Part shown: positions 1-64,000 of the stretch, piece by piece
Layout of the letters: each line of letters opens with the position of its first letter
Numbering within the stretch: the first letter of the stretch is position 1
DNA from: Actinocatenispora thailandica
Lineage (GTDB): Bacteria; Actinomycetota; Actinomycetes; Mycobacteriales; Micromonosporaceae
NCBI RefSeq assembly: GCF_016865425.1
Contig: NZ_AP023355.1
Location: forward strand, 3,284,198-3,348,197
Length of the DNA stretch: 64,000 nucleotides
Direction: 5' to 3'
The notes under the pieces: generated by a model
What the model was told of the DNA's origin: nothing
Databases searched by the model: none
Seen by the model: only the letters and a program-made list of their open reading frames with translations
Position numbers and translations under genes: made by a program

Positions 1-1094
1 ACCTGCGCCCGAGCCTGCCGGCGCACCTGGCGCCGGTCGACCCGGACGCCTACCACGCCCGTACCGGCGCGTGGTGGCACCCGTTCTACTGGCCGGTACG
101 GATCGGCTGGCTGCGGGCCCGGACCGGACCGGCGCGCCGCTACGTCGGGCTGCCGGAGTATCTCGGCCTGGTGCTGTGGGGCGAGCCGACCGCCTCGGTG
201 TCCTCGGCGTCGGGCACCGGCGCGCTGGACACCCGCACCTGTCGATGGGACGACGAGGCGCTGGCGCTCGCCGGCGTGACGGCCGGGCAGGTGCCGCAGC
301 TCGCCGACGACGACTGGCGCGGCCGGTTCACCCGGGAGTACCGGAAACGCTGGCCGGACCTCGCCGACGCGGTGATCGCACCGCCGCTGGGCGACGGCGC
401 GGCGAGTGCGCTGGGCTCCGGCTGCTTCGACGCCGACCACCTGTCCGTGACCGTCGGCACCTCCGCCGCGGTACGGCTGGTCAGCACCGGCGGCGCCGAT
501 CCGGCACCGACGGTGTGGCGGTACCGGGTCGACCACCGGCGCGCGGTCCACGGCGTCGCGTACTCCGGCGGCGGCGTGCTGGACGAGTGGGTCCTCGGGT
601 TGCTCGACATCGATCCCGCCGCGCAGGGCCCGGCGCTCGCCGGACTCACGCCGGGCGAGCACGGGCTGGTCTGCCTGCCGTTCCACGCCGGGCACCGGCC
701 ACCGGCCACCGATCCGGCGGGGGCCGGCGGCACCCTGTACGGCCTGCGGCTGACGACCACCGGCACCGACGTGCTCGCCGCGACCCTGGAAGGGCTGTGC
801 CACGAGATCACCGACGGGGCCCGTGCGGTCGACCCGGCAGGTACCGCGGTGCCGATGCTCGGCGGCGGTGCGGTCGCCGCGTCGAGCTGGCTGACCGGAC
901 GGCTCACCGCGGCGCTCGGCGGTCGCGGGCAGCGGGTCACCGACCCGGAGGTCGGCGCGCTCGGCGCGGCTGCCGGTGCGCTCGGCATCGACCTGCGACC
1001 GGCGACCGAGGAGGTCACCGCGAGCGACACCGACGTCGCCGCGATGGCCACCGCGGCCGATCGGCACCGCGCCCTGCGGAGCCGGCTGGCCTGA
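1..1094 (+). CDS. FGGY-family sugar kinase (gluconokinase-like), C-terminal part
   Basis: The gene enters from the left edge: the reading frame is open from base 3 and 363 codons are visible before the TGA at 1092. FGGY kinases phosphorylate sugars or sugar acids with ATP in the cytoplasm. Two family signatures are visible. One is the loop VTVGTSAAVR near base 450, which matches the gluconate kinase form SxGTSxAVR. The other is the adenosine-binding segment LGGGAVAASSWL near base 858, followed by the usual helix EVGALGAAAGAL. A gluconate kinase is the best guess, but the N-terminal substrate-binding half lies outside the window, so specificity is inferred. The next gene is convergent. Confidence 0.85.
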   Translation, partial: LRPSLPAHLAPVDPDAYHARTGAWWHPFYWPVRIGWLRARTGPARRYVGLPEYLGLVLWGEPTASVSSASGTGALDTRTCRWDDEALALAGVTAGQVPQLADDDWRGRFTREYRKRWPDLADAVIAPPLGDGAASALGSGCFDADHLSVTVGTSAAVRLVSTGGADPAPTVWRYRVDHRRAVHGVAYSGGGVLDEWVLGLLDIDPAAQGPALAGLTPGEHGLVCLPFHAGHRPPATDPAGAGGTLYGLRLTTTGTDVLAATLEGLCHEITDGARAVDPAGTAVPMLGGGAVAASSWLTGRLTAALGGRGQRVTDPEVGALGAAAGALGIDLRPATEEVTASDTDVAAMATAADRHRALRSRLA

Positions 1095-1108
1095 CCCGGC
1101 GAGACCCG

Positions 1109-1135
1109 GCGGGCGACCCGGTGCGGGTCGCCCGC
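1109..1135. terminator. Bidirectional hairpin terminator between convergent genes
   Basis: A perfect 12-bp inverted repeat (GCGGGCGACCCG / CGGGTCGCCCGC) with a 3-base loop lies 14 bases after the kinase stop and 21 bases before the stop of the convergent glycosyltransferase. There is no T-tract, which is common for high-GC actinobacterial terminators. Confidence 0.6.
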
Positions 1136-1156
1136 GGTGGCCGACCCGCCGGGTGG

Positions 1157-3205
1157 CTACGACAGGTCGTAGAGGGTGACCCCGGCGACCGTACGGGCCT
1201 GGTAGTGCTTCGTCACCCAGGTCTGGATCTGTTGCGGCGCCTGGCTCCCGCTGCCGGATCCGGCCAGCGAACCGGCGATGAACCAGTGGATGCGGCCGGC
1301 CGCCACCAGCTTCTCGAACGCCGCCAGGGTCGGGTAGGCGTCGGTGCCGTTGAAGCCGCCGATCGCCATCACCGGGCACCCCGACGCGAGCTGGTAGCTC
1401 GCCGCGTTGTTGGAACCGATCGTCGCCGCCGCCCAGGTGTACCGGGCATGCCCGGCGCGCAGCAGCGCCACCACCCGGGCCGCCGGGGTACCGGCGTCGA
1501 GCAGCCCACCCAGGCCCCGGCCACCGGCTCCCGGCCCGCCCCCGGTACCGCCCGGGCCGCCGGTTCGGCCGGTGCCGCCCGGACCCGAGTTGCCGCCCGG
1601 ACCGGAGTTACCGCCCGGACCCGAGTTACCGCCCGGACCCGAGTTGCCGCCCAGGCCGGGCCACCCGGTACCACCGGGGCCGGTCTGGTTGGTGTTCTGG
1701 CCGGTCAGGCCACCGCCGCCGCCCGGGCCGGCACCCTTGCCGGCGCCGCCCGGCCGGCCACCGCCAGGCATTCCCCTGCCGCCACTCGGGCCGGCGGACG
1801 GGAGCGCGCCGCGGTGTGCGCTCGCCGCGGTGGACAGGGAGAACGCGAACGGCCCCGCAAGGGCGCCGGCCAGCGCCACCGCCGCGACCACGGCCACCGG
1901 CCGCCGCGCCAGCCGGTGCGCCGCCGCCAGCAGCACCGCCATGACCAGGCCGGCGCCGACGATCGTCCAGCGCAGCCACGGTTGCCAGCCGGGCACCCGG
2001 TCGAGCAGCACGTACGCCCAGACCGCGGTCACCGCGACCGTCGCGGCCACGACCGCCCGCGACCGGCGGGCGCAGACCGCGGTACCGATGCCGACCAGCG
2101 CGGCAATCGCCGGCGCCAGCGCGACCGTGTAGTACGGGTGGATGATGCCGGCCGACAGGCTGAACACCGCACCGGTCAGCACCAGCCAACCGCCCCACAG
2201 CAGTGCCGCCGCGCGGGTACGGTCGGTGCGCGGCGCCCGGCCGGCCAGCCACAGCACCGCGACGAGCAGGATCAGCGCAGCCGGCAGCAGCCAGCTGATC
2301 TGGCCGCCCATCTCGCTGTCGAACAGCCGCCACGTCCCGACATCGGTGTTGGTGTTGCCCAGCCCGCCGGTCTCGTTGCCGGTCAACCGGCCGAAGCCGT
2401 TGTAGCCGAAGGTCAGCTCCAGGATGCTGTTGTGCTGGGTACCGCCGATGTACGGCCGGTGCGAGGCCGGCACCAGCTCGACGATCGCGACCCACCAGCC
2501 GCCGGCCAGCACCAGTGCGAGCCCGCCGAGCAGCAGTTCCCGGATCCGCCGCCACGGCCGGCCCGGCCCGGCGATCAGGTGCACCGCGGCGATCACCGGT
2601 ACCAGGATCAGCGCCTGCAGCATCTTGGTCAGGAACCCGAACCCGAGCAGCGCGCCGGCCAGCGCGAGCCAGCGACCGCCGTGGCCCTCCAGCGCCCGGA
2701 TGGTGGCGTAGCCGGCGCCGGTGAGCAGCAACACCAGCAGCGCGTCCGGGTTGTCGAACCGGAACATCAGCGTCGCGACCGGGGTCAGCGCGAGTGCCGC
2801 CCCGGCCAGCAGGCCGGCCGGTACCCCGAACCACCGGCGCACCGCCGCGTACAGCAGCGCGACCGAGGCGATGCCCTCCAGCGCCTGCGGCACGAGCAGG
2901 CTCCAGGTGTTGAGCCCGAACAGCCGCACCGACAGGCCCATGACCCACAGGAACGCGGGCGTCTTGTCCACCGTGATCGCGTTCGCGGCGTCCGAGGAGC
3001 CGTAGAAGAACGCCTCCCAGCTGCTCGCGCCGGCCTGCGCGCTCGCCGCGTAGAACGCGTTGGCCCAGCCGGAGGCGCCGAGCCCGACCAGGTAGAGCGC
3101 CGCGGTACCGGCCAGCAGCACGGCGAGGCCGGCCCGGCCGGGGGCGAGCCACCGGTACCGGCGGTGCGCGGGCAGGGCGGCGGCCTCGGTGGCGATCGCG
3201 GTCAT
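1157..3205 (-). CDS. ArnT/PMT-like membrane glycosyltransferase (GT39/GT83 type)
   Basis: This 682-residue polytopic membrane protein belongs to the lipid-linked sugar transferase group of actinobacteria. After the first membrane segment (about residues 27-47) comes the conserved extracytoplasmic stretch with FYGSSDAANAITVDKTPAFL (about residues 65-87), which carries the acidic residues and the K-x-P motif of the family. About ten further hydrophobic segments follow. Residues about 470-570 are a Gly/Pro/Asn-rich linker, and the last 110 residues form a soluble domain. The ATG at 3205 is chosen because it starts the recognisable protein; the frame stays open upstream only because of the neighbouring repeat. 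It probably transfers a sugar to a cell-wall polymer or protein; the acceptor is unknown. Confidence 0.85.
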   Translation of the reverse strand: MTAIATEAAALPAHRRYRWLAPGRAGLAVLLAGTAALYLVGLGASGWANAFYAASAQAGASSWEAFFYGSSDAANAITVDKTPAFLWVMGLSVRLFGLNTWSLLVPQALEGIASVALLYAAVRRWFGVPAGLLAGAALALTPVATLMFRFDNPDALLVLLLTGAGYATIRALEGHGGRWLALAGALLGFGFLTKMLQALILVPVIAAVHLIAGPGRPWRRIRELLLGGLALVLAGGWWVAIVELVPASHRPYIGGTQHNSILELTFGYNGFGRLTGNETGGLGNTNTDVGTWRLFDSEMGGQISWLLPAALILLVAVLWLAGRAPRTDRTRAAALLWGGWLVLTGAVFSLSAGIIHPYYTVALAPAIAALVGIGTAVCARRSRAVVAATVAVTAVWAYVLLDRVPGWQPWLRWTIVGAGLVMAVLLAAAHRLARRPVAVVAAVALAGALAGPFAFSLSTAASAHRGALPSAGPSGGRGMPGGGRPGGAGKGAGPGGGGGLTGQNTNQTGPGGTGWPGLGGNSGPGGNSGPGGNSGPGGNSGPGGTGRTGGPGGTGGGPGAGGRGLGGLLDAGTPAARVVALLRAGHARYTWAAATIGSNNAASYQLASGCPVMAIGGFNGTDAYPTLAAFEKLVAAGRIHWFIAGSLAGSGSGSQAPQQIQTWVTKHYQARTVAGVTLYDLS
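1578..1655 (-). repeat. Four 18-bp in-frame repeats encoding PGGNSG
   Basis: An 18-bp unit is repeated four times with a strict period (GAGTT at 1587, 1605, 1623 and 1641) inside the glycosyltransferase gene. It encodes (PGGNSG)x4 in the Gly-rich linker between the membrane part and the C-terminal domain. Copy number can change without a frameshift. Confidence 0.8.
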
Positions 3206-3378
3206 CGGTCGATCGTGGCCGGGACCGCTGTGCCGGGAGGAAGCCGAACCTGTGCGCCGGCTGTTGGTCTGCCCGACGTTCCGCCGGTCGACCTCAGCCC
3301 GCGGGACGCAGATCCCTGGCGCACGCGATGGCGGTGCGCCGCGCCACCCGGACGGCGGCCGCCCGGGTCGCGACGCGG

Positions 3379-3936
3379 CTACCCGGTGGCCGGATCGGCG
3401 GCGAACGCGGCGATCTCGTCCAGGCCCGGCCGGTACCCGTCGGTGGTGTCCACGTCCAGCGTCGGCACCGGCATCGAGACCGGGACGAACCAGTCGAACG
3501 GGTCCGGTCCGGACAGTCGCTGCAGCGCCCCCGGCACGGTGTGCGCGCGGCGGGTCGCGTCGGTCGCCGCGCGGCGCCGGATCCGTTCGCCCGCGACGAC
3601 CCCGTCGACGGCGCAGCGGACGATGCGCAACCGGGCCTGGCCGGCGAGCGGGGCGAGGTTCGGGCGCCACAGCCGGTCCTGGAACGCGGCCTCGGCCACC
3701 AGGCTGACCCCGTTGCGGCTCAACAGGTCCAGGGTCGCGAAGAACACCTCGAAGGTGCGCCGGGTGTACGCGTCGCCCTCCGCCGCGGTGTAGTCCGGCA
3801 GGCCGAGGACCATGCCCTCCTTGATCTCGTCCCGGCAGATCGCCGGGCAGCCGAGCCGTGCGGCGAGCCGGTGCGCGAGCGTGGTCTTTCCGCTGCCCGG
3901 ATGTCCGCTGACCACGACGAGCGTCGGCCTGTCCAT
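3379..3936 (-). CDS. P-loop kinase (AAA/zeta-toxin-like small ATPase)
   Basis: This 185-residue cytoplasmic protein opens with a strand and a Walker A loop, GHPGSGKTT at residues 11-19, followed by RLAARLGCPAICRDEIKEG. That layout is typical of small kinases of the AAA_33/chloramphenicol phosphotransferase/gluconate kinase-like group, which phosphorylate small molecules. The size fits a single-domain kinase. The ATG at 3936 lies directly before the P-loop strand. The substrate cannot be read from the sequence. It is transcribed in the same direction as the glycosyltransferase, but 173 bases separate them, so a shared operon is uncertain. Confidence 0.75.
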   Translation of the reverse strand: MDRPTLVVVSGHPGSGKTTLAHRLAARLGCPAICRDEIKEGMVLGLPDYTAAEGDAYTRRTFEVFFATLDLLSRNGVSLVAEAAFQDRLWRPNLAPLAGQARLRIVRCAVDGVVAGERIRRRAATDATRRAHTVPGALQRLSGPDPFDWFVPVSMPVPTLDVDTTDGYRPGLDEIAAFAADPATG

Positions 3937-4025
3937 CCGACCTTCCTACCAACCGGCGCCCGGCCGACCACGGACACCCAGCACGCCGCGCCGATCGGGC
4001 CGACCGGCATACTGGGCGTAGGGAC

Positions 4026-4220
4026 GTCTCAGCCGGCAGCGTCTCAGCCGGCAGCGTCTCAGCCGGCAGCGTCTCAGCCGGCAGCGTCTCAGCCGGCAGC
4101 GTCTCAGCCGGCAGCGTCTCAGCCGGCAGCGTCTCAGCCGGCAGCGTCTCAGCCGGCAGCGTCTCAGCCGGCAGCGTCTCAGCCGGCAGCGTCTCAGCCG
4201 GCAGCGTCTCAGCCGGCAGC
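4026..4220. repeat. 13 perfect copies of a 15-bp tandem repeat overlapping a gene 3' end
   Basis: The unit GTCTCAGCCGGCAGC is repeated 13 times without a mismatch (195 bp). On the minus strand the unit reads GCTGCCGGCTGAGAC, which is the last codons and TGA stop of the reductase gene ending at 4209 plus three bases. The copy at 4206-4220 contains the real gene end, and the other twelve lie downstream of it. Because 15 is a multiple of three, every frame without a stop in the unit stays open, which creates long false reading frames on both strands. Confidence 0.95.
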
Positions 4221-5078
4221 GAGGATCTGCCGGCCGACCTCGACCGTGGCCGCGGCGCGCTCGGCACCGAGCGCCCGGACGATCGGGCCGGCGATCGCGT
4301 CCAGTTCCAGCGTCCGGCCGGAGCGACGGTCCTTCAGCATCGACGACTGCATCGTCGGCGGCAGCGCGGCCAGCCGCGCCACGATCCGGTCCGGCTCGAT
4401 GCGCACCCCGGCGAGGCCGGCCGCGGCGGCGGTCTCGTCGACCAGCGCCCGGAGCCGGTCGGGGTACTGGTCGCGCGCCGGGCCGATCGGCGCGTCGGTG
4501 GCGGTGGTCAGCAGCGCGAGCGGGGCGAGGAAGGCCATCTTGCGCCACAGCACCGTCGCCTCGTCGGGCTGGGTGCTGACGGCGAGGCCGGCCGCGCCGA
4601 ACAGCTCGGCCGCCGCGACACCGGCCGGGGTGTCGTCCGCGACGACGAGGTCGGCCATCGTCGTCAGCTGCTCGACCACGCCCGCGCGGTGCCGGGTCGC
4701 CTCGATCGCGATGCTCGCCGGCACCACCGAGGCCTCCGGGTACGCGGCGCGCAGCAGCGCGGGGTGGTCGATCCCGTTGAGCAGCGGAACGATCGTCGCG
4801 GCACCGAGCGCCGGGGCCGGCACCCGGGCGAGCGCCGGCAGCAGGTCGGTGGCCTTGACCGCGACGATCAGCAGGTCGACCGGCGCCGTCAGCCACGGCC
4901 GGGCCACCGGCGCGGTCACCGTCTCGCCGTCCGGTGCGGTCAGGTGCAGCCCGCGCAGGGTGATCTCGGCGGCGGTGCGTTCGGTGGCGAGCACGCTCAC
5001 CTGGTGGCCCGCGGCACCGAGCCGCGCGGCCAGCACGCCTCCGACGCCGCCCGGTCCGAGCACGCCGATCCTCGTCAT
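4209..5078 (-). CDS. panE: 2-dehydropantoate 2-reductase family protein (ApbA/PanE-like)
   Basis: This 289-residue NADP-dependent reductase has the Rossmann motif GPGGVGG at residues 8-14, the strand VDLLIVAVKATD, the conserved VLWRKMAFLAPLALLTT segment (family catalytic lysine), and the C-terminal TLELDAIAG motif that contacts the substrate. Family members reduce ketopantoate to pantoate for pantothenate and CoA synthesis, but many actinobacterial paralogues act on other 2-keto acids. The start ATG at 5078 is preceded by a purine-rich GGGAGTAGGGG. It is divergent from an HxlR regulator, which suggests induction by that regulator and a role in detoxification or catabolism rather than housekeeping CoA supply. 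The 3' end is embedded in the 15-bp repeat array. Confidence 0.85.
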   Translation of the reverse strand: MTRIGVLGPGGVGGVLAARLGAAGHQVSVLATERTAAEITLRGLHLTAPDGETVTAPVARPWLTAPVDLLIVAVKATDLLPALARVPAPALGAATIVPLLNGIDHPALLRAAYPEASVVPASIAIEATRHRAGVVEQLTTMADLVVADDTPAGVAAAELFGAAGLAVSTQPDEATVLWRKMAFLAPLALLTTATDAPIGPARDQYPDRLRALVDETAAAAGLAGVRIEPDRIVARLAALPPTMQSSMLKDRRSGRTLELDAIAGPIVRALGAERAAATVEVGRQILAAG

Positions 5079-5100
5079 CGCCCCTACTCCCTACCGGTTG

Positions 5101-5147
5101 CTTCCATCGTGGAAGTGAGACTAGCGTGGTCGCTTCCATGGTGGAAG
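5101..5147. promoter_or_regulatory. Paired 15-bp palindromes, probable HxlR operators
   Basis: Two near-identical palindromes, CTTCCATCGTGGAAG (5101-5115) and CTTCCATGGTGGAAG (5133-5147), lie in the 84-bp gap between the divergent reductase and HxlR genes. Their centres are 32 bp apart, about three helical turns, so both would face the same side of the DNA. One is 23 bp from the reductase start and the other 15 bp from the regulator start. Confidence 0.75.
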
Positions 5148-5162
5148 TGGTAGGGGTGAGTC

Positions 5163-5642
5163 GTGCGACACAAGAGCTTCGAGGGCATGGACTGCCCCAT
5201 CGCCCAGACGCTGGACGCGGTCGGGGAATGGTGGAGCCTGCTGATCGTGCGGGACGCGCTGCACGGCCTGACCCGGTTCGACGAGTTCCAGCGCAGCCTC
5301 GGCATCTCGTCGAACTCGCTGTCTCGGCGGCTCACCGAACTCTGCGACGCCGGCCTGCTGGCCCGGCACCGCTACCAGCAGCGACCACCGCGCGACGAGT
5401 ACCGGCTGACCGCGCGCGGACGCGACCTGCAGCCGGTGATCGAGGCGCTGGCCGGCTGGGGCCGCCGGCACGTCACCGCCGGACGCGGCGGGGTGCGGCT
5501 GGTGGACGCCGAGACCGGCGCCCCGGCCGACCCGGTCCTGGTCGACCGCGACACCGGGAAACCGGTCAACACCACCGACTTCCGGTACGTGGCGCGGCGC
5601 AGCGCACCGGAGGTCAAGCGGGCCCGGATGCCACGCTCGTGA
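5163..5642 (+). CDS. HxlR-family transcriptional regulator
   Basis: This 159-residue winged-helix protein begins at GTG 5163. The HxlR signature is clear: DCPIAQTLDAVGEWWSLLIV near residues 10-29, recognition region ISSNSLSRRLTELCDAGLL, and wing YQQRPPRDEYRLTARG. A Cys in the DCP motif is used for redox or electrophile sensing in some family members. The C-terminal tail (about residues 110-159) is longer than in minimal HxlR proteins. The adjacent palindromes and the divergent reductase gene suggest it controls itself and that gene; the inducing signal is unknown. Confidence 0.9.
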   Translation: MRHKSFEGMDCPIAQTLDAVGEWWSLLIVRDALHGLTRFDEFQRSLGISSNSLSRRLTELCDAGLLARHRYQQRPPRDEYRLTARGRDLQPVIEALAGWGRRHVTAGRGGVRLVDAETGAPADPVLVDRDTGKPVNTTDFRYVARRSAPEVKRARMPRS

Positions 5643-5673
5643 CCACCGGCCGGCTCCCCCGCACGCTCGGTGG

Positions 5674-6738
5674 TCAGGTCCCGAGCAGGTCGCCGGTCTC
5701 GCTGTCGTACAGCAGGACGCGGCCGGCGCGGGGCACCGCCCAGCCCGGTGTGCCGGCGGCCGGTTCGGACTCCTCCGGCACCACCACGCCGATCGGGCCG
5801 CCCGCGGTCTCCAGGGTGACCAGCGACGAGGTACCGAGGTGCTCGACGATGCCCACCGTGCCGGACAGCGCATCGGGCACCGCGGTGGCGGAGAAGTCCA
5901 GGTACTCCGGGCGGATCCCGACGGTGATGCCACGGTCGGCGGGCAGGTCGGCGGGCGCCGGCAGCGAACCGGCGGCGAGGACCAGCCGGTGGTCGGTCAC
6001 GGTCGCCGGCAACAGGTTCATCGGGGTGGACCCGATGAAGTTCGCCACGAACGTGTTGGCGGGCCGGCCGAACACCTCCCGCGGAGTACCGACCTGACGG
6101 ATCCGGCCGGCCTCCATCACCGCGATCCGGTCGGCCATGGCGAGCGCCTCGGCCTGGTCGTGGGTGACGAAGATGGTGGTGGCCCCCAGCTCGCGCTGCA
6201 ACCGCTTGAGGAAGGTCCGGGCCGACAACCGGAGCCGGGCGTCCAGATTGGACAGCGGCTCGTCGAACAGGAACGCGGACGGGTGCGCGACCACCGCGCG
6301 GGCCAGCGCCACCCGCTGCTGCTGGCCGCCGGACAGCTCGGCCGGCCGGCGTGCCATCAGCTCGGCCAGTTCCAGTCCCGCCCCGGTCTGCCGGGCCCTC
6401 TCGTGCCGGGCGGCCCGCGCCACCCGCTTGATCCGCAGCGGGTAGGCGATGTTGTCCAGCACCGTCATGTGCGGGAACAACGCGTAGTCCTGGAACACCA
6501 TCGCCACGTCGCGCTGACCCGGGGCGAGCCGGGTGACCTCGCGGTCGCCGATCGACAGCGAGCCGCCGGTCGCCTCCTCCAGCCCGGCGATGGTGCGCAA
6601 CAGCGTCGTCTTCCCGCAACCGGACGGGCCCAGCAGGGCGAAGAACTCGCCGTCGCCGATGGTCAGCGACAGCCCGTCGACCGCGCGTACCCCGCCCGGG
6701 TAGGTCTTCTCCAGCGCCGCCAGCTCGATCGCCGCCAT
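5674..6738 (-). CDS. Sugar ABC transporter ATPase (MalK/UgpC type)
   Basis: This 354-residue cytoplasmic ATPase energises the importer encoded just upstream. All motifs are intact: Walker A GPSGCGKTT (37-45), Q-loop VFQDYALFP, signature LSGGQQQ (135-141), Walker B FLFDE (156-160), D-loop SNLDA and switch His193 in THDQAEAL. After about residue 235 there is a TOBE/OB-type regulatory domain (VGIRPEYLDF). The start ATG 6738 overlaps the permease stop by one base (TGATG). It is the last gene of a four-gene operon. Having a dedicated ATPase is notable because many actinobacterial sugar importers share one. Confidence 0.93.
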   Translation of the reverse strand: MAAIELAALEKTYPGGVRAVDGLSLTIGDGEFFALLGPSGCGKTTLLRTIAGLEEATGGSLSIGDREVTRLAPGQRDVAMVFQDYALFPHMTVLDNIAYPLRIKRVARAARHERARQTGAGLELAELMARRPAELSGGQQQRVALARAVVAHPSAFLFDEPLSNLDARLRLSARTFLKRLQRELGATTIFVTHDQAEALAMADRIAVMEAGRIRQVGTPREVFGRPANTFVANFIGSTPMNLLPATVTDHRLVLAAGSLPAPADLPADRGITVGIRPEYLDFSATAVPDALSGTVGIVEHLGTSSLVTLETAGGPIGVVVPEESEPAAGTPGWAVPRAGRVLLYDSETGDLLGT

Positions 6739-7580
6739 CAGCCCTTGATCCCTCCCTGGAACCGGAACCCGTACCGCCGGTTGACGATCAGGTACGCCAC
6801 CACCACCGGCACCGAGTACAGCAGCGAGAACGTGGAGATCAGCGCGAAGTTCGGCTGACCGCCCTCGTCGTAGAAGGTGTACATGATCACCGCCGCCGGC
6901 TGCTTGGCCTGGTCGTGCAGCAGGATGTAGGGCAGCAGGAAGTTGCCCCACACCTGCACGACCGCCCACACCGCGATGGTGGCCAGGCCGGGCCGTACCA
7001 CCGGCGCGACCACGTGCCGCAGGATCTGCAGCGGGCTCGCGCCGAACACCCGTGCCGACTCCTCGTAGCTCTTCGGTACCGAGTCCATGAAGTCCTTGAG
7101 GATGAACATCGCCGAGGGCAGCAGCCCGCCGGTCAGCACCAGGATCAGCGCCAGCCGGTTGTCGATCATGTTGAGCTGGAACAGCATCAGGAAGATCGGC
7201 ACCATCGCCGCGGTGCCCGTCACGATCGAGGACAGCAGCAGGATCGCGTACAGCAGGGCGTCGCGGCCGGGCAGCCGCACCCGGCTCAGCGCGTACGCGG
7301 CGGTGCCGGCGAACACCACCGCGAGCACCGCGGTACCGCCGGCGAGGACCAGCGAGTTGCCGATGGAGCGCAGCGCGAACGGGTTGTCGAACAGCACCCG
7401 GAAGTTGTGCAGGGTGAAGCTCGGCGCGGTGATCTGGTACGCCGGGGTACGGGAGAACGGCGTGAGCACCAACCACAGCAGCGGCAGCGCGAAGAACACC
7501 AGCATCAGCCCGGCGAACAGGTACAGCCCGATGCGCGACAGCGCGTGCCGCACCAGCGCGTCGGCGAGGATGCGCCTCAT
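6738..7580 (-). CDS. Carbohydrate ABC transporter permease (MalG type)
   Basis: This 280-residue inner membrane protein has six predicted segments, starting at about residue 18 with a Phe/Leu-rich helix. The cytoplasmic EAA loop is ESARVFGASPLQILRHVVAP (about residues 171-190), where it docks on the ATPase. It pairs with the MalF-type permease encoded upstream. The start ATG 7580 has a strong ribosome site (GAAGGAGG, 7 bases upstream), contributed by the short intercistronic element at 7580-7650. The transported sugar cannot be read from sequence. Confidence 0.92.
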   Translation of the reverse strand: MRRILADALVRHALSRIGLYLFAGLMLVFFALPLLWLVLTPFSRTPAYQITAPSFTLHNFRVLFDNPFALRSIGNSLVLAGGTAVLAVVFAGTAAYALSRVRLPGRDALLYAILLLSSIVTGTAAMVPIFLMLFQLNMIDNRLALILVLTGGLLPSAMFILKDFMDSVPKSYEESARVFGASPLQILRHVVAPVVRPGLATIAVWAVVQVWGNFLLPYILLHDQAKQPAAVIMYTFYDEGGQPNFALISTFSLLYSVPVVVAYLIVNRRYGFRFQGGIKG

Positions 7581-7605
7581 CAGCGTGCCTCCTTCGTCGG
7601 GGCGT

Positions 7606-7650
7606 TCACGAGGTACCGAGCGGCGCGGTGGGCGTCGTTGGCTCGCTCAT
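7606..7650 (-). other. 14-codon mini-ORF in intercistronic element between two permeases
   Basis: In the 71-bp gap between the two permease genes an ATG at 7650, one base after the upstream stop, opens a 14-codon frame (MSEPTTPTAPLGTS). The 3' part of the gap closely matches the 77-bp repeat unit at 60.13 kb: GGTACCTCGT, then seven bases, then CCGACGAAGGAGG, then N-ACGC-NN-ATGAG, with identical spacing. Whether the peptide is made is unknown; the clear function of the element is to supply the ribosome site of the next gene. Confidence 0.45.
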
Positions 7651-7651
7651 G

Positions 7652-8608
7652 TCACTGCCCCCGGCGGCGCAGCAGGCGCAGGTAGAACAGCGCGATGACC
7701 AGGTTGATCACCAGCATGATCAGCGAGATCGCCGAGCCGAAACCGAGCTGGCCGCCCTCGATGGACATCCGGTACACGTAGACCGGCAGCGTCTCGGACC
7801 GGTGGTCCGGCCCGCCACCGGTGAGCATGTACGGGGTGAAGTCGTTGAACGTCCACAGTGTGATCAGCAGCGTGTTGGTCAGGATGTGGCCGCGGATGCG
7901 CGGCAGCACCACGTCGCGGAAGGTGCGCAGCGGCCCCGACCCGTACAGCCGGGCGGTCTCCAGGTGCGAGGCCGGCACCGCGTCCAGCGCCGCGGAATAG
8001 AGCAGCATCGAGAAGGCGGTGCCGCGCCAGACGTTGAACACCACGATCGTGGCGAGCGGGTGGTCCAGCGTCCAGGCCGCGCCGGGGGTGTCCAGCAGCG
8101 CGTTGAGGGTGCCGCCGTTGCGGTCCAGCAGCGCCTGCCAGAGGAACACCACCACCGTGCCGGGCAGGATCCAGGACAGCAGCACCAGCCCGTTGACCAG
8201 CATCCGTACCCAGCCGACGGCGCGACGCAGGGTCGCGGCGAGCAGGAAGCCCAGCCCGTTCTGCCCGAGCACCGCGGACAGGCCGACGAACGCCAGGGTC
8301 AGCAGCACCGAGTTGGCGAACCGCGGGTCGGTCAGCGCGTCGGTGTAGTTGCCCAGCCCGACGAACTGCGGTGCCGCCGCGTTGCTGCCCGCAAGGTCGT
8401 ACTTGAGCACCCCGAGATACAGCGTCCACAGCGCGGGGAACACCAGGAACGCGGCGATCAGCGCCAGCGCCGGTACGACGAACAGCACCGCCCGGCCGAC
8501 GCCGAGCCCCGCCACGTCGCCCGGCCCGGTGCGGCCGGTCCGGCGCGGCCGGGAGGCGTCGGCCGCGCCGGTGTCGTCAGTCGGAGCTGACGTGGTCTGC
8601 GCCGACAA
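7652..8608 (-). CDS. Carbohydrate ABC transporter permease (MalF type)
   Basis: This 318-residue membrane protein has a short polar N-terminus, a first helix at about residues 38-58 and six segments overall. The EAA loop reads ETARLYGSGPLRTFRDVVLP and is followed by TLWTFNDFTPYMLTGGGP, which is typical of MalF/UgpA permeases. The longest frame starts at TTG 8608 and overlaps the end of the binding-protein gene by 32 bases. A slightly later start is possible because the first 35 residues are not conserved-looking. It forms the channel with the following permease. Confidence 0.9.
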   Translation of the reverse strand: MSAQTTSAPTDDTGAADASRPRRTGRTGPGDVAGLGVGRAVLFVVPALALIAAFLVFPALWTLYLGVLKYDLAGSNAAAPQFVGLGNYTDALTDPRFANSVLLTLAFVGLSAVLGQNGLGFLLAATLRRAVGWVRMLVNGLVLLSWILPGTVVVFLWQALLDRNGGTLNALLDTPGAAWTLDHPLATIVVFNVWRGTAFSMLLYSAALDAVPASHLETARLYGSGPLRTFRDVVLPRIRGHILTNTLLITLWTFNDFTPYMLTGGGPDHRSETLPVYVYRMSIEGGQLGFGSAISLIMLVINLVIALFYLRLLRRRGQ

Positions 8609-10019
8609 GCTTCACCACACCCTGTTGGTACCGACTGGCGATCTGGTCGATCGGTTTGCCCGCGGCGGCCTGCCCGCTCGCCTCCTCCAGCAACGCGCCG
8701 ACCGAGGCGTAGTGCTCCTCCGACGGCCGGAACCGGGTGATCGGCAGCACCTTGTCGGCGATGAACGACAGTGCCGGGTCCTTCTGCAGGATCTCGCTGT
8801 TGACCTGCTTGTTCGCCGTGATCTGCACGGTGTCGCCGAGCTGCGCCTTGATCTGGGTCGGCGAGCGCATGAAGGTGAGCAGATCCCATGCCTGCTGCGG
8901 GTACTTGGTGTTCGGGTTGATGGTGTAGCCACCGCCGCCCGACATCGACACGAAGTCCTGGCCGCCCACCCCGGCGCCCGGCTTCTCGGCCGGGATCAGC
9001 GCGTACCCGACGGTGGAGTTGCGGTCGGCCATCGCGGTGGCGTTGCAGATCGACTTGTCCGGGCACACGATCGAGCGCCACAGGTAGTCGCTCTCCCCGA
9101 TGATGCCGAGCTTGCCCTTCGAGAACTCGCTGAACGACTCGTCCCGGCCGTTCGGGTCCTGCTGCAGCTTCGGGTCGCCGAGCTTGTCGGTGACGTACAG
9201 GCTGCGGTAGAAGCTCAGCACGTCCCGGATCGCCTTGGTGTCGCCCTGGTACTTGCCGGTCTTGGTGTCGTAGATCTGCTGCCCGGCACCGGCCAGCAGC
9301 GGCAGGAACCCCTGCATCGTGGTCGCCTCGCCCATCGGGGTGCCGGCGTCGATCTGGATCGGCGTCACCCCGGACAGCTTCGCAAGCTTGCGGCCGGCGG
9401 CGATGATGTCGGCCCAGCTGGTCGGCTGCCAGTTCGCCGGCAGGCCGGCCTTGGCGAACAGCTTCTTGTTGTAGAACAGCACCCGGCCGTCCACGCCGTT
9501 GGGCACGCCGTAGTACTTGCCGTTCATCGACACGTTCTGCTGCACCGACTTGTCGACCTGCTGCCAGCCCGGCCAGCTGTCGACCTTGCTGCCGACCACC
9601 TTCTCCAGCGGCTCGACGTACCCGGCCTTGGCGTACCGGCTGATCGAGTCGCCGCCGATGATGTAGATGTCCGGGCCGCCGTCGGCCTTGAGCGACAGCT
9701 CCAGCTTCTCGCCGTACTTGGCGTCGTCGATGCCGTTCTGCTGGTACTTCACGGTGACGTCGCGGCCCTTGGCCCTCTCCGCCTTCTCGAACGCGGGGAT
9801 CAGCGTCTTGGAGATCCAGGTGGCTTCCTGCGCGTTCTTGCCGCCCACGATGGCGTTGGTGGAGATCGTCAGCGTGGCGTGCTTGGCGTGGGCGTTGCGC
9901 TGCGGGTCGCCGCTGCCGCTGTTGTGCTTGGCGCTGACGCAGCCGGCCGCGGTCAGGCCGACGGTGACCAGTACGGCCAGCGCCGCCGCCGATCGCGCTG
10001 CGATGGGTCGAGAACGCAT
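8577..10019 (-). CDS. Carbohydrate ABC transporter substrate-binding lipoprotein
   Basis: This 480-residue family 1 extracellular solute-binding protein has a basic start (MRSRP), a hydrophobic helix and a lipobox-like LTAAGC with Cys27 as the lipid anchor. The mature part has the hallmarks of MalE-like proteins: a TISTNAI strand, Asp/Tyr-rich ligand segments (GGPDIYIIGGDSISRYAKAGY) and TPMGEATTMQGFLPLLAGAG. It captures a sugar or oligosaccharide outside the membrane for the two permeases. The ATG at 10019 is chosen over upstream frame extension because it starts the signal peptide and has GGAAGGGG just upstream. It is the first gene of the operon. Confidence 0.92.
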   Translation of the reverse strand: MRSRPIAARSAAALAVLVTVGLTAAGCVSAKHNSGSGDPQRNAHAKHATLTISTNAIVGGKNAQEATWISKTLIPAFEKAERAKGRDVTVKYQQNGIDDAKYGEKLELSLKADGGPDIYIIGGDSISRYAKAGYVEPLEKVVGSKVDSWPGWQQVDKSVQQNVSMNGKYYGVPNGVDGRVLFYNKKLFAKAGLPANWQPTSWADIIAAGRKLAKLSGVTPIQIDAGTPMGEATTMQGFLPLLAGAGQQIYDTKTGKYQGDTKAIRDVLSFYRSLYVTDKLGDPKLQQDPNGRDESFSEFSKGKLGIIGESDYLWRSIVCPDKSICNATAMADRNSTVGYALIPAEKPGAGVGGQDFVSMSGGGGYTINPNTKYPQQAWDLLTFMRSPTQIKAQLGDTVQITANKQVNSEILQKDPALSFIADKVLPITRFRPSEEHYASVGALLEEASGQAAAGKPIDQIASRYQQGVVKLVGADHVSSD

Positions 10020-10213
10020 GCTGTGTCGCCCCTTCCACAGACTGACGACAGATCGCCCGCCACGTCCGGCGTGGTGATCGCGACAGGCACACGATGCCAT
10101 GATTGTTGCGAAGACGACAGATCCGCCGGCAGAACTTTTCAGCAACGCAGCCGGTCGACTCGCCCGGACCGCACGAGTGGCGGCCAACCGGCGCGCTCCG
10201 GCATCATTACCGC

Positions 10214-10501
10214 GTGACCCGATGGGAATACGCGCGGCTCGAATACTCCTCGACCGGCACGTTCGGCAACGACCGGTTCATGGACTGGTCGGCGAGCTTC
10301 TACTACTTCGGTGGCGTGTCCCGGTGGGGCACCGACGAGCGGTTCGACGACCTGCGCCACCTCAACCGGGCCGGCAACGCCGGCTGGCAGGCGTACGACC
10401 GGGATCCGGTCTATGTCGGCACGCCGCGCCGGCTGCACTCGGTGACCTACTCGCTGCGCCGCGCCGCCCCCGAGGAACCGCCGCAGCCGACCGCGCAGTA
10501 G
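10214..10501 (+). CDS. Small DUF4177-like protein
   Basis: This 95-residue soluble protein of unknown function starts at GTG 10214. The opening WEYARLEY and the later LNRAGNAGWQAYD resemble the WEYK...LNxLGxxGWEL pattern of DUF4177, with a charged, Pro-rich tail. CATCAT six bases before the GTG could be the -10 box of a leaderless message. The frame is open further upstream, but that part overlaps the promoter region of the ABC operon and looks non-coding. Confidence 0.6.
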   Translation: MTRWEYARLEYSSTGTFGNDRFMDWSASFYYFGGVSRWGTDERFDDLRHLNRAGNAGWQAYDRDPVYVGTPRRLHSVTYSLRRAAPEEPPQPTAQ

Positions 10502-10541
10502 CCGGCGCCGGAGGTCGGCGCGCGGCTCGCCGCCCAGCGCC

Positions 10542-10572
10542 TTGACTTCGACGCTGGTTGAAGTTCGACGAT
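10542..10572 (+). promoter_or_regulatory. MerR-type promoter with 19-bp spacer and central dyad
   Basis: A -35 box TTGACT (10542-10547) and a -10 box GACGAT (10567-10572) are separated by 19 bp. A 20-bp dyad ACTTCGAC-GCTG-GTTGAAGT (10545-10564, one mismatch per arm) occupies the spacer. This is the geometry of MerR-family activated promoters. Transcription would start at or next to the GTG at 10579, giving a leaderless message for the MFS gene. Confidence 0.6.
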
Positions 10573-10578
10573 CACGCG

Positions 10579-11943
10579 GTGACGACGACAGCACCGGCGC
10601 GCCGCGGCGCCCTGTTCGCACCCGACCGGCGCGGCCCGACCATCGGCATCGTGGCGCTGGTCACCTTCGCCGCCTTCGAGGACATGGGCGTCAACACCGC
10701 GATGCCGCGGATCGTGGCCGACCTGCACGGCGGCGCCGAGTACTCCTGGCCGTTCCTGGCGTTCCTCGCCGCCAGCGTGGTGGCCTGCGTGTTCGCCGGC
10801 CGGCTGAGCGACCGGTACGGGTCGGTGCCGGCGATGCTCGCCGGCCCGGCGGTGTTCGTCGTCGGGCTGCTGGTGTCCGGCACCGCGAAGTCGATGCCGG
10901 CGTTGCTGGCCGGGCGCACCCTGCAGGGGCTCGGCGCCGGTACCCAGGTCGTCGCGGTCACGGTGCTGATCGGCGCGGTGTACCCGGCCGCCGACCGCCC
11001 CGCCGCGTACGCCGCGCTGTCCACCGCCTGGGTGTTGCCCGCGTTGCTCGGGCCGACGGCGGCCGGGCTGGTGGTCCAGCACGCCGGCTGGCGGTACGTC
11101 TTCCTCGGGCTGGTCCCGCTGGTACTGGCCGGGATCGCGGTGCTGGTGCCGGCACTGCGGCGGCTGCCGCCACATTCGCCCGACCGGACGGTCGCGGTCC
11201 GTCGCTGGTTGCCGCTGGCCGCCCTCGGTGCCGCCGCCGGCCTGGCCGCGCTGGAGTTCGCCGCGCAGCATCCGTCGCCGGTGGCGATCGTCGCCGCGGC
11301 CGCCGCGCTCGCCGTCCTCGTCCCGTCGGTACGCGCGCTGCTGCCCTCCGGTACGCTCACCGCCCGCGCCGGCCTGCCCACCGTGGTGCTGTCCCGCGGC
11401 CTGCTGTCCGGCGGCTACCTCGCGGTCTGCGCGTACGTGCCGCTCACGCTCACCGCGGTGCACGGGTACTCGCCAGCCGCGGCCGGGCTGCCGCTGACGG
11501 TCGGCGCGCTCGGCTGGTGCGCGTCCGCGGCGTGGCAGGGCCGCCGCCGTGCGCTGCCACGCCGTACCCTGCTGCGCGCCGGCTTCGTGCTGGTCGCCGC
11601 GGGCCTCGCCGGTACCGCGCTGACGGCACCGAGCTGGGGCCCGCCCTGGCTGGTGTTCGGCACGCTGGTGGTCGCCGGGGCCGGCATGGGGCTCGGCGTC
11701 TCCGCGGCGGGCATCCTGACGCTCGCCGCTTCCACCGCCGCCGACCGCGGCTTCAACTCCGCCGCGATGCAGATCAGCGACCTGCTCGGCCAGGTGGTGA
11801 TGATCGGCGTCGGCGGTGCGCTGATCACGACGCTCGCCTCGGCGGCGCAGCCGAGCGCCGCGCTGGTTCCGCTGGATCTGATCATGGCCGCCGTCGCGCT
11901 GCTCGGTGCGCTCGCCACCGGCCGCCGCAACGATCCGCGCTGA
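10579..11943 (+). CDS. MFS transporter, probable drug/solute exporter (EmrB/QacA-like)
   Basis: This 454-residue major facilitator protein has about 12-14 membrane helices. The first helix region GIVALVTFAAFEDMGVNTAMPRIVADL resembles the DHA2 pattern with the substrate-path residues after helix 1, and GRLSDRYGSVPAM is the family loop 2-3 motif. GTG 10579 is favoured as the start because it coincides with the expected transcription start of the MerR-type promoter; the frame also opens at a TTG seven codons earlier, inside the operator. An efflux role is inferred from family and promoter type. It is followed by an SDR gene on the same strand. Confidence 0.85.
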   Translation: MTTTAPARRGALFAPDRRGPTIGIVALVTFAAFEDMGVNTAMPRIVADLHGGAEYSWPFLAFLAASVVACVFAGRLSDRYGSVPAMLAGPAVFVVGLLVSGTAKSMPALLAGRTLQGLGAGTQVVAVTVLIGAVYPAADRPAAYAALSTAWVLPALLGPTAAGLVVQHAGWRYVFLGLVPLVLAGIAVLVPALRRLPPHSPDRTVAVRRWLPLAALGAAAGLAALEFAAQHPSPVAIVAAAAALAVLVPSVRALLPSGTLTARAGLPTVVLSRGLLSGGYLAVCAYVPLTLTAVHGYSPAAAGLPLTVGALGWCASAAWQGRRRALPRRTLLRAGFVLVAAGLAGTALTAPSWGPPWLVFGTLVVAGAGMGLGVSAAGILTLAASTAADRGFNSAAMQISDLLGQVVMIGVGGALITTLASAAQPSAALVPLDLIMAAVALLGALATGRRNDPR

Positions 11944-12015
11944 CCGCACCGGTAGAACCGCCGGCGCCGGGCGAACCTGACGCGTTCTGTCACAGCCGGC
12001 GCCTACCGTGCGGGC

Positions 12016-12801
12016 ATGGATCTTCGACTGGCCGGGCGACCGGCGCTGGTGACGGCATCCAGCAGCGGGCTCGGCGCGGCGATCGCCCGGCGGCTCGCGG
12101 CCGAGGGCTGCCCGGTGCTGGTGCACGGCCGCGACCGGGACCGGGCCGAGGCGGCCGCCGAACAGCTGCGGGCCGCCGGCGGCGTGGCACGCACCGTGCT
12201 CGGTGACGTGACCGACCCCGCCGACCTGGAGCGCATCGCCGCCGCCGCGACCGCGTTCGGGGTGTCGATCCTGGTCAACAACGCCGGCCCGGTCGCCCAG
12301 CACGACTGGCGCACCGCCGGCGAGCAAGCGTGGTTGGACAGCTGGGCGGGCAACGTGCTGTCGGCGGTGACGTTGATCCGCGCGCTGGTGCCGGCGATGC
12401 GCTCGGCTGGCTGGGGCCGGGTGATCAACCTGGGCAGCCGCACCGCCACCAGCCCGGTGCCGAACCTCGTCGACTACGGCGCCGCCAAGGCCGCGGTGGT
12501 CAACCTGACCACGGCGCTGGCCAAGGATCTCGCCGGCACCGGCGTGACCGCGAACTCGGTCAGTCCCGGGGTGATCGTCACCGAGGCGATGCGCGCGATG
12601 TTCCTCGCCGACGACCCGCAGGGCCGGGACTGGGCCAGCCTGGAACCCGAGCTGGCCCAGCGGTACGCACCGAACCCGGCCGGCCGGCTCGGCACCCCCG
12701 ACGACGTCGCGGCAACGGTCACGTTCCTCGCCAGTCCCCTCGCCGGCTACCTCAACGGGCTCGACGTCCGGGTCGACGGCGGTCTCGTCGGCACCCCGTG
12801 A
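12016..12801 (+). CDS. SDR-family oxidoreductase (FabG-like)
   Basis: This 261-residue NAD(P)-dependent dehydrogenase has the Rossmann motif TASSSGLGAAI at residues about 14-24, NNAG near residue 88, the active-site Ser in LGSRTATS and the YGAAK catalytic Tyr-Lys pair at about 155-159. The C-terminus GGLVGTP closes the usual fold. Sequence alone does not tell the substrate. TACCGT six bases before the ATG fits a leaderless promoter. It lies 72 bases after the MFS gene, so the two may respond to the same signal. Confidence 0.9.
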   Translation: MDLRLAGRPALVTASSSGLGAAIARRLAAEGCPVLVHGRDRDRAEAAAEQLRAAGGVARTVLGDVTDPADLERIAAAATAFGVSILVNNAGPVAQHDWRTAGEQAWLDSWAGNVLSAVTLIRALVPAMRSAGWGRVINLGSRTATSPVPNLVDYGAAKAAVVNLTTALAKDLAGTGVTANSVSPGVIVTEAMRAMFLADDPQGRDWASLEPELAQRYAPNPAGRLGTPDDVAATVTFLASPLAGYLNGLDVRVDGGLVGTP

Positions 12802-12822
12802 GGCGACCGCCACCGAGCCCGG

Positions 12823-13386
12823 TCAGCCGGCCGGGATCAGCGCGGTGTCGAAGCTGACCGCGACGTCGTCGGCGAGCTTCAGCGCGCCGAGGAACGCCGA
12901 GTAGGGCTTGATTCCCCAGCGGGTCTGGCGCACCGTCGCAGAGCCGCGGATCCGGTCGTCGGTGCCGACCGCGCCGGACACCGTGACGTTCTCGGTGCTG
13001 CCGGCGACGGTCAGATCGCCGGTCAGCTCGAACCCTTCGGCACCGCCGGTGAACCCGGTCGAGACGAAGGTGACGGTCGGATGCCGGTGCGCGTCGAGCA
13101 GCTTGCCGCTGCACAGCTGGTGCACGATCTCCTCCCGGTCGTGATCGGTCAGCGGCTTGAGCCCGCCGCTGCCCTCCCGCACCGTGAGCGAGGCGACCTC
13201 GACCTCGACGCGCACCGCACCGGACGGGACCTGGCCGTCGGCACCGATCGCCGCGGTGCCCGACCAGCGGGTCGCCTCCAGCAGCAGGTCGTGTCCGGCG
13301 CGACGGCCCAGCCCGGTGCGTTCGGTGTGCAGCCGGAGCCAGCCCGTGTCGTTGCCGAATCGGTACTTTCCGGTTGATACGGCCAT
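12823..13386 (-). CDS. YceI-family lipid-binding protein, cytoplasmic form
   Basis: This 187-residue protein has the YceI lipocalin-like fold signatures: GHDLLLEATRWSG at the N-terminal half, VEVEVASLTVREGSGG, and the closing strand VAVSFDTALIP. There is no signal peptide, so it is the cytoplasmic type. YceI proteins bind isoprenoid or other amphiphilic molecules; the ligand here is unknown. The start ATG 13386 is preceded by GGGAAGGGAGG. It is convergent with the SDR gene, 21 bases apart, and in the same direction as the acetyltransferase and pirin genes. Confidence 0.9.
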   Translation of the reverse strand: MAVSTGKYRFGNDTGWLRLHTERTGLGRRAGHDLLLEATRWSGTAAIGADGQVPSGAVRVEVEVASLTVREGSGGLKPLTDHDREEIVHQLCSGKLLDAHRHPTVTFVSTGFTGGAEGFELTGDLTVAGSTENVTVSGAVGTDDRIRGSATVRQTRWGIKPYSAFLGALKLADDVAVSFDTALIPAG

Positions 13387-13438
13387 GGCGGCCTCCCTTC
13401 CCGGCGTCCCACCGTCCGGGTACCCGGTCGGGCCCGGT

Positions 13439-13747
13439 TCAAAGCTGGAACGCCGCGCGCCGGTCGGCCGGCACCAGGTCGACGTAGTCGGGGTGGCGGG
13501 CCAGCCAGCCGCGGATGAACGGGCAGTACGGCAGCACCGCGAGACCCTGCCTGCGGGCGGCGTCGAGAACCCGGCGGGCCAGCACGCTGCCCAGCCCCTG
13601 CCCCTCGTACGCAGGGTCGATCTCGGTGTGCAGGAACGCGATCTCGCCGGGCGCCCGCCGGTAGGTGACGAATCCCGCGACCCCGTCGCCGTCGACGTGC
13701 AGTTCGTACCGGTCGACGTCGGGTCGCTCCACCACGCTGGTGGTCAT
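13439..13747 (-). CDS. Small GCN5-related N-acetyltransferase (YjdJ type)
   Basis: This 102-residue protein contains only the acetyl-CoA core of the GNAT fold: FLHTEIDPAYEGQGLGSVLARRVLDAARRQG holds the pyrophosphate-binding Q-G-L-G-S loop, followed by VLPYCPFIRGWLARHPDY, which matches the short YjdJ/PF14542 group. The ATG 13747 overlaps the pirin stop as ATGA, so the two genes are translationally coupled. The function of this short group is poorly known; a detoxification role is inferred only from the pirin neighbour. Confidence 0.88.
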   Translation of the reverse strand: MTTSVVERPDVDRYELHVDGDGVAGFVTYRRAPGEIAFLHTEIDPAYEGQGLGSVLARRVLDAARRQGLAVLPYCPFIRGWLARHPDYVDLVPADRRAAFQL

Positions 13748-14709
13748 CGGGTCCTCCCCCGTGGTTTCAGCGGCGCCGCGGGCAGCGCCGGTGCGATCAG
13801 CCGATCGCCCTGGTAGCCCTGCACGACGCCGAACCCGTTGCCGGTGTTCCACCGCTCGCGGTAGCCGGCGATCTCGTCGCCGCTGCGGCCGACGAAGTTC
13901 CACCACATCACGATCTGCTCGTCGAACGGTTCACCGCCGAGCAGCAGCAGCCGAGCGCCGCCCTCGGTGCGCAGCCGAACCTCGGCGCGGTCGGTACCCA
14001 GGTACATCAGGGCGCCGGGCGCCAGCTCGGTGGCGTCGACGGCGGCGGCGCCGGACGCCGACAGCACCGCGTACTCGAAGTCGCGCTCCAGCGGCAGCCG
14101 CACGTCGGCGCCGGGGTCGAGGGTGAGGTCCGCGCCGACCAGCGGCGAGTACGTGGTGCCCGGCGAGGTGGCCCCGGCCAGCGTGCCCAGCAGCACGGTC
14201 GCGGTCAGACCGCGGTCGGTGACCACCGGCAGGTCCGGGTGGTGGTCGAACGCCGGCGGCACCTCCCGGTACCGTCCGGGCAGCGCCACCCACAGCTGCG
14301 CACCGTGCAGCAGCGCCGGGTGCGGCACCGGCGACTGCTCGGAGTGGGCGATGCCGCGGCCGGCGGTCATCAGTCCCAGCTGGGACGGTTCGAGCAGCTG
14401 CACGTGGCCGAGACTGTCCCGGTGCGCGACCGTGCCGGACAGTAGCCAGCTGACCGTCTGCAGGCCGGTGTGCGGGTGCGGTGCGACCTGCATGCCCGGC
14501 CGGTCGGTGATGTCGTCCGGGCCGTAGTGGTCCAGGAAGCACCAGGCGCCGACCAGCCGCCGCCCGAGCGTCGGCAGCAGCCGGCGCACCACCGTGCTCT
14601 CGCCCAGCGGCACCGTCCTGCCGGGCAGCACCTCGTGCACCGGCTCGGCGGGTACCTCGCGACGACCGCCGCAGACCACGACTTCCGGCCTGGTGTCCAG
14701 GTTGCTCAT
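13744..14709 (-). CDS. Pirin family protein
   Basis: This 321-residue bicupin has the pirin pattern: GAWCFLDHYGPDD, the metal-binding APHPHTGLQTVSWLLSG segment near residues 75-93 and GLMTAGRGIAHSEQSP. A second cupin ends at about residue 270, with a C-terminal extension RSGDEIAGYRERWNTGNGFG that is typical of actinobacterial members. Some pirins have quercetinase activity. It heads a two-gene operon with the acetyltransferase. Confidence 0.93.
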   Translation of the reverse strand: MSNLDTRPEVVVCGGRREVPAEPVHEVLPGRTVPLGESTVVRRLLPTLGRRLVGAWCFLDHYGPDDITDRPGMQVAPHPHTGLQTVSWLLSGTVAHRDSLGHVQLLEPSQLGLMTAGRGIAHSEQSPVPHPALLHGAQLWVALPGRYREVPPAFDHHPDLPVVTDRGLTATVLLGTLAGATSPGTTYSPLVGADLTLDPGADVRLPLERDFEYAVLSASGAAAVDATELAPGALMYLGTDRAEVRLRTEGGARLLLLGGEPFDEQIVMWWNFVGRSGDEIAGYRERWNTGNGFGVVQGYQGDRLIAPALPAAPLKPRGRTR

Positions 14710-15092
14710 GAACGCTGCTCCCCCGTCGGCACGCTCCTGGCTAACGATGCTAGGCGGGCGTGCGGCCGGGCCGGGGCGTTCGGACGGTTCCGGCACGCCA
14801 CCGGGGCGGCCCGGTCGGGCCCGCAGCACCCAGTAGCACGTTGTCCGCATCGCGCCCGAGCCGGGCGGCGTTCCGGCACCGTCGGGCAACAAACGGGCGG
14901 ATTCGGTGCCCGAACGGGCGGCGGTTGCGGCCCAATTACGCCCGATTACCGCAGTACGTCGCGCCCGATCGGGCCGATCAAGCGGGCACAATCGGGCACA
15001 GATCGTGGAGTCCGAGCGGTGTTCGGCGGATGCCGGCGATGTTAGACATACGTCACAACGCCGTTGCGGACATGTCAAGGGAGGCGGGAACG
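14710..15092. other. Intergenic region between divergent pirin and DeoR genes
   Basis: These 383 bases contain no credible gene. The right half is occupied by a dense cluster of CGGGC/GCCCG elements (see the separate entry); the left half shows no clear structure. Confidence 0.6.
14893..15003. promoter_or_regulatory. Cluster of CGGGC half-sites upstream of DeoR gene
   Basis: Within about 110 bp there are two ACGGGCGG copies (14893, 14914), the dyad GCCCGAACGGGC (14908-14919), the perfect palindrome GCCCGATCGGGC (14965-14976) and the direct repeat CGGGCACA-AT-CGGGCACA (14985-15002, 10-bp period). This looks like a multi-site operator for the sugar regulator encoded just downstream. Confidence 0.5.
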
Positions 15093-15854
15093 ATGCAGGC
15101 CGACGAGCGACAGCACCGGATCCTGTCGCTGGCGCGCAGCAACGGCGGGGTCGAGGTCACCAGGCTGGCCGAGGAGCTCGCGGTCGCGCCGGAGACGGTC
15201 CGCCGCGACCTGAAGCTGCTGGAGCAGCACGGGCTGATCCGCCGCACGCACGGCGGTGCGTACCCGGTGGAGACGGCGACGTTCGAGACCACGCTGGCGA
15301 TGCGCACCACCCGCCGGGTGCCCGAGAAGCGCCGCATCGCCGCCGCGGCGGTCGACCTGCTCGGCGACGCGGCCACCGTGTTCGTTGACGAGGGGTTCAC
15401 CCCGCAGCTGGTCGCCGAGGCGCTGCCCACCGACCGGGAGCTGACCGTACTGACGGCATCGCTGTCCACCGCCGCCGCGGTCGCCGAAACCGGCGCGGCG
15501 AACGTGCTGATGCTCGGCGGTCGGGTACGCGGCCGCACCCTGGCCACCGTCGATCACTGGGTGACGAACATGCTCTCCGGGTTCGTCATCGACCTGGCGT
15601 TCATCGGCGCGAACGGGATCTCCCGGCAGCACGGGCTGACCACGCCGGACCCTGCGGTGGCGGCGGTCAAGTCGTGCGCGGTCCGGGCGGCCCGGCGGCG
15701 GGTGTTCGTCGGCATCCACAGCAAGTTCGGCGTCTCCAGCTTCTGCCGGTTCGCCGACATCGGCCAGTTCGAGGCGCTGATCACCGACACCGGACTGCCG
15801 GCAACCGAGGCGCGCCGGCTGTCCATGCTCGGTCCGCAGGTGATGCGGGTGTGA
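15093..15854 (+). CDS. DeoR/GlpR-family sugar-responsive repressor
   Basis: This 253-residue repressor has an N-terminal helix-turn-helix, VTRLAEELAVAPETVRRDLKLLEQHGLI (about residues 20-47), followed by the family RRTHGGA motif. The C-terminal DeoRC sugar-phosphate sensor has DLAFIGANGIS and FVGIHSKFG. The ATG 15093 is chosen because GGAGG lies nine bases upstream; another ATG at 15072 is in frame. It heads the polyol-type transport locus and probably represses it until a phosphorylated intermediate appears. Confidence 0.92.
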   Translation: MQADERQHRILSLARSNGGVEVTRLAEELAVAPETVRRDLKLLEQHGLIRRTHGGAYPVETATFETTLAMRTTRRVPEKRRIAAAAVDLLGDAATVFVDEGFTPQLVAEALPTDRELTVLTASLSTAAAVAETGAANVLMLGGRVRGRTLATVDHWVTNMLSGFVIDLAFIGANGISRQHGLTTPDPAVAAVKSCAVRAARRRVFVGIHSKFGVSSFCRFADIGQFEALITDTGLPATEARRLSMLGPQVMRV

Positions 15855-15873
15855 ACGGGTAACACGGTTTCGT

Positions 15874-15925
15874 TGTCCGACAGAGCATCCGGGACGACCT
15901 CCGGATGTCCGACAGAGCATCCGGG
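15874..15925. promoter_or_regulatory. 20-bp direct repeat, probable operator pair
   Basis: TGTCCGACAGAGCATCCGGG occurs exactly twice, at 15874-15893 and 15906-15925, with a 32-bp repeat distance (about three helical turns), between the DeoR regulator and the binding-protein gene. Two perfect copies on one helical face suggest cooperative binding, most simply by the adjacent DeoR protein. Confidence 0.6.
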
Positions 15926-15958
15926 GTACGCCCCGGAGGCGCGGGCGAGGCTGCCCGC
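15921..15958 (+). promoter_or_regulatory. Two adjacent hairpins in the leader of the binding-protein gene
   Basis: CCGGGG-TACG-CCCCGG (15921-15936) forms a 6-bp stem with a UACG tetraloop of the stable UNCG class. GCGGGC-GAGGCT-GCCCGC (15941-15958) follows four bases later. The ribosome site GGAGG and the ATG come about 10 bases after the second stem. They may attenuate read-through from the regulator gene or stabilise the message of the transporter. Confidence 0.5.
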
Positions 15959-15981
15959 AGACGAGGTGGAGGAGTAACACC

Positions 15982-17340
15982 ATGTCCAGGTTTCTGCCGC
16001 GCCGCACCCGGTTGCTGGGTGCCGCGCTGGCGTTGGGGGTCGCCGCGGCCGCGCTGACCGCGTGTGGTGGTGCCGGCGGCGGCACCTCCGCCTCCGGCCA
16101 CAGCATCAACGTGCTGATGGTCAACAACCCGCAGATGGTCGATCTGCAGAAGCTGACCGCCGCGAACTTCACCAAGCAGACCGGCATCAAGGTCAACTTC
16201 ACGGTGCTGCCGGAGAACGACGCCCGGGACAAGTTCACCCAGGACTTCTCCAGCCAGGCGGGCCGGTACGACGTTGCGACGATCAGCAACTACGAGGTGC
16301 CGTTCTACGCGAAGAACAACTGGATCGCACCGCTGGACTCGTACGCGGCGAAGGACACCGCGTTCGACCAGTCGGACATCCTCAAGCCGATCCAGTCGTC
16401 GCTGTCGTCCGGCGGCAAGATCTACGCGGAGCCGTTCTACGGCGAGTCGTCGTTCCTGATGTACCGCAAGGACGTGTTCGCGGCCAAGCACCTGACCATG
16501 CCGGCGCACCCGACCTGGCAGCAGGTGGCCGACCTCGCGGCGAAGGCGGACGGCGCCAAGCCCGGTCTCAAGGGCATCTGCCTGCGCGGCCAGCCCGGCT
16601 GGGGCGAGGTCATCGCGCCGCTGACCACGGTGGTCAACACGATGGGCGGCACCTGGTTCACCAAGGACTGGAAGGCGCAGGTCAACACCGGCGGCTTCAA
16701 GAAGGCCACCCAGTTCTACGTCGACCTGGTCCGCAAGCACGGTGAGGCGGGCGCCGCGCAGGCCGGCTTCACCGAGTGCCTGAACGACTTCGAGCAGGGC
16801 AAGGTCGCCATGTGGTACGACGCGACCTCGGCGGCGGGCAGCCTGGAAGGCAGCGACTCCAAGGTCGCCGGCAAGGTCGGCTACGTGCCGGCACCGGTGG
16901 ACAAGACCAGCTCGTCCGGCTGGCTGTACTCGTGGGCGTTCGCGATCCAGAAGGCGTCCAAGCACACCGACGACGCGTGGAAGTTCATCTCCTGGGCCTC
17001 CGGCAAGGGCTACCTGAAGCTCGTCGGCAACAAGCTCGGCTGGGCGCAGGTGCCGCCGGGCACCCGGACCTCCACGTTCGCCAACCCGGAGTACCAGAAG
17101 GCGGCGAAGGCGTTCTACCCGGCGATGCAGACCGCGATCGACACCGCGAAGCCGACCGACCCGGGCGTGCAGCCGCGGCCGACGGTGGGCATCCAGTTCG
17201 TCGACATCCCGGAGTTCACCGACCTGGGTACCCAGGTGTCGCAGCAGGTCTCGTCGGCGATCGCCGGTAAGACCTCCGTCTCGGCGGCGCTGGATCGCAG
17301 TCAGCAACTGGCCGCCGCGGTGGCCAAGAAGTACCAGTAG
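15982..17340 (+). CDS. Sugar/polyol ABC transporter substrate-binding lipoprotein (SmoE-like)
   Basis: This 452-residue binding protein has a lipoprotein signal ending in LTAC (Cys28). The mature sequence closely follows the sorbitol/mannitol group: HSINVLMVNNPQMVDLQKL, VLPENDARDKFTQDF and RYDVATISNYEVPFYAKNNW are characteristic. It would bind a polyol or related sugar outside the cell. GGAGGAG lies eight bases before the ATG. It is the first gene of a three-gene transport unit with no ATPase, downstream of a DeoR-type regulator. Confidence 0.92.
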   Translation: MSRFLPRRTRLLGAALALGVAAAALTACGGAGGGTSASGHSINVLMVNNPQMVDLQKLTAANFTKQTGIKVNFTVLPENDARDKFTQDFSSQAGRYDVATISNYEVPFYAKNNWIAPLDSYAAKDTAFDQSDILKPIQSSLSSGGKIYAEPFYGESSFLMYRKDVFAAKHLTMPAHPTWQQVADLAAKADGAKPGLKGICLRGQPGWGEVIAPLTTVVNTMGGTWFTKDWKAQVNTGGFKKATQFYVDLVRKHGEAGAAQAGFTECLNDFEQGKVAMWYDATSAAGSLEGSDSKVAGKVGYVPAPVDKTSSSGWLYSWAFAIQKASKHTDDAWKFISWASGKGYLKLVGNKLGWAQVPPGTRTSTFANPEYQKAAKAFYPAMQTAIDTAKPTDPGVQPRPTVGIQFVDIPEFTDLGTQVSQQVSSAIAGKTSVSAALDRSQQLAAAVAKKYQ

Positions 17341-17394
17341 CCGCCCGGTGCCGCCCGGCCTCCTCCGGGCGGCACCGCATCGAGGAGGATCCTC

Positions 17395-18321
17395 ATGACG
17401 ACCGTGTCGATGCCGGCGCCCGCCGGCGTACGACCGCGCCGGGCGGCGGGCCGGTGGGCCCGCCGCGGGCCGCTGCTACCGGCGCTGCTGTTCACGATCG
17501 TGGTCACCCAGCTGCCGTTCCTGGCCACGCTGGTCATCTCGTTCACCGACTGGAACGCGCTGTACCCGGACCGGCGCGGGTTCGCCGCGTTCGGCAACTA
17601 CACGGCGGTGCTGAGCGACCCGCAGCTGCGCTCGTCGATCCTGACCACCGTGATCCTCACCGTCTCGGTGGTGCTGGTCAGCCTCGTACTGGGGCTGGCC
17701 ATCGCGCTGCTGCTGGATCGCAGGTTCCACGGCCGGGCGATCGTGCGCACCATGCTGATCGCACCGTTCCTGGTGGTACCGGTGGCGGCGGCGCTGCTGT
17801 GGAAGCACGCGCTCTACAACCCGGAGTACGGGCTGTTCAACGGGATCCTGACCGGCATCTTCGGCCAGGGCGCCGCGCAGCCGGACTGGATCTCCGACGC
17901 GCCGATGTTCTCGGTGGTCGCGAGCCTGGTCTGGCAGTGGACCCCGTTCATGATGCTGATCCTGCTCGCCGGCCTGCAGTCCCGCTCGCCGGAGGTACTG
18001 GAGGCCGCCCGGGTCGACGGTGCCAGCGCGTTCGCCGTGTTCCGTCACATCACGCTGCCGCACCTGCGGCAGTACCTGGAGCTCGGCGCGCTGTTGGGCT
18101 GCATCTACATCGTGCAGAACTTCGACGCGGTGTTCACCATCACCGCCGGTGGTCTCGGCACCGCGAACCTGCCGTACACCATCTACCAGACCTTCTACCA
18201 GGCACACGACTACGGGCGAGCGTCGGCGGCCGGGGTGATCGTGGTGATCGGCTCGATGATCGTCGCCACCTTCGCGCTGCGGGTCGTGTCGTCGCTGTTG
18301 AAGCAGGAGGCGGACCGATGA
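17395..18321 (+). CDS. Sugar/polyol ABC transporter permease (MalF type)
   Basis: This 308-residue membrane protein has six segments, with the first at about residues 27-47. The EAA loop is EAARVDGASAFAVFRHITLP (about residues 203-222), followed by YIVQNFDAVFTITAGGLG, typical of polyol permeases. A GAGGAGG ribosome site lies seven bases before the ATG. The gene's stop overlaps the next permease start as ATGA, so the two permeases are made in equal amounts. Confidence 0.92.
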   Translation: MTTVSMPAPAGVRPRRAAGRWARRGPLLPALLFTIVVTQLPFLATLVISFTDWNALYPDRRGFAAFGNYTAVLSDPQLRSSILTTVILTVSVVLVSLVLGLAIALLLDRRFHGRAIVRTMLIAPFLVVPVAAALLWKHALYNPEYGLFNGILTGIFGQGAAQPDWISDAPMFSVVASLVWQWTPFMMLILLAGLQSRSPEVLEAARVDGASAFAVFRHITLPHLRQYLELGALLGCIYIVQNFDAVFTITAGGLGTANLPYTIYQTFYQAHDYGRASAAGVIVVIGSMIVATFALRVVSSLLKQEADR

Positions 18322-19196
18322 CGCAGACGCTTTCGGCCCCGGCCGGCACCGCGGCGCCACCGCCGGCCCGGCCGCGCAAGACACGGCGGGGCCCCGGCGG
18401 TGCGGTACTGGGGGTGGTGGCCTGGATCGTCGGGATCGCGTTCTTCTTCCCGGTGGCCTGGATGGTGTTCACCTCGCTGCACTCCGAGCAGGCGGCGGCG
18501 ACCAACCCGCCGGACGTCACCGCCCCGCTGACGGTCGACGGGTACCGCGAGTTCTTCGCCACCAACCCGTGGCCGTACCTGATCAACTCGGCCACCGCGA
18601 GCATCGTGTCCACCGCGCTGGTCGTGGTACTCGCCATGTTCGCCGGCTACGCGCTCGCGATCCGGCCGGTCCGCAAGTGGTCCGACGTGCTGTTCTTCTT
18701 CCTGACCACGAAGATGCTGCCGGCCGTCGCCGGGCTGCTGCCGGTGTACCTGATCGCGCAGCACATCGGGCTGCTGGACAACATCTGGCTGATGGTCATC
18801 CTGTACACCGCGATGAACCTGCCGATCGCGGTGTGGATGATGCACTCGTTCCTGGCCGAGGTACCGGTGGCGATCCTGGAGGCCGCCGCGCTCGACGGTG
18901 CCAGGCTGCCGACGGTGATGCGCCGGGTGATCCTGCCGATCGCCTCGCCCGGTATCGCGGCGACCGCGCTGATCTGCTTCATCTTCGCCTGGAACGAGAT
19001 GCTGTTCGCCCGGGTGCTCACCGGGGTGGTCGCCGGTACCGCGCCGGTGTTCCTGACCAGCTTCGTCACCACCCAGGGGCTGTTCCTCGCCAAGGTGTGC
19101 GCGGCCGCCACCGCCATCTCGATTCCGGTGCTGGTCGCCGGCTTCGCCGCGCAGAACAAGCTGGTCCAGGGGCTGTCGCTGGGCGCGGTCAAGTAA
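18318..19196 (+). CDS. Sugar/polyol ABC transporter permease (MalG type)
   Basis: This 292-residue partner permease starts at ATG 18318, coupled by ATGA to the previous gene. The first helix is at about residues 33-53, and the EAA loop is EAAALDGARLPTVMRRVILP (about residues 191-210). The segment FAWNEMLFARVLTG follows the loop, as in mannitol/sorbitol permeases. No ATPase follows; transport must use an ATPase encoded elsewhere, as with the MsiK arrangement of other actinomycetes. Confidence 0.92.
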   Translation: MTQTLSAPAGTAAPPPARPRKTRRGPGGAVLGVVAWIVGIAFFFPVAWMVFTSLHSEQAAATNPPDVTAPLTVDGYREFFATNPWPYLINSATASIVSTALVVVLAMFAGYALAIRPVRKWSDVLFFFLTTKMLPAVAGLLPVYLIAQHIGLLDNIWLMVILYTAMNLPIAVWMMHSFLAEVPVAILEAAALDGARLPTVMRRVILPIASPGIAATALICFIFAWNEMLFARVLTGVVAGTAPVFLTSFVTTQGLFLAKVCAAATAISIPVLVAGFAAQNKLVQGLSLGAVK

Positions 19197-19214
19197 CCCG
19201 TCGGTGCGGGGGCG

Positions 19215-19247
19215 GCGGTGCGGGGCGTCGAGGGCGCCCCGCACCGC
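19215..19247. terminator. Strong bidirectional hairpin terminator
   Basis: A perfect 13-bp stem (GCGGTGCGGGGCG / CGCCCCGCACCGC) with a 7-base loop sits in the 70-bp gap between the convergent permease and kinase genes, about 20 bases from each stop. Confidence 0.75.
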
Positions 19248-19266
19248 GGCACCGGGTCACGGGGGG

Positions 19267-20730
19267 TCAGCGGCGCCAGCGGTCCCGGGCCGCCTCCTGG
19301 TTGGCCAGGTAGCGGCGGTAGCCCGCCTGGTAGTACGACGAGGCGGCCGGGTCCGGGTCGATGATCCGGTCCGGCCGGGTCCAGGCCGCCCGATCGACCG
19401 GCTCGCCGAGCGCGGCGAGGCCGGCCAGCACCGCCCCGCGGGCGCCGACCTCGGGGCTGCGGGCCAGTTCCAGCGGCCGGCCGAGCACCGAGGCGAAGAT
19501 CTGCAGCCAGCGCAGCGACCGGGTACCGCCGCCGCACGCCACCAGCCGGCCGGACAACCCCGCCGCCTCCAGGCACTGCCGCGCCGCGTACGCCAGGCCC
19601 TCGCACAGCGCGCGCACCAGCTGCGCGCCGGTGGTGGTCAGCCCGATTCCGGTGAACTGCCCGCGGGCGGCCGGGTCGACGAACGGTGCCCGCTCCCCCG
19701 ACGGCGCCAGGTAGGGCAGCACCTCGACGCCGCCGGCGCCCGGTGCGGTCTCCCGCAGCAGGCCGTCGAGCTGGTCGTGCTGCCGGCCGAGCAGGGCGAG
19801 CAGCCAGTCCAGCGAGGCGGTACCGACCATCGCGGGCATCGCCCGCAGCCAGCGTCCGGGCGTACCGGTGGCCAGGTGCATGCCGGCCCGGGTACCGGAT
19901 TTGTCCACGCCGGACACGAGCACCTGGCAGGCCAGCGTGGTACCCAGGGTCAGCAGCCCGGAACCGACCTCGGTGACGCCGCCGCCGGCCGCGCACGCGG
20001 GCAGGTCGTACGGCCCGCCGGTGACCGCGACGCCGGCCGGCAGCCCGGTCCCGGCAGCCGCTCGAGCGGTCAGCGCGCCGGTGGGCAGCGGCGCCACGAC
20101 CGGCGCGAGCAGTCCGGACCGGTGCGCCAGGCCGCAGGCGTCGAGCAGCCCGCTGTCGTACCCGGCGCCGGTCCCGTCGCCGAACGGCATCGAGGAATCC
20201 GAGGCATCCGTGGCGCGCACTCCGTTCAGCCGGCCGAACACCATGTCCTTGCAGTACCCGGCGGTCGCGGCGCGGGCCAGCCGGTCCGGCTGGTGCTTGT
20301 CCAGCCAGGCCAGCAGCGGCGCCTGCGCGCCGGGGAACAGCGAGTTGCCGGTGCGGCGGTAGATCGCCTCGGTCACGCCGGCCCGGTCCCAGTCGGCCAG
20401 CACGTCGGCGGCGCGCGCGTCCAGCCAGGACAGCGCCGGTCCGACCGGACGCCCGTCGTCGTCCACCAGCCAGCAGCCGTCGCCCTGACCGGTCACCGCG
20501 ACCAGCCGCGGCGCGTCGGCCGGCCCCGGGCAGACCTCCCGAGCCAGCTCACCGACCGCCGCGAAGACCGCCTCGGCGTCCTGCTCGACCCGGCCCGGTG
20601 CCGGATGTCGCAGCGGCACGGTGCGCCCGGCGGTACCCAGCACGGTGCCGGCGCCGTCGAACAGCGCCAGCTTCGCCACCGACGTCCCGATGTCGACGCC
20701 CAGGTACCGTGCCGGCCCCGCACCGCCCAC
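19267..20730 (-). CDS. FGGY-family carbohydrate kinase (xylulokinase-like)
   Basis: This 487-residue sugar kinase has the N-terminal phosphate-binding strand YLGVDIGTSVAKLALFD (residues 9-25), GQGDG near residue 82 in the position of the xylulokinase GQMHG motif, ALSWLDARA, and the C-terminal adenosine motif VACGGGTRSLRWLQIFA. It would phosphorylate a ketose or polyol imported by the facing ABC locus; D-xylulose is the usual substrate after polyol oxidation. The specificity is inferred. Start GTG 20730 follows GGGTGGGTGGG, 24 bases after the TetR stop, so the two genes probably form an operon. Confidence 0.85.
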   Translation of the reverse strand: MGGAGPARYLGVDIGTSVAKLALFDGAGTVLGTAGRTVPLRHPAPGRVEQDAEAVFAAVGELAREVCPGPADAPRLVAVTGQGDGCWLVDDDGRPVGPALSWLDARAADVLADWDRAGVTEAIYRRTGNSLFPGAQAPLLAWLDKHQPDRLARAATAGYCKDMVFGRLNGVRATDASDSSMPFGDGTGAGYDSGLLDACGLAHRSGLLAPVVAPLPTGALTARAAAGTGLPAGVAVTGGPYDLPACAAGGGVTEVGSGLLTLGTTLACQVLVSGVDKSGTRAGMHLATGTPGRWLRAMPAMVGTASLDWLLALLGRQHDQLDGLLRETAPGAGGVEVLPYLAPSGERAPFVDPAARGQFTGIGLTTTGAQLVRALCEGLAYAARQCLEAAGLSGRLVACGGGTRSLRWLQIFASVLGRPLELARSPEVGARGAVLAGLAALGEPVDRAAWTRPDRIIDPDPAASSYYQAGYRRYLANQEAARDRWRR

Positions 20731-20754
20731 TGCCCACCCACCCGGCTTGACACA

Positions 20755-21375
20755 TCACGTGGTACACGATTGTCCGGGTGCGTCGCCGGGCCCGCAAGGT
20801 GCATCGCCCGGGCTGCAACCGTCCCGGCCGACCAGCCGGCGCAACTCGGTACGGGCCCCGGCGGTGAACCGGTCGCCGAACACCGCCCGGCGTACCAGCA
20901 TCCCGTCGATCGCGGTGGCCAGCACCGCGGCGGTACGCTGCGGCGCCGGGTCACCGCAGTCTCCCAACCAGGCCGCGAGCGCGGCCCGGAACGCGCGCAG
21001 CCGCGCGGTCAACGCGGCCCGCAGCACCGGATCCCGGTGCGCCGCGCACAGCGTCTCGGCGAACAACACCGCGAGCCGGTCCGGTGCCAGGTGGTCGAGC
21101 AGTACGGCCAGCGCGTCGAGTCCGGCAGCACGATCCGAGCCGGTCCGGACCGCGCCGACGGCGTCGGCCAGGGCGGCGTCGATGGCGGCCAGCGCGGCGC
21201 CGCGCAGCAGTGCCCGCACCGAGCTGAAGTGGTAGTGCACCAGGCCCGGCGCCACGCCGGCCCGGTCGGCGAGCAACCGGGTGCTCACCGCGTCCCAACC
21301 GACCTCGGCGATCAGCTCGACCGCTGCAGCCAGCAGCCGCTGCGGCACGGGGGAACCGCGACGCACCGCCGTCAT
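20755..21375 (-). CDS. TetR-family transcriptional regulator
   Basis: This 206-residue regulator has the N-terminal helix-turn-helix GWDAVSTRLLADRAGVAPGLVHYHFSSVRALL (about residues 25-56), typical for TetR. The ligand domain is Ala/Leu-rich and ends with a Cys-containing tail. The ATG 21375 is preferred because GGAGG lies six bases upstream; the GTG four codons earlier has no ribosome site. It is directly upstream of the kinase on the same strand and probably regulates it. Confidence 0.9.
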   Translation of the reverse strand: MTAVRRGSPVPQRLLAAAVELIAEVGWDAVSTRLLADRAGVAPGLVHYHFSSVRALLRGAALAAIDAALADAVGAVRTGSDRAAGLDALAVLLDHLAPDRLAVLFAETLCAAHRDPVLRAALTARLRAFRAALAAWLGDCGDPAPQRTAAVLATAIDGMLVRRAVFGDRFTAGARTELRRLVGRDGCSPGDAPCGPGDAPGQSCTT

Positions 21376-21464
21376 CGCCACCTCCACGCACGGCCGTACG
21401 ACCCAGTCGAGCGTGACGATAGCGCCGCGGGCACCGCCGCCGGCACCCGCCGTCGGGGTGGAGG

Positions 21465-22307
21465 TCAGCCGGTGAAGTCGGCCGTGTGGGCCACCACCCA
21501 GTCCCGGTAGGTGTGGGCGGGGCGACCGGTCAGGTCGGCGACCGTGCCGAGCACCGGTTCGGGGTTGTCCAGCTGCGCCGCCTGCCCGGCGAGGACGCTG
21601 TCGGCGAACGGCGAAGGCAGGCCCGCGGCCACCAGGTCGCGCCGCGCCTGCGCCCGGTCGACCTCGACGAACCGCAGCGGCCGGCCGAGTACCTCGCCGA
21701 TCGTGGCGACCTGCTCGACCTGGCTCAGCGCCGCGGGCCCGGTCAGCGGGTGGCGCGCACCGTCGTGACCGCCGGTGGTCAACGCCTCGACCGCGACCGC
21801 GGCGATGTCACGCTCGTCGATCAGCGGCCGGGTCAGCCCCGGGTATGGCGCCCGGACCTCGTCACCGCGCCGGAGCTGGGCGGCCCAGCCGAGCGTGTTC
21901 GCCGCGAATCCGGACGGGCGCAGCAGCGTCCAGGCCGGTGCCGCCGACTCGACGAGTTGCTCCAGCCGGCCGTGCATGCCGACGATGCCGCCGGCGCCGG
22001 TTGCCGCACCGAGCGTGGACAGGTACACGATCCGCTCCGCCCGTTCGGCGATCGCGTCGACGGCGGCCTCGGCACCGCGCGGGTGCCCGAACGGCCAGAT
22101 CAGGAACACCGCGCCGACGCCGTCCAGCGCCGCGGTCAGGCTCGCCGGGTCGGCCAGGTCGCCGGCCACCGTCTCGACGGTGGGCGCCAGCCGGGCGCTC
22201 GCCGGGCTGCGGGTCATGGCCCGGACCGGATGCCCGGCGGCCGTGAGTTGCTCGACCACCTGCCGGCCGACGTGGCCGGTGGCGCCGGTGACCAGGATCG
22301 TTTCCAT
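21465..22307 (-). CDS. NmrA-like NAD(P)H-binding reductase
   Basis: This 280-residue atypical SDR has VTGATGHVGRQVVEQL at residues 6-21 and no YxxxK catalytic pair, as in NmrA/quinone oxidoreductase-2-type proteins. The segments FLIWPFGHPRG, YLSTLGA and LRPSGFAANTL are typical of the group. These proteins reduce quinones or sense the NADPH/NADP ratio. The start ATG 22307 has GAGGAGGA upstream. It is behind a promoter with a 19-bp spacer and TTGACTTC elements similar to that of the MFS gene at 10.6 kb. Confidence 0.88.
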   Translation of the reverse strand: METILVTGATGHVGRQVVEQLTAAGHPVRAMTRSPASARLAPTVETVAGDLADPASLTAALDGVGAVFLIWPFGHPRGAEAAVDAIAERAERIVYLSTLGAATGAGGIVGMHGRLEQLVESAAPAWTLLRPSGFAANTLGWAAQLRRGDEVRAPYPGLTRPLIDERDIAAVAVEALTTGGHDGARHPLTGPAALSQVEQVATIGEVLGRPLRFVEVDRAQARRDLVAAGLPSPFADSVLAGQAAQLDNPEPVLGTVADLTGRPAHTYRDWVVAHTADFTG

Positions 22308-22338
22308 CGTCGTCCTCCTCGCTGCGGGTACGTCGACG

Positions 22339-22370
22339 ACGGTAGGAGTTGAAGTGCGGTTGAAGTCAAC
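22339..22370 (-). promoter_or_regulatory. TTGACT-N19-TACCGT promoter with ACTTCAAC direct repeat
   Basis: On the minus strand, TTGACT (22369-22364) and TACCGT (22344-22339) are separated by 19 bp. The octamer ACTTCAAC occurs twice with an 11-bp period between and within them. The 19-bp spacer and TTGACTTC start match the promoter at 10542, suggesting the same or a related activator. Confidence 0.5.
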
Positions 22371-22446
22371 TGCGGACCCCGGCTTGCACCGTCCGCGCCG
22401 CCCACGGCACGATCGGTGCAACTGCGGTGAGAGCTAAGGGGCGGGT

Positions 22447-22629
22447 GTGGACATCATCTCCACCGGGGGCGCGATCGTCGGCGTGCTGATCCTCGTCGGC
22501 GCGGTCGGGCTGATCCTGTTCCGCGGCGAGAAGCAGGCGAAGATCCGCCGTCAGCTGTGGAAGCTGATCGGCATCTCGGTGCTGGTGCTGCTGGTCATCG
22601 GCTACCTGCGGGCACACGCGCCGAAGTGA
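22447..22629 (+). CDS. Small two-helix membrane protein
   Basis: This 60-residue protein of unknown function starts at GTG 22447. It has one hydrophobic helix at about residues 7-25, a basic loop RGEKQAKIRRQLWK and a second helix at about residues 40-54. The pattern is common among small conserved actinobacterial membrane proteins. Its last 35 bases overlap the 3' end of the convergent YhhN-like gene, an unusual tail-to-tail overlap. Confidence 0.7.
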   Translation: MDIISTGGAIVGVLILVGAVGLILFRGEKQAKIRRQLWKLIGISVLVLLVIGYLRAHAPK

Positions 22630-23278
22630 CCAGCCCGGCGAACCGCACCACCAGCACGCCCTGGGCGAGCAGGTAGGTGACCATCACGGCGAGGTCGTGC
22701 GCCGGCAGCCGCAACCCGCCGGTGCCCAGCGCGATCATGCTGTCGGACACCGCGAACAGCAGCCCGCCGACGCCGAGCAGCACGTCGAGGCAGGCCGCGC
22801 TCGACGCCATCGCGTACAGCAGGACACCGTAGGCAGCGAGCGCGACCAGCAGCGGCACCGACACCCGGTCGCGCATCACCAGCAGCAGCGTCAGCCAGCC
22901 CAGCGCGTACAGCACCGGGACCCAGGCGCGCCGGCGCAGCCCGGCCAGCGCGCCGGACCGCGCGAACGTCACCAGGTAGCACAGGTGGGTCACCGCGAAC
23001 AGCCCCATGCCCAGCGCGAAGAACACCATCCCGGACGCCAGCAGCGCGATGTCGCCGCCGCAGGCGAACGCGAGCCCGACCACCACCGGCAGCACCCGCC
23101 ACCGGGCGCCGACCCGGACCAGCAGGTACGCCGCGAGCAGCGGCATCAGCAGCGGCTTGGTCGCCCGGTCGACGAGGGTCCACTGCTGTGCCACCGCGGT
23201 CAGCTCGACCAGCGCACCCACCGCGTACGCCGCGAGCAGCACCCGCGCCGCCGCCGAACCACCACCCGACCGCGTCAT
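22595..23278 (-). CDS. YhhN-family membrane protein (lysoplasmalogenase-like)
   Basis: This 227-residue integral membrane protein has about eight helices. The YhhN/TMEM86 signatures are visible: RATKPLLMPLLAAYL near residues 40-54, CGGDIALL with its Asp, and a late AVSDSMIAL. Family members hydrolyse the vinyl-ether bond of lysoplasmalogens; in bacteria without plasmalogens the role is unclear. The start ATG 23278 is chosen over a GTG three codons upstream. Confidence 0.85.
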   Translation of the reverse strand: MTRSGGGSAAARVLLAAYAVGALVELTAVAQQWTLVDRATKPLLMPLLAAYLLVRVGARWRVLPVVVGLAFACGGDIALLASGMVFFALGMGLFAVTHLCYLVTFARSGALAGLRRRAWVPVLYALGWLTLLLVMRDRVSVPLLVALAAYGVLLYAMASSAACLDVLLGVGGLLFAVSDSMIALGTGGLRLPAHDLAVMVTYLLAQGVLVVRFAGLVTSARVPAGSR

Positions 23279-23356
23279 GGCTCGCACCCTAGCCAGGCCG
23301 CACCACCCGTACCGCGGGATCCGGCGGAACGGGTGCTGCGGCTCGCGGCGCGGGCG

Positions 23357-23431
23357 GGCGATCGGGACCGTCAGGCGACGCCTTCCGGGCTGGCGATCGG
23401 GGCCGTCAGGCGACGCCTTCCGGGCTGGCGC
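23357..23431. repeat. 35-bp tandem duplication of the aldo/keto reductase 3' end
   Basis: GGCGATCGGG(A/G)CCGTCAGGCG... repeats with a 35-bp period from 23357 and 23392. The second copy contains the stop and last codons (PEGVA) of the aldo/keto reductase gene, and the first lies just downstream of it. One mismatch separates the copies. Confidence 0.85.
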
Positions 23432-24380
23432 CGACGAACTGGACGGCGCCGGCGGTGATCTCGTCGATGCGAGCGAGATCGTCCGCGGTCAGGGTGAGGT
23501 CGGCGGCAGCCAGGCTGTCGGCGATGTTGCGGGGCCGGCGGGCGCCGACGATCGCCACGTCCACGCCGGGCCGGGCGAGCGTCCAGGCGATCGACAGCTG
23601 CGCCACCGAGACACCCTTGGTCGCGGCGAACTTGCTCAGCTCGTCGACGATCGCGAGGTTGCGGCGCAGCGCATCGCCGTGGAACGCGGTCGCCTGGGAC
23701 CGCCAGTCGGTGTCGTCGAAGCGCACGTCCGCCGTCCAGGTTCCGGTCAGCAGCCCGGACGCGAGCGGGCTGTACACCAGCACGCCGGTGTCGTGCGCCT
23801 GGCAGTACGGCAGCAGCTGCTCCTCGATGCCGCGCTGGAACAGGTGGTACGGCGGTTGCAGGGTCTCCGCCGGCCGCACCGCGTCGAACGCGGCCAGCTG
23901 CTCGACGTCGTAGTTGGACACCCCGACGTGCCGGATCTTGCCCTCGTCGACCATCTCCTGCAGGGCGGTGGCGGTCTCCTCCGCCGGGGTCGCATCGTCG
24001 GGCCAGTGCACCTGGTACAGGTCGATGTACTCGACGCCGAGCGCGCGCAGGCTCGACTCGACGCCGGCGCGCAGGTAGTCGCGGCCGGCGTTGCGCGGTC
24101 GCGGCCCGCCCGGGTCGATGCCGCCCTTGGTGGCGATGACAACGCTGTCGCGGTCGCCGGTCAGCTCCGGCCGCAGGCCACGGGCCAGTAGTTCCTCCGA
24201 CGCCCCGAAGCCGTAGCCCTGCGCGGTGTCGAAGAAGGTCACACCGAGTTCCCGGGCGCGCCGGATCGCCGCTACCGCGTCGTCGGCATCGAAGCTGCCC
24301 CACTCCCCGCCGAGTTGCCAGGTGCCGAACGCGATCCGGGACACCTCCAGCCCGGTACGGCCCAGGGTCGTATACCGCAT
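23406..24380 (-). CDS. Aldo/keto reductase
   Basis: This 324-residue NADPH-dependent oxidoreductase has the complete catalytic tetrad: Asp51 and Tyr56 in FFDTAQGYGFG, Lys85 in VIATKGG and His125 in YQVHWPD. The NADP phosphate-binding end is AIVGARRPRNIADSL. The sequence fits the AKR11/YhdN-like group acting on a broad range of aldehydes. The ATG 24380 is preceded by GGAAGGAG. It lies 116 bases after the WYL regulator on the same strand, so co-regulation is possible. Confidence 0.92.
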   Translation of the reverse strand: MRYTTLGRTGLEVSRIAFGTWQLGGEWGSFDADDAVAAIRRARELGVTFFDTAQGYGFGASEELLARGLRPELTGDRDSVVIATKGGIDPGGPRPRNAGRDYLRAGVESSLRALGVEYIDLYQVHWPDDATPAEETATALQEMVDEGKIRHVGVSNYDVEQLAAFDAVRPAETLQPPYHLFQRGIEEQLLPYCQAHDTGVLVYSPLASGLLTGTWTADVRFDDTDWRSQATAFHGDALRRNLAIVDELSKFAATKGVSVAQLSIAWTLARPGVDVAIVGARRPRNIADSLAAADLTLTADDLARIDEITAGAVQFVGASPEGVA

Positions 24381-24438
24381 GACGCTCCTTCCGTCGACGA
24401 TCGCAGCCTTGTCGGCGGTCCGTGCCGGACGACGGCCG

Positions 24439-24454
24439 GGCCTCGGGCGAGGCC
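24439..24454 (-). terminator. Short hairpin downstream of WYL regulator gene
   Basis: GGCCTC-GGGC-GAGGCC forms a 6-bp GC-rich stem with a 4-base loop about 43 bases after the regulator stop and before the aldo/keto reductase start. It is a weak candidate terminator. Confidence 0.35.
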
Positions 24455-24496
24455 GCCCACCGGCCGGCGGTCCCTGCGCACGGACCTCCCAGAACC

Positions 24497-25465
24497 CTAG
24501 CGGTACCGCTCGGCGATGGCGCGTGACTCCGCGGCGACCCGGTCGCGCAACGCGGCCGGCGCGAGCACCTCGACACCGGCACCGAGGCCGAGCAACGCAC
24601 TGGCCGCCCAGGTCAGACCCTCGAACGGGACCTCCAGGCGCACCGGCTCGACGGCGGCCACGTCGATCAGATGCTGGCCCGACACGGCGACCACCCGGCG
24701 CAGCCCCGGCAGTACCGCCGGGTCGGCGAGCAGCGTGACGGTGACCAGCTCGTGCCGGGACTCCAGTTGGCTGCGGGCCTCCGCCCAGTCGGCGGCGAGG
24801 TCGTAGCCGGCCGGGCGCGCGACCGGCTCGTCCAGCGCCTGCGCGGCGAGCACCCGGGAGATGCGGTACGTGCGGCGCGCCCCGTCCCGCCGGGCCACCA
24901 GGTACCAGTCGCCGGCGGCGAGCACCAGGCCGAGCGGGTCGACGGTGCGCTCACCGGCCTTCCCGCCCCGGGCCGCGTAGCGCAGCCGCAGCCGGCGGTC
25001 CAGCCACACCGCCTCGGCCACCGCGGCGAGCGCCGGCGTCGGCTCGGCGCTGCCGTACCAGCGGACCGGGTCGAGGTGGAACCGCTGCGCGGAGCGGTCG
25101 GCGTGCTCGCGGGCGTCGCCGGACAGCGCCGCCCACAGCTTGTGCTGGGCGGTGTCCAGTTGCTCGGACAGCCCCAGCGCCTCGGCCGCGCCGGACAGCC
25201 CCAGGAACGCGAGTGCCTGCGCCTCGGCCGCGCCCAGGCCGGTCAGCCGGGTGCGGTACCCGCCCGGCAGTGCGTAGCCGCCGGCCGGGCCGCGCACCGA
25301 GCGAACCGGGATGCCGGCGGCGACGAGCGCCTCCACGTCGCGCTGCACGGTGCGCTCGCTCACCGACAGGCGCGCCGCCAGCTCCGGCCCGGTGAGTTGA
25401 CCGCGGACCTGGAGGTGGAGCAGCAACGACAGCAGCCGGGACGCGCGCACGGCCAATTTTCTCAC
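24497..25465 (-). CDS. WYL-domain transcriptional regulator (YafY/DeoR-type HTH)
   Basis: This 322-residue regulator has an N-terminal winged helix (LTGPELAARLSVSERTVQRDVEALVAAGIPV, about residues 24-54) followed by GPAGGYALPGGYRTRL, the standard linker. The WYL sensor has WYLVARRDGARRTYRISRVLAA (about residues 177-198). The WCX-like C-terminal domain ends in VAAESRAIAERY. WYL proteins sense nucleic acid or small ligands. Start GTG 25465 is one base from a 25-bp dyad in the gap to the divergent VOC gene, consistent with autoregulation. Confidence 0.92.
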   Translation of the reverse strand: MRKLAVRASRLLSLLLHLQVRGQLTGPELAARLSVSERTVQRDVEALVAAGIPVRSVRGPAGGYALPGGYRTRLTGLGAAEAQALAFLGLSGAAEALGLSEQLDTAQHKLWAALSGDAREHADRSAQRFHLDPVRWYGSAEPTPALAAVAEAVWLDRRLRLRYAARGGKAGERTVDPLGLVLAAGDWYLVARRDGARRTYRISRVLAAQALDEPVARPAGYDLAADWAEARSQLESRHELVTVTLLADPAVLPGLRRVVAVSGQHLIDVAAVEPVRLEVPFEGLTWAASALLGLGAGVEVLAPAALRDRVAAESRAIAERYR

Positions 25466-25490
25466 GTACCCGACACGAACTGACGGGTAC
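25466..25490. promoter_or_regulatory. Dyad operator between WYL regulator and VOC gene
   Basis: GTACCCG (25466-25472) and CGGGTAC (25484-25490) form a perfect 7-bp inverted repeat with an 11-bp spacer in the 44-bp gap between the divergent genes, abutting the regulator start. It is a likely binding site of the WYL regulator. Confidence 0.6.
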
Positions 25491-25509
25491 GGCCGGCATC
25501 ATGGTCGGC

Positions 25510-25905
25510 ATGACGACGAATTCCCAGCTCAACGACACTTCATCCGCCGCCGTGGCCAACCTGATCATGGTCAACCTGGACTGCGCGGACCCGGGCCGAC
25601 TCGCCGAGTTCTACCACGGCGTGCTCGGCTGGGAGATCACGTTCAACGAGGGTGACTACGCGATGATCTCGGACGGGCACAGCTCGATCGGCTTCGGCCG
25701 GGTACCGGACTACCAGCCGCCGGCGTGGCCGGACGCCACCGGCACCAAGCGCTTCCACCTGGACCTGTCGGTACCGGACGTGTCCGCCGCCGAGAAGGCC
25801 TGCGTGCGGCTCGGCGCCACCGTGCCGGAGTTCCAGCCGGGCAGCACCTGGCAGGTACTGCTGGACCCCGCCGGCCACCCGTTCTGCCTCTGCAAGGCGT
25901 CCTGA
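25510..25905 (+). CDS. VOC-family (glyoxalase-like) protein
   Basis: This 131-residue protein is a single vicinal-oxygen-chelate domain: VNLDCADPGRLAEFYHGVLGW opens the first beta-alpha unit, and the second ends in VLLDPAGHPFCLCKA. The FYxxxLGW and DPxGxxFCL patterns are typical of the group close to glyoxalase/bleomycin-resistance proteins. ATG 25510 is preferred over ATG 25501 because CATCAT lies seven bases upstream as a plausible leaderless -10 box. It is probably the direct target of the divergent WYL regulator. Confidence 0.88.
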   Translation: MTTNSQLNDTSSAAVANLIMVNLDCADPGRLAEFYHGVLGWEITFNEGDYAMISDGHSSIGFGRVPDYQPPAWPDATGTKRFHLDLSVPDVSAAEKACVRLGATVPEFQPGSTWQVLLDPAGHPFCLCKAS

Positions 25906-25941
25906 CCGCAACCGAACAGGTCGGGAGACCCGGCCCGGCGG

Positions 25942-26949
25942 TCACGCCGCGGCGGGTTCCTCGACCTGTTCGACGGCGTCGGCCCGGGTGCTCCAGCGCT
26001 GCGCCAGCCAGGCGCAGACCATCAGCTGGATCTGGTGGAACAGCATCAGCGGCAGCACGGCCAGCCCGACCGCGCTCGCCGGGAACAGCACGCCGGCCAT
26101 CGGCAACCCGGAGGCGAGGCTCTTCTTCGAGCCGCAGAAGATGATGGTGACCCGGTCCGGCCAGCTGAACCCGAGCCGCCGGGATGCGACCGCGGTGATC
26201 ACCAGGGCGAGCGCGAGCAGCACGCAGTCGACCACCAGCAACTCGCCGAGCCGCGGCAGCGACAGCCGGTGCCAGATGCCGGCGACCACCCCCTCGGAGA
26301 ACGCGGTGTAGACCACCAGCAGGATCGAGCCGCGGTCGACCAGTTTGAGTGCCACGCCGTGCTTTTCCACGAAGCCGCCGATCCAGCGGCGCAGCAGCTG
26401 GCCGGCGGCGAACGGCACCAGCAGCTCCAGCACGATCGCGCTGATCGAGTGCAACGACAGGCCGGTGCCGTGCCCGGACAGCAGCACCGCCACCAGCAGC
26501 GGGGTGAGCACGATCCCGATCAGGTTGGAGAACGACGCGGAGCAGATCGCGGCCGCGACGTTGCCCCTGGCGATCGAGGTGAACGCGATCGACGACTGCA
26601 CCGTCGAGGGCAGGCAGCACAGGAACAGCACCCCGACGTACAGGTCGGGTGACAGGACGGTCGGCACCAGCACCCGGGCGGCGATCCCGAGCAGCGGGAA
26701 CAGCACGTAGGTGGCGCAGAACACGACCAGGTGCAGCCGCCAGTGCCGGGCGCCGGCCAGCGCGGTCTGCGGGGACAGGCGCGCCCCGTACAGGAAGAAG
26801 AGCAGCCCGATGGCGAGGTCGGTGGCGTAGCCGAACCCGGTGGCGCCCACCCCGCGCGCCGGCAGCAGCGCGGCCAGCCCGACCATCGCCAGGATGGCCA
26901 GGATGTACGGGTCGATGCGCAGTCGAGACAGCACGGGGATGCGGGCCAT
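25942..26949 (-). CDS. Bile acid:sodium symporter-family transporter (YfeH/RCH1-like)
   Basis: This 335-residue membrane protein has about ten helices. It matches the SBF-like group: LLFFLYGARLSPQTALAG early, LCCLPSTVQSSIAFTSIARGN with the crossing-helix motif, and IIFCGSKKSLASGLPMAGVLFP. The family imports organic anions with sodium; several actinobacterial and fungal members affect calcium or arsenite homeostasis. The start ATG 26949 is preceded by GAAAGG. It is divergent from a LysR regulator, which probably controls it. Confidence 0.9.
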   Translation of the reverse strand: MARIPVLSRLRIDPYILAILAMVGLAALLPARGVGATGFGYATDLAIGLLFFLYGARLSPQTALAGARHWRLHLVVFCATYVLFPLLGIAARVLVPTVLSPDLYVGVLFLCCLPSTVQSSIAFTSIARGNVAAAICSASFSNLIGIVLTPLLVAVLLSGHGTGLSLHSISAIVLELLVPFAAGQLLRRWIGGFVEKHGVALKLVDRGSILLVVYTAFSEGVVAGIWHRLSLPRLGELLVVDCVLLALALVITAVASRRLGFSWPDRVTIIFCGSKKSLASGLPMAGVLFPASAVGLAVLPLMLFHQIQLMVCAWLAQRWSTRADAVEQVEEPAAA

Positions 26950-27003
26950 GGCCGCCTTTCGTCGGTGGATCCGCCCTCGATTCTCCGACTCCGCCGGGTC
27001 ATT

Positions 27004-27018
27004 GTGAACCACGTTCAC
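27004..27018. promoter_or_regulatory. 15-bp palindrome in LysR/transporter gap
   Basis: GTGAAC-CAC-GTTCAC is a perfect inverted repeat in the gap between the divergent transporter and LysR genes. Its length and position fit a LysR-type recognition site. TAGCGT at 27038-27043 is the probable -10 box of the regulator gene. Confidence 0.55.
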
Positions 27019-27050
27019 CGCTATTACTGTGATCGGCTAGCGTGATGGGC

Positions 27051-27914
27051 GTGTTCGATCCGACGTTGCTGCGCACGTTCCTCGCCGTCGTACAGACCCG
27101 CAACTTCACCCAGGCGGCACGCCGGCTCGGGCTGCGCCAGTCCACCGTCAGCCAGCAGATCCGCCGGCTGGAGGCGACCACCGGGCGGCAGCTGTTCAGC
27201 CGGGACACGCACACCGTGGCGCTCACTGCCGACGGCGAGGCGCTGGTACCGCTGGCCGACTCGATCCTCGCCGCGCACGCCCGGGCCGACAGCTACTTCG
27301 CCGGCGCGCAGGTACGCGGCCGGGTCCGGTTCGGCGCCTCCGAGGACTTCGTACTGTCCCGGCTACCGGAGATCCTGCGCAACTTCCGCGCCAGCCACCC
27401 GCTGGTCGACCTGGAACTGACCGTGGGGCTCTCGGCGATCCTGTACGACGCGTTCGACCGCCGCGAGCTGGACCTGGTGTTCGCCAAGCGGCGCCGCGGG
27501 CAGCACCGCGGCCAGCCCGTCTGGCGCGAACGGCTCGCCTGGATCGGCGGCGAGTCGAGCCGGCCGGAGCCGGCCACGCCGGTACCGCTGATCGTGTACC
27601 CGCCGCCGTCGATCACCCGGGACCGCGCCATCGAGGCGCTGGAGCGGCACGACCGACCCTGGCGCATCGTGTGTACCAGCGGCAGCCTGTCCGGCCTGCG
27701 CGCCGCGGCGATGGCCGGTCTCGGGGTCACCGCGCACGCGCACAGCCTGATCCCGCCCGGGCTGTCGGAGATCCGCGGCCGACACCGGCTGCCGGACCTG
27801 GGCGAGGTCGAGTTCGTCCTGCTCGGCGCCGAGGACGCGGCTCCGGACAGCCCGGTCGCCGCACTGTCCGCCGCGATCCTCGCCGCCGGTGACCGGTTGC
27901 ACCGGCCGCTGTGA
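27051..27914 (+). CDS. LysR-family transcriptional regulator
   Basis: This 287-residue LysR regulator has the N-terminal helix-turn-helix FTQAARRLGLRQSTVSQQIRRLEATTGRQLF (about residues 18-48) and the periplasmic-binding-like effector domain after residue 90. GTG 27051 is favoured because it gives the usual MFDPTLLRTF start and lies seven bases after a TAGCGT -10 box, which fits a leaderless message. GTG 27042 and ATG 27045 are alternatives. It is divergent from the bile-acid-symporter-like gene and likely regulates it. Confidence 0.9.
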   Translation: MFDPTLLRTFLAVVQTRNFTQAARRLGLRQSTVSQQIRRLEATTGRQLFSRDTHTVALTADGEALVPLADSILAAHARADSYFAGAQVRGRVRFGASEDFVLSRLPEILRNFRASHPLVDLELTVGLSAILYDAFDRRELDLVFAKRRRGQHRGQPVWRERLAWIGGESSRPEPATPVPLIVYPPPSITRDRAIEALERHDRPWRIVCTSGSLSGLRAAAMAGLGVTAHAHSLIPPGLSEIRGRHRLPDLGEVEFVLLGAEDAAPDSPVAALSAAILAAGDRLHRPL

Positions 27915-28147
27915 GGCCGCCGCTCCCCCACCGCAGCACGCGGCGGGCCGCCGAGGTGGGCCCGGTCCGGTCCGTGCCCCGGTCGGCCCGAACAGGAAAG
28001 TCGCCTGGTCCACGGCCTTTCCCACCCGCTGCGTGGTACGTTCCCCGCCGACGTCGGAGCCGCCGCGTTCCGTTGCCGAGTGTGACGGTCATTGCTTCCT
28101 GCGCTGCCGGCCTGTTCACCTGATCGGCCCGGGCGGATCATGAAGGA

Positions 28148-28414
28148 GTGACGATCGGAGCCAATCCGCGCGTCGGTCAGACCGTCTACCTCGGCGCCGA
28201 GGCCTCGCCCCAGTTCCGAGCCAGACCGATCCAGCTGCTGATCACCTCACCACCGCAGCCGTCGACGATCGACGCCGCCGAGCACCGCGCCGCGACCGAG
28301 GCGCGCTGGTTGCTGCTGACCGGATGGGAACTCGACCCGCGCGGCCAGCGGGTGCTGCACCGCACCGTCTCCGCCCGCGCCGCCGGCATCAGCATCCTCT
28401 CCGACCCCAGCTAG
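28148..28414 (+). CDS. Small hypothetical protein
   Basis: This 88-residue soluble protein has no motif I recognise. It has a central RAATEARWLLLTGWELDPRGQRVLHRTV segment that looks like a small alpha/beta domain. GTG 28148 lies six bases after GATCAT, a possible leaderless -10 box. Codon use (GC-rich third positions) matches the neighbours. It is convergent with the following ABC ATPase gene. Confidence 0.5.
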   Translation: MTIGANPRVGQTVYLGAEASPQFRARPIQLLITSPPQPSTIDAAEHRAATEARWLLLTGWELDPRGQRVLHRTVSARAAGISILSDPS

Positions 28415-28474
28415 GCTGCGCGCCGCCGCCCGGCGGCCGGCGCCGGCCGACCTGGCGACCGGCGCGCCCCCGGG

Positions 28475-29416
28475 CTACTCGCGCCGCAGCTCGTCGGCCT
28501 CCTCGGCGAGCAGCCGGGACGCCTCGGCGGCCGACCCGGGTGGCTCCGCGGGGTCGGCCCGGGCGAGCTCGTGGGCCAGCTCGTCGAGCTCCGCGCCGCC
28601 GGCCATCAGCCGGGTCAGCTCCGCCTGGTCGATCTCGTCCTTGCCGAAGTCGCCCATGCTGCGACCCCGGTTGAGCAGCAGGAACCGGTCCCCGATCGGG
28701 TACGCGTGATGCGGGTTGTGGGTGATGAACACGACGGCGAGACCGCGATCGCGGGCCGCGGCGATGTAGCGCAGCACCACCCCCGCCTGCTTGACTCCCA
28801 GCGCCGAGGTCGGCTCGTCGAGGATCAACACCCGGGCGCCGAAGTACACCGCGCGGGCGATCGCCACCGCCTGCCGCTCGCCGCCAGACAGCGTGCCGAC
28901 CGGCTGGTCGGTGTCGCGCACGTCGATGCCCATCGCGCCCAGCTGCTCCCGGGTGATCCGCCGGGCGGCCGCCACGTCGAACAGCCGTACCGGGCCGAAC
29001 CGGCGGCGCGGCTCGGCGCCGAGGAAGAAGTTGCGCCACACCGACATCAGCGGGACGACGGCGAGGTCCTGGTAGACGGTGGCGATGCCGGCGTCGAGCG
29101 CCTCCCGCGGGCTCGCGAACGCAACCCGGGTACCGTCCAGCCAGATCCCGCCGCGGTCCGGCTGGTGCACCCCGGCGAGCATCTTGATGAAGGTGGACTT
29201 GCCGGCGCCGTTGTCCCCGAGCACGCAGGTGACCTCGCCGGCCCGGGCGCTGGTGGACACCTCCGACAGCGCGATCACGCTGCCGAAGAACTTGCTCACC
29301 GACTCCACCGCGAGCAGCGGCGCGTCGCCGCCGGGTACCTTCGAGGTCGCGTTCACTGGCACCTCCGGTGCTCCGGTCGCCTCCGGGTCTGGCTTCGGTC
29401 CGTCCGCGGCGCCCAT
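28475..29416 (-). CDS. Sugar ABC transporter ATPase, single-domain FrcA/RbsA-like
   Basis: This 313-residue ATPase belongs to the monosaccharide CUT2 group. It has Walker [10 protein letters not shown] (67-75), [14 protein letters not shown] as the Q-loop region, signature [14 protein letters not shown], Walker [12 protein letters not shown] and switch His in [10 protein letters not shown]. It carries one nucleotide-binding domain, unlike RbsA with two, so a dimer would serve the permease. The first 30 residues are an unconserved Pro/Ala-rich extension and a later start cannot be excluded. The stop of the permease gene is one base upstream. Confidence 0.9.
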
Positions 29417-29417
29417 G

Positions 29418-30458
29418 TCAGCCTCGCCGCCGTTCCGCGTACCGCCGGACCAGCCGGTTGGCGAACACCGCGAGCAGCAGCATCGCGCCGAGGAACAGCT
29501 TGTACCAGTCGGCGTCCCAGCCGGCGTAGACGATGCCCACCGAGGTCATCCCGAAGATCAGCGCGCCGAAGGTGGCGCCGATCGCCGAACCGTACCCACC
29601 GGTCAGCAGGCAACCGCCGATCACCGCCGCGACGATGAACGTCAGCTCGTCACCGACGCCGGCGTCGGCCTGCGCCGAGGTGTTGCGCAGCGCGGTGATC
29701 GTACCGACCAGCCAGGCGGCGGTCGCGGTGGTCAGGAACAGCAGCACCTTGGTGCGGGCCGCCGGTACGCCGACGTTGCGCGCCGCCACCTGGTCGCCGC
29801 CGACCGCGAACACCCAGTTGCCGAACCGGGTCCGCAGCAGCACCACGGTGGCGAGCGCCGTGAGCACCAGCCACCACACGATCGACACCTTGAAGTAGGT
29901 GCCGCCCAGCACCACCGACGACGAGAACACCAGGTGCGCCGAGGAGAAGCCGGGCCGGCCGACCAGCCCGCCGACCAGCACGTTGCCGGTCAGTACCTTC
30001 GTCACACCGAGGTTGAGGCCCTGCAGCACCAGGTAGCTGCCCAGCGTCACGATGAAGCTCGGCAGCCCGGTACGCACCACCAGCAGGCCGTTGAACAGCC
30101 CCACGATCAGCGCCAGTACCAGCGAGATCGCCACCGCGAGCCACACGTCGAGGCCGAACCGGGTGGCGATGATCGTCACCGCCAGACCGGTGCTGCCCGT
30201 CAGTACCCCGGCGGACAGGTCGAACTCGCCGCCGATCATCAGCAACGCCACCGCGACCGCCATGATGCCCAACGTCGACGCCGGGTCCAGCCAGTTCGCG
30301 ATGCCGGCCGGCGAGCGGAAGGTGGGCGACAGGATGGCGAAGAACACGAACACGACCACCGCGCCGATCAGCGCACCCAGCTCCGGCCGCACCAGCAGCC
30401 GCCGCAGTGGCGAGGTGGTGGCCAGCCGCTCGTCCACGGCCCCCTGCGCGGTACTCAC
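29418..30458 (-). CDS. Monosaccharide ABC transporter permease (RbsC/FrcC type)
   Basis: This 346-residue CUT2 permease has eight to ten helices. Signatures are [39 protein letters not shown], the cytoplasmic [22 protein letters not shown] loop, and [23 protein letters not shown] near the end. It is made from GTG 30458, with its stop one base before the ATPase start. It pairs with the binding protein upstream; the sugar may be fructose, ribose or inositol. Confidence 0.93.
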
Positions 30459-30516
30459 GCCGTCTCCGCGGCGGTCGCCGTGTCGGCGGTACTCGTGCCG
30501 CCTGCCTCGACGGAGT

Positions 30517-31515
30517 TCATCGGGTGCCCTCCTTGGCCAGCTGTGCGACCTTCGCGGCGTTGTCCTTGGTGACGAAGCCCGGCCCGGTCAGGACCGGCTT
30601 GCCGCCGCCGAGCGTGTTGTCGTTGTCGTGGTAGAGCTTGATCAGCTGCACCGGCAGGTAGCCCTGCAGGTACGGCTGCTGGTCGACGGCGAACAGCACC
30701 CGGCCCTGCTCGATGGCCGAGGTGACGTCGCCGGACAGGTCGAACGTGGCGATCTTCGCCGTCGATCCGGTGCCGGACTCGGCGGACACCGCCGCCATCG
30801 CCACCGCCGGGTTGAGCGCGAGCACGCCGTCGATCGAGTGGTCGGCGGTCAGCTTCGCCCTGATCGTCGCCTGCACCTGGGCCAGGTTGTTGATGTTGAC
30901 CTGCAGCGTGTCGAGCTTGCCGGAGAGCCCCTTCGCCGCACCCTGGCAGCGCTGGGTCAGGCCGATGTTGCCGGCCTCGTGGATGACGCACAGCACGTGG
31001 TGCGCGCCGCTCTTCGCCAGCCGAGCGCCGGCCGCCTCCCCCGCCACCGACTCGTCCTGCCCGACGTGGGTGATCGCGCCGAACGCCGCGGACTGCGCCT
31101 CGCCCGAGTTGATCGTGACGACCGGGATGCCCTGGCCGACCGCACGCCGGATCGACGCCTTCAGCGCGTCCGGGTTGGCCATCGACACCACCAGCCCGTC
31201 CACGTGCTGGTTGACCGCCGCGTCGATGAACTGCGCCTGGGTCTGCGGCACGCCCGACCCCTGGTAGCTGACCCGCACGTGCAGGTCCTTGCCCGCCTGC
31301 ACGGCACCGTTCTTGACCACCGCCCAGAACGGGTCGCCCGCCGCGCCGTGGGTGACCACCGCCACCCGCAGGGCGTGGTTGCCGCCCCGGGACTGGGGTG
31401 TCGCGGTCGGAGCCGCGGTCGCGCCGCTGTCCACCCGGTTCGAACAGCCCGCCACCGCGGCCAGCACCAGGGCGAGCAGCAGTGCGCCGGCCCAGTGGCG
31501 CCTCGCGTGCAGCAT
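30517..31515 (-). CDS. Sugar ABC transporter substrate-binding lipoprotein (RbsB type)
   Basis: This 332-residue binding protein has a lipoprotein signal with the box AVAGC (Cys24). The mature domain is a type I periplasmic-binding fold: ALRVAVVTHGAAGDPFWAVVKNGA opens it, then DGLVVSMANPDALKASI, GIPVVTINSGEA and FDLSGDVTSAIEQGRVLFAVDQQPYLQGYLPV. This pattern fits monosaccharide binders of the FrcB/RbsB group. ATG 31515 follows GGAGGAGG. It is the first gene of the three-gene importer. Confidence 0.92.
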   Translation of the reverse strand: MLHARRHWAGALLLALVLAAVAGCSNRVDSGATAAPTATPQSRGGNHALRVAVVTHGAAGDPFWAVVKNGAVQAGKDLHVRVSYQGSGVPQTQAQFIDAAVNQHVDGLVVSMANPDALKASIRRAVGQGIPVVTINSGEAQSAAFGAITHVGQDESVAGEAAGARLAKSGAHHVLCVIHEAGNIGLTQRCQGAAKGLSGKLDTLQVNINNLAQVQATIRAKLTADHSIDGVLALNPAVAMAAVSAESGTGSTAKIATFDLSGDVTSAIEQGRVLFAVDQQPYLQGYLPVQLIKLYHDNDNTLGGGKPVLTGPGFVTKDNAAKVAQLAKEGTR

Positions 31516-31940
31516 GCGGCCTCCTCCACGAGGGCTTCTCGCCGGCCCGGCGGCCGGCGAGCGATCGTGTCGCCGCCAGCATGCCCGGTTGGCGGCCATT
31601 GGTCCAGAACATCGCCGCTCGGCGCGGCCGTCCGATCCGGCCCGCCGGTACCGTGTCCGGCGCCACCCGCCGGGACCGACCGGCACCGCAACCGATCCCG
31701 GGTCGTGCTGCCGGGCAACGGATCCCGCCGCCAGCACCGGCCCGCCGGGCGCCGCGGTGCGGCGGGGCGATCCAGATCACGGCGGTTGGAATATCCGCGC
31801 CGCCGGATGCGTACCTAGACTTGGGCGTACACGCTCCGACGAGCCGTGTCGCACACCCCCATCCCGCCTTTCCGCACGGTCGTTTCGCGACCGGCGAGAG
31901 GTGCTGCCCACCACCCCCACCACCCCCGCAAAGGTTCGCC
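31516..31940. other. Divergent promoter region, ABC importer and ThrE-like gene
   Basis: No credible gene lies in these 425 bases. A possible -10 box TAGACT (31816-31821) faces the exporter gene. I found no clear regulator-binding dyad. Confidence 0.5.
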
Positions 31941-33353
31941 ATGCCACAGACCCTTGAGCGCTTCGACGTCCGGCAGCTGCGTCGCGCCCGCACCGTGTGG
32001 GAGCGGGTGCGGGAGCGCGCCATCGCCGGTACCCCGGCCACGCCGGACGAGCCGGACGAGGCGGCGAACGCGGAGACCTACCGCGCGATGGACCTGGCGC
32101 TGCGGGTCGGCGAGCTGCTGCTCGCCTCCGGCGAGGCGACCGAGAACGTCAGCGAGGCGATGCGCAGCCTGTCCGTCGCGTACGGGCTGCCCCGCAGCGA
32201 GGCCGCCGTCACCTTCACCGCGATCTCGCTGTCCTGCGTGCCGACCGACGGCGCGCCGCCGGTCACCGGCGAGCGCACCGTGCGCCGCCGGCTGCCCGAC
32301 TACGACCGGCTGGCCGCCACCCACCGGCTGGTGCAGGACGCGGCGATCGGCCTGGTCGACCTGGATGCCGCGTTCGACCGGCTGCGCGAGATCAAGCGGG
32401 CCCGCCCGCCGTACCCGGCGCTGCTGATCACGCTGTCGCTGCCGCTGATCTCCGCGTCCGCGTCGATCCTCGCCGGCGGTGGCGTCGTGGTCGCCGTGGT
32501 GGCGTTCCTCGCCACCCTGCTCGCCGACCGTACCGGCGCCTACCTGGCCCGCCGCGGCATCGCCGAGTTCTTCCAGCTCGCCGTGGGCGCGGCGATCGGG
32601 TCGCTGCTCGCGGTGCTGGTGATCGCGGCCGGGCTGCCGGTGGTGGCCAGCGCGGTGGTGACCGGTTCGATCATGGCGCTGCTGCCCGGACGACCCCTGG
32701 TGGCCGCCGTCCAGGACGGCATCTCCGGCGCGTACGTGTCGTCCGCGGCGCGGCTGCTGGAGGTGTTCTTCATCGTCGCGGCGCTGGTCAGCGGCGTCGG
32801 TCTGACCGTGTACGGCGCGGTCCACCTCGGCCTGCCGCTGCGGGTGGAGGACCTGCCGACCTCGTTCGCCTCGTTCGGCCCGGTCCAGGTGCTCGCCGCG
32901 GTGGCGATCTCGGTGGCGTTCGCGATCTCGCTGGCCGCACCGCTCAAGGCACTGCCCACGGCGGCGATCGGCGGCGGCGCGATCTGGCTCGTCTACTCGG
33001 CCCTGCGCACCGTCGACGTGATGCCGATCCTCGCCGCCGGCATCGCCGCCGCACTGATCGGGTTCGCCGCACACCTGATGGCGGTGCGACACCGGGCGCC
33101 GGCGATGGCGTACACGGTGCCGCTGATCGCGCCGCTGCTGCCGGGAACCCCGCTGTACCGGGGGCTGCTGCAGATCAGCCACAACTCGCTGAACACCGGG
33201 CTGATCAGCCTGTTCACCGCACTGGCGACCGCGTTCGCGCTGGCCGCCGGGATCGCGCTGGGCGGCGAGGTGGTGCGGGCCCGCAGCCGGGGCGGCGTGG
33301 TCGGCACCAGCCCGCGGCGACGGCCGGCCGCCCGGCGCACCCGCGGCTACTGA
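31941..33353 (+). CDS. Threonine/serine exporter family protein (ThrE-like)
   Basis: This 470-residue protein has a soluble N-terminal half (about residues 50-170, with VGELLLASGEATENVSEAMRSLSVAYGL, the ThrE N-domain signature) followed by about ten membrane helices and a basic tail. The family exports threonine and serine. The ATG 31941 is preceded by AAAGG, and the first 50 residues are polar. It is convergent with the DinB-like gene, separated by a short GC-rich hairpin (CGGCGG-GTCA-CCGCCG, 33365-33380). Confidence 0.9.
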   Translation: MPQTLERFDVRQLRRARTVWERVRERAIAGTPATPDEPDEAANAETYRAMDLALRVGELLLASGEATENVSEAMRSLSVAYGLPRSEAAVTFTAISLSCVPTDGAPPVTGERTVRRRLPDYDRLAATHRLVQDAAIGLVDLDAAFDRLREIKRARPPYPALLITLSLPLISASASILAGGGVVVAVVAFLATLLADRTGAYLARRGIAEFFQLAVGAAIGSLLAVLVIAAGLPVVASAVVTGSIMALLPGRPLVAAVQDGISGAYVSSAARLLEVFFIVAALVSGVGLTVYGAVHLGLPLRVEDLPTSFASFGPVQVLAAVAISVAFAISLAAPLKALPTAAIGGGAIWLVYSALRTVDVMPILAAGIAAALIGFAAHLMAVRHRAPAMAYTVPLIAPLLPGTPLYRGLLQISHNSLNTGLISLFTALATAFALAAGIALGGEVVRARSRGGVVGTSPRRRPAARRTRGY

Positions 33354-33415
33354 GCTGCCCGCACCGGCGGGTCACCGCCGCGGGGTGGGGTGCCGGCGGC
33401 GCCGGCCGGGACCGG

Positions 33416-33919
33416 TCAGCGGCGCTCGACCAGACCGCGCAGGAAGGCGGCCTGCCCGGCGTGCTGGTTGTCCTCGGTGACCACGCTGACCAGCCGGACG
33501 CCCAGGCTGACCGGCGGATCCCAGCGCTCGTCCACGATCCGGTCCAGGTCGGCGTCGGTCAGCCCGTCGAGGTAGCGGCGGGTCTGCTCGAACACCGCGT
33601 CGTGGTAGCCGGCGAGCAGGGCCGCACCGGCCCGTACCCGGGCGACCTGGTCGCTGCGGTGCCCGTACCCGGTGTCGGCCACCGGCAGGCCCAGCCCGAA
33701 CCGGTCGGCCCAGCCGGCCGCCCACACCTGCCCGGTACCGGCGACGTCCGCGACGTGGTCGTCCTGGATCCGGGTCAGGTGCCAGACCAGCCAGGCGATC
33801 GAGTTCGCCTGCGGGTCGGCCCGCCAGGCGAGCTGCTCGTCGGACAGCCCCTCGACGGCCCCGTGCACCACCCCGCGGACCCGGTCGAGCGAGTCGATCA
33901 GCAGTTCAGCGCTTCTCAT
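33416..33919 (-). CDS. DinB/DUF664-family protein
   Basis: This 167-residue four-helix-bundle protein has the putative metal ligands of the DinB superfamily: His47 and His55 in SIAWLVWHLTRIQDDHV and a third His in the late EDNQHAGQAAFLRGL segment. Many actinobacterial members are mycothiol-dependent transferases. TAGACT seven bases before the ATG at 33919 suggests a leaderless message. The exact reaction cannot be read from sequence. Confidence 0.85.
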   Translation of the reverse strand: MRSAELLIDSLDRVRGVVHGAVEGLSDEQLAWRADPQANSIAWLVWHLTRIQDDHVADVAGTGQVWAAGWADRFGLGLPVADTGYGHRSDQVARVRAGAALLAGYHDAVFEQTRRYLDGLTDADLDRIVDERWDPPVSLGVRLVSVVTEDNQHAGQAAFLRGLVERR

Positions 33920-33985
33920 TCGGCCAAGTCTAGGTGTCGGCACGGCGGCGCCGGCCGACTCCGCCGGCCCGCGCGGCGGGCCGGG

Positions 33986-34531
33986 TCAACTTCCCGACAG
34001 CGGGTCCCGGCGATCCGCCGGGTCGGTCAGCCAGACCAGCTCGGTGGCGCCGTGGTGCCCGTGTACGGCGAGCACCTCCTCGACGTTGTTCCACAGGCCC
34101 AGCTGGTAGATGCCGGTGGTCAGGCCACGCCAGCGGGTCAGCACCGGGCCGCCGGGGAACGCCACCCCGAACAGCACGATGCCGGTGCCGGACTGGCCGG
34201 TCGGGTCGCGGTGCCGCCACAGCGCGAACAGCCGCGGCAACTCGTCGTCGGCCACCGGCGGCAGCCGCTGACCGGTACCGGCCACCGCCGGTGCCGGGCC
34301 GTGGCCGGCGCCGGGCTGGCCGGCACCGTCCGGGTGCAGGAAGCGGTCCCGCGCCGCCGTGGCGCCGCGGTACGCGCCGGCCAGCGCGGCGCCGACCTCC
34401 CCGGCCAGGCCGATCGGGTCGCCGGTGGGCGACCGGACGCGTTCGGCGCCGGCCGCCGCCGCGAGCGCGAGCTGCTGCAGCGCGGCGGCGTACCGGTCGG
34501 CCGCGGTGCGGTCGGCGCCGGCCAGCCTCAC
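33986..34531 (-). CDS. Hypothetical protein coupled to LuxR gene
   Basis: This 181-residue protein of unknown function starts at GTG 34531, overlapping the stop of the LuxR gene as GTGA. The N-terminal half is Ala-rich and helical, and the middle (about residues 85-115) is a Gly/Pro-rich linker. The C-terminal third has a more ordered pattern (GIVLFGVAFPGGPVLTRWRG, ATELVWLTDP). The stop/start coupling suggests that it works with the regulator, for example as a sensor or partner, but no family is recognised. Confidence 0.7.
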   Translation of the reverse strand: MRLAGADRTAADRYAAALQQLALAAAAGAERVRSPTGDPIGLAGEVGAALAGAYRGATAARDRFLHPDGAGQPGAGHGPAPAVAGTGQRLPPVADDELPRLFALWRHRDPTGQSGTGIVLFGVAFPGGPVLTRWRGLTTGIYQLGLWNNVEEVLAVHGHHGATELVWLTDPADRRDPLSGS

Positions 34532-35100
34532 TCGACCAGCCCGGCCCGCAGCGCCAGCGCGACGGCCTGGGTCCGGCGGCGGGCACCGAGCTTGTCGTAG
34601 AGCCGCCGCACGTGCGTCTTGACCGTGTCGGCGCCGATGCACAGCTGTTCGGCGATCTCCTCGTTGGTGGCGCCGTCACACAGCGCGTGCAGCACCTGTT
34701 GTTCCCGCCCGGTCAGCCGGATCGGTGGCCGCTGCGGGCGCCGCGGCGCCACCCGCAGCGCGCCGGTCACCGCGCCGGCGACCGCGGCGAGCAGCAGGTC
34801 GCCGTCGGCGCCGACGTCCACCACGATCACCGCGGTGTGCGGCGAGCGACGCGGGCCGAGCACCGTGATGGGATCCCGGGCGAACCGGTAGTCGACGAGC
34901 ACCACGTCGGTGTGCTGTCGGGTGTAGCAGGTCAGGGCCTGGCGCGGCGTGGTGGCCAGCCTTACCAGGTGGCCGTTGCCGGTGGCGACGAGGCGTTCGG
35001 CGAGCAGGCGGGCAGCCGCGCCGGCCGGTACGCAGGCAAGTACGGTGCGGGTCGGACCCGGCGGGGAGTCAGGTCTGGCCGGGAGCGTGGCAACGCTCAT
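34528..35100 (-). CDS. LuxR-family regulator with degenerate receiver-like domain
   Basis: This 190-residue protein ends in a clear LuxR helix-turn-helix: LTGREQQVLHALCDGATNEEIAEQLCIGADTVKTHVRRLYDKLGA (about residues 126-170). The N-terminal 115 residues have a receiver-like beta/alpha pattern with DVVLVDYRF, but the acidic pocket is not obvious, so phosphorylation is doubtful. ATG 35100 follows GAAGGGA. It is the first gene of a two-gene unit. Confidence 0.85.
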   Translation of the reverse strand: MSVATLPARPDSPPGPTRTVLACVPAGAAARLLAERLVATGNGHLVRLATTPRQALTCYTRQHTDVVLVDYRFARDPITVLGPRRSPHTAVIVVDVGADGDLLLAAVAGAVTGALRVAPRRPQRPPIRLTGREQQVLHALCDGATNEEIAEQLCIGADTVKTHVRRLYDKLGARRRTQAVALALRAGLVE

Positions 35101-35643
35101 TGCGAGTCCCTTCCGGAGACACGTCGAATCGGCCGGTGTCGCCCCAACGGCGGCGCGGCACGGATGGACGGCGGTGACGGACGGATCTGGACGGGCGCGG
35201 CAGGGCAACCGCGTCGCTGGCGGGTGCGGGTGTGTCGACCCGGTGCGCGGGCCGTCCGCGCCGCGCGTGGGTCGACGGCCCGGGTCGGGTCTGTGCCGCA
35301 CCGGGCACCGCGGTAGCGCGCGGCGCGGCGCCGCGCGTCGGCGCATCTCGTGGTCCGATGCCGGGCATTCGGTACCTCTGCACTCCGGTGACTCTCAGCA
35401 CTTCGGTGGCTCCGAGCACTCCGGTACCTTCGAGCACTCCGGTACCTGTGCGGTGGTGGCGCTGCTGCGCGGGCGGCGCCGGGCGGCGGCGGTGCCGGCC
35501 GGCTGGCGCGCAACTTTGTGCCTGCAACCTGCACAACGCAACACCCGGCGGGGAGATACGGCTCCGCGCGGATTCGGACCGGGTGCCGGCGGCCGGCGTG
35601 GCCACCCCGAGCCAAGCTCGACTACCGGTCGGCGGCGGGGACG
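35101..35643. other. Gene-poor stretch upstream of LuxR gene
   Basis: No credible gene is visible. Long open frames exist on both strands, but they have improbable composition and no ribosome sites. The only structure is the 18-bp imperfect repeat listed separately. Confidence 0.5.
35361..35449. repeat. Imperfect 18-bp tandem repeat, about five copies
   Basis: Units related to GAGCACTCCGGTACCTTC start at about 35361 (shortened), 35378, 35396, 35414 and 35432. The last two differ at only two positions, while earlier ones are more diverged. The repeat is in the gene-poor stretch and its period is a multiple of three. Confidence 0.65.
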
Positions 35644-35856
35644 CTACCGCGTCACCGCCGGGGCGGGTGCCGGCCGGGACACCGGAGCCGCGTCGTACCG
35701 CCCCGGGTCGTCGCCGAGCGCGACCAGGACGACCGCCGCCCGTTGTCGCGCCCGACAACCGGCACGACCGCAGCGGCACCGGCTCGGCCGTACCGGCGGG
35801 TGCCGCCGGTAGACCAGGACGGCCAACTCGTGGATTCGCCAGGACGCGGCACTCAT
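35644..35856 (-). CDS. Possible small Cys-containing protein
   Basis: A 70-codon frame opens at ATG 35856 behind a strong ribosome site (GGAGGAG, seven bases upstream). The N-terminus (MSAASWRIHELAVLVYRR) looks helical, the middle has CRCGRAGC, a possible metal-binding cluster, and the rest is Val/Ala-rich with a Pro tail. Third codon positions are GC-rich as in real genes here. It is the best coding candidate in the gene-poor stretch, but no family is recognised. Confidence 0.45.
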   Translation of the reverse strand: MSAASWRIHELAVLVYRRHPPVRPSRCRCGRAGCRARQRAAVVLVALGDDPGRYDAAPVSRPAPAPAVTR

Positions 35857-36235
35857 CGGCGGACTCCTCCACCCGGGGCCAGACGCCCGGCACGCGCGCC
35901 GAGCCTGGGCTCAGGGTGCCACGCCGAATGACGGCACCGCGCCGCTTCGCCGCATCCTCACCCTCCGGCACCATCGGGCGTGTTGCCGACCGGCCGCACC
36001 GGTACGCGCCGTATCGGTGGGCCGGCGCCGGAATGCGGACCAGCGACGGCAAGACACAACCCCCGGGAGGGCACGGAGAACGTGATCCGGCCGCTGGACA
36101 CGGCCGGAGCCACTGCCGCCCATCGCCACCGGCAACGGGCTTTCCGTGACCGTTCCGACACTGCCACCCGCAACTGTGCGTGGCAAGCGTGTCGGCGCAA
36201 CGAAGCCGGCGTGTCGCCACAAAGGGTGAACACAT

Positions 36236-36252
36236 AAAGACGGTGCGTCTTT
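36236..36252. promoter_or_regulatory. 17-bp palindrome AAAGACG-GTG-CGTCTTT
   Basis: A perfect 7-bp inverted repeat with a 3-base centre in the AT-richer part of the intergenic region. It could be an operator, or a small terminator for transcripts from either side. Confidence 0.45.
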
Positions 36253-36284
36253 GATGATCATGGCGCAAGCCGGGCCAGCGGCGT

Positions 36285-36300
36285 TTGCACGAGTCTGCAA
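36285..36300. promoter_or_regulatory. TTGCA-N6-TGCAA dyad
   Basis: A perfect 5-bp inverted repeat with a 6-bp spacer, about 100 bases before the small gene at 36402. The spacing fits a homodimeric regulator site. Confidence 0.35.
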
Positions 36301-36401
36301 GACCGCTGCCGCAACTCCGGCGGGGGCACTACGCTGACGCCGGCAACAGCCGTACATATCTCGTCAAACAGGCTGAGACACCGCCTTTTCGGGAGTGGCA
36401 G

Positions 36402-36578
36402 ATGAACAACCGCAGGAGCGGTCCGGACACCCCGGTCGTGCTGCGCGACACCCACCGTCCCGGCCCCGCGTCGGTCCTCGTGGAGGCCAACGACCGGCTG
36501 CAGGATCTGCGCGAACTGCTCGCCGGGGCGCTGACCGGCGACGAGCCGACCCGGGCGAAGGAGCGTACCGGCGGCTGA
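36402..36578 (+). CDS. Small hypothetical protein
   Basis: This 58-residue, mostly polar protein starts at ATG 36402 with GGGAG eight bases upstream. The central VLVEANDRLQDLRELLAGAL is a probable amphipathic helix. No family is recognised. It lies 48 bases before the PH-domain gene on the same strand and could be co-transcribed with it. Confidence 0.55.
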   Translation: MNNRRSGPDTPVVLRDTHRPGPASVLVEANDRLQDLRELLAGALTGDEPTRAKERTGG

Positions 36579-36626
36579 GCTCCCGGCGCGCTCGGGCGAC
36601 GCGCCGGGATGTGTCATCGTTGCGGC

Positions 36627-37127
36627 GTGAGTGAGCAGACCCTGCAGCTGCGGCCGCCCCGGCACCGGGTGCACCGCCGCGCCATCTGGTACTGGACCGC
36701 GAGCGCCGCGCCGCTGTGGCTGACGCTGCTCGCCGCCCAGATCGTCGCGCTGGCGCTGGGATGGGGCTGGCTGCGGCACTGGTGGGTGGTGACCCTGCCG
36801 GTCACCGTGGTGCTGGCCGCGGCGCACCTGGTGGTCATGCCGCAGTGGCGCTACCGGGTGCACCGCTGGGAGGTGACCCCGGAGGCGGTGTACACCCAGT
36901 CCGGCTGGTTCAACCAGGAACGCCGGATCGCGCCGGTGTCCCGGATCCAGACCGTCGACACCGACCGCGGCCCGTTCGAGCAGATCTTCCGGCTGACCAA
37001 CGTCACCGTCACCACCGCCTCGGCGGCCGGGCCGCTGCGTATCCACGGGCTCGACCGGGACGACGCGCTGCGGGTGGTCGACCAGCTCACCGCCGACACC
37101 CAGGCCGAGCGGGGCGACGCGACGTGA
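36627..37127 (+). CDS. PH-domain membrane protein (YdbS-like, bPH2)
   Basis: This 166-residue protein has two membrane helices (about residues 24-46 and 49-69) followed by one bacterial PH-like domain: RVHRWEVTPEAVYTQSGWFNQERRIAPVSRIQTVD and VTVTTASAAGPLRIHGL are the DUF304/bPH2 pattern. GTG 36627 is chosen as the start of the basic N-terminus. The stop overlaps the next gene's start as GTGA. In Bacillus the YdbS-YdbT pair protects against lantibiotic-type antimicrobials; the same role here is inference. Confidence 0.88.
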   Translation: MSEQTLQLRPPRHRVHRRAIWYWTASAAPLWLTLLAAQIVALALGWGWLRHWWVVTLPVTVVLAAAHLVVMPQWRYRVHRWEVTPEAVYTQSGWFNQERRIAPVSRIQTVDTDRGPFEQIFRLTNVTVTTASAAGPLRIHGLDRDDALRVVDQLTADTQAERGDAT

Positions 37128-38794
37128 CCAGCTCGCCGACCGAGGTGCGCGGCCCGCGCGCCGACCAGGTGCCGCAGTGGCGCCGGTTGTCCAACCGGAT
37201 GCTGCTGATCCACCCGGTGCAGTCGCTGCTGCAGTTCCTGCCCGCTCTGCTGGGCCTGCTGATCGCCGGCACCACCTCCGGCAACGGCCCGATCTACAGC
37301 CTGATCGGCGCCGCCGCGGCGATCGCCTTCGGCGTGCTGCGCTGGCTGACCACGAGCTACCGGATCTCCTCCGAGCAGGTGCAGGTACGGCGCGGGGTGC
37401 TCAACCGGCGGGTGCTGTCGGTGCGGCGCGACCGGATCCGCACCGTCGACGTCAGCGCGCCGCTGCTGCACCGGGTGCTCGGCCTGGCCCGGGTCACCGT
37501 CGGTACCGGGCTGTCGGACCGCAGCCGCAGCGACGGGCTGCGCCTCGACGCGCTGCACGCGGCCACCGCCGCCGAACTGCGCGAGGAGCTGCTGCACCGG
37601 CGCCCGGTGGACGCGCCGGCAGCCCCGGACGCCGCCGAGCCGGCCGCCGACGCGGACGCCGGAGCGCGCGCACATCCCGGCGGTCTCCCGTGGAGCGCGC
37701 CGTCGCCACCGGCCGGTACCGAACTCGCCCGGCTGTCGCCGCGCTGGATCGGCTACGGCCCGTTCACCCTGTCCGGGCTGGTCACCGTCGGCGTGGTGGG
37801 GGCCTTCCTGTCCCGGCTGGTCAACGAGTTCCACCTCGACCCCACCCGGTACGGGGCGACCCGCGAGCTCGCCGCCCGGGTGCTGCACACCTCGCTGCCG
37901 CTGCTGCTCGGCGAACTCGTGCTCGGCCTGGTGGTACTCGCCGCGATCGCGTCGACCTGCGGCTACGTGCTGGCGTTCTGGGGGTTCCGGCTGACCCGGC
38001 TGCCCGGCGGCACGCTGCACGTCAGCCGCGGTCTGATCACCACCCGGGCGATCACCCTGGAGGAGCGCCGGCTGCGCGGCGTGGAGGTGTCCGAGCCGCT
38101 GCTGCTGCGGGCGGTCGGCGGCGCCCGGTGCATCGCGATCGCCACCGGGCTGCGGGTCGGCCGGGGCGCCGAGCGCGGCGGTTCGCTGCTGCTGCCGTCC
38201 GCGCCCCGGGCCGAGGCACAGCGGGTGGCCATCGCCGTACTGGGGCGACGGGAGCCGTTCACGGTGCCGCTGATCGGGCACGGGCCGGCGGCGCGGCGCC
38301 GCCGGTACACCCGGGCGCTGGTGCCGTGCGCGCTGCTGGTGATCGCCGCGGTGATCCTGCACGCGCTGCTGCCGGTGCCCGACTGGGCACCGGTCGCGAC
38401 CCTGACCCTGCTGGTGCTCGCGGTGCTGGTGGCCGCCGACCGGTACCGCGGTCTGGGGCACGCACTGGTCGGCGGCACCCTGGTCGCCGGGCGTGGCAGC
38501 CTGGTCCGCCGACGCAGCGCACTGCCCACCGACGGCATCATCGGCTGGAACCTGCGCCGGTCGTTCTTCCAGCGCCGGGCCGGCCTGGCCACGCTCACCG
38601 CCACCACCGCGGGCGGCGAGCAGGCATATCCGGTACCGGACGTGCCGCTCGCCGACGCGACCGCGCTGGCCGACACGGCACTGCCTGGTCTGCTCACCCC
38701 GTTCCTGGTACCCACCAGTTCCGGCCCCGACTCGGACTCCGGTCGTAGCCGGGTCCGACCGCACTCCGATGCCACCGACCGGGCCGCGGGTTAG
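37124..38794 (+). CDS. PH-domain membrane protein (YdbT-like, multiple bPH2 domains)
   Basis: This 556-residue protein starts at GTG 37124 and is coupled to YdbS. Three helix-pair plus bPH2 units are visible: around residues 25-160 (TSYRISSEQVQVRRGVLNRRVLSVRRDRI), 200-370 (LPGGTLHVSRGLITTRAITLEERRLRGVEV) and 385-530 (GTLVAGRGSLVRRRSALPTDGI). An Ala/Pro-rich linker lies at about 163-200. The two proteins likely form one membrane complex. The tail after residue 530 is polar and unconserved. Confidence 0.88.
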   Translation: MTSSPTEVRGPRADQVPQWRRLSNRMLLIHPVQSLLQFLPALLGLLIAGTTSGNGPIYSLIGAAAAIAFGVLRWLTTSYRISSEQVQVRRGVLNRRVLSVRRDRIRTVDVSAPLLHRVLGLARVTVGTGLSDRSRSDGLRLDALHAATAAELREELLHRRPVDAPAAPDAAEPAADADAGARAHPGGLPWSAPSPPAGTELARLSPRWIGYGPFTLSGLVTVGVVGAFLSRLVNEFHLDPTRYGATRELAARVLHTSLPLLLGELVLGLVVLAAIASTCGYVLAFWGFRLTRLPGGTLHVSRGLITTRAITLEERRLRGVEVSEPLLLRAVGGARCIAIATGLRVGRGAERGGSLLLPSAPRAEAQRVAIAVLGRREPFTVPLIGHGPAARRRRYTRALVPCALLVIAAVILHALLPVPDWAPVATLTLLVLAVLVAADRYRGLGHALVGGTLVAGRGSLVRRRSALPTDGIIGWNLRRSFFQRRAGLATLTATTAGGEQAYPVPDVPLADATALADTALPGLLTPFLVPTSSGPDSDSGRSRVRPHSDATDRAAG

Positions 38795-38867
38795 CGTCGA
38801 CCGGCCGGCCGGTTCCGGCGGCACGGCCGGATCGCCCCGGCCGGACCGGGCTGCTCGGGGAGGGTGG

Positions 38868-40232
38868 ATGAGCTGGCCACGGGAGCGTCGCTGGGCCGCC
38901 GCACTGGGCACGCTCGCCGTCGCGGTGGCACTGTTCGCCGGCGCCCTCGCCGACCTCGCGACCGGTACCCGGGTCGCGGTCGCCGCGCTCGCGCTGGTCG
39001 CCGCCGCGATCTGGGTGGTACTGGTCGTCGGGCACCACACCGGCCGCGCCGGCCAGGCGGTTCTCGGCACCGCGTTCGGCCTGCTGGGCATCGCGTCGAC
39101 CGCGCTCGCGCCGGACGCGCTCGGCTACCTGATCAGCTACGTCGCCCTGATCCGGCTGGCGATGCGGCTGCCGGTACGGGTGTCCGCGCCGATCGCGGCG
39201 ACGCTGGTGCTGCTGCTGGGTGCCGTGCTGCTGCGGGCCGGGGTGCCGGTCGCCGTCACCGCGGTGTTCGCGCTCGGCGCCGGCTTCATGTACCTGGTCG
39301 GTGACCTGGCCGCGCTCGGTGCCGCGGCCCGGGACCGCGCCGAGCGGCTGCTGGAGCAGCGGGAGGCGACCCGCGCCGCCGTCGAGCAGGCCGCGGTGCT
39401 GCGGGAACGCGGCGCGCTGGCCCGGGAGGTACACGACATCGTGTCGCACACGTTCGCCGGCCTGGCTCTGCAGCTGGAGGCGGCCAAGGTGCTCGCCGAC
39501 CGCACCGGCGCCGACCCGCGCCTGGCCGCCGCCCTGGCCCGGGCGCACCAGCTGACCCGGTCCGGGATCGCGGACACCCGCCAGGTGGTCGCGGCGCTGC
39601 GCGGTGCCGCGCTGCCCGGGCCGGCGTTGGTCGCCGCCCTCGTCGACCGGGCCCGCCGGGAGCAGGGGCTGCCGGTGGAGTACAGCGTGGCCGGCACGCC
39701 GCGACCGATCGGTCCGGAGGTCGGCCTCGCGGTCTACCGGATGGTGCAGGAGGCGCTCACCAACACGATGCGGCACGCCGGTGCCGGCGCGCGCGCCCGG
39801 GTGTCGGTGCGGTGGGCCGAGGACGAGGTCACGGTGCGCGTGACCGACTCCGGCGGGGTGCTGGCCGACCCCGGCGGGGCGGTGACCGGCGCGGCGCCGG
39901 CGACCGGGCCGGAGCGAGCGCCGACCGGCCCGAGAGGAGCAGTGCACGGCGCGGAGAAAGCGGTGACCGGACCGGGTCGAGGAGCAGCGGTGACCGCCGA
40001 CCCGGCAGCCGTCGCCGAGCGGGCCCGCGCAGCCACCACGACCGAGCCGAGTACCACCCGCGAAGCGGCCGGCCACGGGTCGGCCGTGCCGCCCGGCGGG
40101 TACGGGCTCGCGGGGATGGCCGAGCGCGCCGAGCTGCTCGGCGGCGAACTCGTCGCCGGACCGACCGACGAGGGGTACTCGGTGCTGCTGCGGTTGCCGC
40201 TGCGCCCCGGGCTACCAGGTGATCTGCGATGA
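38868..40232 (+). CDS. Sensor histidine kinase (NarL/DesK class) with long ATP-lid insert
   Basis: This 454-residue membrane kinase has five or six N-terminal helices (to about residue 150), a coiled coil, and the HisKA_3 phospho-acceptor His189 in REVHDIVSHTFAGLALQLEA. The ATPase domain has the N-box QEALTNTMRHA and the G-box TDSGG (about residues 326-330). About 78 residues of Gly/Pro/Ala/Thr-rich sequence follow before the next conserved motif YGLAGMAERAELLGGEL (from about 410); in usual members this ATP-lid is 10-20 residues. The start ATG 38868 follows GGGGAGGG. It is coupled by ATGA to the response regulator. Confidence 0.92.
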   Translation: MSWPRERRWAAALGTLAVAVALFAGALADLATGTRVAVAALALVAAAIWVVLVVGHHTGRAGQAVLGTAFGLLGIASTALAPDALGYLISYVALIRLAMRLPVRVSAPIAATLVLLLGAVLLRAGVPVAVTAVFALGAGFMYLVGDLAALGAAARDRAERLLEQREATRAAVEQAAVLRERGALAREVHDIVSHTFAGLALQLEAAKVLADRTGADPRLAAALARAHQLTRSGIADTRQVVAALRGAALPGPALVAALVDRARREQGLPVEYSVAGTPRPIGPEVGLAVYRMVQEALTNTMRHAGAGARARVSVRWAEDEVTVRVTDSGGVLADPGGAVTGAAPATGPERAPTGPRGAVHGAEKAVTGPGRGAAVTADPAAVAERARAATTTEPSTTREAAGHGSAVPPGGYGLAGMAERAELLGGELVAGPTDEGYSVLLRLPLRPGLPGDLR

Positions 40233-40882
40233 GTCCGGTACGGGTGCTGGTGGTCGACGATCAGCGGGTGGTCCGGGACGGGCTGACGATGCTGCTCGGG
40301 CTGCTGGACGGCATCGACGTCGTGGGTACCGCGGTGGACGGGCTGGACGCGGTGGCGAGCGCCGGCCGGCTGCACCCGGACGTGGTGCTGATGGACCTGT
40401 CGATGCCGCGCTGCGACGGACCGACCGCCATCCGACGCATCCTGGCCGACCATCCGGAAATCCGGATCGTCGTACTCACCACCTACTCCGACGACGAGTG
40501 GGTGTTCGCCGCGCTGGACGCCGGCGCCCGCGGGTTCGTCACCAAGGACGCCAGCGCCGCCGAGATCGAGCACGCGATCACCACGGTGGCGCACGGCGAG
40601 GCGCTGCTGGACCCGAGCGTGCAGCGGCGGCTGCTCGACGCGTACGCCCGCGGGGCGCCGGCCCGGGGCACGTCGGACGACGCGGTCCCGCTCACCGCCC
40701 GGGAAACCGAGGTGCTCGCGCACATCGCCGCCGGCGAGTCCAACGCCGAGATCGCGGTCGCGCTGACGGTGTCCGCCGCGACGGTCAAGACGCACATCAC
40801 CCACCTGCTCGCCAAGACCGACAGCCGGGACCGCGCGCAGCTGGTGCGCTACGCGTACCGGCACGGGCACGCGCGCCCCTGA
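40229..40882 (+). CDS. NarL/FixJ-type response regulator
   Basis: This 217-residue regulator has a complete receiver: acidic pair at residues 10-11, phospho-acceptor Asp56 in VVLMDLSMP, switch Thr in VVLTTYS and Lys in FVTKDAS. The C-terminal LuxR helix-turn-helix is LTARETEVLAHIAAGESNAEIAVALTVSAATVKTHITHLLAK. ATG 40229 overlaps the kinase stop (ATGA), so the pair is a cognate two-component system. A 14-bp hairpin terminator follows. Confidence 0.95.
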   Translation: MSPVRVLVVDDQRVVRDGLTMLLGLLDGIDVVGTAVDGLDAVASAGRLHPDVVLMDLSMPRCDGPTAIRRILADHPEIRIVVLTTYSDDEWVFAALDAGARGFVTKDASAAEIEHAITTVAHGEALLDPSVQRRLLDAYARGAPARGTSDDAVPLTARETEVLAHIAAGESNAEIAVALTVSAATVKTHITHLLAKTDSRDRAQLVRYAYRHGHARP

Positions 40883-40908
40883 CCCGGACGGCTCGGCCCG
40901 CGGTCGTA

Positions 40909-40940
40909 GCGGCGCATCGGAGCCTGCTCCGATGCGCCGC
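40909..40940 (+). terminator. 14-bp hairpin terminator after two-component system
   Basis: GCGGCGCATCGGAG-CCTG-CTCCGATGCGCCGC is a perfect 14-bp stem with a 4-base loop, 26 bases after the response regulator stop. Confidence 0.75.
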
Positions 40941-40994
40941 GGCAGCTGCGGAACCTAGCGTCTGCCGCGTGGGTTCGACGTGGAAGGGACGGCG

Positions 40995-41510
40995 ATGACG
41001 GCGCTCAGCGGGGCCTCGACGGTGCTGGTACTGGCGATCGTGCTGGTGCTGCAGTTCGTGCCGCGGCCGGTGCGGGCGAGCCAGCTGATCTGGGTCGCCG
41101 TACTGCTCGCCGCCGGGCTGGCGCCACCCGGCCCGGCCAGGCCGACTGCCGCCGGGATCGGCCTGCTGGTCGTCTCGCTGCTGGCCTCGGCGGTTCTCGC
41201 GGTGCCGCGCGGCCGGTCGATGCGGGTCTGGCTGGACGATCGGGGCACCGCCTGGCGGCGCGGTGACCGGCGCACCCTGGGCTGGTGGCTGGTCTCCATC
41301 GCGGTCCGGATCGCGTTCGCCGCCGGCGGCGAGCTGCTGCTGGGCGAACCGGTACTGGGTGGCTCGCTCTGGCTCGGCCTCGCCGTCACGCTCGGCGTGC
41401 AACAGTGGGCGCTGGCACGACGGGTACGGGCACTGGGTGATCCGGCCAGCATCGGTACGCCGTCCACCCGCAGCCCGTCGAGGAGCGATCTTGTCCGACC
41501 CGATCGATGA
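40995..41510 (+). CDS. Hypothetical membrane protein
   Basis: This 171-residue protein has four likely helices (about residues 7-22, 30-45, 53-70 and 105-125) and a polar C-terminal tail. ATG 40995 has GGAAGGGA eight bases upstream. No family is recognised. It overlaps the next gene by 20 bases, which suggests co-translation with the acetyltransferase. Confidence 0.75.
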   Translation: MTALSGASTVLVLAIVLVLQFVPRPVRASQLIWVAVLLAAGLAPPGPARPTAAGIGLLVVSLLASAVLAVPRGRSMRVWLDDRGTAWRRGDRRTLGWWLVSIAVRIAFAAGGELLLGEPVLGGSLWLGLAVTLGVQQWALARRVRALGDPASIGTPSTRSPSRSDLVRPDR

Positions 41511-42051
41511 GGCCCACCCGGTCGATCGGCGGCGGCCGATCGACGAGCCCTGGGCTACCCGGCCGGAGGGGGCGGCGGACCGCGACGCGGTGTCCGCGAT
41601 CGTGCGGGCCGCGTTCGGCCGGCCGGACGAGGCGGACCTGGTCGAGGTGCTGCGCGGCGATCCGGGTTGGCTGCCCGGACTGTCGTACCTCGCTACCAAC
41701 GCCGCGGGCGTCCCGGTCGCGTACGCGCTGCTCACCCGGGGCCACATCGGCACCAGCCCGGTCGTCGGGCTCGCCCCGGTGGCGGTCCTGCCGGCGCGCC
41801 AGCACCGCGGCGCCGGCGGTACGGTGATCCGCGCCGTGCTGGCCGCCGCGGCCGAGCGCGGCGAGACCGCCGCGATGGTGCTCGGCCATCCCGCCTACTA
41901 CCCGCGGTTCGGCTTCCGGCGGGCTTCGGAGTTCGGCGTGTCGCGGCCGGACGGCTGGCCGGACGAGGCGTTCCTCGCGCTGCCGTTGGGCCCCGGCGGC
42001 GCGGTGCCGTCCGGTCCGGCTCGCTATGCCGAGCCGTTCCACTCAAGCTGA
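41491..42051 (+). CDS. GNAT-family N-acetyltransferase (YhbS-like)
   Basis: This 186-residue protein has the GNAT fold: ADRDAVSAIVRAAFGRPDEADLVEVLR at the N-terminus, GLAPVAVLPARQHRGAGGTVIRAVLA with the acetyl-CoA loop Q-H-R-G-A-G-G, and AAMVLGHPAYYPRFGFRRASEFGV, the YhbS/PF13527-like signature. TTG 41491 is chosen because GAGGAG lies six bases before it, within the end of the previous gene. The substrate is unknown. Confidence 0.85.
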   Translation: MSDPIDEAHPVDRRRPIDEPWATRPEGAADRDAVSAIVRAAFGRPDEADLVEVLRGDPGWLPGLSYLATNAAGVPVAYALLTRGHIGTSPVVGLAPVAVLPARQHRGAGGTVIRAVLAAAAERGETAAMVLGHPAYYPRFGFRRASEFGVSRPDGWPDEAFLALPLGPGGAVPSGPARYAEPFHSS

Positions 42052-42119
42052 AGGGCCGCGGCCGGCACCGCTCCAGCCGAGGGGCCGCGACCGGCACCGC
42101 GGCTCATTCCCGGCGCCGT

Positions 42120-42157
42120 CGCGGGTCGGGTCACGTCGGCAGCCGACCCGACCCGCG
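42120..42157. terminator. Bidirectional hairpin between convergent genes
   Basis: CGCGGGTCGGGT and ACCCGACCCGCG form a perfect 12-bp stem with a 14-base loop in the 112-bp gap between the convergent acetyltransferase and YbaK-like genes. Confidence 0.65.
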
Positions 42158-42163
42158 GCGGGC

Positions 42164-42655
42164 TCAGGCGGTCACCGGCAGCAGCCGGCCGCCGGTGAGC
42201 CGGACCAGGTCGGTGGCGGTGGTGGCGAACACGGTGTGCGGGGTACCGGCGGCGGCCCACACCACCGGATAGCCGGCGAGCGCCTCGTCCACCACGGCGG
42301 GCAGCGGATGCGGGTGCCCGACCGGCGCGACTCCGCCGATCGCCTGGCCGGTGGCCGCCCGTACCTGCTCGGGCGTGGCCCGGCGCAGCGACCCACGGCC
42401 CCAGCGGCGGGCCAGCGCCTCGGTGTCGACCCGGTGCGCGCCGCTGGTCATCACCAGTACCGGTTCGTCGTCGCTGACGAACACGAGGCTGTTGGCGATC
42501 GCGCCGACCTCGCAGTCCAGCGCCGCCGCGGCCGCAGCGGCGGTGCGGGTCGAGTCGGCGAGCTGCCGGATCGTGGCGGCCACCCCGGCGGCGGCGAGCG
42601 CGTCGGCAACCAGGCGGCTTCGTTCGGGCAGGGCGGTCGGTTCGAGTCGAGTCAT
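42164..42655 (-). CDS. YbaK/ProX-type aminoacyl-tRNA deacylase-like protein
   Basis: This 163-residue single-domain protein matches the YbaK/EbsC fold: IRQLADSTRTAAAAAAALDCEVGAIANSLVF opens it, then PVLVMTSGAHRVDTEALAR and the closing GGVAPVGHPHPLPAVVDEAL, a strong family signature. Such proteins remove wrong amino acids from tRNA-Pro. The Lys usually found in the I-x-K-S/T-L stretch is Asn here (IANSL), so the substrate may differ. ATG 42655 follows GAGGTGGAG, and that ribosome site lies inside the arm of the large dyad upstream. It is divergent from an XRE-cupin regulator. Confidence 0.88.
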   Translation of the reverse strand: MTRLEPTALPERSRLVADALAAAGVAATIRQLADSTRTAAAAAAALDCEVGAIANSLVFVSDDEPVLVMTSGAHRVDTEALARRWGRGSLRRATPEQVRAATGQAIGGVAPVGHPHPLPAVVDEALAGYPVVWAAAGTPHTVFATTATDLVRLTGGRLLPVTA

Positions 42656-42657
42656 CT

Positions 42658-42699
42658 CCACCTCGCTAGTGTTTCGTATATGGAACGCTAGCGAGGTGG
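42658..42699. promoter_or_regulatory. 42-bp dyad between YbaK-like and XRE-cupin genes
   Basis: CCACCTCGCTAG (42658-42669) and CTAGCGAGGTGG (42688-42699) are perfect 12-bp arms. The 18-bp centre TGTTTCGTATATGGAACG is itself an imperfect dyad resembling XRE-cupin operators (TTTC...TATA...GAA). The left arm contains the ribosome site of the YbaK-like gene three bases from its ATG. Confidence 0.75.
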
Positions 42700-42754
42700 C
42701 TCCGATACGGTCAAGCCGGTAACGGCGGAGCGCGAGGACGATGCGGAGGCGGGC

Positions 42755-43372
42755 ATGGAGCTGGCCGAACGGGTCGGACACCGACTGCGCGCCCTACGCG
42801 AGGCGCGGAGGTTGAGCCTGTCCGCGCTGGCCCGCCGCTCCGGCATCGGCAAGGCGACGCTGTCCCGGCTGGAATCCGGCCAGCGCAACCCGACCCTCGC
42901 CACCCTCTACGCGCTCACCACCGCGCTCGACGCGCCGCTGTCGGCGGTACTGCCGGGTCCGGACGGCGACGCACCGCCGGTGTCGGGCGCCGCGGTGGAC
43001 GCCCGACTGATCGAGCGGCGGGCGGACCGGAGCCTGGTCACCGAGGCGTACCGGGTCGACATCCGGGCCGGCGCCGACCAGCGTTCCGCGGCGCACGCAC
43101 CCGGCACGTACGAGCAGCTGATCGTGCTGTCCGGGACGGTTCTGGTGGGGCCGGTGGACGCTCCGGTGCCGGTGCCCGCCGGCGGGCACCTCCGGTTCGC
43201 CGCCGACGTACCGCACCGGTACCGCTCCGCCGGTGGCACCGCACACGGCATTCTCGCCGTCCACTACCCGGTCCCGGGCGGCGGGACCGGCGCCCGGGAC
43301 GCCGCGGGCGCGCCCGCCGGCGACAAGGTTGCCGCAAACGGCGGACAGCGGCGGCGCGGCCGGCCAGACTGA
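42755..43372 (+). CDS. XRE-family regulator with cupin sensor domain
   Basis: This 205-residue regulator has an N-terminal lambda-repressor-type helix-turn-helix (LRALREARRLSLSALARRSGIGKATLSRLESGQRNPTLATLYAL, about residues 11-54) and a C-terminal cupin (about 105-170, with GTYEQLIVLSGTVLVG and HLRFAADVPHRYRSAGG). Such proteins sense small metabolites bound in the cupin. GGAGGCGGGC precedes the ATG. Its position next to the 42-bp dyad implies control of itself and the YbaK-like gene. A 35-residue basic tail follows the cupin. Confidence 0.92.
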   Translation: MELAERVGHRLRALREARRLSLSALARRSGIGKATLSRLESGQRNPTLATLYALTTALDAPLSAVLPGPDGDAPPVSGAAVDARLIERRADRSLVTEAYRVDIRAGADQRSAAHAPGTYEQLIVLSGTVLVGPVDAPVPVPAGGHLRFAADVPHRYRSAGGTAHGILAVHYPVPGGGTGARDAAGAPAGDKVAANGGQRRRGRPD

Positions 43373-43403
43373 TGCGGGAGGGCCGGCCGGAACGGGGGCG
43401 ACG

Positions 43404-43664
43404 ATGGCAATCTGCGAGGTTTGTGGCAACGACTACTGGATGGCGTTCGAGATCCGCACGCTCGGGGGCCAGACGCACGTGTTCGACTCGTTCGAGTGCG
43501 CGATCCAGCGGCTGGCGCCGATCTGCGAGCACTGCTCGTGCCGGGTGATCGGGCACGGCGTCGAGGTCGGCAGCCACCTGTACTGCTGCGCGCACTGCGC
43601 CCGCGCCGACGGCGGCGACGCGGCCGAATCGATCCGCGACACGGTCGGTGCCCACCCGGGCTGA
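43404..43664 (+). CDS. Cys-rich small metal-binding protein (metallothionein/zinc-ribbon-like)
   Basis: This 86-residue protein has ten Cys residues in paired clusters: CEVC at residues 4-7, FEC near 32, CEHCSC near 42-47 and CCAHC near 60-64, with several His. This resembles the group annotated as prokaryotic metallothionein in actinobacteria, or a double zinc ribbon. ATG 43404 has GGGGGCG just upstream. It may store or sense zinc; no partner is evident. Confidence 0.7.
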   Translation: MAICEVCGNDYWMAFEIRTLGGQTHVFDSFECAIQRLAPICEHCSCRVIGHGVEVGSHLYCCAHCARADGGDAAESIRDTVGAHPG

Positions 43665-43699
43665 CCCGCGGCGGCACCTCGTGGCACCGCGCCGGCGAG

Positions 43700-43850
43700 G
43701 TGCCCGGCCATCGAGGGGCGCCATCGGGGCACCGGGCCGGCGGGGGCACCGGGCCGGCGGGACGGCGGGCCATCGGAGCACCAGGACGGCGGAGCACCAG
43801 GGCACCGGGGCATCGGGGCACGGGGCCATCGGGGCACCGGGACGGCTGGA
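43700..43850. repeat. Degenerate GC-rich short repeats
   Basis: CATCGGGGCACCGGG and related 9-18-base pieces (GGGGCACCGGGCCGGC, GGAGCACCAGG) recur irregularly across about 150 bp between the Cys-rich gene and the convergent glycosidase. No fixed period is seen and no gene lies there. Confidence 0.5.
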
Positions 43851-43878
43851 TGCGCCGGGTGGACTGGCTCGCCGCCGG

Positions 43879-45195
43879 TCAACCGTCGGCGAGCCAGTCC
43901 AGGGTGACCGCGGCGGTCCAGGACTGGTTCGGTGAGCCGAGCGGCTCGCCGGTGAACGGCTCGACGTACTCGGCGAACCCGGCGGTACCGACCTGGTCGA
44001 GCGATGCCGCCCGCAGCGCGGTGGCCGCGCCGTCGCGGCCGGCCGCGACGAGCGAGCGCCACAGCAGCCAGCTGATCACCGGCCAGCTCGGGCCCCGCCA
44101 GTACGTGCGGGGCGCGAACGCGGGGTCGGCCGGGCTGGTGGACGGCGGTACCGGCCAGCGCAGCCGGTCGTCCCCGAGGAACCGCGGCGAGGCGAGTTCG
44201 GCGACCAGCTCCGGCAGCCGGTCGCCACCGGCGACCAACCCGGCGAAACCGGCGACCGAGCGCACCGCCACCGGGCTGCCGGCGCGCACATCGAGGTCCA
44301 GGCACAACCGCAGGCCGGGGTCGTAGCGGGCGTCGACGGCGGCCCGGCCCCGGTCGCGCCAGCCGGCGATGAGCGCCCGGTCGGCCGCCGGAGCGCCGAT
44401 CCGCGCGGCGAGGCGGCCCAGCGCGTCGTTGGCGGCGACCAGGATCGCGCTGAACAGCACGTCCTTGACGACGAACGGATGCGTCGCCGCGATCCTGCCG
44501 TCGTCGTAGCCGGCCCGCCGGAGCAGCTCCACCAGCCACAGGTAGCGGTCGTACTCCGCGTCGCTCGGGCGTTGCGCCCGGTCCGCGACGTGTCCGGTGT
44601 CGCGCCGCCGGTACGGGGGCAGGTCGCCGACCGCCACCCGGGCCAGCGCCGCGTCGAACCGCGGCGAGTTGTCGGTGCCGGACTCCCAGGGGTGGTAGAT
44701 GCTGACCAGCCCGCTGTCCTGCGGGTCGCGCTCGGTGGCCAGGTAGCGGTGCCAGGCCAGCACCTTCGGGTACAGCTCGGCCAGCGCCGCCTCGACCCGC
44801 TCGACGTCGGCGCCGCCGGCCGCGTCGGCGACGGCGGCGATCCGCGCCAGGGCGAGCGCGTGCACCGGCGGCTGGCAGATCCCGGAGGTGGGTCGGTCCG
44901 GCGCGGCGGCGGCCACCCGGGTGCCCCAGCGGGCCGGATCGGGAAAGTACGCCTCGGCGGCGGCCGCCGGGTCGAACACGATGTGCGGCACCATCCCGTT
45001 CGCCCACTGGCCGGCGAACAGGCTGCGCAGCTCGGTCAGCGCCCGCGGCACCGACAGGTGCGCCCAGCCGACCGCGACGAACGCCGAGTCCCAGCTCCAC
45101 TGGTGCGGGTACAGCCGGGGCGCCGCCCGGGTCCAGCCGCCCGCGTCGTTGCCGGCCAGTACCGCCGCCGCCGCGGACCACAGCCGCTCGTCCAC
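43879..45195 (-). CDS. GH63-like glycosidase (mannosyl/glucosylglycerate hydrolase or debranching type)
   Basis: This 438-residue cytoplasmic (alpha/alpha)6-barrel enzyme matches the MGGH/GH63 group: YPHQWSWDSAFVAVGWAHL (with the substrate-binding Trp-Asp), QWANGMVPHIVF, GICQPPVHALAL, YHPWESGTDNSPRFD (catalytic acid region) and FAPRTYWRGPSWPVISWLLW. Such enzymes release glucose or mannose from glycerate-linked compatible solutes or small alpha-glucosides. GTG 45195 is chosen as it follows GAGGGGG and begins the conserved part. It stands alone. Confidence 0.88.
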   Translation of the reverse strand: MDERLWSAAAAVLAGNDAGGWTRAAPRLYPHQWSWDSAFVAVGWAHLSVPRALTELRSLFAGQWANGMVPHIVFDPAAAAEAYFPDPARWGTRVAAAAPDRPTSGICQPPVHALALARIAAVADAAGGADVERVEAALAELYPKVLAWHRYLATERDPQDSGLVSIYHPWESGTDNSPRFDAALARVAVGDLPPYRRRDTGHVADRAQRPSDAEYDRYLWLVELLRRAGYDDGRIAATHPFVVKDVLFSAILVAANDALGRLAARIGAPAADRALIAGWRDRGRAAVDARYDPGLRLCLDLDVRAGSPVAVRSVAGFAGLVAGGDRLPELVAELASPRFLGDDRLRWPVPPSTSPADPAFAPRTYWRGPSWPVISWLLWRSLVAAGRDGAATALRAASLDQVGTAGFAEYVEPFTGEPLGSPNQSWTAAVTLDWLADG

Positions 45196-45385
45196 TCCGC
45201 CCCCTCGATCGCTCGTACCCCACCTCGACCGCACCACCGGCCCACGCCCCACCACCCCGCCGGCCCGCCGCCGATCCCGCCAGCCCGTTACCGCGGCCGG
45301 TCCGCCCCGCCCGTGCGCCGGCCACCGTCCGATCCCGCCGGCCCGCCCCTACCGGTTCGCCGGGCCGGGCGAACCGGCCGCCGGT

Positions 45386-46021
45386 TCAGGCGTCCGCGAA
45401 GTCGCTGCCGGTTTCGGCGAGCGAGCCGGTACCGGCGGTCTGCTCGGCGACGAGGGTGCGCAGCGCGTCGACCCGCTCCGGCGGTACCGCGAGGGCCAGC
45501 CGCACGCCGTCGGCGGTGTAGTCGACGGCGCGCACCGCCGCCGGGTCGGCGGCCCGGACCGCGTGCTCCAGCCCGCCGGCGTGCGCGTGGTCGGCGGCGA
45601 CCGCGAGCAGCGTGACCGGCCGGCGTACCAGCACGCCCGCGGACTCGATCGCGCCGGTCACGGCGGCACGGTACGCCCGCGCGAGGCCGCCGGTGCCGAG
45701 CAGCACTCCGCCGAACCAGCGGGTCACCACGGCGACGACGTCGGTCAGCTCCGCGCCGTGCAGCGCGGCGAGCATCGGCGCCCCGGCGGTACCGGCCGGT
45801 TCGCCGTCGTCGTGGGAGCGCTGCAGCGCGCCGGCCGGTCCGAGCACGTATGCGCTGCAGTGGTGCCGGGCGTCCCAGTGCGCCCGGCGGACCTGCGCGA
45901 TGACCGTCCGCGCGGCGTCCTCGTCGGCGACCCGGCGCAGCGTGCACCGAAACAGTGATCGCTTCACCTCGATGTCGTGCTCGACATCGGCCGCGACGGT
46001 CCGGAACCCGACCGTCGTCAC
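45386..46021 (-). CDS. YigZ/IMPACT-family protein (UPF0029)
   Basis: This 211-residue protein has the YigZ N-domain with EVKRSLFRCTLRRVADEDAA, HWDARHHCSAYVLG, DDGEPAGTAGAPML and the signature VVTRWFGGVLLGTGGLARAYRAA, followed by a DUF1949-like C-domain. Family members bind nucleic acid or ribosomes; the molecular role is not settled. GTG 46021 follows GAAGGGGGAGG. Confidence 0.93.
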   Translation of the reverse strand: MTTVGFRTVAADVEHDIEVKRSLFRCTLRRVADEDAARTVIAQVRRAHWDARHHCSAYVLGPAGALQRSHDDGEPAGTAGAPMLAALHGAELTDVVAVVTRWFGGVLLGTGGLARAYRAAVTGAIESAGVLVRRPVTLLAVAADHAHAGGLEHAVRAADPAAVRAVDYTADGVRLALAVPPERVDALRTLVAEQTAGTGSLAETGSDFADA

Positions 46022-46281
46022 GCCTCCCCCTTCGTCGTGACCCCAGACTAGCGGCGGACCGGGGCGATCCACGGCGGCGACCCGGCGGCCGGGTATCGAC
46101 CGGTTCGCGCTGATCGGCCACCCCGATGTGTGGACCGCGGGCACCGATCGGCGCGATCGGCCGCGCGGGCCCGATGAGTTCTCGATGATGCACTCGTCAA
46201 CACCGGCAGACGTCGCCCGCGGCACCCGACGCACCGGACGTCGGAGGCGCCGGCACCGTGGCACGAAGGGAAGGCACGCTG

Positions 46282-47052
46282 ATGACCACCCGTACGACGC
46301 CGCCGAACGGCGCACCGTGCTGGCTCGACCTGTCCACCACCGACGAGGCGGCGAGCCGACGCTTCTACACCGGACTGTTCGGCTGGCACGCGAACGAACC
46401 GGTCGCCGAGTTCGGCGGCTACAGCACCTTCGACCGCAACGGCGCACCGGTCGCCGGCCTGATGCCGGCGCAGGGGGACAACGCCGGCCACGACGGCTGG
46501 GGCATCTACCTCGCCGCCGAGGACGCGGCAGCGACCCTGGACGCTGCGGCGAGCAACGGCGGTACGGTCGCCTCGCCGGCGATGCGGGTCGCCGAGCTCG
46601 GCACGATGGGTCTGGTCACCGACCCGGACGGGGCCCTGATCGGGGTCTGGCAGCCGGAGCAGCACCAGGGTTTCGTCGAGTACGCCGTGGACGGCGCGCC
46701 GGGTTGGTTCGAGTTGCACACCGACCGGTACCAGGACGTGCTCGACTTCTACCGCACGGTGTTCGGCTGGGACACCGCGACCGAGTCGGACACCCCGCAG
46801 TTCCGGTACACGACGATGCGCAACGGCGAGGAACAGCTCGCCGGCGTGATGGACGGCAGCGGCATGCCGGATGCGGACAAGGGCTGGTCGGTCTACTTCG
46901 CCGCCGACGACGTGGACGCCACCGGGGCCCGCGCGGTCGAGCTCGGGGCACGCCTGGTGCGGCCGGCCGAGGACACCCCGTACGGGCGGCTCGCGGTGCT
47001 GGACGACCCGAACGGCGCCCGATTCAAGCTGGTGGGACCGAACAACGGGTGA
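46282..47052 (+). CDS. VOC-family protein with two glyoxalase domains
   Basis: This 256-residue protein is a tandem of two VOC domains: CWLDLSTTDEAASRRFYTGLFGW starts the first and GWFELHTDRYQDVLDFYRTVFGW the second (about residue 140). It resembles the Cfp30B/27-kDa antigen group of actinobacteria; the reaction is unknown. ATG 46282 has AAGG upstream. It is followed at 136 bases by the L31 gene. Confidence 0.9.
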   Translation: MTTRTTPPNGAPCWLDLSTTDEAASRRFYTGLFGWHANEPVAEFGGYSTFDRNGAPVAGLMPAQGDNAGHDGWGIYLAAEDAAATLDAAASNGGTVASPAMRVAELGTMGLVTDPDGALIGVWQPEQHQGFVEYAVDGAPGWFELHTDRYQDVLDFYRTVFGWDTATESDTPQFRYTTMRNGEEQLAGVMDGSGMPDADKGWSVYFAADDVDATGARAVELGARLVRPAEDTPYGRLAVLDDPNGARFKLVGPNNG

Positions 47053-47187
47053 GCCGGTGGCTGGCCCGGCGCGGCACCGCCGGGTCAGCCGTACGGCGGG
47101 ATCCCGGCCCCGGCGAGCATGGCGAGGCGGCCAGCGGGCACCCGGAGCGGAGTACCGAAAGATGTCCCGCACGGAGGGCGAAACGCC

Positions 47188-47451
47188 ATGAAACCCGGCA
47201 TCCACCCTGATTATCACCCGGTGGTGTACCAGGACCGCAGCACCGGTGAAAGCTTCCTGACCCGCTCCACCGAGACCTCCGAGCAGACCGTCGAGTGGTC
47301 CGACGGGAACACCTACCCGCTGGTCGTGGTCGACATCAGCGCGGCATCCCATCCGTTCTGGACCGGACAGCGCCGGGTGCTCGACACCGCCGGCCAGGTG
47401 GAGAAGTTCCGCCGCCGCTACGGCGACCGCGCCACCCGGCGCACGAGCTGA
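47188..47451 (+). CDS. rpmE2: 50S ribosomal protein L31 type B (zinc-independent)
   Basis: This 87-residue protein is L31 by [40 protein letters not shown] and [11 protein letters not shown]. It has no Cys, so it is the type B form, which replaces zinc-binding L31 when zinc is scarce. The start has GGAGGG upstream. In other actinobacteria such genes are under Zur control, but I see no Zur-like AT-rich palindrome in the 135 bases upstream. Confidence 0.96.
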
Positions 47452-47543
47452 TCCGGCGGCCCCCGAACGGCCTCCGTGCGGGTCGGCACGTGGCCCGGCC
47501 GCGGATCCCGCAGCGGGGTGCGCGACACAGCTAGCCTGCCGCC

Positions 47544-49087
47544 ATGGACTCACCGGCGGCCAACCAGACCCTGTCCGCCAGCGCGGCGGGCGCCGATCTC
47601 GACCAGCTCGTCGAGACGCTGACCGACACCCACCCGGACGCGTACCGCGGGTTCGGCGGCGCCGTCGCGTTCTGGCGGGCGGTCGACGAGACGCGGGCGG
47701 CCATCCCGGCGTCCGGCCTGACCGTCACCGACCTGTACGGGCACCTGGCCCGGCTCGCCGCCGGCGTGCGGGACGCGCACACCGCCGTGTTCCCGCCCGG
47801 GCGCCGGTCGTTCACCGACACCTCGGCACCCCGGTACGGGATCGACTGGGACGTGGTGGACGGCGCGCTCGTCGTCGGCGCCGTGCACACCGCTGGTCAC
47901 CGGCCGCTGCTCGGCGCCCGGCTGCGCGCCGTCGACGGCGTCGCGTTCGGCGAGCTGGTCGAGCGGATGCGGCGGCTGCGCGGGTACGACAACGAGCACG
48001 GCAACCTGGTGCATCCCGCTCAGGCGCTGGACGACCGGTCGGGGCCACGCTGTTGACCGGCGCCGCGGACCGGCGCCGGGTCGAGCTGACCGCCGCGGGC
48101 GGACCGGCCGAGGCGGCACTGACGCCGTGGCGGCCGGTGCCAGCCGATCGGCTGGCACCGGCGTCGCGGCTGCGGCTGCCGGAGCTGGGGCCGACCGGGA
48201 TCGCGACGGCGCTGCTGGGCACCGTCGGCTACCTACGACTCGGCGAGCTGCTGGGCTACCGGGAGGCCTTCGAGACCGCCCGGGCGAGCGGCGTCGGCTG
48301 GGTGCTCGGCGAGCGCCTGGACGCGGCGCTGGAGCGGCTGGGCGTGACCCGTGCGCCGGCGACGGTGGACGAGCGGATCGCGCTCGTGCCATCAGCGAGC
48401 GACGCGGTCGCGGGGCTGCTCGAGCGGCTGCGCGCCGCGGGCGGCGACCGGCTGGTGGTCGACCTGCGGCACTGCCCGGGCGGCAACTCGATCATCGGCG
48501 AAATCCTCGCCGCCCTGCTGTACGGAGTGCAGGCGGTGCTCGACGGCGACGAGGGCTACCAGGTGCCGCGGCACTCCCCGCAGTACTTCGAGCACTACCG
48601 CGGCAGCGACGCCGCACCGGGTTACGACTTCGGCGACGAGCGCGCCTGGCGCGCGACCCGAACCGACCCGCGCCGCCGCCGCGAGCTGCGCCGGGACGCG
48701 CTGGCCGAGCTGCGCGGCGAGCTGCCCGCCCTCGACCGGCAGCTCGCCGCCGCGGACACCCTGCCGTCGCCGCGGGTGGCGGTGGTGGTGGACGCGTTCA
48801 CGTTCTCGGCCGGGTTCGACGTGCTGCTCGCACTGCGCCGGCATGGCGCGACCGTGGTCGGGACCGCACCGGCTCAGGCGGCGAACTGCTTCATCGACAT
48901 CCTGCCGTTCCAGCTGGAACGTTCCGGACTGCGCGGCATGGTGTCGTTCAAGTGGTCGGTCGCGCTACCGGGCGATGCGGACGACGGCACCCTTCTCCAC
49001 CCGGACGTGACGCTCACCAGCAGCGAGTACGACACCGACGCGAACGCCGCGGTGCTGCTGGCGTTACGGGAGCTCGACGACGGGTGA
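47544..49087 (+). pseudogene. S41-family peptidase, interrupted by a frameshift
   Basis: Two overlapping frames together give one S41 peptidase of about 515 residues. The first (47544-48056, 170 residues) carries the N-terminal cap (DLYGHLARLAAGVRDAHTAVFPPG) and stops soon after NEHGNLVHPAQALDD. The second (open upstream of a TTG at 48053) continues with VGATLL and contains the protease core: DRLVVDLRHCPGGNS, VAVVVDAFTFSAGFDVLLALRRHGA (catalytic Ser region) and PDVTLTSSEYD. One base appears to be missing between about 48030 and 48045. It is either an inactivated gene or a sequence error. TAGCCT six bases before the ATG suggests a leaderless promoter. Confidence 0.75.
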
Positions 49088-49090
49088 CGG

Positions 49091-49116
49091 CCGTACTGGG
49101 GCTGGCCCCAGTACGG
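49091..49116. promoter_or_regulatory. 26-bp palindrome upstream of fatty acid desaturase
   Basis: CCGTACTGGGGC-TG-GCCCCAGTACGG has perfect 12-bp arms and a 2-base centre. It starts three bases after the peptidase stop and about 80 bases before the desaturase start. It may be an operator for the desaturase or a terminator for the peptidase gene. Confidence 0.6.
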
Positions 49117-49196
49117 ATTCGGGTGCATACGGCAGTGTGTGGGCATCGTGGCTCCCGCAGCCTGGAGGGGTTCTCCCCCACCAGTCAGGAGCTGCG

Positions 49197-50222
49197 ATGT
49201 CCGTACCGACCACCGTCCGACACGGCACCGGCACCGGCAGCGACTACGCGGAGCTGTCCCGGCGCATCGCCGCGGCCGGGCTGCTGGCCCGCCGGCCCGG
49301 GTACCAGGTGCTCGCCCTCGGTTCCACCGCCGCCCTGTACGTCGGGGCCTGGCTGGTGTTCGCGCTGGTCGGCGACTCGTGGTGGCAGCTGGGTACGGCG
49401 GTGCTGCTCGCGGTGGCGTTCACCCAGGTGGGGTTCGTCGGGCACGAGGTGGCGCACCGGCAGGTGGTCTCGTCGCGGCGCAGCGCCGATCGGATCGGGC
49501 TGATCGCGGGCAACCTGCTGATCGGACTCGGGCACGGATGGTGGGCGGACAAGCACACCCGGCACCACGCGCATCCCAACCAGGTCGGGGCCGACCCGGA
49601 CGTGGCCGCCGGCGCGGTGCGGTGGACCGAGAAGCAGGCCGAGGACACCTCCGGCGTGCAGCGGTTCGTGACCCGCTGGCAGGGGGTGTTGTTCCTGCCG
49701 ATGCTGACGCTGGAAGGCCTCAACCTGCACGTGGCCGGGTTCCGTTCGGCGTTCGGCGGCAAGGTTCGCCGGCCGGTGCTGGAGGGCGTGCTGCTCGGAC
49801 TGCACGTGGTGGGTTACGTCGGTGTCGCGTTCACCGTGCTGTCACCGGGCAAGGCCATCGCGTTCCTGGCGCTGCACCAGGCACTGTTCGGTGTCTACAT
49901 GGGACTGTCGTTCGCGCCCAACCACAAGGGCATGCCGGTGCTCGGCCCGGACGTCAAGCTCGACTTCCTGCGCCGCCAGGTGCTCACCTCCCGCAACGTT
50001 CGGGGCGGGCCGGTCACCGACTGGCTGCTCGGCGGCCTCAACTACCAGATCGAGCATCACCTGTTCCCGTCGATGCCGCGACCCGCGTTGCGCCGGGCGC
50101 AACCGATCGTCGCCGCCTACTGCGCCGAGCTGGGTGTCGACTACGAGCAGGAGTCGCTGCCCCGCTCGTACGCCAGGGCGTTCCAGGCGCTGCACGAGGT
50201 GGGTCGCCCGCTGCGCTCTTGA
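49197..50222 (+). CDS. Membrane fatty acid desaturase
   Basis: This 341-residue di-iron membrane enzyme has the three His boxes: GHEVAH (His83, His87), DKHTRHHAH (residues 119-126) and QIEHHLFP near the C-terminus, with four helices in two pairs. It introduces a double bond into acyl chains, probably in response to cold or membrane stress. ATG 49197 has AGGAG upstream and follows a 26-bp palindrome. The electron donor is not encoded nearby. Confidence 0.93.
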   Translation: MSVPTTVRHGTGTGSDYAELSRRIAAAGLLARRPGYQVLALGSTAALYVGAWLVFALVGDSWWQLGTAVLLAVAFTQVGFVGHEVAHRQVVSSRRSADRIGLIAGNLLIGLGHGWWADKHTRHHAHPNQVGADPDVAAGAVRWTEKQAEDTSGVQRFVTRWQGVLFLPMLTLEGLNLHVAGFRSAFGGKVRRPVLEGVLLGLHVVGYVGVAFTVLSPGKAIAFLALHQALFGVYMGLSFAPNHKGMPVLGPDVKLDFLRRQVLTSRNVRGGPVTDWLLGGLNYQIEHHLFPSMPRPALRRAQPIVAAYCAELGVDYEQESLPRSYARAFQALHEVGRPLRS

Positions 50223-50278
50223 CACCGCCGCCGGCGGCCTGAAAGCGTTGCCGCAGCAGGCATCTGGGGGTGGCGCGA

Positions 50279-53275
50279 GTGACGGAACCGGTGCGGGTCG
50301 ACGATCTGCGGGCGGAACGGCTGGTCGATCCGATCGGGGTCGACGAACCGGCGCCGCAGCTGTCCTGGCGGCTGCACGGCACCCGACGCGGCATCGAACA
50401 GCGGGCCTACCGGGTCGTCGTCGCGGCGGACGCGGACCCGCTCGAAGGGAACGTGTCGTGGGACAGCGGTTGGGTCGCGTCCAGCGACAGCGTCGGGATC
50501 GCCTATCGCGGGCCGGCGCTGGCGCCGCACACCCGGTACGTGTTCCGGGTGCGGGTCACCGATGACCGGGGCACCGAGAGCGACTGGTCGCCACCGGGCA
50601 GCTGGGAGACCGGGCAGCTCGACGAGGCACGGTGGACGGCGAGCTGGATCACCGCGGCGAGCGAGCGGGACGCCCCGCTGCCGCCGGATCTGGACACCAC
50701 CGAGCCGCTGCACTCGTTGCACCGCATCGGCGCGCCCGGCGGTGCCGCCGCGACGTTGCGCACCTCGTTCGAGCTGCCGGGCGGGCGCCGGGTGCTCGCC
50801 GCCAGGACGGCGTTCGCCGACGACGTGACGGTCCGCCTCAACGGTACCGAAGTGCCCGCCGTGGGTGACGCGGCCCGGGCGCTGCGGACCGGTACCAACG
50901 AGATCGCGGTGCACGCGCCGGACGGGCACGCGGTCGGCCGGCTGGACGTCACGCTGGACGGGCTGCCGCCGCGCACCGTCGGTACCGACGACACCTGGCG
51001 TACCGGCGACGGAGAGCTGGCGGTGTCGCTCGGGCCGCACGGCGCTCCGCCGTGGGGTCGCGCGGCGGTGACCCATCGGCCCAGCCCGTACCTGCGGCGG
51101 GCGTTCCGGCTCGACGCGCCGGTGCGGCGGGCCCGACTGTACGTCACCGCCGCCGGGCTGTACTCGATGCGGCTCAACGGAACCCGGGTCGGCAGCGAAC
51201 ACCTCGCGCCCGGCTGGACGGACTACGCCACCCGGGTGCCGTACCAGAGTCACGACGTGACCGCGCTGCTGCGAGACGGCGACAACGTGCTCGGGGCGGT
51301 GCTCGCGGACGGCTGGTACGCCGGCAGCGTCGGGTTCTGCCGATCGTTCCACTATGGACACATCCGGGCGCTGCGCGCCGAGCTGCACGTCTGGACCGCC
51401 GACGGGGCACACCAGGTGATCGGTACCGACACCGGATGGCGCACCGGCACCGGCGCGGTGCGCCACGCCGACCTGCAGCATGGCACCGTGGTCGACGCCC
51501 GGGCCGAACCGGCCGGCTGGGACGCTCCCGGGTTCGGCGACGACTGGCCGGCCGCGGTGCCGGCCGACGGCCCGGCCGGGCGGGTCACCGCGGCGATCGC
51601 GCCGCCGATCCGGGTCCGGCACGAACTCGCGCCGCGGTCGGTGACCGCAACCCCGGACGGTCGGCTGATCGTCGACTTCGGTCAGAACCTGGTCGGCTGG
51701 CTGCGGCTGCGGGTACGCGGCGACGCCGGCCGCCGCATCATCGTGCGGCATGCCGAGGTGCTCGACCACGACGGCGAGCCGTACCTGGAGGCGCTGCGCA
51801 CCGCCCGCGCCACCGACGAGTACGTGCTGGCGGGCGGCACCGACGGCGAGGTGTTCGAGCCGGAGTTCACCAGCCACGGCTTCCGCTACGCCGAGCTGAC
51901 CGGCTGCCCGGCCGGCGCCGAGATCACCGCCCTGGTCGCGTACGCGGACATGGCCGCCGCCGGCGAGTTCGGGTGCTCCGACCCGCGGCTCGACCGGTTG
52001 CACGACAACATCCTGTGGAGCCAGCGGGGCAACTTCCTCGCGGTACCGACCGACTGCCCGCAGCGCGACGAACGGCTCGGCTGGACCGGCGACGCGCAGG
52101 TGTTCGCGCCGACCGCGGCCTTCGGCTACGACGTGGCCGCGTTCCTGCGCAAGTGGCTGATCGACGTGCGCGACGCGCAGCGCCCGGACGGTGCGATCAC
52201 GCACGTCGCGCCGGACGTGCTCGGCGGCCAGTTGGACACCCCGCAGTACGGCAGCCCGGGCTGGGGCGACGCGATCGTGCTGGTGCCCGCCGCGCTGCAC
52301 GCCGCGTACGGCGACACCCGGGTGGTGCGCGAGTGCCTGCCGGCGATGCTGCGCTGGCTGGACTACCTGGACCGCCCGGACGCGCCGCGCCATCCCGGCG
52401 GCGGGTTCGCCGACTGGCTCGCGGTGACGCCGACCGACAAGGACGTGGTGAACGCCGGGTACCTGGCGCACTCGGCTCGGGTCGCGGCTCGGCTGGCGCG
52501 GCTGGTGGGCCAGCCGGACGCCGCCGCGCACTGCACGGACATCGCCGACCGGGCCGCCGCGGCGTTCCGTGCCCGGTACGTGGGCGGGGACGGGCGGGTC
52601 GCCGGCGGCACCCAGACCGGGTACGTGCTGGCGTTGCGCGCGGGGCTGGTGACCGAGGCGGAGCGGCCCGCCGTGGTGCGCCGGCTCGCCGCCGAGGTCG
52701 CGGCCCGCAACACGCACCTGAGCACCGGTTTCCTCGGTACCCCGTGGCTGCTGGATGCGCTCGCCGACGGCGGCCGGCTGGACGTCGCCTACGCGCTGCT
52801 GCTGCGCGACACGTACCCGTCCTGGCTGTTCCCGGTGGTGCACGGGGACGCCACCACGATCTGGGAACGGTGGGACTCGTGGAGTCAGGCGCGCGGGTTC
52901 GCCGACGCCGGCATGACCTCGTTCAACCACTATGCGTACGGCGCGGTCGGCGACTTCCTGCACCGGGTGGTGGGCGGCCTGGCGCCGGCCGAACCCGGGT
53001 ACCGGCGGATCACGGTACGGCCGCGGCCCGGCGGCGGGATCGACTCGGCGGACACCCGACTGGTCACCGGCTACGGTCCGGCGGCGGTGCGGTGGCAGGC
53101 CGAACCGTACCGGTTGGCGGTGGAGGTACCGCCGAACACCACCGCGGACGTGCACCTGCCTGCCGGGGTGGAGCCGCCGGGCACCGACCAGCCGGGCGTG
53201 CGGTCGGTGACGCCGGATGCGGCCGGCGGCACGGTGGTGTGGGTCGGCTCCGGAACCTACGAGTTCGCCGGCTGA
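50279..53275 (+). CDS. Alpha-L-rhamnosidase (GH78), cytoplasmic
   Basis: This 998-residue GH78 enzyme has the family order: N-terminal Fn3-like domain (PQLSWRLHGTRRG), jelly-roll domains (YTVTAAGLYSMRLNGTRVG-like segment), and the (alpha/alpha)6 barrel with the catalytic DCPQRDERLGWTGDAQVF (about residues 592-609) and ATTIWERWDSW (about 860). It hydrolyses terminal alpha-L-rhamnose from glycosides. There is no signal peptide, so it acts inside the cell on imported rhamnosides. GTG 50279 is preferred because GGGGG lies eight bases upstream; GTG 50270 is also in frame. A hairpin follows the stop. Confidence 0.93.
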   Translation: MTEPVRVDDLRAERLVDPIGVDEPAPQLSWRLHGTRRGIEQRAYRVVVAADADPLEGNVSWDSGWVASSDSVGIAYRGPALAPHTRYVFRVRVTDDRGTESDWSPPGSWETGQLDEARWTASWITAASERDAPLPPDLDTTEPLHSLHRIGAPGGAAATLRTSFELPGGRRVLAARTAFADDVTVRLNGTEVPAVGDAARALRTGTNEIAVHAPDGHAVGRLDVTLDGLPPRTVGTDDTWRTGDGELAVSLGPHGAPPWGRAAVTHRPSPYLRRAFRLDAPVRRARLYVTAAGLYSMRLNGTRVGSEHLAPGWTDYATRVPYQSHDVTALLRDGDNVLGAVLADGWYAGSVGFCRSFHYGHIRALRAELHVWTADGAHQVIGTDTGWRTGTGAVRHADLQHGTVVDARAEPAGWDAPGFGDDWPAAVPADGPAGRVTAAIAPPIRVRHELAPRSVTATPDGRLIVDFGQNLVGWLRLRVRGDAGRRIIVRHAEVLDHDGEPYLEALRTARATDEYVLAGGTDGEVFEPEFTSHGFRYAELTGCPAGAEITALVAYADMAAAGEFGCSDPRLDRLHDNILWSQRGNFLAVPTDCPQRDERLGWTGDAQVFAPTAAFGYDVAAFLRKWLIDVRDAQRPDGAITHVAPDVLGGQLDTPQYGSPGWGDAIVLVPAALHAAYGDTRVVRECLPAMLRWLDYLDRPDAPRHPGGGFADWLAVTPTDKDVVNAGYLAHSARVAARLARLVGQPDAAAHCTDIADRAAAAFRARYVGGDGRVAGGTQTGYVLALRAGLVTEAERPAVVRRLAAEVAARNTHLSTGFLGTPWLLDALADGGRLDVAYALLLRDTYPSWLFPVVHGDATTIWERWDSWSQARGFADAGMTSFNHYAYGAVGDFLHRVVGGLAPAEPGYRRITVRPRPGGGIDSADTRLVTGYGPAAVRWQAEPYRLAVEVPPNTTADVHLPAGVEPPGTDQPGVRSVTPDAAGGTVVWVGSGTYEFAG

Positions 53276-53309
53276 GCGGCGCATCCGGCCGCGAGCGTCC
53301 AGGTCGGCG

Positions 53310-53332
53310 GCCCGGCGGCGAATCCGCCGGGC
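53310..53332 (+). terminator. Hairpin terminator after GH78 gene
   Basis: GCCCGGCGG-CGAAT-CCGCCGGGC is a perfect 9-bp stem with a 5-base loop, 34 bases after the rhamnosidase stop. Confidence 0.6.
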
Positions 53333-53471
53333 GACGATCCACGCGCCGGGGCGGTGCCGGACGACCACGCCGCCGCCGGGGCATCGGTCCCTGTCCCCGC
53401 GACGGCGCGAGGCGACGCACTGCATCGGCCGGTCCCGGTGGGCCGTGGTGTCGGCCGACCTGGCCAACCTT

Positions 53472-53487
53472 ACTGACCTGTTAGTCT
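53472..53487 (+). promoter_or_regulatory. TetR operator overlapping leaderless -10 box
   Basis: ACTGAC-CT-GTTAGT (53472-53485; one mismatch between arms) overlaps TAGTCT (53482-53487), a -10 box seven bases before the ATG of the TetR gene. Repressor binding would block transcription, fitting autoregulation. Confidence 0.5.
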
Positions 53488-53494
53488 GTTACGC

Positions 53495-54082
53495 ATGGCC
53501 GAACGGACCCCGCGCGGCACCGCGCGCGACCGACTCGTCGAGACCACCGCCGCGGTGATCTACCGCCGCGGCGTCACCGCGACCGGAGTGGACACCATCA
53601 CCGCGGCCGCCACCGTCTCCAAGCCCACCCTGTACGCGCACTTCCGGTCCAAGTCGGAGCTGGTCACCGCGGCGCTGGCACGGCAGGCCGAGACCCGGCG
53701 CGACGGGCTCACCGGCTACCTCGCCGGGATCGCCGACCGGCCGCCGGCCGAGCGGATCCTCGCGGTGTTCGACTGGCTGCGCGACTGGCACCGGGACGCC
53801 GGGGCGCGCGGCTGCGCGTTCCTCAACGCGGCCGCCGAACTGGTCGAGTCCGACGACGCCGCGGCCCGGCAGGTGATCCGGGAACACAAGCGCTGGTGGG
53901 CGGACACGTTCGCCGAGCTGGCCGGCGAGGCGGGCGCCCGCGACCCGGCCCGGATCGGCGAGCAACTGCTGCTGGTGCTCGACGGGGCGAACGCGCGGGT
54001 GCTCGTCGAGGGCGACGCGGCCGCGTTCGACACCGGCCGGCAGCTCGCGGCACTCGTTCTCGCCGCCGGGCTGCCGCGGTGA
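53495..54082 (+). CDS. TetR-family regulator
   Basis: This 195-residue repressor has the helix-turn-helix VTATGVDTITAAATVSKPTLYAHFRSKSELV (about residues 27-57), the TetR pattern with conserved Tyr-x-x-Phe-x-x-K. The ligand domain contains GCAFLNAAAELVESDDAA, seen in the group that controls small MFS exporters. It overlaps the MFS gene by GTGA and probably controls both. Confidence 0.93.
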   Translation: MAERTPRGTARDRLVETTAAVIYRRGVTATGVDTITAAATVSKPTLYAHFRSKSELVTAALARQAETRRDGLTGYLAGIADRPPAERILAVFDWLRDWHRDAGARGCAFLNAAAELVESDDAAARQVIREHKRWWADTFAELAGEAGARDPARIGEQLLLVLDGANARVLVEGDAAAFDTGRQLAALVLAAGLPR

Positions 54083-55266
54083 CGGTCACGGCGGCGCAGG
54101 CCCGCCCGCTGCTCGTCGCCGCCGGGCTCGCCGCCGGGCCGGCGGTCGCACTCGGCCTGGCCCGATTCGCCTACGCGCTGGTACTGCCGGCGATGCGCAC
54201 CGACCTGTCGCTCAGCTTCGCCACGGCGGGCGCGTTGAACACCGCCAACGCCGCCGGCTACCTGCTGGGTGCGCTCGTCGCGGCGCCGCTCGCGACACGG
54301 CTGGGGCTACGCACCGGGTACCTGGTGGGCCTGGTCGTGACCGCGGCGGCGGTGCTCGCGTCGGCCGGCACCGGGTCGGTGCCCGTACTGGCCGTGCTTC
54401 GCCTGGTCGCCGGCGCGGCCGGCGCCGTCGCGCTGGTCGTCGGCGGTGGCCTCGCCGCCCGCGCCGGCCGCGACGCGAGCGCCGGCCAGGCCACCCGACT
54501 GCTCGCCGTGTACTTCTGCGGCGGCGGTGCCGGCATCCTGCTGTCCGGCCTGACGGTCCCGCCGGTACTGGCCGTGCTCGGCTGGCGGGGCGCCTGGGTG
54601 GTGCTCGGGGTGCTGGCGTTCGCGGCGCTCGCGGTCGCGGTGCCGGCGGCCCGCGCGGTACCGGCCGAGGACGAGACGGCGCACCGGTCGGCCGGTGGCC
54701 GGCTGCCGCTGCGGCCGTTGCTCCCGCTGCTGGTGTGCTATGGCCTGTTCGGTGCGGGCTACATCGCCTACATGACGTTCATCGTCGCGTACCTGCGGGC
54801 CGAGGGCGCCGGCAGCGGTACCGTCACCGCGTTCTGGGCGTTGCTCGGCGCGGCGGCGACGGTGGCCGGTTTCCTCTGGGCACCGCTGCTGGCCCGGTTG
54901 CGCGCCGGCCGGGGCGTCGCGCTGGTGCTCGCGGTGCTGGTGCTCGGCGCGGGGTTGCCGCTGCTGCCCGGCGGGCTGCCGGTGGCGATCGTGTCGGCGG
55001 TGCCGTTCGGCGGCGCGTTCCTGACCGTGGTGACGGCGGTGACCGCGGCGGCCCGGCAGCACCTGGCGCCCCGGCACTGGACCGCTGCCATCGCCGCGCT
55101 GACCACCGCGTTCGCCGCCGGACAGTGCGTCGGTCCGGTGCTGTCCGGGGTGCTGTCCGACGGCCCGGGCGGGGTGCGGGCCGGTCTCGCGCTCGGCGCC
55201 GCGCTGCTCGCCGTGGCGATCGGCGTGGCCGTCCTGTTTCGCGACAGCTCGCCCCGGAGGTCGTGA
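54079..55266 (+). CDS. MFS transporter (YbfB/YjiJ-like)
   Basis: This 395-residue, 12-helix transporter starts at GTG 54079, coupled to the TetR gene. AVALGLARFAYALVLPAMRTDLSLSFATAGALNTANAAGYLLGAL is the signature of the YbfB/YjiJ group. It probably exports a small molecule sensed by the TetR protein; the substrate is unknown. Two hairpins follow in the gap to the convergent GH78 gene. Confidence 0.9.
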   Translation: MTVTAAQARPLLVAAGLAAGPAVALGLARFAYALVLPAMRTDLSLSFATAGALNTANAAGYLLGALVAAPLATRLGLRTGYLVGLVVTAAAVLASAGTGSVPVLAVLRLVAGAAGAVALVVGGGLAARAGRDASAGQATRLLAVYFCGGGAGILLSGLTVPPVLAVLGWRGAWVVLGVLAFAALAVAVPAARAVPAEDETAHRSAGGRLPLRPLLPLLVCYGLFGAGYIAYMTFIVAYLRAEGAGSGTVTAFWALLGAAATVAGFLWAPLLARLRAGRGVALVLAVLVLGAGLPLLPGGLPVAIVSAVPFGGAFLTVVTAVTAAARQHLAPRHWTAAIAALTTAFAAGQCVGPVLSGVLSDGPGGVRAGLALGAALLAVAIGVAVLFRDSSPRRS

Positions 55267-55309
55267 CCCGAAACGGGTCCAGGCCCGCGACCGCTCGCCG
55301 CGCAGGTCG

Positions 55310-55363
55310 TGGCCCCGGCACGGGGCCAGAGCTGCGGTCGGGCCGGCCCCGGGTGCCGGCCCG
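55310..55363. terminator. Two adjacent hairpins between convergent genes
   Basis: TGGCCCC-GGCAC-GGGGCCA (55310-55328) and CGGGCCGGC-CCCGGGT-GCCGGCCCG (55339-55363) are perfect stems of 7 and 9 bp in the 108-bp gap between the convergent MFS and GH78 genes. Confidence 0.6.
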
Positions 55364-55374
55364 CCCGCAGGTCG

Positions 55375-58300
55375 TCAGGTGGAGTAGGCGGCCAGTTCCA
55401 GGACCCGGCTGTAGCCGTGATCGTTGGTGTCGGTGATCGACAGCCGCAGCGCGGTGGTGCGCACGGTCGCGAACGTCGACTCGACGTGGCCGGCGGTGTT
55501 GCCCCGCACGCTGGCCACGGTGCGCCAGCGCGCACCGTCGGCGACCTGCACGTCGTAGTCGCGCAGCCCGAACCGGCTGGCCGGATACCGTGCACTGTCC
55601 AGTGTGTACACCACGACCCGGTGCAACGCCACCGGATGCGACCAGCGCGCGGTCAGCGTGTCCGGGAACTGCCTGCTCGTCCCGTCGTTCCAACCGCCGA
55701 CGCCGTTGTGCCAGTACGCCGAGTCGGTGACGCCGTCGTTGGTGTAGGAGGCGGCCGACCCGTTGTGGTCGCTGGACGACTCCATCGTCGCCAGGCGCAC
55801 CCAGTCGTCGGTCTGGGCCAGCGGCACCGCGGTCGTGGTACCGCCGGCCGACAGCCGCAGCGTTCCGGCCTTCGCGCCCGGATCGGTACGGGTCGCCGTC
55901 ACCCGCACCGTGACCGTCTCCCGACCGGCGATGCGGACCCGCCGCCGGGTGACCCGGGCGGTGAACCCGTCGGTGACGCTGACCCGGGGTACGACGGTGG
56001 CCGCATGCGTGCCGAGATTGTGCAGCCGGAAGTCGGCGGTGATCGGCTCGTCGCCGAGCACCGGGACCTCGGTGCGCGGGCCGTTGATCGCCAGCTGCAC
56101 CGGGCCGGGGCGCGGCGCCGTGCTCCTGCTGGTGGCCGTCAGCGTCCACTCGCCCGAACCGACCCGCCAGCCGTCGCCGTCCCGGCGGGCACCCCGGGGC
56201 GGGCGTACCGCGGTGACCCCCGGCGGTGCCACCAGCAGCGCCGTGGTGCCCACCGGCACCGTCGCGGTGAGCCGGAACTCGTGGCCGCGCCGGGACCACT
56301 CGGCGCCCGCCGGGCCGTACGGGGTGTGGTACCGCACGTGCGCCGAGGTGAGGTCGCCGACCGGTACCGGCGCGATCAGCAGGTCGTGGTAGCCCACGCT
56401 GCCGCCTGCCGCGGCGAGGCCACCGACCCGGGTGTGCAACCACTCCTCGATCGCGCCGAGCATCCAGTGGTTCTGCGAGCCGTACGCGGTGGGCCCGTCC
56501 CAGTACTCGGTGAGCGAGGTGGCGCCGCACACCAGCTGGTAGCCGTAGCTCGGATCGCCGGTGGTGGCGAGAACGTCGGCCACCACGTCGTCCCGGCCAC
56601 CGGCCGCCAGCGCCCGGAACACCGCCGGCAACGCGATCTCGCCGACCGTCAGGTGGTTGCCGAAGGCCCGGATCTGGCCGATCAGGTGGTCGAGCACCGC
56701 GGCGCGCTCGGCGGCCGGGACCACCCCGGCGTCCAGCGCGAAGGCATCCGCCGCCTGGGTGCCGTTGGCGTAGCGGTGCCCGTCGCGATACCTGGTGTCG
56801 AACGCGGCGGCGATCCGGTCCGCCAGCCGGCCGTAGCGGGCCGCGTCGTCCTTCTCGCCGAGCGCCGTCGCCACCTCGGCGAGGCCACGCGCGGCACGCA
56901 GGTACCCGTAGCTGGCCGCGACGCCGGTCGGCGTGTTCTGACCCAGCTCGCCCCAGTCGCCCAGCCCGTAGTCGAGCAGGTCGCCCGATGCCCGGCCGGA
57001 CAGGTAGTCCAGGTAGCGCCGCATCGCCGGGTAGTTGTCCGACAGCACCCGATCGTCGCCGTAGCTGCGCCAGGTGGCGAGCGCGGCCAGGATGATCGCG
57101 CTGCCCCAGTTCGGCTCGTCGTGGCTGCCGCCGGAGAAGTGCGCGTACTGCGGGGCGATGTCCGGGACCAGCCCGGTGTCCTCCTGCGCCTCCCGCACGG
57201 TGCGCAGGAACTCGGCGAACCAGGCGGCGATGTCGTAGTTGCGGTTCAGCGTGGCGAAGTTGAGGTGCGTCTCCTCCAGCCAGCCGAGCTTCTCCCGGTC
57301 CGGGCAGTCGGTCGGCACGCTGAACATGTTGCCCTGCACCGAACGGTCGATGATCCGGTGCACCCCGTCGTACAGGTCGCTGGAGCTGCCGAACTCGCCG
57401 GCCGGCTCGTTGTCGGTCCGCAACACGATCCCGCGCAGCATCGAGCGGTCCGGTTCCGCCGGCAGCCCGGTCACCTGGAGGTAGCGCATCCCGTGGTAGC
57501 AGAACTGCGGATGCCACACCTCGGTGCCGTGCCCGGCCAGCGTGTAGTGGTCCACGATCGGCGGTGACGTGGCCCCACCGGCGATCATCGTGCCCTGGTC
57601 GACCAACCCGTCGGGTCCGAGCCGCTCCCCCGGCAGGATCGTCACCTCGGTACCGGCCGGGCCGGCGACCCGCAGCTCCTCCCAGCCGGCGATGTTCACG
57701 CCCAGGTCGAACACGTGGGTCCCCGGCTTCGGCTGGGTGATCGCCACCGCCGCCACGGTGTCGACCGCCCGGATCGGCGGGCACCGGCGCGCGGTGAGCG
57801 CGGTGTCCGCGGCCTGCGGACCGGTGATCACCGCCGCACGCCAGCCGGACAGGTCGGCGCCCGGACGCTGCCAGCCGGCCGGCTCGCGCCGCGCGTCGTG
57901 GTCCTCCCCGCCGTACCAGGTGGCGAACGTGGTCGGGCCGAGCGTGGTCCGCCAGCGGGTGTCGGTGCCGATCGTCTCGCCGTCGATCTCCAGCTGGGCG
58001 AGCAGCTTCGGCGGCCCCTGCACCCCGACGTACTTGCGGTACCGGTCGGGCGTGTCCGGCACGTTGAACGTGCCGTTGCCCAGCCGTACCGCGAGGGTGT
58101 TGGCGCCGTCCCGGATCATCCCGGTGACGTCGTGGCAGGCGTAGACGACGCGGGCGGCATAGTCGGTGTTCGGCGGTTCCAGCACCGCGTCGGTGACCGG
58201 CTGACCGTTCAGGGTGGCGTGGTAGATCCCCACGCCGGTGAGGTACAGCCGGGCCCGGCGCACCGTGCCGGCCCGGAACTGCCTGGCCAGCAGCGGAAGC

Positions 58301-58803
58301 GGCGTGTCGGTGGGAACCGGCAGCCAGTCCGGGTGAGTGATCCAGCGTGCGGTCCAGTCCTCGGCCGACAGCAGCCCCAGCTCGAAGCACGCGGCGTCGC
58401 TCCAGTCACCGACCCGGCCCGCCTCGTCCCACACCCGCACCTGCCAGCAGACCCGGTCCCGGGAGTGCAGTGTGCTGCCGCGGTAGCCGACCTGGGTGCT
58501 GTCGGCGGACTCGACGCGCCCGGAGTCCCACAGGTCCGGTGCGGACAGTCCGGCCTCCGTCGACGCCGCGCGGACCTGGTAGCCGGTCTGGCGCCGGTCG
58601 GTACCGTCGCCGGCCAGCCACCAGGACAACCGCGGCGCGGTGTCGTCGATGCCGAGCGGATCGGCGAGGCCGTCGACCCGCAGCCGGTACGGTCGCAGCG
58701 GTGCTCCGGCCGGCCCCGCGGTCGCCGGGCCCGGCGGTACCACACCGAGCGCGGCCGAACCGGAGCCCGCGGCAAGGGCCGCCAGTGCGGTGCGTCGCTT
58801 CAT
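55375..58803 (-). CDS. Exported alpha-L-rhamnosidase (GH78) with C-terminal carbohydrate-binding domain
   Basis: This 1142-residue GH78 enzyme starts with a basic KRR and Ala-rich segment ending in ATAG, which looks like a Sec or Tat signal, so it acts outside the cell. Domain order: Fn3-like (about 35-150), jelly rolls, catalytic barrel with DCPDREKLGWLEETHLN (about residues 500-516), barrel end near TSLTEYWDGP, a beta domain with TVRVTATRTDPGAKAGTL (about 890-990), and a C-terminal F5/8-like discoidin domain (about 1005-1142, YTNDGVTDSAYWHNGVGGW). ATG 58803 overlaps the MFS stop by ATGA. It is the last gene of the rhamnoside operon. Confidence 0.93.
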   Translation of the reverse strand: MKRRTALAALAAGSGSAALGVVPPGPATAGPAGAPLRPYRLRVDGLADPLGIDDTAPRLSWWLAGDGTDRRQTGYQVRAASTEAGLSAPDLWDSGRVESADSTQVGYRGSTLHSRDRVCWQVRVWDEAGRVGDWSDAACFELGLLSAEDWTARWITHPDWLPVPTDTPLPLLARQFRAGTVRRARLYLTGVGIYHATLNGQPVTDAVLEPPNTDYAARVVYACHDVTGMIRDGANTLAVRLGNGTFNVPDTPDRYRKYVGVQGPPKLLAQLEIDGETIGTDTRWRTTLGPTTFATWYGGEDHDARREPAGWQRPGADLSGWRAAVITGPQAADTALTARRCPPIRAVDTVAAVAITQPKPGTHVFDLGVNIAGWEELRVAGPAGTEVTILPGERLGPDGLVDQGTMIAGGATSPPIVDHYTLAGHGTEVWHPQFCYHGMRYLQVTGLPAEPDRSMLRGIVLRTDNEPAGEFGSSSDLYDGVHRIIDRSVQGNMFSVPTDCPDREKLGWLEETHLNFATLNRNYDIAAWFAEFLRTVREAQEDTGLVPDIAPQYAHFSGGSHDEPNWGSAIILAALATWRSYGDDRVLSDNYPAMRRYLDYLSGRASGDLLDYGLGDWGELGQNTPTGVAASYGYLRAARGLAEVATALGEKDDAARYGRLADRIAAAFDTRYRDGHRYANGTQAADAFALDAGVVPAAERAAVLDHLIGQIRAFGNHLTVGEIALPAVFRALAAGGRDDVVADVLATTGDPSYGYQLVCGATSLTEYWDGPTAYGSQNHWMLGAIEEWLHTRVGGLAAAGGSVGYHDLLIAPVPVGDLTSAHVRYHTPYGPAGAEWSRRGHEFRLTATVPVGTTALLVAPPGVTAVRPPRGARRDGDGWRVGSGEWTLTATSRSTAPRPGPVQLAINGPRTEVPVLGDEPITADFRLHNLGTHAATVVPRVSVTDGFTARVTRRRVRIAGRETVTVRVTATRTDPGAKAGTLRLSAGGTTTAVPLAQTDDWVRLATMESSSDHNGSAASYTNDGVTDSAYWHNGVGGWNDGTSRQFPDTLTARWSHPVALHRVVVYTLDSARYPASRFGLRDYDVQVADGARWRTVASVRGNTAGHVESTFATVRTTALRLSITDTNDHGYSRVLELAAYST

Positions 58804-60131
58804 GCCGTCCCTCGCTCCGCCACCGGGTCGGTGGCCGACGCCGGTTCGTCCCGCCAGCCGCGGCTCGCCTCGATCTGCTCCAGGGTCTGGCCCGCGGTGC
58901 GCGGGCCGAACACCACCCCGATCAGCCCGCTGACCGCCTGCAGGATCACCAGGATCAGGGCGAGGTAGCGGAAGCCGGCGTTCGCGGTGATCAGCGGAAC
59001 GAAGAAGCTCCAGATCCCCAACCCGATGCGCACCACGGCGAAGGTGAAGCCCTGCGCGGTGGAGCGCAGCACCGTGGGGAACAGCTCGCCGGACCACAGC
59101 TGGAAGAAGTGCTGCTGCCCGAAGCCGGAACCGAACCCGATCAGCAGCACGTACGCCAGCGCCACCGGCAGGTTCAGCGGCAGCACCACGAACAGCCCCA
59201 TTCCGAGGAACTGCAGCACCACGCTGACGCCGAGCAGCACCCGGCGGTTCACCCGGTCGTTGAACGGCATGTACACCACCAGGGTGCCGATCACCGTCAG
59301 CCCGAAGCTCACGCACTGCAGGCCGACGCTCGCCGCCTGGCTCTGCGCGCCGAAGGTGCTCAGCAGGTACGGGAAGTAGAAGCCGTTGGTGCCGGCGAAC
59401 AGGTTCCACACCCCGTACATGCCGATGCAGAACAGCAGCGCGGTCGTGCCCCGCCGGGTGAACAGCGCGGCGATCCTGGCTCTGCCACCCGCCGCGGCGG
59501 ACCTGCTGGTGGCACGTCGCCAGCGCACCGACTCCGCGACGCCGTGCCGCAGCACCCAGGTGACGATCGCCACGAGTAACAGGTGGATGAACACCAGCCG
59601 CACCCCGAGCATGCCCAGCGACGAGAGCGCGAGCGACAGCAGCAGGGTCACCACCGGGCCCAGGTTCCACAGCACCTGGGCGAGCCCACCGAGCCGGCCG
59701 CGGGTTCGGGCCGGCGCGAGTTCGGTGATCAGCGTCCAGGACGCCGGGACGTCGGCGCCGACCGCGAGACCGGCGAGAATGTAGCCGACGAACAGCATCC
59801 AGGTGTTGACCGCGCAGATGATCCAGAGGATGCCGAACGCGTACAGCAGCAGATCCCAGGTGTAGATCTTCTTGCGCCCGAACCGGTCGCAGATCCAGCC
59901 ACCGATCAGCGCGCCGATCCCGGCCGAGATCGCGTTGGAGCTGAACGCGCCGAGCAGCCCGACCGTGCTGCTGGTCAGCCCGAACTTGTGCGACCACAGG
60001 CTCAGCCCGACCGAGCCGGCCACGATGGACCCGGCGTCGATGTAGCTGGCCATCCCGGCCACCGCCGTCCACTTCCAGTACCGCCGACGCTCGGCGCCGT
60101 CGTCCAGCACCGCGTCCGCTGCCGTACTCAT
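58800..60131 (-). CDS. MFS sugar transporter (SP family)
   Basis: This 443-residue, 12-helix transporter has the family motifs IGGWICDRFGRKKIYT after helix 2 and ELAPARTRGRLGGL after helix 4. GIWSFFVPLITANAGFRY and the late VVFGPRTAGQTLEQIE match sugar porters of the SP group. Placed between two rhamnosidase genes, it likely imports rhamnose or short rhamnosides. ATG 60131 overlaps the stop of the third mini-ORF of the repeat (ATGA) and has the repeat's AAGGAGGAACGC ribosome site. Confidence 0.92.
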   Translation of the reverse strand: MSTAADAVLDDGAERRRYWKWTAVAGMASYIDAGSIVAGSVGLSLWSHKFGLTSSTVGLLGAFSSNAISAGIGALIGGWICDRFGRKKIYTWDLLLYAFGILWIICAVNTWMLFVGYILAGLAVGADVPASWTLITELAPARTRGRLGGLAQVLWNLGPVVTLLLSLALSSLGMLGVRLVFIHLLLVAIVTWVLRHGVAESVRWRRATSRSAAAGGRARIAALFTRRGTTALLFCIGMYGVWNLFAGTNGFYFPYLLSTFGAQSQAASVGLQCVSFGLTVIGTLVVYMPFNDRVNRRVLLGVSVVLQFLGMGLFVVLPLNLPVALAYVLLIGFGSGFGQQHFFQLWSGELFPTVLRSTAQGFTFAVVRIGLGIWSFFVPLITANAGFRYLALILVILQAVSGLIGVVFGPRTAGQTLEQIEASRGWRDEPASATDPVAERGTA

Positions 60132-60208
60132 CGGCGTTCCTCCTTCGTCGGAACACCGACGAGGCACCACACGCAACGCCACCGATTCACTCGCTCACGC
60201 TCACTCAT
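60128..60208 (-). other. Mini-ORF C of the coupled relay (26 codons)
   Basis: ATG 60208 opens a 26-codon frame beginning MSERERVNRWRCVWC and ending KEERR. Its TGA overlaps the MFS start as ATGA. The start overlaps the stop of mini-ORF B. See the repeat entry. Confidence 0.45.
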
Positions 60209-60285
60209 GGGCGTTCCTCCTTCGTCGGAACACCGACGAGGCACCACACGCAACGCCACCGATTCACTCGCTCACGCTCACTCAT
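60205..60285 (-). other. Mini-ORF B of the coupled relay (26 codons)
   Basis: ATG 60285 opens a frame identical to mini-ORF C except for the last residue (Pro). Start and stop overlap those of mini-ORFs A and C by four bases. Confidence 0.45.
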
Positions 60286-60362
60286 GGGCGTTCCTCCTTC
60301 GTCGGAACACCGACGAGGCACCACACCCGATGCCACCGATTCACTCGCTCACGCTCACTCAC
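60282..60362 (-). other. Mini-ORF A of the coupled relay (26 codons)
   Basis: GTG 60362 overlaps the TGA of the GH106-like gene as GTGA and opens a 26-codon frame with HR in place of RC at residues 11-12. Its TGA overlaps the start of mini-ORF B. Confidence 0.45.
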
Positions 60363-63300
60363 TTGCCGCTCCCATCGCAGGGTCGGTCCGTTCCCCGTCC
60401 GGTTGTGCGGGTGGCCGGCCGCGCGGCGCCGAGCAGCCGGACCGGCCCGAACAGACCGGAACGGCGTTGCCCGGCGAACACCCCGGCGGTCGGTGTGGTG
60501 TCGCCCAGATACGGCGCGAGGGTGTTGCGCACGACCAGCTCCAGCCGGTTCGCGCCGGCGTGCAGCCACCGGTCGATCCGCACCCGGTACGGGGAAAGCA
60601 GCAGCTGCCCGACGGCCACGCCGTTCAGCCGGACCTCCACGGTGCCGCGCACCTCGCCGAGATCCAGCCAGGTCGGTTGGTCCGGGTCGAGCCCGGTCAG
60701 GGTCCGGGCGTAGCGCACCGCCCCGGAGTACGAACCGAGGCCGGCGTCGGCCCAGTCACCGAGGTCGATCTCACCGGGCCCGGTCCGGTACTCCACCGGC
60801 CCGGTCAGCGTCGCCCCACCGGCCGTGTCCACGGTGGACACCGCGAGCAGCGCCCGGCTCGCTCCCGGCGTGATCTCGACCTCGCCGTCGAGCACCGGCC
60901 GCTCGGTGCCGTCCAGCCAGACCCGGGCGGCACCGCGCACCGGTACGGTCATCCGCCGGGCGCCGGGCGGCAACCGGCACCGGAACCACTGGGTGCGCGG
61001 CGCGGCCGGCACCGACTCGACGGGGACCACCGGCAGGACCGCGCCGGGCGGCCGTCCGTCCAACCAACCGGCCCCGGGCAGCGGGTGCGGCCGCGGCCAC
61101 AGGCAGCCGGTGCGCGGATCCAGCCACTGCTCCCGACGCACCCGCGGCGCGCCGATCGTCCAGTGCGGCGCAGACACCAGGTCCGCCCGGCCGGCGTCGG
61201 TGTCGATCGTCCCGTCCACCCACACCGCCGCACCGGCCGGGTCGGTGAACTCGACCACCAGCTCGTTCTCGCCGGCGACCAGCCGGTCGGCGACCTCGTA
61301 TGGGCGCACCCGCACCGCACGGTTCTGCGCGTACGGGTCGAAGCCGCCGTGCCGGCCGATCCGCGCACCGTTGAGCCGGATCACCGCGGCGCCCTCGGTA
61401 CCGATCTGCAGCACCGCGCGGCGGATCCGGCCGGGCAGCGTGAAGCGGTGCCCCACCGCCGCCGGCGACCGCGTCGGCACCAGCCACTCCGGCCGGCGCA
61501 ACTGGTCCGGTTCGCGGGTCAGCGCCCACCACAGCCGCACCGCACCGTCCACATCGGACCGCACCTGCACGGTCAGTTCGTGGTGGCCGGCGCGAGCCGG
61601 GATCGGCTGGATGGTGAGGTACCCGTCTCCGGCGGCGGGCAGCACGACGCCGTCGAGCACCAGGCGGCGGGCACCCGGTGCGCCGACCGCGAGGTGCAGC
61701 CCGGTGCGCTGGCCGGTGTCGAGGCGAAAACCGGTGCGCAGCGCCACCCACTGCCCGGCACGCACGTTATCGACGTGCACGAACTCCTCGGGCACGTATC
61801 CCTTCGGGCCGAGCGTCGCGTGGTGGCGCGGATCGTCCGGGATGCCCCGGGACAGCGAGTACACCGCGGCCCGCCAGCCGGCTGCGGCGAGCTGCTCGGC
61901 GGTGTCGCACGGCCCGGCGACCGACCCGTACCGGCCGAACGTGGCGACGACCTGGTCCCAGCCGTCCGGCGGCAACCGTTCCGCGGTCACCTCCGGCCCG
62001 GTCTCCCGGTGTGCCAGCCGCCAGGTCTGCACCGGCGGGTCGGTCCGGCCCGCGGCCAGGTCACCCCACCGGTTGTCCAGCATGGGCTCGACCGTGGCGG
62101 TCCAGCGATTCGGCAACGTGGCGAGCACCCGCCCGGGCTGCGGGCCGGCCGCCGGCGCGGGCGTGCTCGCGCCGAACACCACCACCGCGGCGGGCCCGGA
62201 CCCGAACGGCACCCGTACGGTGGCGCGGTCCCCGGCGACGAGCCGGTCCAGGGTGCTGCGGGTGCCGGCCGTCACGTCCCACAGCTGGGCGCGCCCCCAG
62301 CAGGCCGGTACCGAGAGGGTGGCGACGCGGTCGGCCCCGCACGGCCGGAAGGTGTAGCCGCGGTCGCGCATGGTGCGGGTGTACCGGTCGAAGTCGAAGA
62401 AGCGGTGCACGTCGAAGAACACCCAGTCGCCGTGCATCGGCTGCGCGGTACCGGTCCTCGCGTCGTGCGCGGTCAGCAGCACCAGCCGGGTGTCCCCGGC
62501 GCGCCGCACCAGCGTCGGCACGTCGCAGCGCACCGCCGCCTCCGCGGCGAGCCGACGGGCCAGTGCGGCCACCGGCCGGGTGGCCGATCCCGTGGGCCGC
62601 TGCCCGGACCGGGCGGCGGCGTTCTCGCCGGCGGCGTCCGCGGCGGCCGGGCCAGCCGACCCACCGGCGGGTTCGCCGGCCGGATCGGCAGGGGCCGGAC
62701 AAGCGGGGGCACCGGCGGGTTCGCCGGCCGGCGCCTCGACCGGCGTCCTGGGTGTCTCGATCGTTCCGGCGGCGAGGGCGGCGGCGAACCGGGCCCAGCC
62801 CGGGCCGTTCGCCGGCAGCGCGCCGCGCGGCACGGTACCGACGCACGCGACCCGGCCGCCGCCGGCGGCCAGCTCGGCGAGCCGGCCGGCGGTGTCGTCG
62901 GTCAGCCACCCGCAGCCGGGCAGCAGCACCGTCCGGTACGTCTCGGTCGCGAGCCGCAGCACGCCGCCGGCGACCGTCCCGCCGGCGACGGCCGCATCGT
63001 CGACGACCTCGTGGTCCACCCCGGCGGCGGCCAGCGCACCCGGTACCTCGCGCAGCCAGGACGCCGATCCGTTCAACTGCAGGTACGCGTCCTGCGCGGC
63101 GCGCGCCGCCGGCAGCGCCCGGCCGTCGACGGTCAGCGCCGCCTGCACGGTGGCGGTGGGATGCAGCACCGCGACGTCGCACTCGTGGGTACCGGTGGAC
63201 AGCAGCTCGCACAGCCGGGACACCAGCCGGGCGAACGCCGGGTACTGCGGCCAGTACGGCTGCCGCCAGCAGGTGGACGGCGGCGCCCACTCCCACCAGC

Positions 63301-64000
63301 CGGCCCTGGTCGCGTAGTAGACCGCGTGCGGGTCGTAGAGGGTGACGCCGGCCCGCAGCCACGGCAGCAGCCAGTCGAAGGTCTCCTCCAGCGTGCCGCC
63401 CCAGCCGCTGGAGTGGAACCCCTCCAGCCAGGTTTGGCTCCCGCCGTGCAGGTGCGACAGTCCACTGTGGATCTTCGGGTCGCCCCAGTGGTCGCTGCCC
63501 GGCGCACCGTACCGGCCGCCCAGCCGCGGGTAGTCCGCGTACAGCTCGGTCGAGCCGATCGGCTCGCCGGCCCGCGCCGGGTGCTGCTGGTCGTACCCGC
63601 AGGTCAGCCCGTGCCGCCGGTGCCAGTCCCGGAGCGGGACGAAGAACGCCTGGTCGGCCAGCTCCGCGCGGGTGCGCTGGTAGTCGTACCGGATCCGGGC
63701 GTGCTCGTCGCCGGCCCCGCCGAACAGGGCGGCGAGCCGGACCCCGGTCAGCCGGTAGCCGCGGCGCCGGGCGAACTCGGCGGCGAACCGCGCCGACCAG
63801 GTCGGCATCGCGGGCAGCTCGTCCTGGAAGGTGCCGACGATCACGTCGCCGAAGTACGCCCCGGCGTGTCGCTCGAACTCGCCGTGCACCCGGTCCAGCA
63901 GCGCGGCGCAGGCAGCCGGCTCGCAGTAGTCGAAACCGCGCCGCACCGCGTGGTACAGGGTCAGCGTCGCCTCGGTGCCCGCACCCGGCGGGGCGCCCGC
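60359..64000 (-). CDS. GH106-like glycoside hydrolase (probable alpha-L-rhamnosidase), 5' end outside window
   Basis: At least 1213 residues are visible and the frame runs off the right edge, so the start is missing. The visible part matches large GH106-type enzymes: YCEPAACAALLDRVHGEFERH, VIVGTFQDELPAMPTW (acidic active-site region), then HRRHGLTCGYDQQHP, DHWGDPKIHSGLSHLHGG and ETFDWLLPWLRAGVTLYDPHA. A Pro/Ala/Gly-rich insert follows near bases 62600-62740. The C-terminus has two jelly-roll beta domains (VRLNGVAVGQLLLSPYRVRI) as in this family. It probably removes rhamnose from complex glycosides such as pectic side chains. It is the most upstream visible gene of the operon leading through the mini-ORFs to the MFS and GH78 genes. 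Confidence 0.8.
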   Translation of the reverse strand, partial: AGAPPGAGTEATLTLYHAVRRGFDYCEPAACAALLDRVHGEFERHAGAYFGDVIVGTFQDELPAMPTWSARFAAEFARRRGYRLTGVRLAALFGGAGDEHARIRYDYQRTRAELADQAFFVPLRDWHRRHGLTCGYDQQHPARAGEPIGSTELYADYPRLGGRYGAPGSDHWGDPKIHSGLSHLHGGSQTWLEGFHSSGWGGTLEETFDWLLPWLRAGVTLYDPHAVYYATRAGWWEWAPPSTCWRQPYWPQYPAFARLVSRLCELLSTGTHECDVAVLHPTATVQAALTVDGRALPAARAAQDAYLQLNGSASWLREVPGALAAAGVDHEVVDDAAVAGGTVAGGVLRLATETYRTVLLPGCGWLTDDTAGRLAELAAGGGRVACVGTVPRGALPANGPGWARFAAALAAGTIETPRTPVEAPAGEPAGAPACPAPADPAGEPAGGSAGPAAADAAGENAAARSGQRPTGSATRPVAALARRLAAEAAVRCDVPTLVRRAGDTRLVLLTAHDARTGTAQPMHGDWVFFDVHRFFDFDRYTRTMRDRGYTFRPCGADRVATLSVPACWGRAQLWDVTAGTRSTLDRLVAGDRATVRVPFGSGPAAVVVFGASTPAPAAGPQPGRVLATLPNRWTATVEPMLDNRWGDLAAGRTDPPVQTWRLAHRETGPEVTAERLPPDGWDQVVATFGRYGSVAGPCDTAEQLAAAGWRAAVYSLSRGIPDDPRHHATLGPKGYVPEEFVHVDNVRAGQWVALRTGFRLDTGQRTGLHLAVGAPGARRLVLDGVVLPAAGDGYLTIQPIPARAGHHELTVQVRSDVDGAVRLWWALTREPDQLRRPEWLVPTRSPAAVGHRFTLPGRIRRAVLQIGTEGAAVIRLNGARIGRHGGFDPYAQNRAVRVRPYEVADRLVAGENELVVEFTDPAGAAVWVDGTIDTDAGRADLVSAPHWTIGAPRVRREQWLDPRTGCLWPRPHPLPGAGWLDGRPPGAVLPVVPVESVPAAPRTQWFRCRLPPGARRMTVPVRGAARVWLDGTERPVLDGEVEITPGASRALLAVSTVDTAGGATLTGPVEYRTGPGEIDLGDWADAGLGSYSGAVRYARTLTGLDPDQPTWLDLGEVRGTVEVRLNGVAVGQLLLSPYRVRIDRWLHAGANRLELVVRNTLAPYLGDTTPTAGVFAGQRRSGLFGPVRLLGAARPATRTTGRGTDRPCDGSGK

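Follow-up and report, generated by a model that had tools for sequence, protein, structure and literature searches.

A putative MIRU-like repeat of Actinomycetes that may couple host genes to mini-ORFs through a hairpin over the start codon

A short tandem array in a window of 64,000 nucleotides from Actinocatenispora thailandica (contig NZ_AP023355.1, positions 3,284,198 to 3,348,197) belongs to a dispersed family of repeats. From comparison of sequences and predicted folds we consider it quite likely that this family is a start-codon-targeting element resembling the mycobacterial interspersed repetitive units (MIRUs), which uses hairpin-gated translational coupling to leave the gene it occupies open to expression. 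The element is short and dispersed, most likely mobile and non-autonomous, and the host gene is probably translated by ribosomes passed on from the tiny frames that the element carries.

The array lies on the minus strand, as do all features described here, and Tandem Repeats Finder places it at 60126-60361 (period 77, 3.1 copies, 97% matches). It separates a GH106-like gene (60359-63946, its frame open to the window end and its GH106 Pfam match below the curated cut-off) from an MFS sugar transporter gene (58800-60131; PF07690, 1.5e-32; PF00083, 2e-31), which is followed by a GH78 alpha-L-rhamnosidase gene (55375-58803; PF17389, 7.4e-84); the latter two assignments are clear. Each unit carries a mini-ORF of 26 codons plus stop, these being A (60282-60362, with a GTG start), B (60205-60285) and C (60128-60208), and AAGGAGG occurs in each unit a few bases 5' of the following start. 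The frames are joined by four-base stop/start overlaps, which run in order GTGA (GH106-like stop to A), ATGA (A to B), ATGA (B to C), ATGA (C to the MFS gene) and ATGA again between the MFS and GH78 genes (58800-58803). The initial annotation had described these units, frames and overlaps, and all are borne out by the sequence. A 25-base pattern from the unit, allowing up to three mismatches, is matched three times in the window but never in 100 shuffles, which excludes a chance origin of the repeat. Elsewhere in the window, a degenerate single copy at 7577-7651 precedes a 280-codon frame with its relay broken, and an ATGA start at 35097-35100 is an empty site whose orthologue in A. comari, a LuxR-family gene, has a three-copy array (L055). 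The degenerate copy had been overlooked at first, as had the genome-wide copies and the covarying hairpin.

The repeat is neither local nor restricted to one genus. The genome of the window contains 79 matches to the element model at E<=0.01, and the four genomes G000 to G003 have 79, 78, 26 and 69 respectively, among 150 candidates scored per genome. A DNA search had found the repeat in six of 61 genomes and three of 56 genera, as if it were nearly confined to its genus; this was overturned by covariance models, which place the element in 226 of the 354 genomes of the source's family, with further matches in Kribbella and in families elsewhere in the order. A family search that also covered 14 control genomes matched 13 of them, none a Mycobacterium. 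Carriage on plasmids or phages was considered and rejected for lack of blastn matches, the window array having been compared with plasmids and a Micromonospora-type array with both plasmids and phages. Membership of a known RNA family was likewise rejected: an Rfam search of 11 loci gave no match at E<=1, and window positions 59900-60600 gave three weak matches (E 3.3-8) that fall far under the gathering score. Among the listed titles and abstract beginnings of open-licence PMC papers (20 of 1,638 in one search), there is no prior description of such an element outside mycobacteria.

How the element sits in the genome is best seen where it is missing. There are ten empty orthologous sites at six loci, and in them the insertion point is the ATGA start codon. 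At the junction of a Fer4 gene with a NuoJ-like one, for instance, G003 reads GGGAGGTGCGGC-ATGAGT, while G000 has an identical left flank, an 80-bp insert and then ATGAGT. When occupied and empty sites are compared, the gene's native ribosome site now stands 5' of the first mini-ORF, and the host gene has a new Shine-Dalgarno sequence supplied by the element. Copy number ranges from zero to seven among orthologues and differs in 12 of 17 orthologous groups, a comparison made between species. The rows counted here and below share ancestry and are not independent events. Tandem arrays grow mostly in steps of 77 or 80 bp, equal to 81 or 84 minus 4, and frame and overlap are thereby kept. The initial annotation had noted that a unit of 81 minus 4 nucleotides can change in copy number without breaking the relay; array L052 departs from the relay, a 78-bp spacing having fused its repeats into one frame of 177 codons that still reaches the gene.

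Counting L052, an unbroken NTGA-joined chain leads into a long frame, the inner frame being coupled at -4 nt, in 61 of the 66 arrays examined, and five fail this test; mini-ORFs are 26 or 27 codons long in 82 of 95 cases. A long frame downstream is a weak criterion in GC-rich DNA (70% of random NTGA sites also pass), and Pfam was therefore added as a second test: 19 of 20 proteins tested that start at the element's last ATG match a family at E<=0.001. The genes concerned include ClpP, peptide deformylase, NuoJ-like, LacI- and LuxR-type genes and others. On the upstream side, 38 of 66 arrays have a long frame that stops at their first NTGA, while 27% of NTGA sites taken at random do so, and four of ten such frames match Pfam; judged from these sequences, overlap with a genuine upstream gene is not universal. 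The translational relay first proposed for the window is thus backed by comparison, through both the unbroken chains and the copy-number differences among orthologues, and the random scatter without bias for coding junctions that would have spoken against it was looked for and not found.

The 3' end of the unit is a 14-bp covarying hairpin that encloses the next start codon. In unit C (60127-60163) the stem is CTCGTCGGTGTTCC / GGAACGCCGATGAG around the loop GACGAAGGA, with the MFS start codon inside it, and the Shine-Dalgarno sequence with which the element provides the MFS gene (AAGGAGG, 60139-60145) puts five of its bases into the loop and the other two into the stem. By inspection, 13 of 14 pairs form in unit B (60204-60240), with one C-C mismatch, and 13 of 14 in unit A (60281-60317). 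Among 41 Actinocatenispora units, 39 cells show two-sided changes compared with 11.5 in shuffles, none of 500 shuffles reaching 39, and 93.9% of cells are paired compared with 38-59% for slid versions of the stem. The excess recurs in 23 units from other genera (24 against 8.2) and in 41 order-wide matches (102 against 31.4, in an alignment fitted to the structure). Every base of the start codon is paired in 81 of the 88 predicted folds, and in the other seven it lies partly or wholly outside the stem; L038, a unit of type B, shows no better folding than its shuffles (z 0.08). The complement mostly follows the start: the first base of ATG pairs with U in 69 of 76 cases and is unpaired in seven, while that of GTG pairs with C in ten of 12 and with U in two. 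The median predicted probability that a start codon is unpaired is 0.0016 for starts supplied by the element (n=60) and 0.46 for first starts behind a native site (n=63; p about 1e-9). For the Shine-Dalgarno region the corresponding values are 0.40 and 0.45 (p 0.18), so that direct initiation may be incompletely blocked. The closed part, in these predictions, is the start codon, the Shine-Dalgarno region being no more closed than at first starts.

We propose the following model. The element would insert at NTGA start codons and leave an NTGA on each end. Ribosomes starting at the native site would translate the mini-ORF and, on terminating at the base of the hairpin, would unfold it; the freed AUG could then be used by re-initiation or by entry of a new 30S subunit. 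Without the passage of ribosomes the gene start would be largely closed. Through such coupling the element could land on gene starts without silencing the genes, each of which would still have the initiation signal it began with, one or more steps further upstream.

The hairpin might instead serve primarily in mobility, as a signal read in single-stranded DNA or in RNA. Its covariation would then persist because copies with damaged arms fail to spread, and the coupling would be a by-product of the ATGA target. We regard this as the most serious rival, though rather unlikely. Copies that differ have different but matched arms, as expected of subfamilies; CTCAT, in the 5' arm, is the complement of ATGAG; and the ends of single units are also those of tandem arrays. 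However, pairing is strictest at the start codon, with three unpaired cells out of 205 across the five basal pairs, while mismatches are tolerated in mid-stem (22 of 82 cells at the two middle pairs). Wobbles opposite the AUG are also frequent: an A-U pair opposite its U has become G-U in 19 of 41 units, which fits an RNA helix better than a DNA helix. Finally, of five units with GTG starts before what we take from its motif to be gpsA, four have C as the complement and one has U, which looks like change in place.

Copy number could also be selected as a rheostat, the array fixing how strongly the gene behind it (in this window the transporter) is expressed. The variation among orthologues described above would suit this, as would a report that longer upstream MIRU-VNTR arrays correlate with higher fpg1 mRNA in M. 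tuberculosis (PMC2734929). Against it, the genes that follow the element are unrelated and the copy is often single (40 of 66 arrays), and at the window locus A. comari keeps, judged by eye, no more than a truncated remnant, while A. rupis has no copy. We think the rheostat improbable, and the tuning of transporter output, once offered as a possible role of the array, is not supported as its purpose, the unit also preceding genes as different as those for ClpP and peptide deformylase. The idea of a functional or regulatory peptide, a leader rich in Trp, Cys and Arg, draws on a frame that is open in most copies and on the Trp and Cys of the window peptides, but it is not supported, and we consider it very improbable. 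There is no clear signature of the purifying selection expected of a conserved small protein: codon-position variability is 0.22/0.24/0.28 and 0.14/0.19/0.11, third positions not being clearly more variable, and dN/dS-like ratios in close pairs are 0.64 and 1.16. Equal 3' nucleotides are read in differing frames in different genera, the C-terminal half changing from CLVGVPTKEER to VPHAGAERSEVAA in Micromonospora-type units, and neither NCBIfam (peptides A, B and C) nor Pfam (A and C) gives a match. The tiny functional peptides of the initial annotation are accordingly not supported; across the units compared, what is conserved is nucleotides and frame length, and not the peptide. Least credible, barely worth entertaining, is a neutral minisatellite made by slippage, neither mobile nor functional; near-identical tandem units and copy-number changes are what it would produce, but dispersal to unrelated loci, covariation and the kept frame and overlap are not, and the empty sites already contradict it.

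The hairpin-gated element that we favour has its closest analogue in the MIRUs, which reportedly go back to Supply et al. in 1997. To our knowledge these have been described as without dyad symmetry, whereas the element here has a 14-bp covarying stem. Passages of the literature describe MIRUs as repeats of 40-100 bp at many loci, single or tandem (PMC2734929), apparently mobile, inserted at start codons and with an inner ORF coupled to the gene at -4 nt (PMC12548453, PMC4213456, PMC4128351, PMC2734929). In a comparison based on these descriptions the element shares all of this, including a 77-bp class, as well as the variation in copy number between related genomes. It differs in its covarying start-codon hairpin and in lying in other actinobacterial groups; one account confines MIRUs to M. 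leprae plus the M. tuberculosis complex (PMC4213456), and another has them in many mycobacteria (PMC12548453). In RNA-unfolding coupling, as outlined in a 2025 review, the downstream initiation region is structured and is opened by translation of the upstream frame, as in phage MS2 coat/lysis, f1 VII/IX and E. coli rpmI-rplT; the same text regards the choice between RNA unfolding and re-initiation as not firmly established (PMC12548453). A sequestered start and an upstream frame running through the structure are likewise indicated here, by predicted structure and covariation, but those systems are fixed gene pairs, whereas here the gate would travel as a repeat to many unrelated genes. The enterobacterial RU-1, RU-2 and RU-3, MITE-like intergenic units of 103-168 bp, are comparable in being small and mobile and in having been examined for open reading frames, but the beginning of the abstract that describes them mentions neither start-codon insertion nor a stop/start relay (PMC2759123).

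MIRUs are thus the known kind, and the hairpin gate and the distribution appear to be new. A broader reading, which we hold to be evenly balanced, is that Actinomycetes harbour start-codon-targeting mobile elements of a class both widespread and so far undescribed, which carry their own translation gate and in which each insertion would swap direct initiation for a mini-ORF relay, every step closed by a hairpin on the next start. MIRUs would then either be the branch of this class found in mycobacteria or have arisen in parallel, and such elements would survive in operons because their own passage becomes a condition of host-gene expression. The MIRU lifestyle, with its seat on the start codon and its coupling to the gene, would extend past mycobacteria, with dozens of copies in some soil actinomycete genomes. 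Natural orthologous sites with empty, one, two, four and seven copies provide a test set for RNA unfolding as opposed to re-initiation. At genes that bear the element, shifted starts and overlooked mini-ORFs are to be expected in annotation; and the element itself would be a repeat that conserves the length of a frame and an RNA gate, and no protein.

The 77-bp unit that the initial annotation had described as present three times between the GH106-like and MFS genes is there (60126-60361, minus strand), and its reading of the stop/start overlaps also holds: the four junctions around the mini-ORFs A, B and C and the junction between the MFS and GH78 genes are all NTGA. Mini-ORFs A (60282-60362), B (60205-60285) and C (60128-60208), all on the minus strand, have the predicted translations VSERERVNRWHRVWCLVGVPTKEERP, MSERERVNRWRCVWCLVGVPTKEERP and MSERERVNRWRCVWCLVGVPTKEERR respectively. 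A degenerate single copy of the element (window 7577-7651, minus strand) precedes a 280-codon frame with its relay broken. The window also holds a 15-bp perfect tandem repeat of 13.1 copies (CGTCTCAGCCGGCAG) at 4025-4221.

The relay architecture was examined in 66 arrays (105 units), 37 from the window's own genome (G000), 18 from a fourth Actinocatenispora genome (G003), seven from A. comari (G001) and four from A. rupis (G002), which are part of all matches and were picked mostly by score. An NTGA-joined chain runs unbroken into a frame of 60 or more codons in 61 of the 66 (58 under a stricter rule), counting as intact the array L052, whose repeats form one fused frame. The five failures comprise two arrays without a recognisable first start, two broken frames, of which the window's degenerate copy is one, and one short downstream frame. 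Mini-ORFs are 26 or 27 codons long in 82 of 95 cases, and 19 of the 20 downstream proteins tested have a Pfam match, among them ClpP, peptide deformylase, a NuoJ-like subunit and LacI- and LuxR-type regulators. Outside the genus, the chain leads into a long frame at 25 of 26 loci from Micromonosporaceae (the exception is L159), at 21 of 21 from other families of Mycobacteriales and at seven of seven from named genomes, one of these being A. rupis; all of these loci are top-scoring matches, found with models that include the ATGAG end.

Upstream, the first start of the array is NTGA in 62 of 66. In 38 of 66 arrays that start is the exact end point of a frame of 100 codons or more, against 27% of 1,214 random NTGA sites, and only four of ten such upstream frames have a Pfam match; thus many insertions, not all, sit in a true stop/start overlap, and the common target is the NTGA start codon. 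A second subfamily in Actinocatenispora (L038 3040-3205, L043 3022-3106, L061 1958-2041) differs in its 3' half, which is GGTCGGAGCGCAGCGGAGAGCGGGC-like and resembles the Micromonospora type, and keeps the frame and overlap. At L062 (2331-3495, G001:C8), beside an assembly gap, units are interspersed with two frames, of 92 and 95 codons, that are alike at their beginnings, giving a chain of 27-27-92-27-95.

Empty orthologous sites were found in ten orthologues at six loci. L044 is empty in G003, which reads GGGAGGTGCGGC-ATGAGTTCGCAACTG, and in A. comari and A. rupis; in the window's genome an identical left flank is followed by the unit and then ATGAGTGCGCAGCTG. At L034 the window's genome carries four copies and the other three genomes none, while L030 has two copies there, one in A. 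comari, none in A. rupis and one divergent copy in G003 with both junctions GTGA. At L055, A. comari carries three copies ahead of a LuxR-family gene, and the corresponding ATGA start in the window (about 35097-35100, minus strand) is empty; G003 lacks the element at L061, the upstream copy of L055. The site of the window's own array is empty in A. rupis, and in A. comari holds a 63-nt frame taken by eye for a remnant, which the profile search did not report. At the start codon the empty sites read ATGA, and their preceding flank is still found ahead of the first mini-ORF where the element is present. The element is also dispersed: a DNA search places it at 30 positions in the window's own genome, and R1, a covariance model built on 41 Actinocatenispora units, gives 79, 78, 26 and 69 matches (E<=0.01) in the four Actinocatenispora genomes G000 to G003, counts from 150 of 8,203-9,549 candidates scored per genome that may miss copies and include false ones among the weakest. 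Together, empty sites and dispersal suggest that the element is mobile.

Copies counted across relatives, as the initial annotation had proposed, do vary: by profile hits, 12 of 17 orthologous groups (at least two species among the fetched stretches; three groups stem from orthologue searches for chosen arrays) differ in number, from 0 to 7. The extreme is L052 (2958-3492, G003), where seven copies at 78-bp spacing read as one 177-codon frame meeting the gene, the last junction kept and the inner ones lost; its orthologue in the window's genome has one copy.

Conservation holds for the nucleotides and the frame length, and not clearly for the peptide, since variability at the three codon positions is 0.224, 0.243 and 0.283 (codons 2-12, 41 Actinocatenispora units) and 0.136, 0.192 and 0.109 (codons 2-13, 21 units of other genera), with dN/dS-like ratios on close pairs of 0.64 and 1.16. 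Actinocatenispora units read the block GTGCCTCAT in one frame and Micromonospora-type units in another, yet the total stays a multiple of three.

R1 matches (E<=1e-4) occur in 226 of 354 Micromonosporaceae genomes and 24 of 44 genera. R2, built on 23 units from other genera, matches 105 of the 397 genomes sampled from the order (26 of 86 genera) at E<=1e-5, the remaining 292 having no match at that threshold, and the order-wide model R3 (E<=1e-3) matches 71 of 401 genomes drawn from the family f8 (12 of 31 genera), with the strongest matches in the genera g53, g132 and g135. Five of ten named genomes match R2 (E<=1e-5): Micromonospora sp. CPCC 205371 (one), Virgisporangium aurantiacum (20), A. 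comari (50), A. rupis (20) and Kribbella capetownensis (26); Planotetraspora, Streptosporangium, Actinomadura, Nonomuraea and Microtetraspora, a small negative control, have no R2 match at this threshold.

The closest known system is MIRU, which appears mobile, inserts at start codons and couples an inner ORF at -4 nt (PMC12548453, citing Supply 1997). MIRUs are either placed in many mycobacteria (PMC12548453) or restricted to M. leprae and the M. tuberculosis complex (PMC4213456); in H37Rv three of them, of 77 bp, lie between senX3 and regX3 (PMC4213456), and one class I MIRU forms a 77-nt 5' UTR (PMC4128351). Judged against these descriptions, the present family behaves like MIRU; a covarying hairpin and its distribution set it apart from MIRU as described. 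Among the titles and abstract openings listed for open-licence papers, no description of the family outside mycobacteria was found.

That hairpin is a 14-bp stem, found by RNAalifold and direct pair count in an alignment of 41 units hand-chosen from the 84 listed, with truncated and type-B units excluded; the next start codon (ATGAG) ends its 3' strand and the loop holds part of the Shine-Dalgarno. Changes on both sides number 39 cells against 11.5 +/- 2.5 in shuffles (41 Actinocatenispora units); when the partner is slid by 1-3 columns, pairing falls from 93.9% to 38-59%. The covariation is repeated outside the genus (24 against 8.2 shuffled; 23 of 26 family loci, leaving out L142, L159 and L163) and order-wide (102 against 31.4; 41 matches in an alignment fitted to the structure). 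Seven of eight single units fold better than shuffles (z -2.15 to -4.84), and the type-B unit L038 folds no better (z 0.08). Start codons that the element supplies are predicted to be almost inaccessible (n=60, median 0.0016, mean 0.18), and the accessibility predicted for first starts is ordinary (n=63, median 0.46, mean 0.47); over the Shine-Dalgarno region the predictions for the two do not differ (0.40 against 0.45).

Precise location, relay frames and a covarying start-codon helix are established at the level of sequence. Ribosomes would enter at the native site and travel through the mini-ORFs, opening each helix in transit and delivering initiation at the next start, a relay that agrees with the RNA-unfolding and re-initiation models that PMC12548453 reviews.

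Pairing follows the start codon itself: in 88 of 89 rows (L228 was dropped, its match end being wrong), partly related and so not independent events, the first base of ATG pairs with U in 69 of 76 and is unpaired in seven, and that of GTG pairs with C in ten of 12 and with U in two. Five loci from five family genomes (L143, L150, L156, L160 and L161) carry the same insertion with a GTG start before a gene that, from its motif, we take to be gpsA-like; the hairpin complement is C in four and U in one. This insertion offers a chance to follow compensatory change within a single site.
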